Shown here: one piece after another, positions 1 through 41,541 of the stretch
Layout of the letters: every line of letters starts with the position of its first letter
Numbering within the stretch: position 1 is the stretch's first letter
Source of the DNA: Acidobacteriaceae bacterium
Lineage (GTDB): Bacteria; Acidobacteriota; Terriglobia; Terriglobales; Acidobacteriaceae
Direction: 5' to 3'
DNA: 41,541 nucleotides
Assembly: GCA_003165795.1 (NCBI GenBank)
Contig: PMWW01000152.1
Coordinates: 84,144-125,684, forward strand
Notes under the pieces: generated by a model
What the model was told of the DNA's origin: nothing
The model's database searches: none
Seen by the model: only the letters and a program-made list of their open reading frames with translations
Translations under genes and position numbers: made by a program

Positions 1-707
1 ACCGCCGATCCGCCGAGCCCGATCTCGCGCAGCAATTCAGATTGCTCATGAATGGATTTTGTCGCGCGCTTGATCGCCGCGGCGTAGGCGCTGAACTCCT
101 GGCCCAGCCGCATGGGGACCGCATCCTGCATGTGAGTGCGTCCCGACTTGAGTACATGATGAAACTCTTCGCCCTTTTGTGCCAGTGCGGCGATAAAGTT
201 ATCGAGCGCGGTGTAAAGTTTTTCGAGCTCCAGCAGCGACGCCAAACGCATGGCGCTAGGGAAGACATCGTTAGTCGATTGCCCATAGTTGACGTGGTCG
301 TTGGGATGAACGTGCTCGTACTCGCCGAGCGCGCCGCCCAGCAGCTCGGAGGCGCGGTTGGCGATGACCTCGTTGCTATTCATGTGGAAGCTGACGCCGG
401 CGCCCGCCTGGAAGACGTCCACTACGAATTCGTCATCCCACTTGCCCTGCTGAACTTCCTTAGCGGCCGCAATGATCGCGTTGGCCGTCTTTTCGTCAAC
501 CAGTCCCAACTCGCGGTTAGCTTCGGCGGCCGCCTCCTTCACCATCGCGATCGCGCGGATGAGCGTGCGGTGGGCGCGCAACCCGCTGATGGGAAAGTTC
601 TCCACCGCACGCGCGGTCTGAATTCCGTAGTAAACGTGGCCGGGAATTTCCTTGTGGCCGAGAGAATCTTTTTCCGTGCGGGTGCGGGAAGTTGTGGTGG
701 CGGACAT
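1..707 (-). CDS. aspA: Aspartate ammonia-lyase, C-terminus cut off by window edge
   Basis: Deaminates L-aspartate to fumarate and ammonia in the cytoplasm. The visible N-terminal 235 residues show the aspartase pattern of the fumarase/aspartase superfamily: GIQTARAVENFPIS near residue 30, MNSNEV, NPNDHVNYGQSTNDVFP (first superfamily box) and SGRTHMQDAVPMRLGQEF (second box). The mobile GSSxMPxKxN loop lies in the missing part. The start ATG (705-707) is preceded by a good GGAGGG site with about 6 nt spacing. The HTLRAVENF-like stretch and the QDAVPMTLGQEF-like stretch favour aspartase over class II fumarase. A class I fumarase lies 2 kb away, so aspartate could feed through fumarate to malate. 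Family assignment is firm; aspartase versus a close relative is likely rather than certain because the C-terminus is absent. Confidence 0.9.
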   Translation of the reverse strand, partial: MSATTTSRTRTEKDSLGHKEIPGHVYYGIQTARAVENFPISGLRAHRTLIRAIAMVKEAAAEANRELGLVDEKTANAIIAAAKEVQQGKWDDEFVVDVFQAGAGVSFHMNSNEVIANRASELLGGALGEYEHVHPNDHVNYGQSTNDVFPSAMRLASLLELEKLYTALDNFIAALAQKGEEFHHVLKSGRTHMQDAVPMRLGQEFSAYAAAIKRATKSIHEQSELLREIGLGGSA

Positions 708-768
708 CGCGTACCCTCCACTCAAACAGATGACAGCCAAACCGGGCGCGTCGCCGCAATTATGACAG

Positions 769-778
769 GTCACGTGAC
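769..778. promoter_or_regulatory. 10-bp perfect palindrome between divergent genes
   Basis: GTCACGTGAC reads identically on both strands and sits in the 120-bp gap between the divergent aspartase and Uma2-like genes. Its position would suit an operator, but a 10-bp palindrome can arise by chance and no matching second copy was seen nearby. Confidence 0.2.
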
Positions 779-827
779 GAAAACGCACCAGACAGGAGTG
801 GTACACTTCTCTCCAGGAGCGCCCGCG

Positions 828-1346
828 ATGGCAACCACGCAGGTATCGCTGGATGAATATCTCAGGACGGATTACGAGCCGGATTGCGATTACGTGGACG
901 GCGAGCTGGAGGAGCGCAACGTGGGCGAGACAGAGCACTCGGCGGTGCAAGCCTTCTTCATAAAGTGGCTGGCAACACACGAGGAGCAATGGAAACTGGA
1001 AGCGTACCCCGAGATTAGAATGCGAGTTTCGCCAACGCGGGTCCGCATTGCCGATCTTGCTATTCTCCCGCTCCAACGGAACTATGAGGCCGTGCTGACC
1101 CGTCCACCAGTTGCCGTCATTGAGGTGCTCTCGCCTGAAGATCGCGTCTCACGGTATCAGCAGCGGCTGGATGATTATCGGGCAATGGGTATTGCCAACG
1201 TATGGGTCATCGATCCCATGCGGCGCAAGGCTTTTGACTGTAGCCAGGGCGGCTGGCAGCCAGTCGAGAAGCTTCTGATCACAAATCCTCCGGTTGAAAT
1301 TCCTCTCAATCCGCTGTGGAAGAAACTAGAGGAGTTACATTCCTAG
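828..1346 (+). CDS. Uma2-family (DUF820) endonuclease-like protein
   Basis: A 172-residue protein with the Uma2 (DUF820) PD-(D/E)XK-like fold pattern: a short N-terminal YEPDCDYVDGELEER segment, RIADLAIL with Asp near 76, PVAVIEVLSPEDR with Glu near 99, then a Tyr-containing helix and the closing strand VWVIDP. The family is very abundant in cyanobacteria and soil bacteria, and its biological role is not settled. The start at 828 is chosen because AGGAG (815-819) lies 8 nt upstream and the homology begins here; the reading frame stays open far upstream only because it runs antisense to aspartase. The usual Lys of the motif is not obvious (Gln/Arg in YQQRLDDY), so activity is uncertain. Confidence 0.85.
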   Translation: MATTQVSLDEYLRTDYEPDCDYVDGELEERNVGETEHSAVQAFFIKWLATHEEQWKLEAYPEIRMRVSPTRVRIADLAILPLQRNYEAVLTRPPVAVIEVLSPEDRVSRYQQRLDDYRAMGIANVWVIDPMRRKAFDCSQGGWQPVEKLLITNPPVEIPLNPLWKKLEELHS

Positions 1347-1374
1347 TAACTGGGCCCCATACCACACGCACGCT

Positions 1375-1380
1375 TATAAT
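1375..1380 (+). promoter_or_regulatory. Perfect TATAAT -10 hexamer just before a start codon
   Basis: TATAAT lies 9 nt upstream of the ATG at 1390. A start of transcription 6-8 nt downstream would give an almost leaderless mRNA, and no Shine-Dalgarno sequence is visible before that ATG. No good -35 box is seen at 16-18 bp. Confidence 0.4.
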
Positions 1381-1389
1381 TTTCATCAA

Positions 1390-1842
1390 ATGATCTGGCC
1401 CACTTGGATTCAGGCGATCTCCGAACTATGGCTCGCGCTAGTCACCTCGGTGACGCTGTACGTGCTCTGGGGCTATGCCAAGGATACAAAAGTCATCGCG
1501 AAGAATAGTTCCGAGCAAATCGAATATTCACAAAGACCATTTTTGGCCGTGGCAATGCGGCAAGGCACCGAAATGGGACCAGGCGGTTGGGTGATAGAGA
1601 ATCAAGGTTTTGGGCCAGCCGTCAACATTCGCTGCACAGATTATGCCCAGGGGAAGGGGGGCATGCGTTGGATGGCTCCTCTCGCTACCAAGGCCGAATA
1701 CAAGCTACCTCGGGAGGTCGAAACGGCGTCGCGGGGGAACGTGTTTTGCATCGAGTATGAATCTCTATCGGGGAGGAGATACCGCACGAACGTTGAATGG
1801 TCGAATGACGACATGAAAACCGAGTTTCATCCGCTCACCTGA
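1390..1842 (+). CDS. Small membrane-anchored protein of unknown function
   Basis: A 150-residue protein not matched to a named family. Residues about 5-28 (rich in Trp, Leu, Val) form one predicted transmembrane helix. The short segment after it (YAKDTKVIAKNSSEQIEYSQRPFL) leads into a soluble domain. That domain contains WVIENQGFGPAVNI, a pattern often seen in small bacterial proteins with a beta-sandwich-like C-terminal half (inference). The stop is 2 nt from the next start at 1845, so the two genes are probably co-transcribed. No ribosome binding site is visible, and a TATAAT lies 9 nt upstream, suggesting a leaderless message. Amino-acid composition looks like real coding sequence. Confidence 0.65.
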   Translation: MIWPTWIQAISELWLALVTSVTLYVLWGYAKDTKVIAKNSSEQIEYSQRPFLAVAMRQGTEMGPGGWVIENQGFGPAVNIRCTDYAQGKGGMRWMAPLATKAEYKLPREVETASRGNVFCIEYESLSGRRYRTNVEWSNDDMKTEFHPLT

Positions 1843-1844
1843 GA

Positions 1845-2270
1845 ATGACACTCGAGCTCACGTTATTGACTCAGCGTGTTGAACGTTTGGAGCGTCAGAA
1901 TCAGTATCTGAAGCGGATTGCAGTGGCTACCGGCTTAACTTTGGGGGCTCTTTTGTTAATGGCCGCAGAGGTCAAGCCGCGAACGATCGAGGCTGAGAAA
2001 ATAATTCTCCTAGACAGCCACGGTCGGCCAAGAGCGACGATTGGCACGCCGGAATTTGCGGGGGTTGCAATAGATACGAAACCCGACGAACCGGTAATTT
2101 GGCTCAGTGATGAGAACGGAACAGACCGTGCGACCTTGTCCACTGATGGCCTGCGACTCAATAACGCCCACGCCAAACCCCTTGTGGAGCTTAGGGGCGA
2201 CGTCATACCCGGCAGGTCTGGATTGAGCTTCTACAGCTCAGACGGGAAGATTTCGTGGTCGGCTCCATAG
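1845..2270 (+). CDS. Membrane-anchored protein with coiled coil and beta-repeat domain
   Basis: A 141-residue protein of unknown role. Residues 1-25 are a short predicted coiled coil (LTQRVERLERQNQYLKR). Residues about 26-42 form a transmembrane helix (VATGLTLGALLLMAA). The rest contains imperfect repeats of the form I-L-L-D-x-x-G-x-x-R-A-x-I-G: ILLDSHGRPRATIG, IWLSDENGTDRATLS and VELRGDVIPGRSGLSFYSSDG. Similar LxDxxGxxRAxL repeat proteins occur in many environmental bacteria (family knowledge, function unknown). It starts 2 nt after the stop of the preceding small membrane gene, so translation is probably coupled. Confidence 0.65.
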   Translation: MTLELTLLTQRVERLERQNQYLKRIAVATGLTLGALLLMAAEVKPRTIEAEKIILLDSHGRPRATIGTPEFAGVAIDTKPDEPVIWLSDENGTDRATLSTDGLRLNNAHAKPLVELRGDVIPGRSGLSFYSSDGKISWSAP

Positions 2271-2316
2271 ATTGGCTGACGTGCCAGCGGTTTTCAGTGT
2301 TGCCGCGATGCAATTA

Positions 2317-2634
2317 TCAGGAGATTCGTTTGCCACCCCGGCCCTTGAGCGAACGTCTGCGTCTGCCAGGCGCTTGAGGTTGCGCATCAAGCCGCATCGG
2401 CGGAACACCACATTCCAGGTCTTTCGTCATCAAATCAACCTTGTCCCTAGTGATTGTCCATTCCTCATACTCGCGGTGATCGGGCTTTCCGCTCCTGGTG
2501 CGCTTCGGGACGTCAATGATGTACGCATCGCCGCGTTCCCTGTAAAAAACCGCGTCGTGTTTACGCATGACATAAGCTAAACCAAGCGGCGCCTCTTCCA
2601 CTCGGTGGACTATTTCATCGTTCCATCTGTCCAT
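2317..2634 (-). CDS. Small hypothetical protein
   Basis: A 105-residue charged protein I do not recognise. Its middle (VMRKHDAVFYRERGDAYIID) has the alternation expected of beta strands. The C-terminus is basic, with GRRRRSLKGRGGKR. The ATG at 2632-2634 has GAGGG about 4 nt upstream (reading the minus strand), which supports this frame over the overlapping plus-strand frame at 2272-2580. It lies 40 bp downstream of the fumarase stop, on the same strand, and could be co-transcribed with it. The function is unknown. Confidence 0.5.
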   Translation of the reverse strand: MDRWNDEIVHRVEEAPLGLAYVMRKHDAVFYRERGDAYIIDVPKRTRSGKPDHREYEEWTITRDKVDLMTKDLECGVPPMRLDAQPQAPGRRRRSLKGRGGKRIS

Positions 2635-2674
2635 TGGGCCCTCGACGTGTTGAATTGTAGCGGAGCATCGACGT

Positions 2675-4186
2675 CTATCCGATCTCGACCAGCTCCGCGA
2701 TCTTGGCTTGCCACTCCTTGGGGCCGCTCTCGTGAACGGAATTGCCGTTCACATCTACGGCGACCGTGACCGGCATGTCCTCCACCTCGAATTCGTAGAT
2801 GGCTTCCATGCCCAGATCGGCGAAGGCCAGCACGCGCGATTTCTTGATCGCCTTCGACACCAGGTAGGCCGCGCCGCCGACCGCCATCAGGTAAACCGCC
2901 TTATAGTCGCGAATAGCTTCGATCGCGGTTGGGCCGCGCTCGGACTTGCCCACCATGCCGAGCAGTCCCGTCTCCTTCAGCATCTGGCGGGTGAACTTGT
3001 CCATGCGAGAAGCAGTCGTGGGACCAGCAGGGCCGACGACTTCGTCGCGCACCGGATCGACCGGCCCAACATAGTAGATAAAGCGATTGTTGAAGTCCAC
3101 AGGAAGCGCTTCGTGGCGCGTGAGCATGTCGGTCATACGCTGGTGGGCGGCATCGCGGCCAGTCAGCAGCTTGCCGCTCAGCAGAATCACTTCGCCAGTC
3201 TTCCACGTCGCCACGTCTTCGCGAGTGACGGTGTCGAGATTCACGCGGCGCGCGCCCGCCGGGTTGTAGGTGAGCTTCGGCCAGTCTTCCAGCGAAGGCG
3301 GTTCCAGCGCAACCGGGCCAGTCCCGTCGAGCACGAAGTGCACATGGCGTGTGGCCGCACAGTTCGGGATCATCGCAATCGGCAGATTGGCGGCGTGGGT
3401 GGGATAGTCCTTCACCTTGACGTCGAGCACCGTGGTCAGTCCACCCAGCCCCTGTGCGCCGATGCCCAGCGCATTGATCTTCTTATAGAGCTCGACGCGC
3501 AGGTGTTCCGCAGTGTTCTTCGGGCCGCGTGCGATCAGCTCTTGGATGTCGATGGGCTCCATCAGAACTTCCTTGGCCAGCAGCATGGCTTTTTCTGCCG
3601 TGCCGCCGATGCCGATGCCGATGATGCCCGGCGGGCACCATCCCGAGCCCATGGTGGGAAGCGTTTTCAGTACCCACTCGACGATCGAGTCCGACGGGTT
3701 CAGCATGGCGAACTTCGACTTGGCCTCGGAACCGCCGCCCTTGGCTGCGACGATCACTTCGAGCTTGTCGCCGGGAACGATCGACATGTTGATGACCGCC
3801 GGAGTGTTGTCCTTGGTGTTCTTGCGCGCTCCGGCGGGATCGGCCAGCACGCTGGCGCGCAGCTTATTGTCCGGGTGCAAATAGGCGCGGCGAACCCCTT
3901 CGTTGACCATGTCCTCGACGCTCATGGTCGCGTCCCACTGGACGTTCATTCCGACTTTGAGGAAGACGGTCACGATGCCGGTGTCCTGGCAGATGGGACG
4001 ATGGCCCTCGGCGCACATGCGCGAGTTGATGAGCAACTGCGCGATGGCATCACGAGCGGCGGGTGATTGTTCCTTCTCGTAGGCGCTGGCCAGGCTGCGA
4101 ATGAAATCAACCGGATGGTAGTAGGAAATGTATTGCAGAGCGTCAGCGACGCTCTGGATAAGATCGTCTTGCTTGATGACTGTCAT
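2675..4186 (-). CDS. fumA: Class I fumarate hydratase (4Fe-4S type)
   Basis: Hydrates fumarate to L-malate in the TCA cycle, in the cytoplasm, with an oxygen-labile [4Fe-4S] cluster. The 503-residue chain has the fused alpha (about 1-290) and beta (about 320-503) halves found separately in TtdA/TtdB. Cluster ligands are visible as Cys66 (RPICQDTG), Cys183 (GSGWCPPGIIG) and Cys275 (IPNCAATRH). The beta half carries GKLLTGRDAAHQRM and the VVGPAGPTTASRMDKF motif. The start at 4186 (MTVIKQDD) matches the family N-terminus. The frame stays open 47 codons further upstream, but that extension has no family character. The neighbours are cysteine dioxygenase upstream on the same strand (252 bp gap) and a small unknown downstream. 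Confidence 0.95.
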   Translation of the reverse strand: MTVIKQDDLIQSVADALQYISYYHPVDFIRSLASAYEKEQSPAARDAIAQLLINSRMCAEGHRPICQDTGIVTVFLKVGMNVQWDATMSVEDMVNEGVRRAYLHPDNKLRASVLADPAGARKNTKDNTPAVINMSIVPGDKLEVIVAAKGGGSEAKSKFAMLNPSDSIVEWVLKTLPTMGSGWCPPGIIGIGIGGTAEKAMLLAKEVLMEPIDIQELIARGPKNTAEHLRVELYKKINALGIGAQGLGGLTTVLDVKVKDYPTHAANLPIAMIPNCAATRHVHFVLDGTGPVALEPPSLEDWPKLTYNPAGARRVNLDTVTREDVATWKTGEVILLSGKLLTGRDAAHQRMTDMLTRHEALPVDFNNRFIYYVGPVDPVRDEVVGPAGPTTASRMDKFTRQMLKETGLLGMVGKSERGPTAIEAIRDYKAVYLMAVGGAAYLVSKAIKKSRVLAFADLGMEAIYEFEVEDMPVTVAVDVNGNSVHESGPKEWQAKIAELVEIG

Positions 4187-4438
4187 AATCGACCTGCCTA
4201 TAAGAATCGTTTTCACCATGGAGGACACGGAGAGCGTTGGGGTTGCGGAACGACCAGGGAAATGATCTCCGTATCGCGGGCGAAGTATGCCTTCCCAGAC
4301 CTGCGTGGGCCTCGGCGGAAGGGTCACTCGTCGCCCCTACGACCCTCGATTATATCGTCCGCATGAACTGCCACTTGTGATCTGCGAACATCATCGATGT
4401 TTACGCCGCAGGCTGAATTTCAGCCACTCAACTGCCTG

Positions 4439-5032
4439 TTAGCAAAGCTTCCCGAACATCGACGTGTAGGTCAGGCCGATTTCGCCGCAACTGCCTTGGT
4501 CTACCGAATACACAATGCAGGAGTCGAAGGGGCGCGAGTAAACGTGCAGAGTCACGGCCCGCTGATTCCATTCTTTCGGATTCCGCACGTCGTGCACTGG
4601 GTTTAGCGGGTCCACCGCAACCGGATGTTCGGGAGTGATCTCGACCACGTCGGTAGGCACGATGTTGCAACGATGCGCCTCCAGATCTTCAGCGAGCAAG
4701 CGGTAGTTTTGCACGGCAAGCCGCCCGATGGGAGCGGCCATCCAGCAATTCTGTCCCTTGTGATTATGGATCGAGCTGCGCTGTCCAACCTCCCAGCAGA
4801 TCGCCAACAGCTCGTAGAGTTCGGTCTTGTCGATGAGGTTGCGAGTGTAATGCTGCGCGTCCCAAAACAAATAACGCTGCAGCGATTCAGGATCGACGGG
4901 GTTGGCCCGCAGGTAGGCAAGCGTGCCTTGTACTCCGGTGAAGTCCGGCTCGTGCAGTTGACGCAAGCCGCCGATAAAGTCGTCAATCGAAACTCGCCGA
5001 CTAATTTTTTGCGAAGATGTCACGGTAGCCAT
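4439..5032 (-). CDS. cdoA: Cysteine dioxygenase (type I, cupin fold)
   Basis: Oxidises L-cysteine to cysteine sulfinate using one ferrous iron. The 197-residue protein has the three-His iron site: His89 and His91 in SSIHNHKGQNCW and His147 in NPVHDVRN. It also has the His163/Tyr165 pair in VTLHVYSRPFD that corresponds to mammalian His155/Tyr157. Cys96 lies five residues after His91, the same spacing as Cys93 after His88 in the mammalian enzyme, where it crosslinks to Tyr157. The ATG is at 5030-5032. It is divergent from the M48 protease gene across 218 bp. Thiol dioxygenases on related substrates (3-mercaptopropionate) share the fold, so exact substrate is likely rather than certain. Confidence 0.88.
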   Translation of the reverse strand: MATVTSSQKISRRVSIDDFIGGLRQLHEPDFTGVQGTLAYLRANPVDPESLQRYLFWDAQHYTRNLIDKTELYELLAICWEVGQRSSIHNHKGQNCWMAAPIGRLAVQNYRLLAEDLEAHRCNIVPTDVVEITPEHPVAVDPLNPVHDVRNPKEWNQRAVTLHVYSRPFDSCIVYSVDQGSCGEIGLTYTSMFGKLC

Positions 5033-5188
5033 AAATGCCTGTCTCCTGGGACGAAACGCTCATTCTACCCCGCTTTCGGCAGCTGCGGGTTGCGGACGGC
5101 GTATTGGTCTCGGAAACCAGACTGGAGAGAAAACTTTGCATCCTGATGTCTTTTCGGAAATCCAATCGGCACTGTGCGTTTTCAAGCA

Positions 5189-5194
5189 TATAAT
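5189..5194 (+). promoter_or_regulatory. Candidate -10 box for the M48 protease gene
   Basis: A perfect TATAAT lies 56 nt upstream of the protease start. The -35 region 17 bp upstream (TCGGCA) is poor, so this is only a candidate. Confidence 0.35.
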
Positions 5195-5250
5195 GGCCGC
5201 AAGAAGCACCTTGGCAAGGTGCGGCTCAGCGTTCGGCACTGGAGTTTCCC

Positions 5251-6426
5251 ATGAAGTCACGTGCTCTCGCAGCTGCGATCGTAGTCCTGCTGAGTGCCAG
5301 CCTCGCTCGTCCGTCGTTGGCCCAGGACAGTACGCAATCGCAAACTTCAACGCAATCGCCAGTCCCTCCCTCCGATCAGGCGCAGCCCGCAGCAAGCACG
5401 GACCAACCCACGCCTGCGTCCGACAGCGCGGCTACAACCACGACCGCGACCGCTCCTAAGGAAACACACGATAAGGGCAAGAACGACATCGACGACATCG
5501 GCGATCGCAAGGTGGGCTCGACGGGAAAGAGCATGGGCGACTGGTACGGCATCGACACCGACATCAAGATGGGCAAGCAGTACGCCATGATGGTCGAGCA
5601 GAGCGCGCGCATGATCCAGGACCCGGTGGTGAATGAGTATGTCAACCGCGTTGGGCAGAACCTGGTTCGCAACTCCGATGCGAAAGTGCCGTTCACGATC
5701 AAAGTTATCGATTCCGACGATATCAATGCTTTCGCTCTGCCAGGCGGATTTTTCTATGTGAACAGCGGGCTGATTCTCGCCGCCGACGGTGAGGCAGAGC
5801 TGGCCGGCGTGATGGCGCATGAAATCTCGCACGTAGTCCTTCGCCATGCGACGCGCGAAATGACTCGCGCCAATTACGTGCGCCTGGCGTCGATCCCCCT
5901 GATCTTCGTGAACAGCTGGGGCATTTACGAGGCGGCCAATGCGGCCATGAGCCTGGCAATGCCGGTGGCTTTCATGAAGTTCTCGCGCGACTTTGAGGCC
6001 CAGGCCGATTACCTTGGCCTGCAATACATGTACAAAGCGGGCTACGATCCCCAGTCGTTTATTTCGTTTTTTGAGAAGATCAAGTCCCAGGAAAAACAGA
6101 AGCCGGGAACGCTGTCCAGGACCTTTGCCAGCCATCCGCCAACGCCAGAACGCATTTTGAAGAGCCAGGAAGAGATTCGAGAAATTCTGCCGCCGCGTCC
6201 GGAATACATCGTGAACACCTCGGAATTCAATGAAGTGAAAGCCCGCCTGGCGGCATTTGAGAACGGCAAGAAAGTGGTTCCGGACAAGAATTCCAATCAG
6301 CCTACGCTGCGGCGGACGCAGACCGCTGACAGCGACAAGGGGCAGCCCACCAACAATGGCGATGACCGTCCAACCCTGCAACGCCGCGACGACGACTACG
6401 CCGCGGTGGTTCCCGGACAGTTCTGA
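5251..6426 (+). CDS. Secreted M48-family zinc metalloprotease
   Basis: A 391-residue exported peptidase of the M48 type (BepA/LoiP relatives act in envelope protein quality control). A signal peptide covers residues 1-24 (cleavage after SLAQ is likely). Residues about 25-75 are a low-complexity Gln/Ser/Thr/Pro/Ala linker. The peptidase domain runs from about 85 to 315. The zinc site is His190-Glu191-x-x-His194 in AHEISH, with Glu249 in the DFEAQAD motif as third ligand. The region LPGGFFYVNSGLI before it is typical of the family. The C-terminal 60 residues are hydrophilic and probably disordered. GGAG at 5241-5244 sets the start. There is no TPR domain, unlike BepA. A strong terminator follows. 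Confidence 0.9.
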   Translation: MKSRALAAAIVVLLSASLARPSLAQDSTQSQTSTQSPVPPSDQAQPAASTDQPTPASDSAATTTTATAPKETHDKGKNDIDDIGDRKVGSTGKSMGDWYGIDTDIKMGKQYAMMVEQSARMIQDPVVNEYVNRVGQNLVRNSDAKVPFTIKVIDSDDINAFALPGGFFYVNSGLILAADGEAELAGVMAHEISHVVLRHATREMTRANYVRLASIPLIFVNSWGIYEAANAAMSLAMPVAFMKFSRDFEAQADYLGLQYMYKAGYDPQSFISFFEKIKSQEKQKPGTLSRTFASHPPTPERILKSQEEIREILPPRPEYIVNTSEFNEVKARLAAFENGKKVVPDKNSNQPTLRRTQTADSDKGQPTNNGDDRPTLQRRDDDYAAVVPGQF

Positions 6427-6450
6427 ATTACCAGCCAGACAAATACATAC

Positions 6451-6481
6451 ACCGGCGGCCGCGTGCCGCCGGTTTTCATTT
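6451..6481 (+). terminator. Rho-independent terminator after the protease gene
   Basis: A perfect 9-bp stem (ACCGGCGGC at 6451-6459 with GCCGCCGGT at 6465-6473) encloses a 5-nt loop and is followed by TTTCATTT. It lies 25 nt after the protease stop codon. Confidence 0.85.
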
Positions 6482-6588
6482 GCGGCAATAACGAAGCGCC
6501 GGTCCCCATCCGCCCGCCTGCCTAAACTCGCTGCCGCCGCGGTCCCGGTAGTCCCTTAAATGGGCGAGGGATATTTTTTTTCAAGTCT

Positions 6589-6607
6589 GTGACAAAAACG
6601 TGACAAA
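6589..6607 (+). promoter_or_regulatory. Tandem GTGACAAA repeats upstream of a secreted protein gene
   Basis: GTGACAAA occurs at 6589-6596 and again at 6600-6607, an 11-bp period that would put both on one DNA face. They lie about 85-105 bp before the ATG at 6693. A TACGAT at 6626-6631 could serve as a weak -10 box. They may be an activator site or part of the promoter. Confidence 0.25.
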
Positions 6608-6692
6608 CCGAAATTTGCGCAAACCTACGATAGGAAAGTGATTGGTCTATGGGGCTGATCGTACATTCTTACCGGTAACGGAGCGCATGACT

Positions 6693-7880
6693 ATGAAAAA
6701 CACCTTTCCCGGCCGACTCGCGGTCGCGGTAATCCTGCTTGGTCTGTTCAACTTCATCGCGGCGGCACAGGCGCGCCCACGCTCTCTAAAGCGACCGATG
6801 CCCATCCCCCAAACCGAGGAAGTACCGTCGCCGACAGGACAGGGATTTGTCGTACAAGACCTGTTCGGCGGTGAAATCTTTGGTTACGGCGTGGATGAGT
6901 CAGGCACGGAGGGCTTGTTGAGCGAGGCGCTATTGGAGCCTGGCGGAAACTACACTATCGCGACCGAGACCTTCGACCAGACCACAGGCAGGATTATCGC
7001 CCTGGTCGAAGTACAACTCGCAACCCAGAATAACTTCGTCACGCTGGGCGTGGTGGGAAGCCATATTGGCCTGCGCGAAGACGAGCATGTGCAAGGTCTC
7101 TACGTGGTGCAGCGTACTTACAATGTCCTAAATCCACTGGCAGGCAATAGATTCACCGGCGCCTGGCTACCTCCTATTAACAATGAGACGCAGCTTTTCG
7201 AGGATGTTGAGGGAAATCAAGGGACGCCGGACGTCGCGGTCATGGCCTCTACCGACGCTTGTTGTGGGCGGTTCGTCTTTGGCTCGAATGTCGCGGCGAA
7301 CCTTTTCGGACCGATCATAACCCTCCAGGACCCGATTCTTACCCAGGGAGTTCCTCCTCTGCTGGGATATGACAGCACCACGAACCAGGCTGTACTTTCG
7401 CAGGCTGAGGGTGCTCCGAACACGGTTCCCGTAGTTGACCTGGTCAACCTCACGACTCGTAACATCACCGAGTTCACGGGATTGGGGCACGGATTTGTCA
7501 ATGGATTGGCAGTTGATTCAGGAACGGGGATCGCGTGTACAACCACGGAATCCTATCTCTTTCCGTATCAGGCGGAGTTTTATAATCTTGCAACCCAGAC
7601 CGGGTTCGTCGTCGATCTGCCAAATATTGGCGAGTATGCCGGCGCCACCGTGGCGAATGATCCCGTCAACAAGCTGTTCCTCATCACGCACCCGGTGCCG
7701 GCTGCTCCGGGCGAGATCCATGTGTACGACGAAAATGGAAACCTGATTGAATCGCTCACCGGCTTTCCTATGGGACCGGGTGGGGCGACCATTGCGCTGA
7801 ACCCGAACACCCGAACGGGATTTGTGTTGGCAGCCGGTCGCAACGGGAACTTGTCGGGACTCCAGTCATTCACCTATTAG
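6693..7880 (+). CDS. Secreted protein, possibly beta-propeller, function unknown
   Basis: A 395-residue exported protein I cannot place in a named family. Residues 1-26 form a signal peptide ending near IAAAQA. The mature part is rich in Gly, Thr, Asn and Val and repeats strand patterns. Examples are LGYDSTTNQAVLS, VVDLVNLTTRNITEF, GLAVDSGTGIACTTT, TVANDPVNKLFLI and GEIHVYDENGNLIESLTG. These look like blades of an NHL/YVTN-type propeller (inference). A DACCGRF pair of cysteines lies mid-protein. The ATG at 6693 is preferred because GGAG at 6680-6683 lies 9 nt upstream; the ATG at 6687 would be only 3 nt away. The gene stands alone. Confidence 0.75.
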   Translation: MKNTFPGRLAVAVILLGLFNFIAAAQARPRSLKRPMPIPQTEEVPSPTGQGFVVQDLFGGEIFGYGVDESGTEGLLSEALLEPGGNYTIATETFDQTTGRIIALVEVQLATQNNFVTLGVVGSHIGLREDEHVQGLYVVQRTYNVLNPLAGNRFTGAWLPPINNETQLFEDVEGNQGTPDVAVMASTDACCGRFVFGSNVAANLFGPIITLQDPILTQGVPPLLGYDSTTNQAVLSQAEGAPNTVPVVDLVNLTTRNITEFTGLGHGFVNGLAVDSGTGIACTTTESYLFPYQAEFYNLATQTGFVVDLPNIGEYAGATVANDPVNKLFLITHPVPAAPGEIHVYDENGNLIESLTGFPMGPGGATIALNPNTRTGFVLAAGRNGNLSGLQSFTY

Positions 7881-8201
7881 TTTGCCGGATGCCGGGTGAG
7901 ATGCCGCCCATTGCGCGACTCAGCCGCGTAAGAGGCGAGGAGCAGAGTAATAGCGCCGCTTCCTGCGCGTCAAAGTGCGCGTATTGCCAGGCCAACCGTC
8001 AGCACTTCTCGGTGGAGACGTAGGGACCTAGAGCCAGGCTGCCTTATGCGAAAAAAAGACGTGCTCATGGCGATTGTGTGCTGCCCACGAAAGTGAGTGG
8101 GAGACAGTACTTCATGGGGAAATCCGGCGGAAGCAGCGGTCAGTGAAATCAGGGTCAACCGGCAGTGTCTGCGTGGCTTTGCTGTCCGTCTTAGTTCAGG
8201 T
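7881..8201. other. Intergenic stretch between convergent genes
   Basis: This 321-bp gap separates the convergent secreted-protein gene and the multi-PAS kinase gene. A short open frame exists on the minus strand at 7970-8158 but has no recognisable features or clear ribosome binding site. I see no strong hairpin with a T-run, no repeat shared with other gaps and no RNA gene. Confidence 0.5.
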
Positions 8202-11200
8202 TCACGCCGGTTGTGTCATGGCTTGCTTGAGTGCAAGAAACTGACGATCCAGGTTGTTCATGCGGGCAGCAATAAACGCTAGGTCGCCGGCCTTGCCGGC
8301 TCTTTCCATCTCGAAGGCCAGCGCACTCAGGGCCTCGCCGCCGACGTTGGCCGCCGATCCCTTGAGCAGGTGGGCCTGACGCTCGGCGCCCGGTATGTCC
8401 GCGGCATCAAGATAGCGCTGTAGCTTGTCGATTTGACCCGGGGTGTCGTCCAGAAAAACTTCGATGACCCTGCGCGCCAGATTCTCGTCGTGCATGAGAC
8501 GATTCAGCATGGCTGCGCGGTCGAAGACAAGCGGTGACGACGAAGGACGAGGCGGATTACTTGCTCCCGGCAATAAGCCCGCTTCGCCGTTCGTAGTTTG
8601 TGGCAGCCAACGCTCTAAGACCTGGGCGAGCACTTGCGGTGACAGCGGTTTGGACAAATAATCATTCATCCCCGCCTGGAGGCACCACTCCCGGTCACCC
8701 TGCAGCGCGTGCGCGGTCATAGCGACGATCGGAACCCGATGATTACGGATGGCGGACTTCATGTCGCGGATTTGCCGGGTTGCCTCGATGCCATCCATCC
8801 CCGGCATCTGCACATCCATCAGCACCAGGTCGTAAGGGATAGACTCCAGCGCTTTGACCGCTTCGGCGCCGTTGCCTACTACGTCGGCGTCCAGGCCAAG
8901 CTTCTTGAGGAAGCTCAGGGCCACGATCTGGTTGGTGATATTGTCCTCGGCCAGCAGGATACGTGCGCCTACCCCGGCGAAGGAGCGTAGGAGTTGGCGG
9001 GCCGGCCGGCGGTGCAGGCCATTTTCCGTCTGGGCTGGCGGCGGCTGCTTGTCCAGGCGGACCGTAAACCAAAACTCCGAGCCCTTGCCGGCTTCGCTCG
9101 CCACCCCAATTTTGCCGCCCATCATCTCGGCCAATTGTTTCGAAATAGCCAAGCCCAGCCCAGTACCGCCGTACCTCCGCGTAATCGAAGGGTCTAACTG
9201 GGTAAACTTGCCGAAGAGCATACCAATCTTGTTTTCCGGAATGCCGATGCCGGTGTCCCGCACCGTAAAGCGGAGCCGACAATCGGGTTGGCTGCTCTCT
9301 TCTAGGGACACCAGCACGGTTACTTCTCCGGCTTCGGAAAACTTGATGGCATTGGCCGCGAGATTGGTCAGAATTTGGCGCAAACGACCGGGATCGCCGC
9401 GGAGAAGCATGGGAACCTGCGCATCGGCGCGGCACAACAACGTCAGGCCTTTCTGCCGCGCCCGGACGCTAAGCAAGGCCGCAAAATCATCCAAGAGGAC
9501 TTGCAGGTTAAAGTCTAGCGTCTCCAGGTCGAGTCTTCCGGCTTCGATCTTCGAGAGGTCAAGGATGTCGTTGATTAAGTAAAGCAGCGATTCTCCGCTT
9601 CCCCGCAACAGTTCGGTATAGCGCCGCTGTTCGGGGTTCAGGTCGGTATCCAGCAACAAGCCGGTCATTCCCACGATGCCATTCATCGGCGTTCGAATCT
9701 CATGGCTCATGTTGGCCAGGAACTCACTCTTAGCGCGGTTGGCGGCCTCAGCCGCCGCCTTCGCGCTTTGCAGACTGATTTCTACCTGCTTACGAGTGGT
9801 TATGTCTCTAAAAAACCAGGCGCGTCCGATGTACTTCCCGCGTTCACCGCGCAGGGTGGTGGAATAGCGTTCGAGTACCCGGTCGTCCTTTAACTCAATT
9901 TCGCAATGGTCACTTGTACCGGGATCATCGTAAAGTTCCCGGACGCGCTTCAGGAACGCCGTGGGATCTTTCACCCGACCAGTAACCGCCGATAACAAAG
10001 CCTCGTCTGGAAGCGCGCAACTGTCCATCACCAGATCGGGAAAATCTTGATGGGAAATCCGCCAAACATCGAAAAACCTTTTGTTACCCGACACCACCAT
10101 ATTTTCGTCGTTTACCACCAGGATTCCATCGAGCGACACCTCTTGTATGGCGCGAATCAGGGAGTGTTGAAATTGGCGATAAGCGGACTCCGCCTCGGCG
10201 GCTGCTTTGGCCTTTTCCAGAGCTATCTCGGTCCGTTTGCGCTCCGTGAACTCCTCCGCGATGCCAACAATCCGTACCAGTCGGCCGGCTTGATCGTGCA
10301 CCGGAAATGCCCGCTCCCGGATCCATTTTTCCTGTCCTTCCGGGGTCAAGATTCGGTACTCCGATGCGATGTCCATTCCTTGCAACTGCTGCTTGAATAT
10401 CTCGTGGGCCTGGTCGCGGTCTTCGCCATGGATGGCATCCAGCCAGTCCATCGGGTTCTGATAGAGGCTGGCGCGGCTCCGTCCCCAGATCTGTTCGTAG
10501 GCCGGACTGACGTATAAGGCCTCAGTGCCGGCGCCGTTCATCATCCAAAAGACGTCGCGAACGTTTTCCGCCAGCTGGCGAAATTTTTCTTCACTGTGCT
10601 GCAAGGCTTGCTCGGCCTGCTGGCGCGCGGTGATGTCGCGGAGGACACCGATGGTGTGCCATTCGCCGTTCAGGCAAATCGCCGACAAGGACAGATCGAC
10701 GGCGATCTCGCGGCCGTCTTTTCGGCGGGCCGGCAGTTCAATCCGGGCGCCGATTGCGCCGCCGCGGCCGGTGGCTAAGAGCTCAGGAAATGCGGCGCGA
10801 TGGGCTTCGCGATAGCGTTCCGGCGCCAGTAACTGGTGGAGATCTTTCCCCAGCGCTTCTGCGTTGCGGTAACCAAAGATCGACTCTGCCGCCGGGTTCC
10901 AGTAGCTGATCGCTCCGCTGGGGTCGGTCATGAGGATGGCATCCTGGGCCGAATCCGTAATGCCACGCAACCGTGCTTCACTCTCGTTGAGTGCCTGTTC
11001 CGCCCGCTTGCGCTCGGTGATGTCCAGACTTATGCCGACGTGACCGAGGAACTCACCGCGCTGCGAGAAGCGTGGGTTGGCATAGGAGACGGCCCACCGC
11101 CATTCGCCGTCGGCGCGGCGGACCCGCACTTCGCCGGTGAAGGGCGCCTGCAATGCGAGTGCTTGATAGAACGAGGCGACGTACTGCGCATAATCGTCCG

Positions 11201-12488
11201 GGTGGAACAATGGTTTCCACTTCGAACCTTCCACGAACGGTATTCCGAAAAATTCCCGATAGGTTCGGTTGACAAATCGGGTTTCACCGCAGGCATCGGT
11301 CACCCACATCACGGTTGGGCAACTGTCCGCCATGATGCGGAAGCGGGCTTCGCTCTCATGCAGGGCCTCTTCCGCCCGCTTACGCTGCGTGATGTCACGG
11401 ACAATGGAGGAAGTGCCCACCAGTTCATGGTCTGAATTCCGTACCGGGGAAATCGAAACCGAAACGTCCGTCCCGCGTCCATCTTTGGCTTGCAGCACGG
11501 TATCGAAAGGACTGATGCTGCTACCGGCCCGAATGCGCTCGAGGAGCTGGCCAAAGTCGGCGCGGCGTTCCAGCGGATAGAGAATGGACGCGTTCTGTCC
11601 GACAATTTCCTGTTTCGTGTAACCGAACAAGGTCTCCGAGCGCTGGTTCCAACTGAGAACGGTCCCCTGGGGGTCGGTGGAGTAGATGGCATTATCGGAC
11701 GATTCGACTATGGACGCCAGCAACGCTCTCGTCTCCTCCGCCGCGTGACGGTGCGAGATATCGTGCAGAATGACGGAAATTGCGGCCACGCCGCCGGCGG
11801 AGTTAAGGATGGGCGATGCGGTGGCAAATACGTAAATTTCCCGTCCATCTTGGTGCCGGCACACACTTTCGTTCTGGGAGACGGTGCCCCCCCGCGATAC
11901 CTGCTGGATGACAAGCGCTAGCGAGGACAGCTTCTCCGGTGCCATCAGCAGGGACACGGGCTGGCCGATCGCCTCCGCCGCCGTGTAACCGAAGAGCGAC
12001 TCCGCCCCGCGGTTCCAGGTGAGGATTGCGCCCTCGGCGGTGCTGGCAATGATGGCGTCGTCAGAACTTTCCACCACCGCGGCCAGAAACCTTTGGGCCT
12101 CGTCGGCCGTTCGCCGATCGGTTACGTCCCGCTTGATGGCGATGTAGCTGACAATTTCCCCATTCGACTGCAACACGGGAGTGATCTGCATCTCCTCGGG
12201 ATAGAAACTGCCGTCCTTGCGGCGATTGATCACCTCGCCTCGCCAGGTCCGGCCAGATCGAATCGTGCGCCACAGGTTTTCGTAAAACTCCGGCGAGTGT
12301 TGTCCCGATCTCAGGATGCGCGGGTTCTGCCCCAAAGCTTCCTCGCCGCTATATCCGGTCATCAGGGTGAAGGCGGGATTCACGTATTGGATTTTCCCGT
12401 TGGTGTCGGTGATGACCACGGCGTCCGCCGACTGATTGACCGCCGTAGCCAGGCAGCTCTCCGCGATCATGTCAGCGTCAGGAAGCAC
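8202..12488 (-). CDS. Seven-PAS hybrid histidine kinase with REC and HPt domains
   Basis: A soluble hybrid sensor kinase of about 1,428 residues with no transmembrane helix. In order it has seven PAS/PAC units (about residues 15-910), each ending in a D-I/V-T-x-R linker such as VTDRR or ITERKRAE. These are followed by a HisKA domain with phospho-His 929 ([10 protein letters not shown]), an HATPase domain with DTGIGIPE and GGTGLGLAI, a receiver with Asp1225 ([10 protein letters not shown]) and a C-terminal HPt with His1373 ([12 protein letters not shown]). The GTG at 12486-12488 is chosen because GAGG lies 4 nt upstream. A TTG at 12567-12569 and an ATG 6 codons downstream are alternatives. The gene is divergent from the REC-PP2C gene, whose receiver is a plausible target of the HPt. 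Confidence 0.9.
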
Positions 12489-12644
12489 ACTTCGCCTCGA
12501 TAAGGTCAAGACACCTTGTCTATCTTTATCGGCACACTTCAGATTTCTTTGAAAAGGCGCTGCGGCCAAGGCTCCCGCAGGGCAGATTCCAACTTCAGCC
12601 GGGGCCAGGTCCCCCGGCTGGGGATTCTGGCACGAAGCGGCTTG

Positions 12645-12659
12645 GCCTCAAGTTGAGGC
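12645..12659. promoter_or_regulatory. Inverted repeat in a divergent promoter region
   Basis: GCCTCAAGTTGAGGC has 7-bp arms around one central base. It lies in the gap between the divergent multi-PAS kinase and the REC-PP2C gene, 55 bp from the latter. It could bind a dimeric regulator; no second copy was found. Confidence 0.25.
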
Positions 12660-12714
12660 TTGCGGCTGCCGATTCATTGGCTGTGACCGTAGCAGCGGCC
12701 AAATAAAACGACAC

Positions 12715-13917
12715 TTGCCGGAACCGATCGTGATAAGCGAAGTGCAGATTGCAGACAGCAACTGGCCGGGTACGGAGAGACCGCCCGATCGGCCGGCGCC
12801 GGCGGCGATGGCGCGCCAGTATAGACCTCTGGTCGTGGTCGCCGACGATGACGTGGTTACTACCCAGATCATTGAAGGAGCTTTGAAGCAGATCGGATTT
12901 CGCGTCCTCACCGCCCACGACGCGCAAAGCGCATTGGCGAAGATACGTGAATACCCTCCCGACCTGATCCTGCTCGACGTTTCTCTGCCGGACGGCAGTG
13001 GCATTGAGATCTGCCGCCAGTTGCAGGGCGAGCCCGGCCTGGGACAGATACCCGTGATCTTCATTTCGGGCCACGATGAGCTGGCCATCAAGGTGGCTGG
13101 CTTCGATGCGGGAGGGGTCGATTACATTACCAAGCCTCTGGTGGTGCGCGAAGTGATGGCGCGGGTGCGCACCCATATCCGCCTGAAGCGCGGCTACGAA
13201 TCGCTGGCCGAGTTGCAGGCGCAGCACATCCAAAAGCTGGCCGCGGCGCAGGAAGCCTTCATGCCGCATCCGGAAGACATTCCGGAAGCCCGCTTTCAGG
13301 TCTCGTTCATGCAGGTTTTGAAGGCCGGCGGCGACTTCTACGACGTAATTCCGGTGGCTGAAAACGTTATCGACTACGTGGTGGCAGATGCCAGTGGACA
13401 CGATTTGGGCGCCTCGTTCTGGACGGCAGCGCTGAAAACCCTGCTCTCGGAATACTGCAATGCGGTCAATTCCCCGCGCGAGGTGTTGCACCTGGTCAAT
13501 AGCGCGTTGCTGCGCATCCTGCCCTCGGGCGTCTTTTTCACCATCATTTATGCCCGCTTGAATCGTGCTACCGGGCAGCTTTGCCTGGTCAATGCGGCCC
13601 ATCCTCCCGCCATTCTGCTTCCCGCCGATGGCAGCGATGGGGTAGTGGTTTGGGAGGAAGGCGACGTGGCCGGCGCTTTTGCCGACGCGGTCTTTGACTG
13701 CCGGGAGTTGAGCGTCGCCCCGGGGGACCGATTGTTTCTTTATTCCGATGGCCTGATTGAGCCGCCGGCGAACCCCGGCGGGGTGGGTGCTCTGCAGCAG
13801 ATGCTGGCCTGCGGCCGGGAGTCTTCTCTGCAAGAAGCCGTCCGCAGAGCGGTGGGCAAGTGTTGCGGGTGCGGCGGTTGTGAGGACGATGTCCTGCTGC
13901 TGGGCGTGGACGTTTAG
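12715..13917 (+). CDS. Receiver-linked PP2C (RsbU/SpoIIE-type) protein phosphatase
   Basis: A 400-residue response regulator with a phosphatase output, expected to dephosphorylate a STAS-domain antagonist. The receiver spans about residues 38-160, with Asp88 in LILLDVSLPDG and Lys in ITKPL. A short coiled linker follows (ESLAELQAQHIQKLAAAQ). The PP2C/SpoIIE domain covers about 185-400, with GGDFYD (Asp207, Asp210), DASGHD (Asp225), SDGLIE (Asp345) and the final Asp391-Asp392. CCGCGGC (383-389) sits directly before that last metal-binding pair, which is unusual. The start is a TTG at 12715 without a clear ribosome binding site; the ATG at 12808 would still keep the receiver. It is first in a row leading to anti-sigma kinase, STAS and che genes, and matches the first two domains of HsbR. 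Confidence 0.88.
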   Translation: MPEPIVISEVQIADSNWPGTERPPDRPAPAAMARQYRPLVVVADDDVVTTQIIEGALKQIGFRVLTAHDAQSALAKIREYPPDLILLDVSLPDGSGIEICRQLQGEPGLGQIPVIFISGHDELAIKVAGFDAGGVDYITKPLVVREVMARVRTHIRLKRGYESLAELQAQHIQKLAAAQEAFMPHPEDIPEARFQVSFMQVLKAGGDFYDVIPVAENVIDYVVADASGHDLGASFWTAALKTLLSEYCNAVNSPREVLHLVNSALLRILPSGVFFTIIYARLNRATGQLCLVNAAHPPAILLPADGSDGVVVWEEGDVAGAFADAVFDCRELSVAPGDRLFLYSDGLIEPPANPGGVGALQQMLACGRESSLQEAVRRAVGKCCGCGGCEDDVLLLGVDV

Positions 13918-13966
13918 CCGGGAGCTGGCGGTGCCGATGAATGGAGAACGACCGGTGAGGAGAGCA

Positions 13967-14401
13967 ATGGAGCGAACCAGCAAGTCCCACCGCCATGAGG
14001 AGGACCTCTGCTTGTCGATTCCTTCGGACCTTTCCGCCGTCGAGCCAGTGTGCCGGCAGATACGCAGCCTGTTGCAGAAGCGGCATCTGGAGCGAATGGA
14101 ATTTCCGGTGGAGATGATCGCCCGCGAATGCCTGAACAATGCGATTCTGCATGGCAATGGCGGACAGGTGAACCGAGTAGTGAATTTCGGGATGCGCGTG
14201 GGCAAGAAGCAGATTTGCCTGCGCATTGCCGATCAGGGCATGGGATTCGACTGGCGCGTCCATAAGCGATCCTGGCCCCAGGCCTCGGCCGCTTCCGGCC
14301 GGGGACTGATGATCGCCGGCGCTTACGCCGAGCGGGTCGCTTTCAATCGGCGGGGGAACCAAGTGACGGTGTGGATCAATACCGCCAGGGAAGGAAGGTA
14401 G
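13967..14401 (+). CDS. HATPase anti-sigma-type serine kinase (RsbW-like)
   Basis: A 144-residue GHKL ATPase of the RsbW/SpoIIAB type, expected to phosphorylate the STAS protein encoded next and to bind a partner in exchange. The N-box is ARECLNNAILHGN (Glu54, Asn57/58), the G1 box DQGMGFDW (Asp89, Gly91) and the G2 box SGRGLMIAGAY (Gly111-Gly113). The ATG at 13967 is preferred over the one at 13937 because AGGAG (13958-13962) is well placed. It follows the REC-PP2C gene by 49 bp and precedes the STAS gene by 7 bp. In HsbR of Pseudomonas the equivalent domain is fused behind REC-PP2C; here it is separate. The partner protein (sigma factor or other) is not visible. Confidence 0.87.
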   Translation: MERTSKSHRHEEDLCLSIPSDLSAVEPVCRQIRSLLQKRHLERMEFPVEMIARECLNNAILHGNGGQVNRVVNFGMRVGKKQICLRIADQGMGFDWRVHKRSWPQASAASGRGLMIAGAYAERVAFNRRGNQVTVWINTAREGR

Positions 14402-14408
14402 CAACAAA

Positions 14409-14744
14409 ATGTCAAGCTATCGCATGGAACGCAGTGACGGTGGTTGCCGGGTCAGTATCGATGGAGGGCTCACGGCAGTGGTGGTACCGGAGCTACAGCA
14501 AGTTCTCAAACAGGAAGTCGAGGGTGGGACCCAACGGGTAACGGTCGACCTGGCGGCCACCTACATCGTCGATTCCAGCGGCATTGGCCTGCTGATCGCC
14601 GCCAGCAATACCTTGTCGCACAAGAGCGGCCAGCTGGCGGTGGTTAATGTCTCTCCGGAAATCTTCCGGCTTTTCCAAAGCATGCGCTTGGTGCCCCGGT
14701 TGAACGTGAGCGGACGCGCCACCACGGGGCCCGCCCATGAGTGA
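14409..14744 (+). CDS. STAS-domain anti-sigma factor antagonist (RsbV/HsbA-like)
   Basis: A 111-residue single STAS domain. The phosphorylation loop is VDSSGIGLL, with Ser56 following Asp55 at the position used by RsbV and SpoIIAA; Ser57 is the adjacent alternative. The family works as the switch piece: unphosphorylated it binds and sequesters the HATPase kinase, and the PP2C phosphatase restores it. The gene starts 7 bp after the kinase gene and its last 8 bp overlap the start of cheA, so translation of the switch and the chemosensory kinase is probably coupled. The last dozen residues ([10 protein letters not shown]) extend beyond the domain. Confidence 0.9.
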   Translation: MSSYRMERSDGGCRVSIDGGLTAVVVPELQQVLKQEVEGGTQRVTVDLAATYIVDSSGIGLLIAASNTLSHKSGQLAVVNVSPEIFRLFQSMRLVPRLNVSGRATTGPAHE

Positions 14745-17700
14745 GGAAGCCTTGGCTCTCGATGATGAACTCATGCAGGGATTCATCAGCGAATCACGCG
14801 AGCACTTGGCCACCATCGAAGCCGATTTGCTCGCCATCGAACAAGCCGGAGACGCGGCCGACCCCGAACTGGTGAACAAGGTATTTCGGGCGGCGCACTC
14901 CATCAAAGGTTGCAGCGGCTTTCTGGGGCTGAACCAGGTGAAGGAGCTGGCGCATAAGGCCGAGACCGTGCTCGACATGCTGCGCTCCCACAAGATCCGT
15001 CCTAACGCCGAGGTCACCAACATTCTGCTGGCGGCTTTCGACAAGTTGCGCGAGATGATCGAATCGCCGGCCACCAGCGAGTCCGCCGACATCGCCTTGC
15101 AGGTGCAAGGACTGGTGGCATTGGCTTCTTCCTACCTTCCCCATTCTGCCAAAGCGGCTTTGACGGAGAAGGTGCAGTTGTCGGCGGCCGAAGCTACGCC
15201 GGTGACCGTGGCGCAGGTCGATTTCGAGCGGGCCCAGCGGGCCGGCTGCTGCGTCTACTCCCTGGAATACGATCTGATCCACGACATCGAGCGGCAAGGC
15301 AAGAACGCCTTCCAGCTTTTCAACCAACTGGAAGCGGGGGGCGAGATATTGGATGTAGTGTTGGATTTTGCCTCCCTGGGCGGACTGGATGACGCCATTG
15401 GAAAGTGCTTGCCGCTGACCATTGTCTTGGCTACGCTGGCGCTGCCGGATGCCATAGGCAGGCTGGCCGGGATTCCGCAGGAGCGGATCAAGCCGCTCTT
15501 TCTTGACGGCGCCTCCGGCGGTCCGGCTTTTCCCGCACCCGAGGCGGCGTGCCCGCGGCTGGAGCCGCCGGTGGTGTCGCTGCCCACGCCCGAGCCAGCT
15601 CAACCGGTAGTGCAGGCCACGGCTGCCGAAAATCACCTTCCTCAGGTTCCGGCGCCGCCGCCGTCGGCCAATGTTGCGGCGGCGGAGTCCCGTCCGGCGG
15701 GCGCGACGGGCGCCTCTCAGCCGGTGGTCGAAGATACTCTCCGCGTCAACGTGGGACTGCTGGATACGTTGATGAATCTGGCCGGCGAGCTGGTGCTAAG
15801 CCGCAACCAGTTTCAGGCGGCGATTCTGCAGAACAACCATCGCATGTTGAATTCCGCCGGACAGCGTCTCAGCCAGATCACGTCAGAAATCCAGGACGCC
15901 ATCATGCGCACCCGTCTGCAGCCCATCGAGAACGTTTTTGGCAAGCTGCCGCGCGTGGTACGCGATCTGTCCAACAGCCTGGGCAAGGAAGTGAAACTCG
16001 ATATCCGCGGCAAGGAAGTGGCGCTCGATCGCAGCCTGGTCGAGGGTCTGTCTGACCCGCTTACCCACATGGTGCGCAACGCCATCGATCACGGCATCGA
16101 ATCGCCCGCCGAGCGGTCGAAGGCCGGCAAAGATCGCAGCGGCACGCTGCGGGTGGAGGCCCGGCACGAGGCCGGACAGGTAGTGATCGAGATTGCCGAT
16201 GACGGCAAAGGTATCGACAGCCAGCGGGTTTCCCAGGCTGCCTTGGCCAAAGGGCTGATCACCGCCGAGCAGCTCAAGGCAATGACGTTGCAGGACCAGT
16301 TGGCCCTCATCCTGCTGCCCGGCCTGTCCACTGCCGAGAAGGTTTCCGACGTTTCCGGACGGGGCGTGGGCATGGACGTAGTGAAGACCAACCTCGACCG
16401 GCTGGGCGGCCAAGTGGAAATCAATTCCACCGCGGGCCGCGGCTCGCTGTTCCGCATCAAGCTGCCGCTCACCTTGACCATCATTCCCGCGCTCATTGTT
16501 TCCGCCGAAAATGAGCGCTTCGCCATTCCGCAGATCAATGTGGAAGAGCTGTTGCGCATTCGCGCCGAAGAGACCAAACGCCGCATTGAAGTGGTGGGAG
16601 GGACCGAAGTGCTGTTGCTGCGCGATCGCATTCTTCCTTTGTTGCGGCTGGACGATTTCCTGGGGGTGCTGCCGACCTATGGCGACCGCCAGACCGAGCG
16701 CGAGGAACTCGATCGTCGAATGCAACTGGCAGATCGCCGCTCGCCACGTTATTCCACGGACGGCGAACCGAAGCTGGAAAATGTCACGCCGCGTCCCGGA
16801 CCCCCGGTCGCTCGCCGCTCCGACGGGCGCCGCAGCAGCGTCAGCGGCACGCTGGAGATTGCCGTCATCACCACCGGAAGATTTCAGTACGGCTTGGTCG
16901 TACAGGCCTTTCACAATACCGAAGAGATCGTGGTGAAGCCCTTAGGACACCACCTTAAGGAATCGCGGGAATACGCCGGAGCCACTATCCTAGGCGACGG
17001 CGCGGTGGCCCTCATCCTGGATGCCGCCGGACTGGCCGGCAAAGCTGAACTCAGCAACCCTGCGGCAACCCAGCGGGCCAAAGACCAGGAGGAGAAGAGC
17101 GAGGACAGCGAAAGCCAGGACAACCATTCGCTGCTGCTGTTCCGCAACGGCCCCCAGGAACACTGCGCCATTCCGCTGGGCGCGGTACGCCGCATCGAGC
17201 GGATCAAACCCGATCAGGTGGAGATGGCGGGGGGCCGGCGCACCATGAAGTATCGCGAGCAGTCGCTGCCGCTGGTCACTCTGGCCGACACCGCGCACGT
17301 AGATGCTATCTCCGGGGCCCGCGACCTGGCGGTCATCGTTTCCAATATTTACGGACGCGAAGTGGGCCTGCTGGGGGCCATGCCGGTCGACGTGGCCGAC
17401 GCCACCTCCGACATCGATAACACCACGCACCGCCAAAGCGGTATTGCCGGTTCGTCGATCATTGGCGGACGCACCACCCTGATCGCCGACCTGGCCGAAC
17501 TGGTGGACGCGGTCTATCCCGAGTGGAGCAGTGCGCAGACCGGCGATGGTGCTCACCCGGCCGCCGCCGGGAAAGGGACCATTTTGCTGGCGGAGGATTC
17601 GGACTTCTTCCGCTCCCAGCTCAAGCGCTTCCTGGAAGGCGATGGCTATAGCGTGCTCGACGCCGCCGATGGCGAGCTGGCGTGGGGACTGCTGCAGCAG

Positions 17701-17979
17701 AACCTGGAAAAAGTGCAACTGCTGGTAACCGATGTCGAGATGCCGAACTTAACTGGCCTGGACCTGACCCGGCGCATCCGTTCCGATAGCCGGGTCGCCA
17801 AGCTGCCGATCATCGCCGTGACCTCTTTGGCTTCCGATGAAGACTTGGCTGAAGGAAAAAGCGCCGGGGTCGATGACTATCAAATCAAGCTGGACCGCGA
17901 CACCCTGATATCCCACGTCCACAATCTTCTTGCGGCCCAGCCGCAAAATAACGCGGCAGCACTAACTGCCGGATATTGA
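14737..17979 (+). CDS. cheA: CheA-type hybrid chemosensory kinase with C-terminal receiver
   Basis: A 1,080-residue chemotaxis-family histidine kinase. The HPt domain covers about residues 10-110, with phospho-His54 in [15 protein letters not shown]2-like module follows at about 145-250, then a Pro/Ala-rich linker (about 255-330). The dimerisation domain spans about 330-395. The ATPase domain has [12 protein letters not shown] (His444, Asn448), DDGKGID and [11 protein letters not shown] CheW-like domain starts near 578 ([16 protein letters not shown]) and is interrupted by a charged insert near 650-710. A second CheW-like segment runs about 790-915, and a receiver about 947-1070, with Asp999 in LVTDVEMPN. 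The architecture resembles FrzE/ChpA-type kinases of non-flagellar pathways. It overlaps the STAS gene by 8 bp and is followed after 11 bp by an MCP. Confidence 0.93.
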
Positions 17980-17990
17980 GGAACAAGAAA

Positions 17991-19667
17991 ATGACGAACT
18001 TGACGAACATGCGAATTGGTAAGCGGCTGGCAGTAGGCTTTGGAGTTTCTGCGGTGCTGATGCTGGTGATGGCAATCGTCGCCTGGTGGGGCATGGCGAC
18101 CATGGATCAGGCGGCAGACCGCCGTGGCGAAGAGCGCCGAAAATCCAGCCTGGCACAAGCCGTTTTGACCGACGTGGTATCGGTTCGAGGGATCATCCTG
18201 GGCATGGCCCAACAGACGACTCCAGAAGGCAAGGCGCAATACCAGAAAGAGCTGGACGAGGTTCGTGCCGTTTACGGTAAGAGATTGCAAGAATTACGTG
18301 CTGCTGCCGATACCGAGGCCGGCAAGCAGCAGCTGGCCGGCGTCGAGGCCCCGATCACAGACTGGCGCACGATCAATAACCAGGTGGTCGCCCTCACCAT
18401 GCAAGGCAAGAATGGCGAGGCGATGAAACTGGCGTTGGCCGCCGGACATGAGCACCAGAGTGCGGTTGAGGCGGCCTTTCGGGCATACGTTGACTTCCGC
18501 GCGGGCCTCATCGCCGAAACGGCTGCCGATCACGACCGAATTGTCACCCGGGTGCACTGGATACTCGGAATGCTTTCCTTGCTGGCCGTGGCCATCAACG
18601 TGTTTTTCGGGATCCTGATCACCCGCAGCATCAGCCGGCCGCTGGCCGAAGGGACTGCCTTCCTAGAGGTGGTGAGCCGCGGCGATGTCAGCAAAGACGT
18701 CCCCTCAGACACGCTGGCTCGACAAGACGAAGTTGGCGATCTGGGCCGCTCCATGCAGGCCATGAGCGAGAAGCTGCGCCACTTGTTGCGCGACATCTCC
18801 GGCGGGGTACAGACGGTGGCCTCCTCGGCCACGCAGCTCACGGCGGCCTCAACGCAGACGGCAAGCAGTGTGAAGTCGATGGCGGAGAAGTCGGCCACCG
18901 TAGCGGCCGCGGCCGAGGAGTCGTGCGCTACCACGGCGGGAGTCTCGTCGTCGATGGAGAAAGCCAGCGCCAACCTCACTTCGGTGGCCGGCGCCACCGA
19001 AGAGATGAGTTCGACGGTCGCCGAAATCGCTTCCAACTCGGAGAAGGCCCGCCTCATCAGCGAGAAGGCCATGGCCCAGGCGCAAACCATCTCTACCATG
19101 ATGGCGGAGCTGGGCCGGGCCGCCCAGGAAATCGGGAAGGTCACGGAAACCATCACCGACATTTCCGCGCAAACCAATCTATTGGCCTTGAACGCCACCA
19201 TCGAGGCGGCGCGCGCCGGCTCGGCGGGCAAAGGCTTTGCCGTGGTCGCCAACGAGATCAAGGAGCTGGCCAAGCAGACCTCGGAGGCGACCGAAGACAT
19301 CAAGGCCAAGATCACCGGGGTACAGAACTCCACCAACGACGCGGTGCGGACCATCGAAACCATCACCGGCGTGATCCAGGAGATCGGCAATACGGTCGCC
19401 AGCACCGCCGCCGCCATCGAGGAGCAGGCTACGGTGACCAAGAACGTGGCCGGCGAGATTGCCGAAGCTACGGCCGTGGTGCGCGACGTGAACGACCAGG
19501 TGGCCCAAACGGCGACCGTTTCCCGCTCCATTGCCAGCGATATCGCCAGCGTTAACGGCGCCACCGTGGGTATTCGCGAGGGTGGGCAGCAAGTGGAGAC
19601 CAGCGCCGTGGAGCTGTCTCATCTGTCGGAACAATTGCGCGTGCTGGTGGCCCAGTTCAGCGTGTAA
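17991..19667 (+). CDS. Methyl-accepting chemotaxis protein
   Basis: A 558-residue transmembrane receptor. TM1 is about residues 14-34. A periplasmic four-helix-bundle-type sensor (about 35-185) follows, with few predicted ligand residues. TM2 is about 190-212, a HAMP domain follows to about 265, and then the long cytoplasmic coiled coil. The tip contains [20 protein letters not shown], the CheA/CheW contact region. Pairs Glu309-Glu310, Glu337-Glu338 and Glu477-Glu478 lie in Ala/Thr/Ser-rich contexts that fit CheR/CheB methylation sites. There is no C-terminal NWETF-like tether. The ATG at 17991 has GAGGA 8 nt upstream; an upstream TTG overlapping the cheA stop is less likely. It is the only receptor in the cluster and probably the dedicated input. 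Confidence 0.93.
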
Positions 19668-19725
19668 GCCCGCACGATCAGCCCCTGCACCGACGACCGG
19701 CGTTGGGAGAATTACAGGACGGCCT

Positions 19726-20208
19726 ATGATGTCGAACGAAGCACGTAGTGAAGACGCTCTGCTGGTTTCGGTCTTTCGCCTGGGCGATGCGATGTTCGGA
19801 ATTCCGGCGGCGCAGATCCAGGAAGTGGTGCAGATGGGGAGTGTGACTCCGGTCCATCATGCTCCCCCCTGCATTGTAGGAATTCGCAACCTGCGCGGCC
19901 GCATCGTCACCGTTATTGACCTAGGGTTGCGGCTGGAGTTAGGCGAAGCCAAACGTGGAGCGGAAAGCCGGATCATGATTGTGGATTCGGAAGGGGAGCT
20001 GGTGGGACTGCTGGTGGACCGGGTGGACGACACCATTTTCCTGCAGCCCGAAGACATGTCTCCGCCGCCGCCCAATCTGGGGGCGCTGCAGGAAGGGGTC
20101 ATGCGCGGGGTATATCGCTGTCCCGATGGACTGGTGACCCTGTTGGACCATAACACCATTCTCAAACCCAGCGAGAAGACCGCCGGTGCTTTAGCCGGGA
20201 GCCGATGA
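19726..20208 (+). CDS. cheW: Chemotaxis coupling protein CheW
   Basis: A 160-residue single CheW domain that joins receptor and kinase in the array. Typical segments are VSVFRLGDAMFGIPAAQIQ, CIVGIRNLRGRIVTVIDLG and VGLLVDRVDDTIFL. AGGA at 19716-19719 lies before the ATG at 19726; the next in-frame ATG at 19729 is equally possible. It sits 58 bp after the MCP and 3 bp before cheB. The kinase itself already has two CheW-like segments, so this protein supplies the separate coupling unit of the array. Confidence 0.93.
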   Translation: MMSNEARSEDALLVSVFRLGDAMFGIPAAQIQEVVQMGSVTPVHHAPPCIVGIRNLRGRIVTVIDLGLRLELGEAKRGAESRIMIVDSEGELVGLLVDRVDDTIFLQPEDMSPPPPNLGALQEGVMRGVYRCPDGLVTLLDHNTILKPSEKTAGALAGSR

Positions 20209-20211
20209 GCC

Positions 20212-21342
20212 ATGGCGGTCAAGGTCCTGGTAGTGGACGATTCCGTTCTGTACCGGCGAGTACTGTCGGAAGCGCTCAACTCGTTTCCCGACGTGGAAGT
20301 CGTAGGCAGCGCCGTCAACGGAGCTTACGCCGTGGCCAAGGTCAGAGACTTGCATCCCGACCTGGTGACCCTCGACATCGAGATGCCGGGGATGAACGGC
20401 ATCGAAGTCATGGAGGCCCTGCGCGGCGCCGGGCTGGACGTGAAGGTGCTGGTGATCAGCAGCGTGACCGTAAGCGGTGGACGGCTCACCCTGCAAGCGC
20501 TGGAGAATGGCGCATTCGACTTTATCACCAAGCCGGCGGGCTCCAGCCTGAAGGAAAATCTTCGTTCCATCCGCGAGGAGTTGGCGCCGCGGCTTCGCGC
20601 CCTGGCCCATCGTATCGAAATAAAGAAGATCCTTCGTCCGGGAGCTGTCACCGAGCCTCGTCCGGCCGCTCCCCTCGCGCGCGGATGGTCGCGGCTTGGG
20701 CCTCAGGCGGCGGGAAACGGCTGTAAACCGGCGGCGCCAGGTATGTTGATTGGCCGGCGGCCGGAGATGGTGGTAATCGGAGTTTCCACCGGCGGTCCCA
20801 AAGCTCTGGCCACCCTATTCGCTACCCTACCTGGCAATCTGGGAGTGCCGATCGTGATCGTGCAGCACATGCCTCCGCTGTTTACCCAGTTGCTGGCAAC
20901 CAACTTGTCGGCCAAGAGTGCGGTTGCGGTGCGTGAAGCTGGCCATGACGAAGCGATTGTCGCCAACACGGCCTACCTGGCTCCGGGGGGAAAGCAGATG
21001 CGACTGGTCCCTGGTTCTGGCGGCGCGCGGCTGCTACAACTCTCCGACGATCCCCCGGAAAACGCCTGCCGGCCTTCGGTGGACTATCTTTTTCGTTCCG
21101 TGGCAAACCACTTTCCCGGCAAAGCGCTGGCGGTGATCCTAACCGGAATGGGCGACGACGGAGCTCGCGGGTTACGTCTGCTGAAGGGCGGCGGTAGTAC
21201 GGTGATCGCGCAGGACGAAGCCAGTTGCGTGGTGTACGGAATGCCCAAGGCGGCCGTCGATGCCGGCATCGTCAATGCCGTTCTTCCGCTCGAAGCTATT
21301 GCCGATCGGATTACCGCTCTGGTGCGCGGGTCGCAACCATGA
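20212..21342 (+). CDS. cheB: Chemotaxis protein-glutamate methylesterase CheB
   Basis: A 376-residue two-domain adaptation enzyme that removes methyl groups from receptor glutamates. The receiver (about 1-125) has Asp55 in LVTLDIEMPGM and Lys in FITKPAG. A basic/proline-rich linker follows. The C-terminal esterase carries the catalytic triad Ser192 (GVSTGGP), His219 (VQHMPP) and Asp316 (LTGMGDDGARG). It starts 3 bp after cheW and ends with an ATGA overlap with cheR, a classic coupled pair. All catalytic residues are present. Confidence 0.95.
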   Translation: MAVKVLVVDDSVLYRRVLSEALNSFPDVEVVGSAVNGAYAVAKVRDLHPDLVTLDIEMPGMNGIEVMEALRGAGLDVKVLVISSVTVSGGRLTLQALENGAFDFITKPAGSSLKENLRSIREELAPRLRALAHRIEIKKILRPGAVTEPRPAAPLARGWSRLGPQAAGNGCKPAAPGMLIGRRPEMVVIGVSTGGPKALATLFATLPGNLGVPIVIVQHMPPLFTQLLATNLSAKSAVAVREAGHDEAIVANTAYLAPGGKQMRLVPGSGGARLLQLSDDPPENACRPSVDYLFRSVANHFPGKALAVILTGMGDDGARGLRLLKGGGSTVIAQDEASCVVYGMPKAAVDAGIVNAVLPLEAIADRITALVRGSQP

Positions 21343-22178
21343 GCGTGGCCATCAGCAGTGCGGAAGTTGCAGTTTGGTCGCGCTACATTCAAGACACCTG
21401 CGGTATCGTGCTGGACCAGTCCAAAGCCTACTTATTGGAAACCAGGCTGGATGGGATTCTGCGGGAAACCGGAGCCACCAGCTTCTCCGGCTTGTACTAC
21501 AAGGTGAAGGCCGACGCGTCCAACACCCTGCGGGGAAAGGTGGTCGATGCCATCACCACCAACGAGACTTCCTTCTTCCGCGATACCTCGCCGTTTGAGT
21601 TGCTGCGCCACAAACTTCTGCCTGAGCTGATCGATCGTCGCGGCAAGCTGGGAGCTCGCCCTATTCCGATTCGCATCTGGAGCGCTGCCTGCTCGACCGG
21701 GCAAGAGGTTTACACCATAGGAATCGTGCTCAAGGAGTTGCTGGGCAGCTTCAGCGGCTATGACATTCGCATTCTGGGCACCGACATTTCGAACCGGGCC
21801 ATCGCCGTCGCCAGCCACGGGTACTATACCGAGCTGGAGATGGGACGAGGTTTGGCGCTGAGTGTCACCGGCAAACACTTTGTGGCCGAGGGCGGCCGCT
21901 GGAAAATCCAGGACGAAATCCGCAGCCTGGCCACGTTTCGCAAGATGAACCTGCTGGAGACGTTTTCCTTTCCCGCGCCGTTCGACATCATCCTGTGCCG
22001 CAACGTTGCCATCTATTTTTCCGAGCCGGACCGGGCCCGCATGTTCGGTAACTTTAGCCGCTGCCTCGCCCGCGACGGAAGTTTGATCATCGGCAGCACG
22101 GAGTCGCTTACTGGGCTGTGTCCCGCGCTGGTACCGCGAAGGTATCTGCGAGGGGTGTTCTACGAGCTGCAATCCTAG
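21339..22178 (+). CDS. cheR: Chemotaxis protein methyltransferase CheR
   Basis: A 279-residue S-adenosylmethionine-dependent methyltransferase that methylates MCP glutamates. The N-terminal helical domain includes ITTNETSFFRD. The SAM-binding region includes IWSAACSTGQEVYTIGIVL and ILGTDIS, followed by DIILCRNVAIYF (the usual form is CRNVLIYF). The C-terminus lacks TPR repeats. The start ATG (21339) overlaps the cheB stop by 4 bp. It is the last gene of the chemosensory run; a 339-bp gap follows before the next kinase gene. Confidence 0.95.
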   Translation: MSVAISSAEVAVWSRYIQDTCGIVLDQSKAYLLETRLDGILRETGATSFSGLYYKVKADASNTLRGKVVDAITTNETSFFRDTSPFELLRHKLLPELIDRRGKLGARPIPIRIWSAACSTGQEVYTIGIVLKELLGSFSGYDIRILGTDISNRAIAVASHGYYTELEMGRGLALSVTGKHFVAEGGRWKIQDEIRSLATFRKMNLLETFSFPAPFDIILCRNVAIYFSEPDRARMFGNFSRCLARDGSLIIGSTESLTGLCPALVPRRYLRGVFYELQS

Positions 22179-22517
22179 AAAGGGTGTCACACCCAAATGT
22201 CTCCGGCGCCCTTCTCGCCGAGATGGCCCGGGCGATACCGGTTGTGTCCGTAGAACCGGTTTGGGGTTGGCCTGCGGTTGCGCCACCCTCGCCACGGATG
22301 CCACTTCGCAAACCCGGTCTGGGGGACCAAGACGATGATCTTGCCCGCTCAGAACGCAGTACACACCGCCAAGACGTAGGCGCGCGGCGACTAAGCGTCG
22401 GCCCCGGTTCTGCCGATGAAGACTAACGAAGGCGGTGCCGTCGGGCTAACTGGAGCCATCAGGATTGACCCGCTAGCCGATCGAGTTTCGCCCCCGAGAA
22501 CGTAGCGCCGTTAGCCA
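22179..22517 (+). other. 339-bp gap with possible structured leader
   Basis: Between cheR and the CHASE kinase there is no convincing gene. GGGTGTCACACCC (22182-22194) is an inverted repeat just after cheR, but its loop would be one base. ACCGGTT occurs twice (22237-22243, 22255-22261). CACCGCC (22364-22370) can pair with GGCGGTG (22431-22437), enclosing about 60 nt that could fold into smaller hairpins. I do not recognise a known riboswitch; the consensus pieces of the cyclic di-GMP-I class are not seen. Confidence 0.35.
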
Positions 22518-25500
22518 ATGAGCGTTGTTACGAAACCTCCGTGCCGGTTCTTGCCCTTCTCGGCAATGCTCGCCATCGCCGCGGTCGTGTCCCTGAGCCT
22601 GGCCGTCTTTTTCACTCTGTGGCGACTGGAAAATCAGAGCGCGAAGGCTTCCTTCGAAATCGTTGCCCAGGAACGGTTCGACGCCCTGCAGACGAACGTC
22701 ACTTTGACGCTGAACAGCCTGGTGTCTCTGGGAGCATTTTTTGACGGTTCGGTTGAGGTCGAGCGCGACGAGTTTGCCCGGTTTACTAAAGACCTGCTGG
22801 CGCGGGACAACGCCATCCAGGCGCTGGAATGGGTTCCGCGGACACCGAAGCGTCTCCGCACAGATCGCGAGAATTCCGCCCACGGCGACGGCTTCACTTC
22901 TTTCTCCTTCACCGAACGGCTGCCGCAAGGCCAGCTGGCCCGCGCCGGCGACCGCGAAGAATATTTTCCTGTCTTCTTCGTAGCGCCGCTGAAGGGCAAC
23001 GAAAAGGCGCTCGGCTTCGATCTGGCATCCGACCCGGTTCGTAACGCCTCACTGCGGGGTGCGGCGGCCACCGGCGACCTGGTCGCAACCAGCCGGGTGA
23101 GGCTGGTCCAGGAGATCGGGGACCAATACGGGTTTCTTGTCTTCCGCCCGGTTTACCGGGGCGGTGAGCTGCCGGCCAGCGAGCCGGGCCGCCGCGAACG
23201 ATTGATGGGTTTCGCACTCGCCGTCTTCCGGGTCGGGGACATCGTGGAGAAGGAGAGGGCGATTGCGAGCGGCGCATCCGGACTACACGTCGTCATTTTC
23301 GATGCCAAGGCGAAACCGGGAGAGAGACTGCTTTATCCGAAGGGCGCCCGGTTCGATGGAGTCGAAGACCTTCCCCAGGGTTTTAGGACGATTCGGGAGA
23401 TCTCGGTTGCCGGTCGTAGATGGGTAATGGCGGCCTACCCCAGCCCGCAGGCCTTCCGGCCGGTGCACTGGAGTAGTTGGTCGGCACTGGGAGCAGGAAT
23501 ATTGCTGGCCACCGGGCTGGCCGGGTACATTCGCTTGAATCGCAGCCGGCGGCGGGCAATCGAAAAGGCCCGTGAGCGTCTGGAAGATCTGGTGCGGTTG
23601 CGAACCGCCGCTTTGGAGGCGAACGAACACCAACTCCGTTTGTTGCTGGAATCGACCGCGGAAGCAATTTACGGCATCGATTTGGCAGGCCGGTGTACCT
23701 TCTGCAACCCGGCCTGTCTTCGACTGTTGGGGTATGAACGTGCCGCGGACCTGCTGGGCAGGAACATGCATGTGTTGATTCATCATTCCCACCCCGACGG
23801 GACAGCCTACCCGGAAAGCGAGTGCCAGATCTTTCGGGCGTTCCGCAAGGGTGAAGGAACTCATGTCGCCGACGAGGCGTTCTGGAAGGCCGATGGGACG
23901 TGTTTTCCAACCGAGTATTGGTCCTATCCGCAGCGTAACGGCGACCAGGTTGTGGGTGCGGTCATCACGTTCTTCGACATTACCGAGCCCAAGCGGGTGG
24001 AAGAGAAGCTTCGCCTGGCGCAATCCTCGGTGGAACAGGCTTCCGACGCTGTGTTTTGGCTGGACTCGCAAGGCCGCATCGTTCTAGTCAACGCCGCCGC
24101 CTGCCGGTCTTTGGGCCATTCTCGCGAGGAACTGCTGTCCAGGTCGATCAGCGATATCGTTCCGGATTTCCCACCGGAAGCCTGGGCGGCGGCGTGGGCG
24201 GAGGTCAAAGCTCGCGGCTGGATGACTTATGAAACCTGTCACCAAACCAAGCTGGGACAGATCTTCCCGGTGGAGGTCAGTAGCGCCTACGTGGAGTTCG
24301 GGGGAAAGGAATACAGCTTTACCTTCGCGCGCGACATTACCGAGCGCAAGCGAATCGAAAAGGAGCTGCACGAGAGCCAGGATTACGTTACCGCATTGCT
24401 GGCCGCCATACCGGCCGGCGTAGTGGTGATCGATTCGGCAAGCCATCGGGTCACGGATGTGAACTCCTCCGCGCTGACCCTGATGGGGCGAGAGCGGGAG
24501 CAGGTCATCGGCAGCGTTTGTCACGACGTTCTTTGCCCCGCCGAGCAGGGGAAATGTCCCATCACCGACCTGCGGCAAGAAATCGACCATTCCGAGCGCG
24601 CTCTCATACGAGCGGACGGGAGTCGGTTGCCGATTCTCAAGAGTGTGAGGCGGCTGGTCCGGCAGGGCAGGACGTATCTGGTCGAGGCCTTCGAGGACCT
24701 CAGCGATCAAAAGCGCACCGAGACCGACCTACAGAAAGCCAAGGAAGCGGCGGAAGCGGCCGGCCGGGCGAAGAGTGCGTTTCTGGCCAACATGTCGCAT
24801 GAGATCCGCACGCCCATGAATGCCATCCTGGGCTATTCCCAACTCATGTTGCGCGATCCGTTGCTGGGGGGAGCGGCCAAGAAGAACCTGAACATCATTA
24901 ACCGGAGCGGGGAACACTTGCTGGGCCTGATCAACGACATTCTGGTCATGTCCAAAATTGAGGCAGGTCGCATGGAGCTGAACCCGGTGACGTTTGACCT
25001 TTCCGGCTTCGTCATGGAGCTGGCGACCATGTTCCAGCTGCGAGCCGAGGCCAAAGGACTGCAGCTTGAAGTATGCCAGGACGGGGAGCAAGGAGGTCGC
25101 ATCGTGGCCGATCAAGGCAAGCTCCGTCAGGTGCTGATCAATCTTCTGGGAAACGCGGTCAAGTTCACGCAAACCGGTGGGATCAAGCTTCGGGTATGCG
25201 TGCGCCCGGAGTCCCATGACCGGTCCGCTCTGGCCATCGAAGTGGAAGACACCGGCATCGGCATTGCGATGAGCGAACAGTCCCTGCTCTTCCGGCCCTT
25301 CGTGCAAACTCAAAGTGGGGTGGCGTCGCAGTCGGGAACCGGCTTGGGGCTTGCGATCTGCCGGGAATTCGTGCGCATGATGGGTGGGGCAATTACGGTT
25401 TCGAGCGAGGTGGGCCAGGGCTCCATCTTTCGTTTTGAAATTCCGGTGCAGGCCGATGCCGGCAACCAGCTGGCGGCGCAGCCGATGACCGGCCGCGTGA

Positions 25501-26192
25501 TCGGACTCAAGCCAGGACAGCCGGCGGCCCAAGTGCTCATCGTCGATGACAAGCCGCATGCGCGGGGCTGGCTTACCGAGTTACTGAGGTCGCTGGGTTT
25601 CGAGGTCTACGAGGCGGATCGAGGAGAGACTGCCATCCAGCTCTGGCGGAAGTGGAAACCGCAACTGATCCTGATGGACATCCGCATGCCCGGCATGAAT
25701 GGGCTGGAGGCCGCCCGCATCATCAAGGCAGAAGCTAAAGAAAAGCCGCCGGTGATCGTCGCCCTGACCGCGAGCGCCCTGGATGAGGAGCGCCATACGG
25801 TCATGGACGGCAGCGGCATCGATGATTTTCTCTCCAAGCCGTGCCTGGAAGGCGATCTTCTGGAAAAGATTCGGACCCACCTGAATCTGGAATATCGATA
25901 CGCCGACCAGCAGCCCGCACCGGGAATGGACGGCGGCGTCTCTCGGGCGCCGGTGTTGGGTCCCGAACTGCTGGCGCAACTGCCCGCAGATTGGATGGTT
26001 CAAATGGGTGACGCCGTGATGAACGGCGATAAAGACCGTCTGGACCAGCTCATCGCCAGAGTCGAGGGGCTTGACGCCCGGGCCGCGCGGGTGCTGCAAG
26101 AGGTGGCGGACAGGTATGAGTATGACGTTCTGACCCGATGGTTCGAAGCGGCCGCGGAAAACACAAATGGAAAGCTAGGGGAACGAACATGA
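22518..26192 (+). CDS. CHASE-domain hybrid histidine kinase with three PAS domains and REC
   Basis: A 1,224-residue membrane-bound hybrid kinase. TM1 is about residues 13-35. A periplasmic CHASE-type sensor (about 60-300) includes ALEWVPRTPKRLR and GFLVFRPVYRGG. TM2 is about 318-338, then a coiled segment. Three PAS domains follow (about 365-490, 490-620, 620-740). HisKA carries His761 ([10 protein letters not shown]), the ATPase has EDTGIGIAM and GTGLGLAI, and the receiver has Asp1054 (LILMDIRMPG). A small helical tail with LPADWMVQMGDAVMNGD, seen in other hybrid kinases, ends it. The third PAS has C668-x4-C673-x6-C680. No clear ribosome binding site precedes the ATG. It overlaps the next gene by 4 bp. 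Confidence 0.9.
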   Translation: MSVVTKPPCRFLPFSAMLAIAAVVSLSLAVFFTLWRLENQSAKASFEIVAQERFDALQTNVTLTLNSLVSLGAFFDGSVEVERDEFARFTKDLLARDNAIQALEWVPRTPKRLRTDRENSAHGDGFTSFSFTERLPQGQLARAGDREEYFPVFFVAPLKGNEKALGFDLASDPVRNASLRGAAATGDLVATSRVRLVQEIGDQYGFLVFRPVYRGGELPASEPGRRERLMGFALAVFRVGDIVEKERAIASGASGLHVVIFDAKAKPGERLLYPKGARFDGVEDLPQGFRTIREISVAGRRWVMAAYPSPQAFRPVHWSSWSALGAGILLATGLAGYIRLNRSRRRAIEKARERLEDLVRLRTAALEANEHQLRLLLESTAEAIYGIDLAGRCTFCNPACLRLLGYERAADLLGRNMHVLIHHSHPDGTAYPESECQIFRAFRKGEGTHVADEAFWKADGTCFPTEYWSYPQRNGDQVVGAVITFFDITEPKRVEEKLRLAQSSVEQASDAVFWLDSQGRIVLVNAAACRSLGHSREELLSRSISDIVPDFPPEAWAAAWAEVKARGWMTYETCHQTKLGQIFPVEVSSAYVEFGGKEYSFTFARDITERKRIEKELHESQDYVTALLAAIPAGVVVIDSASHRVTDVNSSALTLMGREREQVIGSVCHDVLCPAEQGKCPITDLRQEIDHSERALIRADGSRLPILKSVRRLVRQGRTYLVEAFEDLSDQKRTETDLQKAKEAAEAAGRAKSAFLANMSHEIRTPMNAILGYSQLMLRDPLLGGAAKKNLNIINRSGEHLLGLINDILVMSKIEAGRMELNPVTFDLSGFVMELATMFQLRAEAKGLQLEVCQDGEQGGRIVADQGKLRQVLINLLGNAVKFTQTGGIKLRVCVRPESHDRSALAIEVEDTGIGIAMSEQSLLFRPFVQTQSGVASQSGTGLGLAICREFVRMMGGAITVSSEVGQGSIFRFEIPVQADAGNQLAAQPMTGRVIGLKPGQPAAQVLIVDDKPHARGWLTELLRSLGFEVYEADRGETAIQLWRKWKPQLILMDIRMPGMNGLEAARIIKAEAKEKPPVIVALTASALDEERHTVMDGSGIDDFLSKPCLEGDLLEKIRTHLNLEYRYADQQPAPGMDGGVSRAPVLGPELLAQLPADWMVQMGDAVMNGDKDRLDQLIARVEGLDARAARVLQEVADRYEYDVLTRWFEAAAENTNGKLGERT

Positions 26193-28717
26193 CAGAAACC
26201 GACCAAGCCAGCGTCATGGTGGTGGATGACCAACCCGCCAATTTGAAGCTCCTGGAAGACATGCTGAAAAATCAGGGCTACGCGATACGTTCGTTTCCCA
26301 GAGGCCAGCTGGCCCTGGCGTCGGCAGCGCAGAGCCCCCCCGACCTGATCCTGCTGGATATCAACATGCCGCAGATGAATGGCATCGAAGTTTGCGAACG
26401 GCTGAAGTCCGACCGCAGATTGGCCGGGATCCCGGTCATCTTCCTCAGCGCGCTAAACGAAAGCGAGGACAAGATCAAGGCTTTTCGGTCCGGCGGCGTG
26501 GACTACGTCACCAAACCGTTCCAACTTGCCGAAGTGCTGGCGCGAGTGGAAACTCATCTGGAGTTGCGTCGCCTGCAGCGGACAATCGAACGGCACAGTG
26601 ATCACTTGGAAGCGATGGTCCGCTCCCGCACCACCGAACTGGTGGATGCGAACCGGCAATTGGAATTGCTGGCGGAAGCGTTGAAGGCCGCTCCGAGTGC
26701 CATCGGCATCACCGATGCGAGCGGATCGCTGGTCTGGACTAACCCGGCATTTTCCGCGCTGTCCGGCTACTCGGCGGAAGAAGTAATGGGCAAGAACCGG
26801 CGGCTGTTGAATTCGGGAAAGCAGGACCAGAAGTTCTACGAGCGGATGTGGACGACGATCTCGTCGGGAAAAACCTGGCAAGGGGAGATTGTCAATCGCC
26901 GCAAGGATGGCAGTGACTCTACCGAAGAGATGATCATTGCGCCGGTTTCGCTGCAAGCAAGCCGAATCACCCATTTCGTAACCATCAACCAGGACATTTC
27001 CGAGCGGAAGCGGTCTGAGGAAGAACTTCGCAAGGCGGAAGAAAAATATCGGGCCATCTTCGAAGATGCGGTGGTGGGGATTTTTCGGACCACCCCTGAC
27101 GGCCGCCTGGTGGACGTCAATCGCGCTTTCGCTCGCATGCATGGTTACGATTCTGCGGCAGAGCTATTGCCGGACGTGGCCACGATGACACGCCAAATAT
27201 TCGTCGATGCCGAGCAGATGAAGGCTTGGGCGGAGGTGCTGGATTCAGATGGCGTCATAAGTGGGGCTGAAGTGAAAATCTGCCGTAGAGACCGCACCCA
27301 CAAATGGGGGCTGCTGAACATCCGGGGGGTGCGAAATACCGATGGCGATATGGTGTTCTATGAGGGCACGATTGAGGACGTGACCGACCGCAAACTGGCG
27401 CAAGAGCAAGTCCACTTCCTGGCCTATTATGATGTCCTCACGGAGCTGCCCAACCGGGCGCTGCTGCGGGCGCGATTGGACAAGGCGCTGGCCGATGCCC
27501 GCCGGCGAACGGACAAAGTGGCGCTGCTGTTTCTCGACCTTGACCGGTTCAAGATCATTAATGATTCGCTGGGGCACTCCTTTGGCGACCTTCTGCTGCA
27601 GCAGGTAGCAGCTCGTCTGAAGAGTGTGACCCGCGAAGAAGACACCGTGGCCCGGGTGGGCGGGGACGAATTTGTGATCGTGCTGACCTGTGCCGAAAAC
27701 GCCAAAGAGGTGGCGCTTACCGCGGAACGCGTGGTGAATTCGGTCACTGGGGAGTTCGTGGTCCATGGTCACTCACTCAGCATTACCTGTAGTCTGGGTA
27801 TCAGTATGTTCCCGGAACACGGTACGGACAGCGAAGCGTTGATCAAGAATGCCGATGCGGCGATGTATTGCGCCAAAGAAAACGGATGCGACAACTATCG
27901 CTTCTTTACCGACGATATCAGTTCCCGGGTGGTGGAGCGATTGACTCTGGAGAATGGCTTGCGGCTGGCCCTCGACCGGGAAGAATTCTTCCTGGTGTAT
28001 CAACCTCAGGTAAGCATCGCCAACGAGGAAATCACCGGGGTGGAGGCACTGCTTCGCTGGCAACACCCTGAGTTGGGCTTGGTGTCGCCAGATAAGTTCA
28101 TAAGGATCACCGAGAACACCGGGCTGATTATAGGGATTGGTGAATGGGTACTCAGGACCGCCTGTTCGCAGGCCCGCAAGTGGCAAGAAGAGGGCCTGCT
28201 GGCGGTGCCGATGGCGGTAAACGTGTCGGCCGTCCAGTTTCGCCAAGAAGGCTTCCCCGCACTCATCCGCAGCGTGCTGCTGGAGACTGGTCTCCAGCCC
28301 CAGTTCCTCGAACTGGAGTTGACCGAGAGCTTACTGCTATCCAATGCAGACGTGATGTTTGCCGTTCTGCACGAACTAAAGGACATGGGTTTAAAGCTGG
28401 CGCTCGACGACTTCGGGACGGGCTATTCCAGCCTCAGCTACCTGCGGCAGTTTCCGGTGAGCAAACTCAAGATCGATCAATCGTTTATCCGGGACATTGC
28501 GGTCAATCCCGACGACGCGGCGATTACCGGGGCAATCATCAGCATGGCCAGGGACCTAAATCTCAAGGTGATTGCCGAAGGGGTTGAGAATGAGGCGCAA
28601 CTTTCCTTTTTGCGGGCCCATCAGTGTGGCGAATTTCAAGGCTACTTTTTTAGCCAACCGCTGACCGTGGAGAAGCTGGCCGACAAACTACGAACGAAAG
28701 TTGGATCGACACGGTAG
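26189..28717 (+). CDS. Receiver-PAS-PAS-GGDEF-EAL cyclic di-GMP enzyme
   Basis: An 842-residue response regulator that can in principle both make and degrade cyclic di-GMP. The N-terminal receiver has LILLDINMPQM and Lys in VTKPF. Two PAS domains cover about 155-280 and 280-410. The GGDEF domain has Gly491-Phe495 intact, with the inhibitory I-site Arg482-x-x-Asp485 exactly five residues before it. The EAL domain begins with Glu619-Ala-Leu (GVEALLRW) and keeps NVSAVQF, ELTESLL, DDFGTGYSS, KIDQSFI, AEGVE and QGYFFSQ, the expected metal and catalytic residues. ATG 26189 has AGGGGA 6 nt upstream and overlaps the stop of the CHASE kinase, the obvious phosphodonor for its receiver. It is the only visible enzymatic output of the island besides the PP2C. 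Confidence 0.94.
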   Translation: MTETDQASVMVVDDQPANLKLLEDMLKNQGYAIRSFPRGQLALASAAQSPPDLILLDINMPQMNGIEVCERLKSDRRLAGIPVIFLSALNESEDKIKAFRSGGVDYVTKPFQLAEVLARVETHLELRRLQRTIERHSDHLEAMVRSRTTELVDANRQLELLAEALKAAPSAIGITDASGSLVWTNPAFSALSGYSAEEVMGKNRRLLNSGKQDQKFYERMWTTISSGKTWQGEIVNRRKDGSDSTEEMIIAPVSLQASRITHFVTINQDISERKRSEEELRKAEEKYRAIFEDAVVGIFRTTPDGRLVDVNRAFARMHGYDSAAELLPDVATMTRQIFVDAEQMKAWAEVLDSDGVISGAEVKICRRDRTHKWGLLNIRGVRNTDGDMVFYEGTIEDVTDRKLAQEQVHFLAYYDVLTELPNRALLRARLDKALADARRRTDKVALLFLDLDRFKIINDSLGHSFGDLLLQQVAARLKSVTREEDTVARVGGDEFVIVLTCAENAKEVALTAERVVNSVTGEFVVHGHSLSITCSLGISMFPEHGTDSEALIKNADAAMYCAKENGCDNYRFFTDDISSRVVERLTLENGLRLALDREEFFLVYQPQVSIANEEITGVEALLRWQHPELGLVSPDKFIRITENTGLIIGIGEWVLRTACSQARKWQEEGLLAVPMAVNVSAVQFRQEGFPALIRSVLLETGLQPQFLELELTESLLLSNADVMFAVLHELKDMGLKLALDDFGTGYSSLSYLRQFPVSKLKIDQSFIRDIAVNPDDAAITGAIISMARDLNLKVIAEGVENEAQLSFLRAHQCGEFQGYFFSQPLTVEKLADKLRTKVGSTR

Positions 28718-28792
28718 CCTATGTCCTAATTGTCACCCGTGCGGGCCAGTGAGTCGAGAGATCTGCCGTCGCTTTTGAAGCGGCCCCGAGCC

Positions 28793-28939
28793 TTAGCAGG
28801 CTACTGAAAAAGCCGGGAAAGCAGATTCCTTGGGGCTGAAGCCCGCTTGGCATGGCAAGAATAAAGGCCTTAGGACGGCGCACTTGAAGGTGCGCCCCTT
28901 CAAGACATGTCGAATCCGACTTTTCCAGCAACCGGTTAG
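28793..28939 (+). repeat. 147-bp MITE-like element, copy B
   Basis: The ends are imperfect inverted repeats (AGCAGGCTACTGAAAA; right end TTTTCCAGCAACCGG) inside direct TTAG flanks. There are two internal hairpins (GGGCT/AGCCC at 28833-28844 and GGCGCAC/GTGCGCC near 28876-28896). It shares the AAGAATAA ... GGCG ... CGCCCCTTCAAG core with the copies at 32726-32871 (inverted) and 37002-37148. The right TTAG contains the stop codon of the mutarotase gene. Confidence 0.75.
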
Positions 28940-29847
28940 AGTTCGGTCACCCTGACCGTCGCTTTCATCATGTGCTGTCGCCCCGGCGCCAGTTCGACCG
29001 CAAAATTGCCGACATTGCTGGTTTCGATACACAGCATTTGCTTCCATTGATCTTCCCCCAAGTCAGACAAGCTGCGGGACTTCTCAACCCAGGGATTCCA
29101 CACCACGGTGGTCAGCGAATTCTCCTTGATGACCTCTATCTGACGATGTAGGACAGTATCTTGCAGGGCGACGGGATGCTGAGTATTCAGATAGACGCGG
29201 TCGGTTTCAGACTCGATCACCACGTCGCCATGCTGGGTCTTTTGACGATAGGAATCGGTTTTGTCCAGGTAAGCAACACCGTCCAAGCCAGACACGCGGG
29301 CTTTCACGGCGTCTCCTACTCTGTGGTAGGCGTGCATGGCTTCCTCGAAACGAAGCGACGTTGGGCCGGTATTGGTCACCACCAGCTCAAGCACCAGCTG
29401 GGGGCCGAACGTGGCACGGTGCAGCAAGCGAAAATCGGCAGGCCACCACTTCTTCGTGCTCTCATCGCCGGCGGTGAACATGCTCACCGTCACGGCGTTG
29501 CCAGCCGGCTCGATCGACTCCAGCTGCCACGATTTTGTGCGCACGAATCCGTGGGCGGGAGCGTGGGGACCGTCTGCCTTGTCGCCAAACCACGGGAAGC
29601 AGATAGGAACGCCTCCACGAATGGCAACGCCATCCTTCCAGAGGGAATGGGTACTCATGAACAGAACTTCCTGCTGTGCTGCCGGCTTCCATGACGTTAC
29701 ATGGGCCCCATGAAGGTACATCTCGCCGGCGGCCGCGGGAGTGGCGATCTTCACCAGCGGGAGGCCACCGTTTCCCTCAACCACCTGGGCGATTCCGGGG
29801 ATGCCAAATCTGCGGTCAAGCTCGGCAATGGTCGCGCCTGTCGCCAT
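28936..29847 (-). CDS. D-hexose-6-phosphate mutarotase (YeaD-like aldose 1-epimerase)
   Basis: A 303-residue galactose-mutarotase-fold protein of the YeaD type, which interconverts the anomers of glucose-6-phosphate and related sugars. Signature segments are YLHGAHVTSWKP, GVPICFPWFG, APAHGFVRTKSW (His99), FEEAMHAYHRVGD (His172/His175) and CIETSNVGNFAVEL with the catalytic-type Glu. The length fits the family. The ATG at 29845-29847 has an AGGAGA-like site upstream. It is divergent from transaldolase and the other pentose phosphate genes, which suits a role in hexose phosphate handling. Its TAA stop lies within the flank of a repeat element. Confidence 0.9.
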   Translation of the reverse strand: MATGATIAELDRRFGIPGIAQVVEGNGGLPLVKIATPAAAGEMYLHGAHVTSWKPAAQQEVLFMSTHSLWKDGVAIRGGVPICFPWFGDKADGPHAPAHGFVRTKSWQLESIEPAGNAVTVSMFTAGDESTKKWWPADFRLLHRATFGPQLVLELVVTNTGPTSLRFEEAMHAYHRVGDAVKARVSGLDGVAYLDKTDSYRQKTQHGDVVIESETDRVYLNTQHPVALQDTVLHRQIEVIKENSLTTVVWNPWVEKSRSLSDLGEDQWKQMLCIETSNVGNFAVELAPGRQHMMKATVRVTEL

Positions 29848-29880
29848 AGAGTCTCCTTTCCGTGCTCTAATGCGGAATTG

Positions 29881-30008
29881 TTAGGGAGGGTCTGATTAAG
29901 CCAGGTGGGAGTGCCTCAGGGGCTAAAGCCCAGCCTTTATAACGGGCATTTACGGACGGCCTGAAGGCCGTCCCCTTCGAGGGCCCGGACTTATCAGAGC
30001 TTCCTTAG
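29881..30008. repeat. 128-bp IS5-like MITE with TTAG flanks
   Basis: Inverted ends GGGAGGGTCTGATTAAG (left) and, on the other strand, GGAAGCTCTGATAAG (right) are flanked by TTAG on both sides. Internal hairpins are GGGGCT/AGCCC and a perfect GGACGGCC-TGAA-GGCCGTCC. The ends resemble IS5-group termini, and TTAG fits the YTAR target of that group. The CCCCTTCGA after hairpin two recalls the 147-bp family, but the ends differ. Confidence 0.65.
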
Positions 30009-30128
30009 TTTTGATCGCTGACTCGAATGTATTGCACGGGTCCGGGGTTGTCGAGCAAGTCGAAGCGCAGGCTGTGAGCATCTAACTAATCATTGCGATT
30101 CGGGCGATATAGTGACGCTCTAAAGGAT

Positions 30129-30222
30129 TTGTCATCGCGAGCGAAGTGAGGGATCAGTTTTCTTGCCTTCTCCGGTGAAGAGCAGATTCCTCGCACCCAG
30201 AAACGGGCGCTCGTAATGACAA
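30129..30222. repeat. 94-bp palindromic intergenic repeat
   Basis: The left end TTGTCATCGCGAGCG and the right end, read on the other strand, TTGTCATTACGAGCG match at 13 of 15 positions. This type of TGTCAT..CGAGCG repeat is widespread between genes of many bacteria. A very similar string (TTGTCATCACGAGCG) occurs inside the element at 32726-32871. Confidence 0.55.
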
Positions 30223-30315
30223 TTCTGCAAGAGATGGGATCTTTTCACAGTCCTGAGACTATAAGCCGCAAGTCTCAATAAGGTATGGATCGCTGATTGT
30301 TAACCTTGCGTGAAT

Positions 30316-30344
30316 TACACTCATACGACCCGCGTTGTATAGTG
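30316..30344 (+). promoter_or_regulatory. Candidate promoter of the transaldolase gene
   Basis: TTACAC (30316-30321) and TATAGT (30339-30344) are separated by 17 bp and fit a housekeeping sigma promoter at four and five of six positions. Transcription would begin about 125 nt before the transaldolase ATG. Confidence 0.45.
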
Positions 30345-30475
30345 TCGCAAGCGGTCTTTTCGCTTCTAAACCGTAGCCTAACCTGCGACCATCGCCAAGC
30401 CCCCTGGAATTTTGCCAGTTGAAGGGTCTAGCGGCTGGCTGATACTTTCGAAGTTATCGCTCTTGAGGTGAAGTA

Positions 30476-31561
30476 ATGAAAGCAACGCAAACTTTGCATG
30501 ACCTGGGCCAGAGTCTTTGGCTCGACAATATCACGCGCGACTTGCTGGATACGGGAACGCTAAAGCGCTACATCGACGAGCTGTCGGTGACGGGACTCAC
30601 GTCGAATCCGACGATTTTCGACCAAGCTATCAGCAAGAGTGCCTCGTACGATGCATCGATCCAGGAAAAAGCCAGCCAGGAGAAATCCTGCGAGGCCTTG
30701 TTCTTCGATCTGGCGCTAGAAGATCTTACTCGTGCCGCCGATCTATTCCGTCCGACTTACGAGCGAACCAAGGGTGTCGATGGCTGGGTGTCGTTGGAAG
30801 TTTCTCCGGCGCTGGCTTATGAGGCCGCGAAGAGTCTGTCGGTGGCCAAAGATCTGCACGCCCGCGCTGCTCGTCCCAACCTTTTTATCAAGATACCCGG
30901 CACGCAACAAGGATTGACCGCTATCGAAGAGGCCATCTTTGCCGGCGTTTCGGTCAACGTGACGCTGCTGTTCTCGCGCGAGCAATATCTGGCGGCGGCC
31001 GAGGCTTACCTGCGCGGCATCGAGCGCCGGATCGCTGCCGGTCTGAAGACCAATGTCGGCTCGGTAGCGTCGGTATTCATCAGCCGTTGGGACGTCGCCG
31101 TGACGAACAAAGTGCCGGACGAACTGCGCGACAAGTTGGGCATCGCCATCGCCCAGCGCACCTACAAGGCTTATTACGATTTGCTGGCAACGCCGCGGTG
31201 GAGGGCCATCGCCAGCGCGGGCTACAATCCGCAGCGCCTCTTGTTGGCCAGCACTGGGACCAAAGATCCCCGAGCTTCCGACATTCTCTATGTCAAGGCG
31301 CTGGCTGCTCCCAACACCGTAAACACCATGCCCGAGGGAACGCTGAAGGCATTTGCCGATCATGGTGAGGTGGGCGCTGCTATGCCGACCGACGGCGGCG
31401 ATTGCGAGCAGGTATTGGCCCAGTTCGGCAAAGCCGGCGTTGATGTGATTGCCCTGGCAGCGCAGCTTCAGGAAGAAGGCGCGAAGTCGTTCGTCAAGTC
31501 CTGGGACGACTTGATGAGGGTGATCGAGGCCAAGAGTGCGGTGCTGACTAAGGTCATCTGA
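30476..31561 (+). CDS. tal: Transaldolase
   Basis: Transfers a dihydroxyacetone unit between sedoheptulose-7-phosphate and glyceraldehyde-3-phosphate in the non-oxidative pentose phosphate pathway. The 361-residue chain is of the longer TalA/mycobacterial-type subfamily. Visible motifs are [14 protein letters not shown] near residue 40, [16 protein letters not shown] with Schiff-base Lys139, and SVNVTLLFS. The C-terminal half has [24 protein letters not shown] and the AFADHGE stretch. GAGGTG at 30465-30470 supports the start. It is followed after about 105 bp by 6-phosphogluconate dehydrogenase on the same strand. Unlike some relatives it is not fused to glucose-6-phosphate isomerase. Confidence 0.95.
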
Positions 31562-31665
31562 GTTTTTTCTTCGGCCCCATGTTGCTTGCTCGCGAAAGCG
31601 CCATTCCGGCATCAACGTGTGCTGGCACGGGGCCCGGCAATTTCTGTCAAAAGAGGAGTGATGGA

Positions 31666-32685
31666 ATGCAACTTGGAATGGTGGGACTGGGACGGATGGG
31701 CGCCAACATGGTGCGGCGGCTCATGAACGCAGGGCACGAGTGCGTGGTCTTCGACATGTTTCCCAAGGCGGTGGAGGAGTTAGTCAAAGAGAAAGCGGTT
31801 GGATCTTCCTCCTTGCAGGATTTCGCCAAGAAGCTTAACCAGCCGCGCGCCATCTGGCTGATGGTTCCCGCTGCTGCCGTGGATGAAACCATCGCGGGCA
31901 TCGTGCCGCATCTGGAGCCCGGTGACATCCTGATTGACGGCGGCAATTCGTATTACATCGACGACATCCGTCGCGCCAAGGACCTGGCAACCAAGCAGAT
32001 TCACTACGTCGATGTCGGCACCAGCGGCGGCGTCTGGGGACTGGAGCGCGGATATTGCATGATGATCGGGGGTCCGCCAGCGGCGGTGCAGCATCTCGAT
32101 CCCATCTTCAAAACGCTGGCGCCGGGCAAGGGCAACATCGACCGCACGCCGGGCCGCGAGAAGATGGGCGGCACGGCCGAAGAAGGTTATCTGCATTGCG
32201 GACCGAACGGCGGTGGACATTTCGTCAAGATGGTGCACAACGGCATCGAGTACGGCATCATGGCAGCTTATGCCGAAGGGCTGAACATTCTGAACTCCGC
32301 CAATGTCGGTAAACAGAAACACGAGATCGATGCCGAGACCACCCCGCTGCGCGATCCCGAACATTATCAGTATGACTTCAATCTGCCCGACGTGACCGAG
32401 GTTTGGCGGCGCGGCAGCGTCATCGCTTCCTGGCTGCTGGATTTGACGGCATCTGCGTTGGCTACTGATCCTCAGCTGTCGAAATTTGCCGGCCGCGTCT
32501 CCGACTCGGGCGAAGGGCGCTGGACCATCAAGGCCGGCATTGACGAAGCGGTGCCGACACCGGTGCTCACGACCGCGCTCTATGAGCGCTTCAGCTCGCG
32601 AGGATTGGCAGACTTCGCGGACAAGCTTTTGTCGGCGATGCGCTATGAGTTCGGTGGACATCTGGAGAAGGCGGCAGGGAAATAG
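31666..32685 (+). CDS. gnd: 6-phosphogluconate dehydrogenase, short (GndA/YqeC-like) form
   Basis: Oxidatively decarboxylates 6-phosphogluconate to ribulose-5-phosphate. At 339 residues it belongs to the short form, lacking the long C-terminal repeat of the E. coli enzyme. The Rossmann motif is GLGRMGANM, and beta-2 ends in VVFDMFP with Asp30, which favours NAD over NADP. Substrate and catalytic segments are [32 protein letters not shown]-type sequence and [15 protein letters not shown] (catalytic Lys). GAGGAG at 31653-31658 lies 7 nt before the ATG at 31666; the frame is open further upstream but without family character. A repeat element separates it from 6-phosphogluconolactonase. Confidence 0.94.
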
Positions 32686-32725
32686 CCGTATGTTTTTTGG
32701 CGGCTGGAAGGAGGAGTACAGCTTT

Positions 32726-32871
32726 CTAGGCCGCGAAAAGACTCGAGTTTTGAAGTCTCTTGAAGGGGCAGACCTTTAGCTGCGCCGTAACAAGCCCTTT
32801 ATTCTTGTCATCACGAGCGGGCTTTCAAGCCCGCGAGGGACCTGCTGTTCACACTTCTGGCGAGCTACTAG
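32726..32871 (-). repeat. 146-bp MITE-like element, copy D (inverted orientation)
   Basis: Bounded by CTAG on both sides and homologous, on the minus strand, to the elements at 28793-28939 and 37002-37148: AAGAATAAAGGGCTTGTTAC then a GGCGCAG hairpin and GCCCCTTCAAGA. A perfect GCGGGCTT/AAGCCCGC hairpin lies at 32817-32834. The terminal repeats are more worn than in the other copies. It sits between gnd and pgl, ending 24 bp before the pgl start. Confidence 0.7.
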
Positions 32872-32895
32872 CTTACCGGGAAAACAGGAGACACA

Positions 32896-33582
32896 ATGCA
32901 GATTGAAATCCTTGCCGATGCCGATGCAGTCGCCAAGAAGGCGGCTACAACCATCGCCGCCGACGCCCGGGCCGCAGTGGCTGCGCGCGGACGCTTCGTC
33001 ATGGCAGTCAGCGGAGGTCATACCCCGTGGGTCATGCTTCGTGAGCTGGCCAACGAGGAAGTTCCTTGGGCCAACGTGCACGTCTTCCAAGTCGATGAAC
33101 GCATCGCGCCGGCCGGAGATCCCGATCGCAACCTCACTCACCTGCGCGCCAGCCTGTTGGAACACGTTCCGCTTCCGCCGGAACAGATTTACGCGATGCC
33201 GGTGGAAGCGCCCGACCTGGAGGCGGCGGCGAAGCAATATGCGCACACCCTCGAACAAATTGCCGGCAAGCCGCCGGTGCTTGACCTGGCGCACTTGGGG
33301 CTCGGTCCCGACGGCCATACGGCCTCGCTCGTGCCCAACGATCCCGTCCTCAAGGTCACCGACGCCGATGTCGGGTTGACCGGTATTTACATGGGACGGC
33401 GCCGGATGACGCTGACCTATCCCGTGCTCAACCGCTCGCGGCGAATTCTGTGGTTGGTGGCCGGTGCGGAGAAGGCTCCTATATTTCCACGACTCAAAGC
33501 TGCCGATCCTACGATCCCGGCCGGACGCATCAGTCAGACGCAGGCGCTGCTGCTCGCCGATAAGGCGGCGGCGGGGCAGTAG
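32896..33582 (+). CDS. pgl: 6-phosphogluconolactonase
   Basis: Hydrolyses 6-phosphogluconolactone to 6-phosphogluconate, the step before Gnd. The 228-residue protein is of the DevB/NagB-like type: MAVSGGHTPWVMLREL near residue 37, VFQVDERIAPAGDPDRN, LGLGPDGHTASLVPND and the closing MTLTYPVLNRSRR segment. AGGAG at 32886-32890 sits 5 nt before the ATG. The gene follows gnd across a repeat element that may weaken read-through. Glucose-6-phosphate dehydrogenase, the usual first enzyme, is not present in the window. Confidence 0.94.
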   Translation: MQIEILADADAVAKKAATTIAADARAAVAARGRFVMAVSGGHTPWVMLRELANEEVPWANVHVFQVDERIAPAGDPDRNLTHLRASLLEHVPLPPEQIYAMPVEAPDLEAAAKQYAHTLEQIAGKPPVLDLAHLGLGPDGHTASLVPNDPVLKVTDADVGLTGIYMGRRRMTLTYPVLNRSRRILWLVAGAEKAPIFPRLKAADPTIPAGRISQTQALLLADKAAAGQ

Positions 33583-33871
33583 CAGTCCGGCCAGATGGCG
33601 GGCCGGGGAAACCAAAAGGCGAATATTCCGGGGCGAGTATTCCGGATGGCCAGAGCTGCTGAGAAGAACTCGCGTTTGGAACCGCGTTGGCAGTTGCAAT
33701 TGATCCGCATGTAAATCGCCGATGAATTTTTCTCGAACCTCGGTATCAAATGGCTTCTTGGATGGCTCTCCTGCTTCCGTTCGTCGGCGATTGGTGATAG
33801 CTTCATTCTCATCCAGACCGTCGTGAACCCGTCGTTTCTGCCGATTACCATCTTGTCAGGAGACCACTGTC

Positions 33872-35278
33872 TTGCCCACGACCGCAGCCAGCAACAATAA
33901 CATCTATGACCTGATTGTCGTGGGCAGCGGCCCGGCCGGACAGAAGGCGGCAATCTGCGCTGCCAAGATGCGCAAGAAAGTCGCTGTGGTCGAACGCAAG
34001 CGTACCATCGGCGGGGTTTGCGTCCACACCGGAACTATCCCCAGCAAGACTTTTCGCGAAGCCATTCTCTACCTCAGCGGACTGCGGCAGCGCACGTTCT
34101 ACGGACGCGGCTACGCGTTGAAGGAAAATATCTCGATGCAGGACCTGGTCTTCCGCGCCGACTCGGTGATGGCGCGCGAGATTGAGGTGATCAAGGCGCA
34201 ACTGCGGCGCAACCGGGTCACGGTCTATGAAGGCAATGCGCGCTTCCTCGACCCGCACAGCATGGAAGTGGCCAGTGATGAAGGCTACACGCTACTGCGC
34301 GGAACTAACTTTGTGATTGCCTGCGGCACGCGGCCGGCGCACAGCGCCGATATTCCCATCGATGGCAAGCGCATCTTCGACTCCGACCAGGTCCACGAGC
34401 TGGAAGAGCTGCCGCGAGAGTTGATCGTAGTGGGCGCGGGGATTATTGGACTGGAATATGCCTCGATGTTCGCCGCGCTGGGAGTGAAGGTCACGTTGCT
34501 CGATCAGCGGTCTATACTGCTTGATTTTGTCGATCACGAGATTGTTGAGAGCCTATGTTTTCAGCTGCGGCAACTGGGCACGGTGTTTCGCCTCGGCGAA
34601 AAAGTTGTGCAGGTGGGAATTGACGATGATCGCGACCGCGTCTTTGCCAAGCTGGAGAGCGGGAAAACGGTGCATGGCGCCGCTTTGCTCTACGCGGTCG
34701 GACGCCAGGCGAACAGCGACCAGCTTAATTTGGAATCGATTGGGCTGGTGCCTGACAGTCGCGGCAAGATCATCGTTGACGAAAATTTCAAGACATCGAT
34801 TCCGCACATCTATGCCGCCGGCGACGTGATCGGCTTTCCCGCGCTAGCCAGCACCTCGATGGAACAGGGAAGACTTGCCAGTTGCCACATCTTTGGAGTG
34901 CCCGGCACCATTCCGCCAAACCTGATTCCGTATGGTGTATACACCATTCCGGAGATTTCCATGGTGGGCGCGACCGAGGAGCAGCTGACCCGCGATAAGG
35001 TGCCTTACGAAAGCGGCATCTCGCGTTACGCTGAGTTGGCGAAAGGTCAGATGCTGGGCGACGACCAGGGGTTCCTGAAACTTCTGTTCGATCCCGGCAG
35101 CCTGAAGCTGCTGGGAGTGCACATCATCGGGGAGCGTGCCGCCGAGATCGTCCACATCGGGCAAGCCGTGTTGACCATGGGCGGCACCATTGAGTACTTC
35201 CGCGACACCGTGTTCAACTATCCCACATTGGCGGAGGCCTACAAAGTAGCAGCTTTAGACGGCCTGAACAAACTCTGA
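33872..35278 (+). CDS. sthA: Soluble pyridine nucleotide transhydrogenase
   Basis: An FAD flavoprotein that exchanges hydride between NADPH and NAD. The 468-residue chain has the FAD motif VVGSGPAGQKAA (near residue 17) and GGVCVHTGTIPSKTFREA, in which the second cysteine of the dithiol seen in lipoamide dehydrogenase is replaced by Thr; this is diagnostic for SthA. The NAD(P) motif is VVGAGIIGLEYASMF, and the second FAD segment is HIYAAGDVIG. The interface domain starts near 345 (YTIPEISMVG). The start is a TTG at 33872 with AGGAG (33858-33862) 9 nt upstream, and no in-frame ATG precedes the FAD motif. It follows the pentose phosphate genes by 289 bp and may balance the NADPH/NADH they yield. 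Confidence 0.93.
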   Translation: MPTTAASNNNIYDLIVVGSGPAGQKAAICAAKMRKKVAVVERKRTIGGVCVHTGTIPSKTFREAILYLSGLRQRTFYGRGYALKENISMQDLVFRADSVMAREIEVIKAQLRRNRVTVYEGNARFLDPHSMEVASDEGYTLLRGTNFVIACGTRPAHSADIPIDGKRIFDSDQVHELEELPRELIVVGAGIIGLEYASMFAALGVKVTLLDQRSILLDFVDHEIVESLCFQLRQLGTVFRLGEKVVQVGIDDDRDRVFAKLESGKTVHGAALLYAVGRQANSDQLNLESIGLVPDSRGKIIVDENFKTSIPHIYAAGDVIGFPALASTSMEQGRLASCHIFGVPGTIPPNLIPYGVYTIPEISMVGATEEQLTRDKVPYESGISRYAELAKGQMLGDDQGFLKLLFDPGSLKLLGVHIIGERAAEIVHIGQAVLTMGGTIEYFRDTVFNYPTLAEAYKVAALDGLNKL

Positions 35279-35321
35279 TGATAGTCAGACAATGTAGTGC
35301 ATTGCCCCAGGATGCTTTCTC

Positions 35322-35777
35322 CTAGGCCACCTTCCTGTGCTTCCGCATGACGCGGACCCGCTCCAGCAGGCCCACAATTGCCTGTGCCTGGTTGCGAATA
35401 ATTCCCAGAATGTCGTCCGGCAGTTGATGGTTACGAATGCACTTGTCATATTGGTCCCGGGCGTAGCGGTCGCCGGTTTCCATGGACGACAGAATAGCGT
35501 CGTCGCCCCCGCCCAGGTTGGCCTTAAGATCGGTCCACCCGCGACGGATTGCGGCCATTGTGCTGCCGGAGCGGTCCAGGTCGGCTTTGCCCAAGCGAAC
35601 CGCCGTACTCTCCAGATCCCCGGCAAACTTGGCCCGCTCCAGGCTGACTTCGCTAAGAAACTTCTTCAGTTGTGGGTCCTTCGCGTGCTCGGCCGCGTCA
35701 CGATATCCGTTTTGACCGTCTCGACAAACTTCGATCAGCTTCTCCAGAGTGTCCACAATGTGCTTTTGATCTGCCAT
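35322..35777 (-). CDS. PA2169-family (DUF2383) four-helix-bundle protein
   Basis: A 151-residue all-helical, ferritin-like protein. The opening DTLEKLIEVCRDGQNGYRDAA and the later GDRYARDQYDKCI segment are typical of DUF2383, members of which are often stress-induced and of unknown activity. The Glu/Asp/His positions could hold metal but no complete di-iron ExxH set is evident. AGGAGG 7 nt upstream gives a very strong ribosome binding site. It is convergent with sthA and divergent from the radical SAM gene. Confidence 0.85.
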   Translation of the reverse strand: MADQKHIVDTLEKLIEVCRDGQNGYRDAAEHAKDPQLKKFLSEVSLERAKFAGDLESTAVRLGKADLDRSGSTMAAIRRGWTDLKANLGGGDDAILSSMETGDRYARDQYDKCIRNHQLPDDILGIIRNQAQAIVGLLERVRVMRKHRKVA

Positions 35778-35938
35778 GACTGCGCCTCCTAATTCTTTCT
35801 TGTTCCAGGTCTTAGTAGGATGGCGGGGAGCTGCGCCAGGTTGGCCTGGCCGGACCGCCGGAACTGACTTGACTCGGCGGCGCCTGAGCGGTAGGATTTG
35901 CTAGGCGAAGAAAGAGCGAATCTCGGCCGGCCTTTCCC

Positions 35939-36949
35939 ATGCATCCATCGCTGCTCCAGATCGAGGATGAAGACGCCACGCCGGAATTCATTGGCATCGC
36001 CAAGCTCGCGGCGCAGGGGGAATCGATCCGGCAGGGTCATCTGGTTGAGTACTTCAAGCTACCGTCGCGGTCGCTGCTCAACCGCTGCACCTCGGCGCGA
36101 ATGCCTTTCGCGTGGACGATCAATCCCTATCGCGGTTGCGAGTTTGCCTGCAAATATTGCTACGCGCGCTATACCCACGAGTTTATGGAGATGCGCGACG
36201 GGGTGGATTTCGAACGCAAGATCTACGTCAAGCAGCAGGCCGCCTGGCTGCTGCGGCAGGACTTGCGAAAAGTGAAACGCGGGGAGGAGATTGCCATCGG
36301 TACCGCGACCGATCCTTACCAACCTGCCGAGAAGCGCTTCGAGGTCACCCGCGGAATCCTGGAGGAAGTGGCGCAACACCACGGCCTGAAGATTGGGATT
36401 GTCACCAAGTCCGACCTGATTCAGCGCGACATCGAACTTTTGCGGCGCGTGGCCGAGCATAATTCTTTATTCGTGAACCTCACCGTCACCACGCTCAATA
36501 CCAAGCTGGCGCGAACTCTGGAGCCACGGGCACCGCGTCCCGACCTGCGGCTGGAGGCAGTGCGCCAATTGTGCGCCGCGGGGCTGAACGCTGGAGTGAT
36601 TTGTGCACCGGTGCTGCCGGGAATCACAGACTCGCTCGCCGCACTGGACGCCCTGGTGCGCGCCACGAAAGAAGTGGGCGGGAAGTACATCTACGCCAAT
36701 CCACTGTTCCTGAAGCCATGTTCGGCGAGCGTGTTTCTGCCATTTCTGGAGAAAGAGTTTCCACACCTCGTGGAGGACTATCGCAAGAGGTATGCTGATC
36801 GGGCGTTTGTGAGCAAGGCTTATGGCAAGCGCATTTCAGAGTTGATGGCAGGCTTGCGCAGGAAGTACGGCATCAGCCGCGAGTTCAGCTCGCGCAGCCA
36901 GAGTGCCCACCCGCCATTGGCCGAGGAGCAGTTAGGCCTGTTTGCGTGA
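35939..36949 (+). CDS. Radical SAM protein, Rv2578c/PA0069 (spore photoproduct lyase-like) family
   Basis: A 336-residue radical SAM enzyme. The cluster motif is Cys67-x3-Cys71-x2-Cys74 in NPYRGCEFACKYCYAR, preceded by PFAWTI. Later segments are TATDPYQPAEKRFEVTR, VTKSDLIQRDIELL and PVLPGITDS, as in the PA0069/Rv2578c group related to spore photoproduct lyase. The substrate is unknown. The C-terminus is EEQLGLFA, matching the QLxLF beta-clamp-binding consensus, which would fit a role at replication or repair sites. It stands alone after a divergent DUF2383 gene. The ATG at 35939 lacks a clear ribosome binding site. Confidence 0.88.
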   Translation: MHPSLLQIEDEDATPEFIGIAKLAAQGESIRQGHLVEYFKLPSRSLLNRCTSARMPFAWTINPYRGCEFACKYCYARYTHEFMEMRDGVDFERKIYVKQQAAWLLRQDLRKVKRGEEIAIGTATDPYQPAEKRFEVTRGILEEVAQHHGLKIGIVTKSDLIQRDIELLRRVAEHNSLFVNLTVTTLNTKLARTLEPRAPRPDLRLEAVRQLCAAGLNAGVICAPVLPGITDSLAALDALVRATKEVGGKYIYANPLFLKPCSASVFLPFLEKEFPHLVEDYRKRYADRAFVSKAYGKRISELMAGLRRKYGISREFSSRSQSAHPPLAEEQLGLFA

Positions 36950-37001
36950 GCAGCGGCATCGTGCGAAGCGAAGGTCCCGGTCAGGTGCACCAGTCTCGGC
37001 T

Positions 37002-37148
37002 CTAGCAGGTTGCTGAAAACTCGGGAAAAGCAAACCCCTCACCGACTAGAGTCGGTTCGAAGAATAAGGGACTTGTTACGGCGTAGCTAGACTAAAGCTA
37101 CGCCCCTTCAAAATCACCTCTGGCCAAGTTGTTTCAGCAAACTGCTAG
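37002..37148 (+). repeat. 147-bp MITE-like element, copy A (best preserved)
   Basis: The ends CTAGCAGGTTGCTGAAA (37002-37018) and TTTCAGCAAACTGCTAG (37132-37148) are inverted repeats matching at 16 of 17 positions, bounded by CTAG. Two hairpins lie inside: ACCGACT/AGTCGGT (37041-37056) and GCGTAGCT/AGCTACGC (37081-37103). The final CTA is the stop codon of the TonB receptor gene on the minus strand. No coding capacity; likely moved in trans. Confidence 0.82.
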
Positions 37149-40099
37149 AACGAGAACAGCATTTGCAGGTCGATACGCCGACTGGCCGAGCCGGAAGAAA
37201 ATGGGGCGCCGGCCAATGCGTTTGACGTTCCGAACAGCGGTGAGCTGAGATTGCCGATGGGAGGCGCGTAGTTCACGTTGTTCAGCAAGTTTCGCGCGCT
37301 GACGCTGAACGTCAAGTTGTATTTGCGATTGGTTTCTCCGCTGAAGATAAACGGGCTGCCACCGGGCCCTCCAAGTCCGCGGCCTCCGAGGCCTCCGCCA
37401 CCACCGCGAGGGCCACCGCCGCCGGATCCGCCCGACCTACCGTGGCCATCGACTTTCGGTCCCAGACCAATTGTCTTGCTGAGCCGCAGGTTCAAGCTAA
37501 ACAAGGCCTGGCCGGTGCCATAGTTAATCGGCGTGATGGCCTGGCCGGGCTGCGGCACGGTATTGAAGGTGCCGTAGGGAGTGACCTTGACGGCCCCAGC
37601 CGGACCTGTACTGGCCAGTGCGGGACGGTCATTGAAGATCGAGTCGCCATTCAGGTCCTGACCGACGATGATGTCAAATGGCGAACCCGAGTCGGCGATG
37701 ATGAATGGGCTGAGGCGGAGTGCGTAGGGCAGAGAAATTGTGCCGCCGACAAAGAGGCGATTGCGAACGTCGAAGGCCGCCCGCCCGTAGTCCTGCATGG
37801 GGTCATAGGAGTTCATCACGAATTGCGGGGAACTGGTACCTCCGCCGAAAGCGCCGCCAAATCCGCCGCCGCCGCCTCCAGACGAAATCGAGACCGCGCC
37901 GCCCGATCCGAGATCGCTGTTGGCGAAATTGAGCGAGTAGAAACCAAACAGCGACAGCTTATTGCCGACGCTAACCCGAAAATTCGCGATCACTTGGTTC
38001 TGCTCGAAAACTCCGCCGGAGTTGTACTGATAGATGTTGGTGTTCCCACCAAAGGGACGAATATCGCTGGGCGGGTAGGTGCCAGGCAAGGGCGCATTGG
38101 CATTGCGCAAGAAGAGCTGGTGCTCTCCTCGCGAGTTCAGATAGGTGACCGAGACAGTGGCATTCTTGGTGATTTGCCGCTCCACGCTGAAGGCCGCTTC
38201 CATGGTGTAGGGCACGCGCAGGTTCGACTGGACCTGATAGACCGTAGGCGAGGTAGTGGACAGTTGTGACAGCTGTGCCGGTGTCGGAATCAGCGGATAG
38301 AAGTTAGGGTTGGCCACGACATACTGTTGTTGGGTGGTGCCGTTGTAGCGCTCGGCTTGCAACAGGTAGTCATAGGAGAAGCGGTCGTAGAAGATGCCAT
38401 ATCCTCCGCGCAGCACGGTCTTCGGCTGGGTCTTATTGTGTCCCAGACCCCAGGCCAGACTCACGCGCGGCGCCCAATCGCCCTGGTAAGGAATGCCGGT
38501 TTGCGTCTCATAGCGCAGCCCGGCGCTAAGCGTGATGTTGGGCCGGAGCCTCCATTCGTCCTCGGCGTACAAGCCGACATCGACCATGGAAACGTCGGAG
38601 AGCGGCTGTCCGGCGACCAGAACAAACTGGCTGGCGCCGCCGCCCAGCGCCCGAATCTGCGCCGGGGTCAGACCCTCTTGCAATCCCGTTTCCGTGATTT
38701 GATAAGCGTTGATCGAGGAAAAATTATAGGACCCGTTGAAGCCCGAGTCCTGAGTGCTGGAAAACAGCGTACCGCGCAGCCTGCCGCCGAACTTGATGAA
38801 GTGCTTGCCATGGGCGATCGAAGTGTAATTCTGCAATTCGTAGTGGTCTTGATTGCTGACCACGGTACCGGACGAACTTCCACCGCCGGTAAACGCGCTC
38901 TGCACGATCAGGGTGGGATCGACGCTCAAGGGAACCGAGGTGTCGCTGTCGCGAATGTACTGGAAGCGCGTCTCATTTACTATCGTCGGACTGATAGTCT
39001 GGGTGTCGCTGATCTGTACCGTCTGCTCGGTGCTGTGGGAGTTATAGCCTGTCGTGGCTAGAGAGAATTGGCCGATGCCTTCGTTGTTTTGATCGTTGCG
39101 CACATACTGATAGCGCACGGTCAGTGTGTTCTTAGGGGTGAGTTGGAAATCGGCCCGCGGGCTGATATTAAGCCGCTTCGCTGGGCTGGGCACGGCCGCG
39201 GTGTAAGGGACGATGGTGTTGCCCGGACCGAGTACCTGGGCGACGATGACGCTTACGTTGTCGATGTCGCGCTGCTGGATGGTGAAGAAGAACGAAGCCT
39301 TCTTGTCGATCGGCCCGCTGATATTTCCGTTGAAGATTTCCGAGTAATAGCCCGGCGTCGACGTAATGAAGGGATTGAGCGAGTTGAACGCCGAAGAATT
39401 TCCATTCACCATGAGCTGGCCGTGGAGCTGATCGGTCCCTGGCTTGGTGAAGACCTCGATGCGTCCGTAACCGAGCTTGTCGTACTCGGCGGAGAATGGG
39501 TTCTGGTTAATACGGATTTCGCGGATCGCCGATTTCGGAGGAAGTTGTCCGGCGGTAAATCCGTCAACATAGATTTGGCCGCCGTTCGGTCCGGCGGAAG
39601 GCCCGGCCAGAGCTTGCAGCTCTGAACTCAACTCATCGGGATCGTCGGAGAGCGCATCGAGATCTTTGCCCTTGAGCACCAAAGTTCCAGCGCTGCTTTC
39701 GGGACTCACATTGACGGTTGGGGACTCTTCCTGCACCTCGACGTTTTGTTTTTCGACCTCGATCTCCAGACCGATGTCGAGCTGTTGCGGCTGCCCGGGG
39801 ACAATTTTCACGTCCGCTTCCTGATCGACTGCGAAGCCCGGAGCCGCGGCCGTGACGTTGTACGATCCAGGAGCAAGTCCCTTGAGTTCATAAACTCCTT
39901 GATGATTGGTTAGGGTGCTGATGGGCTTTCCATCAGCTCCAGTGGCAGTAATCGTTGCTCCGGGGATGACGGCGCCGGAGGGATCGGTAATCCGGCCACG
40001 CAGGGTTCCCGATGTTTGCGCGGAGGCCGCAACGGCGAAAATCGAAAACAAGAAAAAGGTAATGGTGCACAAGCGCATTTGAAGTGACTGGACTTTCAT
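37145..40099 (-). CDS. Oar-like TonB-dependent outer-membrane receptor
   Basis: A 984-residue outer-membrane protein. A signal peptide spans about residues 1-28 (ending AVAASAQ). A carboxypeptidase-regulatory-like Ig domain (about 30-100) contains LRGRITDPSGAVIPGATI and GVYELKGLAPGSYNV. The plug (about 125-215) includes IYVDGFTAGQLPPKSAIREI. The rest is a 22-strand-type barrel ending in LQMLFSF with the terminal Phe needed for assembly. Two Gly-rich stretches interrupt the barrel (SSGGGGGGFGGAFGGG, and a longer one near 905-935). Acidobacteria carry many such receptors; the substrate, often a polysaccharide or peptide, cannot be read from sequence. The start at 40099 (MKVQSLQMRL) is preferred because it precedes the signal peptide and avoids overlap with the upstream gene. 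Confidence 0.9.
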   Translation of the reverse strand: MKVQSLQMRLCTITFFLFSIFAVAASAQTSGTLRGRITDPSGAVIPGATITATGADGKPISTLTNHQGVYELKGLAPGSYNVTAAAPGFAVDQEADVKIVPGQPQQLDIGLEIEVEKQNVEVQEESPTVNVSPESSAGTLVLKGKDLDALSDDPDELSSELQALAGPSAGPNGGQIYVDGFTAGQLPPKSAIREIRINQNPFSAEYDKLGYGRIEVFTKPGTDQLHGQLMVNGNSSAFNSLNPFITSTPGYYSEIFNGNISGPIDKKASFFFTIQQRDIDNVSVIVAQVLGPGNTIVPYTAAVPSPAKRLNISPRADFQLTPKNTLTVRYQYVRNDQNNEGIGQFSLATTGYNSHSTEQTVQISDTQTISPTIVNETRFQYIRDSDTSVPLSVDPTLIVQSAFTGGGSSSGTVVSNQDHYELQNYTSIAHGKHFIKFGGRLRGTLFSSTQDSGFNGSYNFSSINAYQITETGLQEGLTPAQIRALGGGASQFVLVAGQPLSDVSMVDVGLYAEDEWRLRPNITLSAGLRYETQTGIPYQGDWAPRVSLAWGLGHNKTQPKTVLRGGYGIFYDRFSYDYLLQAERYNGTTQQQYVVANPNFYPLIPTPAQLSQLSTTSPTVYQVQSNLRVPYTMEAAFSVERQITKNATVSVTYLNSRGEHQLFLRNANAPLPGTYPPSDIRPFGGNTNIYQYNSGGVFEQNQVIANFRVSVGNKLSLFGFYSLNFANSDLGSGGAVSISSGGGGGGFGGAFGGGTSSPQFVMNSYDPMQDYGRAAFDVRNRLFVGGTISLPYALRLSPFIIADSGSPFDIIVGQDLNGDSIFNDRPALASTGPAGAVKVTPYGTFNTVPQPGQAITPINYGTGQALFSLNLRLSKTIGLGPKVDGHGRSGGSGGGGPRGGGGGLGGRGLGGPGGSPFIFSGETNRKYNLTFSVSARNLLNNVNYAPPIGNLSSPLFGTSNALAGAPFSSGSASRRIDLQMLFSF

Positions 40100-40133
40100 G
40101 AAGCCGAAAAGTTTTGCCGCTGCATGTATTCCG

Positions 40134-41372
40134 CTAGGGAGTGTCTCCCGTTCCAGCATTTGCTCCGGTAGACAGATTCCACGGTGACAAAATTGTGCTG
40201 GCCCGGGCGGGAGAAGCGGCCGCCAGAATCGGCTCGACCCCGCTGAGCAGGATGATCACCGTCGAAGGTGAATCGGTTGAGCCTTCGGTAGCGACGATCA
40301 TCAATGCGTCGCCCTTTTGCAATTCGCCGAGGCCAGCAGCGGGCATGCGACTGAGCATTTGCTGAAAATCGGGCGGACCACCCTGGCGAGAACCTCCCGG
40401 ACTTGCCCCGCCGTCGGGAGACGTCCCGCCGCCTTGGGCATGCGTGGGAGGGCCGCCAGCCGCAGCAGCGCCGGCACCAGCAGGAGAAGCGCCGCCTTTC
40501 AAGCGCAGGGCAATGCGCTGCGCGAACATGGCAGGCAGCTTGTGCATCTGCGAGTCGGCGGTGATTTTCAGCGTTACCGGCCGCTTGTTTGCCAGGTCCG
40601 TCACCGTGACCGTACTATTCGCGGCGTCGGTGGAGACGACCACACCGGCAATGCTGCGGAAGCTTCCCGAGACAATTTCTGCGGCCGCCATTGCCTTGCC
40701 ATCATCGCTTTTGGTACCGCGTACGCGAAGCTGGTCGCCAGGCTTGATCTGGTCCAGCGTGCCGGGCTTGGCGTCGTCGAACTTCACCGAGTCAGGAGCG
40801 TAGCGGCGAATGAGCGTGTCCTGCGAAACATGGATGGCGAGCGTGTTGGGAGCGCCTAACGTGCCGGTGGAAATCGTAATCGTTCCCGAGCCGGCATCGA
40901 CTGCCTTCACCACGCCGCCGGTGCCGTGCTTCTGCCACTGTTCGCGGTCATGTTCCTGCTTCTCGGCGACGTCGGACTTCTTCATTACGACTGCGGACGT
41001 GGCCGAGACGGACTTGCCATCATCGGAGGGCGTTCCTCCGGCAAGCAGGCGATCGCCCACCTGAACATCGCTCAACTGGATCGCCAGTGCGCTCTTTAGA
41101 TCGGTCTGCCCCGGCGCCATACGCACCAGGCGAGTAGACGGTCCAATGAGCACGTTGATCTCAGAACCAGAGTCGGTGGTGAGTGTGATCGTGTTGGCAT
41201 TCACCGACTTAATTGTGCCCACAGCGCGAACTTTTTTCGGCGCGTTTACCGGCTGCGAGGTGCCGCTCTGCTGAACGGCAGAAGTTTGGGGAGCAAGAAG
41301 TAAGCTTCCGGCGACGAGAACAAGGATCGCTAAGACTGGCTTCACTCTTCGTTGTGGAATCATGGCTCGCAT
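40134..41372 (-). CDS. Secreted DUF5666-type repeat protein
   Basis: An exported protein of about 412 residues. A signal peptide or anchor covers residues about 10-35 (VLAILVLVAGSLLLA). Three or four beta-barrel-like repeats follow, each of the form G-x-I/V-x-x-V-x-x-x-x-I-T-L ... G-D-x-L-x-x-x-G-x-x-x-D-D-G-K: VRAVGTIKSVNANTITLT/SDDGKSVSA, GGVVKAVDAGSGTITIS/SDDGKAMAA and IAGVVVSTDAANSTVTVT. This is the DUF5666 (OB-like) pattern. A Gly/Ala/Pro/Ser-rich linker lies near 305-345. It is 34 bp upstream of the TonB receptor on the same strand, so the two are probably co-transcribed. Start choice among several ATGs (41363, 41372, 41429) is uncertain. The function is unknown. Confidence 0.8.
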   Translation of the reverse strand: MRAMIPQRRVKPVLAILVLVAGSLLLAPQTSAVQQSGTSQPVNAPKKVRAVGTIKSVNANTITLTTDSGSEINVLIGPSTRLVRMAPGQTDLKSALAIQLSDVQVGDRLLAGGTPSDDGKSVSATSAVVMKKSDVAEKQEHDREQWQKHGTGGVVKAVDAGSGTITISTGTLGAPNTLAIHVSQDTLIRRYAPDSVKFDDAKPGTLDQIKPGDQLRVRGTKSDDGKAMAAAEIVSGSFRSIAGVVVSTDAANSTVTVTDLANKRPVTLKITADSQMHKLPAMFAQRIALRLKGGASPAGAGAAAAGGPPTHAQGGGTSPDGGASPGGSRQGGPPDFQQMLSRMPAAGLGELQKGDALMIVATEGSTDSPSTVIILLSGVEPILAAASPARASTILSPWNLSTGANAGTGDTP

Positions 41373-41541
41373 TCTTGACTCTAGCTTGATAGCGCTTTTC
41401 CCTGCCTGCTCAAGAACTCTTCTTGGCAACCTGTTGGAAATTGTACCGATTACTACCTAAACACACGGCGACATTTGATTTTGTTAAGAAAACATAAGTT
41501 TTGTAAACCCATCTTGGGTGTTTATGACTCTACTAGAATTC

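Follow-up and report, generated by a model that had tools for sequence, protein, structure and literature searches.

The window, the whole stretch of 41,541 nucleotides analysed here from an Acidobacteriaceae bacterium, carries three homologous elements of 146-147 bp, E1, E2 and E3, each bounded on both sides by the same 4-mer (TTAG, CTAG and CTAG). Direct reading confirmed their positions and flanks as given in the initial annotation. The elements and their parts are as follows.

28793-28939, plus strand: copy E1 with its two TTAG repeats (the element itself 28797-28935, 139 bp)
28793-28796 and 28936-28939: TTAG repeats bounding E1 (direct reading)
28833-28844, no strand: E1 hairpin 1, GGGC-TGAA-GCCC (direct reading, covariation)
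28877-28896, no strand: E1 hairpin 2, GGCGCAC...GTGCGCC (direct reading, folding, RNAalifold)
28936-28938, minus strand: stop codon TAA of the reverse ORF 28936-29847, within the right TTAG of E1
32726-32871, minus strand: copy E2, inverted, decayed and CTAG-bounded, between ORFs 31579-32685 and 32896-33582
32726-32729 and 32868-32871: CTAG repeats bounding E2 (direct reading)
37002-37148, plus strand: copy E3 with its two CTAG repeats (the element itself 37006-37144, 139 bp)
37002-37005 and 37145-37148: CTAG repeats bounding E3 (direct reading)
37041-37056, no strand: E3 hairpin 1, ACCGAC-TAGA-GTCGGT (direct reading, folding, RNAalifold)
37080-37104, no strand: E3 hairpin 2, GGCGTAGCT...AGCTACGCC (direct reading, folding, RNAalifold)
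37145-37147, minus strand: stop codon TAG of the reverse ORF 37145-40159, within the right CTAG of E3

E1, E2 and E3 align over their full length with a mean column identity of 75%, share the core AAGAATAA...GGCG...CGCCCCTTCAA and are also alignable with 24 further copies from the same genome. In 27 copies RNAalifold reveals two conserved internal stems with 18 pairs, 9 of which show at least one double change preserving the pairing; the two hairpins and the GGCG core, proposed to be common to all three elements, thus hold. Folded as single-stranded DNA, only E3 was better than its shuffles (z -3.58, versus -0.88 for E1 and -0.29 for E2). Terminal inverted repeats had been ascribed to all three elements. 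They are clear in E1 and E3 (CAGGYTGCTGAAAAA), with 3 mismatches in the two 15-bp ends of E1 and 2 in the ends of E3, but strongly decayed in E2, which failed the end-pair filter. No ORF of at least 100 aa is contained within any element, as expected of miniature inverted-repeat transposable elements (MITEs), which are short and lack a transposase gene. Since CTAG is self-reverse-complementary, a direct repeat is proven only by TTAG-type copies, E1 and others.

Neighbourhoods from the same genome, 281 kb in total, contain at least 106 non-overlapping matches, either copies or fragments, with at least 46 stretches matching E1 and at least 50 matching E3. With up to 3 mismatches allowed, the end pattern was counted 71+68 times versus 3+3 times for the reversed control, so the matches are not due to chance; the patterns searched included TAG and hence favoured YTAG sites. 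Among 54 end pairs, 25 have flanks identical at four of four bases and 10 at three of four, as target-site duplications would be; the other 19 match at fewer than three and are old, recombined or wrong pairs. Orthologous sites in relatives were compared as the initial annotation had suggested. E3 is absent from the orthologous gene end in all seven same-genus genomes having the end of the neighbouring gene, and E2 from all three genomes with both neighbour genes on one stretch (G216, G215, G213); in one of these genomes 1.5 kb of different DNA separates the two genes. With copies this numerous and missing at orthologous places, it is confirmed that E1-E3 belong to a high-copy MITE family with two inverted ends of about 15 bp around a two-hairpin, non-coding interior. 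A single YTAG had been predicted for the empty sites. Those of E3, comparable on the right side only, show it as CTAG in two genomes but have CTAA in three and TCAG in two; TCAG is not a YTAR and counts against the explanation that we favour. At the empty E2 sites a single CTAG was not readable. The left flank of E1 is without comparable counterpart in the relatives.

Concerning the source of mobility, the elements had been taken for non-autonomous ones moved at YTAG by an IS5-type transposase, and a complete IS with the same ends had been proposed as a check. Such IS exist: five of them, in four genomes of the same family, carry a transposase gene between ends like those of the MITEs. Their flanks are CTAG/CTAG (L137, L138, L140), TTAG/CTAG (L139) and ATAG/ATAG (L118), the last of which matches neither form of the target core proposed below (Y-T-N-R or Y-N-A-R) and likewise counts against our explanation. 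All four proteins scanned, those of L137-L140, exceed the 140-bit cut-off of NF033581, the NCBIfam model for IS5-family transposases (281, 281, 268 and 225 bits); the L140 transposase is shortened (324 aa). DUF772 and DDE_Tnp_1 were found in both transposases scanned with Pfam. IS5-family transposases lying within matching ends in relatives support the original reading. MITEs with matching ends and different interiors, including direct TTAG/TTAG, occur at L126 and L166, and L351 is an IS reduced by internal deletion to 650 bp, with transposase residues 1-53 and 307-368 left between matching ends; the hairpin site at which it lies reads TAAA/TGAA.

In the own genome the claim of mobilisation fared less well: a protein search of the draft assembly found no NF033581-type transposase, and movement in trans is therefore something we infer here. 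Young IS are often missing from draft assemblies, and the transposase seems to have been lost or to be unassembled. Ten ORFs beside unpaired ends were considered as autonomous copies; six belong to non-transposase Pfam families and four had no match. Three DDE_Tnp_1 matches are present, and the one scanned for ends (L106) has none. In another genome (G209), three NF033581 genes above the cut-off lacked ends of this kind, with up to 3 mismatches allowed, within the 1.6-1.9 kb fetched per gene; the ends therefore cannot be deduced from the type of transposase by itself. The accessible text of an IS4-family paper (PMC2266710) contains no mention of YTAR. IS701 and IS1182 were considered for their 4-bp target; a literature search gave nothing, and the transposase result made the question moot.

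In REP/RAYT systems the palindromes are headed by GTAG and the transposase is of the tyrosine (Y1) type. If the elements were not mobile themselves but palindromes of this sort, or structural RNAs, that had spread in some other way, their two covarying hairpins and high copy number would be explained, and acidobacteria are reported to have REP-type repeats accompanied by tyrosine transposases (available part of PMC3733652). This is nevertheless highly improbable given the 4-bp duplications, the inverted ends common with DDE-transposase IS and the filled and empty pairs; direct TTAG/TTAG and TTCA/TTCA duplications contradict it, and an Rfam scan of 27500-38500 gave one chance-level match (17.2 bits, gathering threshold 45), outside the elements.

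YTAG as the target held only in part. Of 24 own-genome elements with a perfect 4-bp duplication, 15 lie in YTAR, but 9 duplicate TTCA, TGAA, TTTA or TAAA; in most of these the duplicated bases make up precisely the loop of a palindrome. Pairing between the flanks averages 2.1 of 8 pairs at YTAR and 6.4 at non-YTAR sites (Mann-Whitney p 5e-5), and 6 or more of the 8 possible pairs form at 7/24 insertion sites versus 1,694 of 278,823 positions (0.6%) in the own-genome neighbourhoods. For 17 non-YTAR elements from the own genome and the genus, pairing reaches 4.94 of 6 at offset 0 versus 1.1-2.5 at offsets 1-4, and so peaks only where loop and duplicated 4-mer coincide exactly. Among the genus sites, L337 and L268 lie outside clear hairpins and L343 is one base off. 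Loop insertion recurs in sister species and elsewhere in the Acidobacteriaceae. One search that required a hairpin arm gave 39 stretches, from which no frequencies are obtainable. In a same-genus genome (G176), an IS assembled only as its left end and the first 39 transposase residues before the contig ends directly abuts ...GGCACGGCTTCA and ...AGCACGGCTTCA, a hairpin-loop insertion of an IS5-type IS. As a pattern in these sequences, YTAG thus appears as just one of two target classes, the second being hairpin loops with TTCA, TGAA, TTTA or TAAA.

An ordinary YTAR-targeting IS5 MITE might produce the same picture if the hairpin sites were mere survivors, in intergenic repeats that tolerate insertions. 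The YTAR majority among the perfect duplications would suit it, as would the YTAR targeting of IS5 described in the accessible text of PMC10359306. We consider it improbable, because loop insertions are exactly central, use non-YTAR 4-mers on several different stems and far exceed the background of paired positions; tolerance leaves base-exact centring unexplained. A more serious contender, though one we rather doubt, is that two transposases with similar ends made the loop-type and the YTAG-type insertions, for example a GAGG-ended IS (as in G176) and a CAGG-ended one. Of eight same-genus elements outside YTAR, five begin and end with G (GAGG ends having been preferred in sampling), 10 of 12 YTAG elements in the family set are C..C, and the loop-type IS (G176) and a decayed IS139-like copy at CTAG (G214) come from separate same-genus genomes. 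On the other hand, C..C ends occur in 5/9 non-YTAR elements of the own genome, as they do in most of its YTAR elements (11/15), and in 12/16 of the hairpin-selected set, and the interiors of both types align as one family.

The hairpins that serve as hosts are those of a second MITE-like repeat (B repeat) and of the MITE family itself. Filled and empty B-repeat paralogues differ, twice, by exactly 142 bp (302 = 160+138+4 versus 160 bp). Four outer copies end at the hairpin 1 loop directly against the end of another copy; the hairpin matching E3 hairpin 1 is broken there by a second copy in some copies, and the hairpin 1 loop of E1 (28837-28840, TGAA) is itself a target-type 4-mer.

A stop codon is touched by 6 of the 35 elements with at least three of four matching flank bases. 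For the 22 YTAR-type non-hairpin elements, hand-picked from these 35, the figure is 6/22 versus 55/668 YTAR control sites (Fisher p 0.009), an enrichment that is only suggestive because genes were simple longest-ORF calls. It suggests a safe-harbour logic, in which insertion at a stop-containing YTAR restores the stop.

With the IS5 family and its MITEs our elements share an NF033581-type DDE transposase in matching-end IS and a 4-bp duplication, often YTAR; unlike them, they have the hairpin-loop targets and a non-coding two-hairpin interior. IS1111 has a different type of transposase. In Coxiella, it is found in QMITE2 in two copies (PMC10969869, accessible part), likewise a mobile element landing in a MITE palindrome, whereas here MITEs nest in MITE loops. 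As far as the available text of Tobes and Pareja 2006 (PMC1525189) goes, REP-targeting IS include ISPsy8, ISRm22, ISPpu9, IS1397, ISKpn1 and IS621, with exact REP insertion by ISPsy8 (IS3), ISRm22 (IS4), ISRm19 (IS110), ISPa11, ISPpu9 and ISPpu10; IS5-family ISNm1106 lies near REPs, not inside. Insertion on the symmetry axis of palindromic repeats is common to ISPsy8, ISRm22 and our elements, but here several stem sequences, the hairpins of other MITE-like repeats and the family itself serve as targets.

Taken as a whole, we regard it as very probable that this MITE family is moved in trans by an IS5-family transposase, has YTAR and hairpin-loop targets and nests in itself. A DDE transposase of the NF033581 type, whose autonomous IS has matching ends in relatives, would mobilise the elements, each insertion duplicating 4 bp, as the flanks display. 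As the pattern of sites shows, one class of targets is YTAR, mostly YTAG, in intergenic positions and sometimes across the stop codon of a gene; the other is a 4-nt loop (TTCA, TGAA, TTTA or TAAA) on a palindrome axis with variable stem sequence. Both may be instances of a single core that is half satisfied, as Y-T-N-R or as Y-N-A-R, and the transposase likely favours DNA that is sharply bent or extruded into a cruciform, the loop compensating for a poorer 4-mer. Since the elements themselves carry such hairpins, copies provide further places to land, and the family is found nested in itself and in the second MITE-like repeat.

A formerly unnamed repeat has been identified as a MITE family, and its likely source has been pointed out. 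Its insertions form a natural set, exact to the base, with which to ask what a DDE transposase recognises, target shape (hairpin or cruciform) or sequence. That an IS5-type DDE lineage of the Acidobacteriaceae recognises target shape, namely the tetraloop of extruded hairpins on any stem, so that its MITEs multiply their own sites, is a tentative proposal to which we give somewhat less than even chances; if true, it would imply self-nesting growth. The nested copies show a route, nesting, by which acidobacterial intergenic repeats can grow.

Three related elements lie in the window at the positions initially annotated, which were confirmed on the sequence:

28793-28939: element E1, bordered by TTAG on both sides
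28936-29847, reverse strand: open reading frame (ORF) adjoining the right end of E1
32726-32871: element E2, inverted, bordered by CTAG on both sides
37002-37148: element E3, bordered by CTAG on both sides
37145-40159, reverse strand: ORF adjoining the right end of E3

Aligned in one direction, all three have two hairpins and the AAGAATAA core in common. The inverted ends first ascribed to all of them are good in E1 and E3 and decayed in E2, though its CTAG borders are present; E2 was rejected by the end-pair filter of our own-genome selection. For E1 and E3 alike, the adjoining reverse-strand ORF terminates at a stop codon contained in the element's right YTAG (28936-28939 and 37145-37148) and therefore stays intact, the codon being inside the duplicated tetranucleotide. 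A genome-wide tie of insertions to stop codons is suggestive only.

In the genome of the window (GCA_003165795.1), the end pattern TAGCAGGYTGCTGAAAAA occurs 71+68 times at up to three mismatches, and the reversed control 3+3 times. Matching stretches number at least 46 for the E1 query and at least 50 for E3, lower bounds from 40 scored candidates each. A family profile built from 19 duplication-bounded copies, one of them (L045) wrongly oriented, gave 129 matches at E 1e-3 in 94 merged stretches around matches and ends (281 kb of 4.95 Mb). At E <1e-6 and with overlaps removed, 106 window-family copies were left in this neighbourhood set: 48 full-length, 17 with the left end only, 30 with the right end only, eight interior only and three other. 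Some are nested, some truncated and some at contig ends. Five stretches (L006, L015, L060, L075, L198), the starts of contigs C55, C80, C193, C143 and C32, share most of a sequence within their first 60 bases (TTGTAACACAGTARTA) that immediately precedes a YTAR; a window-family end comes next in four of them. These starts are probably a repeat broken by the assembler. No description of the family was found in the mainly open-access literature on acidobacterial MITEs, REPs and IS, IS5 targets and IS1397 (titles and abstract starts). Passages of a MITE review (PMC10969869) mention neither Acidobacteria nor hairpins, and in PMC8841776 the term MITE is confined to the reference list.

To the YTAR target, treated for IS5 in PMC10359306, a second one is added here: the elements insert into YTAR in plain DNA or into the tetraloop of a hairpin. 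The 4-bp flanks of 54 selected own-genome end pairs are identical at all four positions in 25, at three in ten and at fewer in 19, the full duplications being CTAG (7), TTAG (6), TTTA (3), TGAA, CTAA, TTCA and TAAA (2 each) and TTAA (1). Among 24 own-genome elements with 16 flank bases on each side, 0-5 of 8 flanking positions around the duplication are complementary at 15 YTAR sites, and 4-8 at the nine others. Same-genus stretches (27 from an end-pattern scan and 40 hand-picked, GAGG ends being favoured in genomes G176 and G213) gave nine fully duplicated elements, one at YTAR and eight elsewhere, five of the latter with 7-8 pairs. The same-family set showed YTAG in 12/12, in a search that demanded TAG and with full IS too long to count. 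Pooled over the three sets, at least six pairs are formed at 12 of 45 sites; 1000 shuffles of the right flank gave a mean of 3.06 such sites and a maximum of 8. In the own genome, 7 of 24 insertion sites reach six pairs, as compared to 1,694 of 278,823 positions of the own-genome neighbourhood. Pairing is lost when the assumed loop is slid by 1 to 4 bases, and the stems vary (GGCACGGC, GGCACGAC, ACCGAC, AGGGGT and others).

Filled and empty loops can be compared in repeat B, a second MITE-like repeat of about 168 bp with CTAG or CTAA borders, two hairpins and inverted ends around GTGTCCCGCAA (own-genome copies in L036 at 1048-1215, L021, L199, L006 and L041). Five copies were measured from anchor to anchor, three further ones not being measurable: 160, 160 and 156 bp without insertion, and 302 bp (160+138+4) in the two with insertion, at loop TGAA in contig C145 and TAAA in C33. 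In both, the insert is an element from a divergent window-family subtype. Several B copies also adjoin window-family copies at a common CTAG. Outer window-family copies in C157, C60, C63 and C77, four of the 39 copies whose match begins inside the profile, end at the hairpin-1 loop, immediately next to the end of another copy.

At the places of E1, E2 and E3, the family profile found no copy at E 1e-3 in 20 same-genus stretches. E3 is absent from all seven same-genus stretches with the end of ORF 37145-40159, and its right-CTAG place is YTAR in five, reading CTAG (G213, G212), CTAA (G176, G218, G217) or TCAG (G216, G214); this empty site is one-sided because the left-hand sequence is incomparable. 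E2 is absent as well: the two genes that flank it are 8-10 bp apart in G216 and in G215, and in G213 they are separated by 1.5 kb of other DNA.

The earlier view of non-autonomous elements moved by an IS5-type transposase holds, as a full IS with the same ends, which had been proposed as a check, exists in relatives. Five such IS in four same-family genomes (G129, G197, G205, G184) have ends 1.3-1.85 kb apart with one transposase gene between, bordered by CTAG/CTAG in three, TTAG/CTAG in one and ATAG/ATAG in one (L118). All four transposase proteins scanned passed the cut-off of NF033581, the NCBIfam model for IS5-family transposases; since same-end IS in relatives encode this type, it is the likely mover of the window family. 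The end pattern, with TAG required and at most one mismatch, is present in 22 of 100 same-family genomes including our own (controls 0), and it bounds MITEs with other interiors in other genomes of the family. Unrelated interiors lie between the same ends in L171, L172 and L165-L169 (120, 148-149 and 153-189 bp), so that several interiors were captured by the same ends. The 148-nt window-family consensus matches 5 of 119 phylum genomes, own included, and of the four others only G073 substantially (seven matches). Within the genus, 9/9 genomes have the end pattern and 3/9 transposase matches; this search matched no IS5-type transposase in the own genome, which seems to be without the source. 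Alternatively, a young source IS may have collapsed out of this draft assembly, an option kept because contig ends in G176 look so.

Insertion at the REP axis was reported for ISPsy8 and ISRm22, and REP association for the IS3, IS110, IS4, IS256 and IS5 families (PMC1525189); REP-linked transposases were reported in acidobacteria (PMC3733652). No literature matching IS5 family, palindromes or hairpins and target duplication together was found (mainly open-access). A GTDB contig scan demanding hairpin arm, on one side only, plus loop and end gave 39 stretches, 38 of them in records titled Acidobacteria, Acidobacteriaceae, Acidobacteriales, Terracidiphilus or Occallatibacter. Seventeen elements of this set have full 4-bp duplications, 14 with at least six of 8 pairs and one at YTAR. 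The single loop-plus-end match under a Deltaproteobacteria title (L356, NC_groundwater_231) would be a case of transfer or contamination. In L026 and L018 of the own genome, window-family copies are adjoined at their hairpin loop by the start of another repeat, whose end is like GAAAATTGCAGTTGCGGTTGCGACACAGTCT in the former and divergent in the latter; hence loop insertion may extend beyond one kind of end. Judging from the insertion sites, we infer that target choice would work by recognition of shape.
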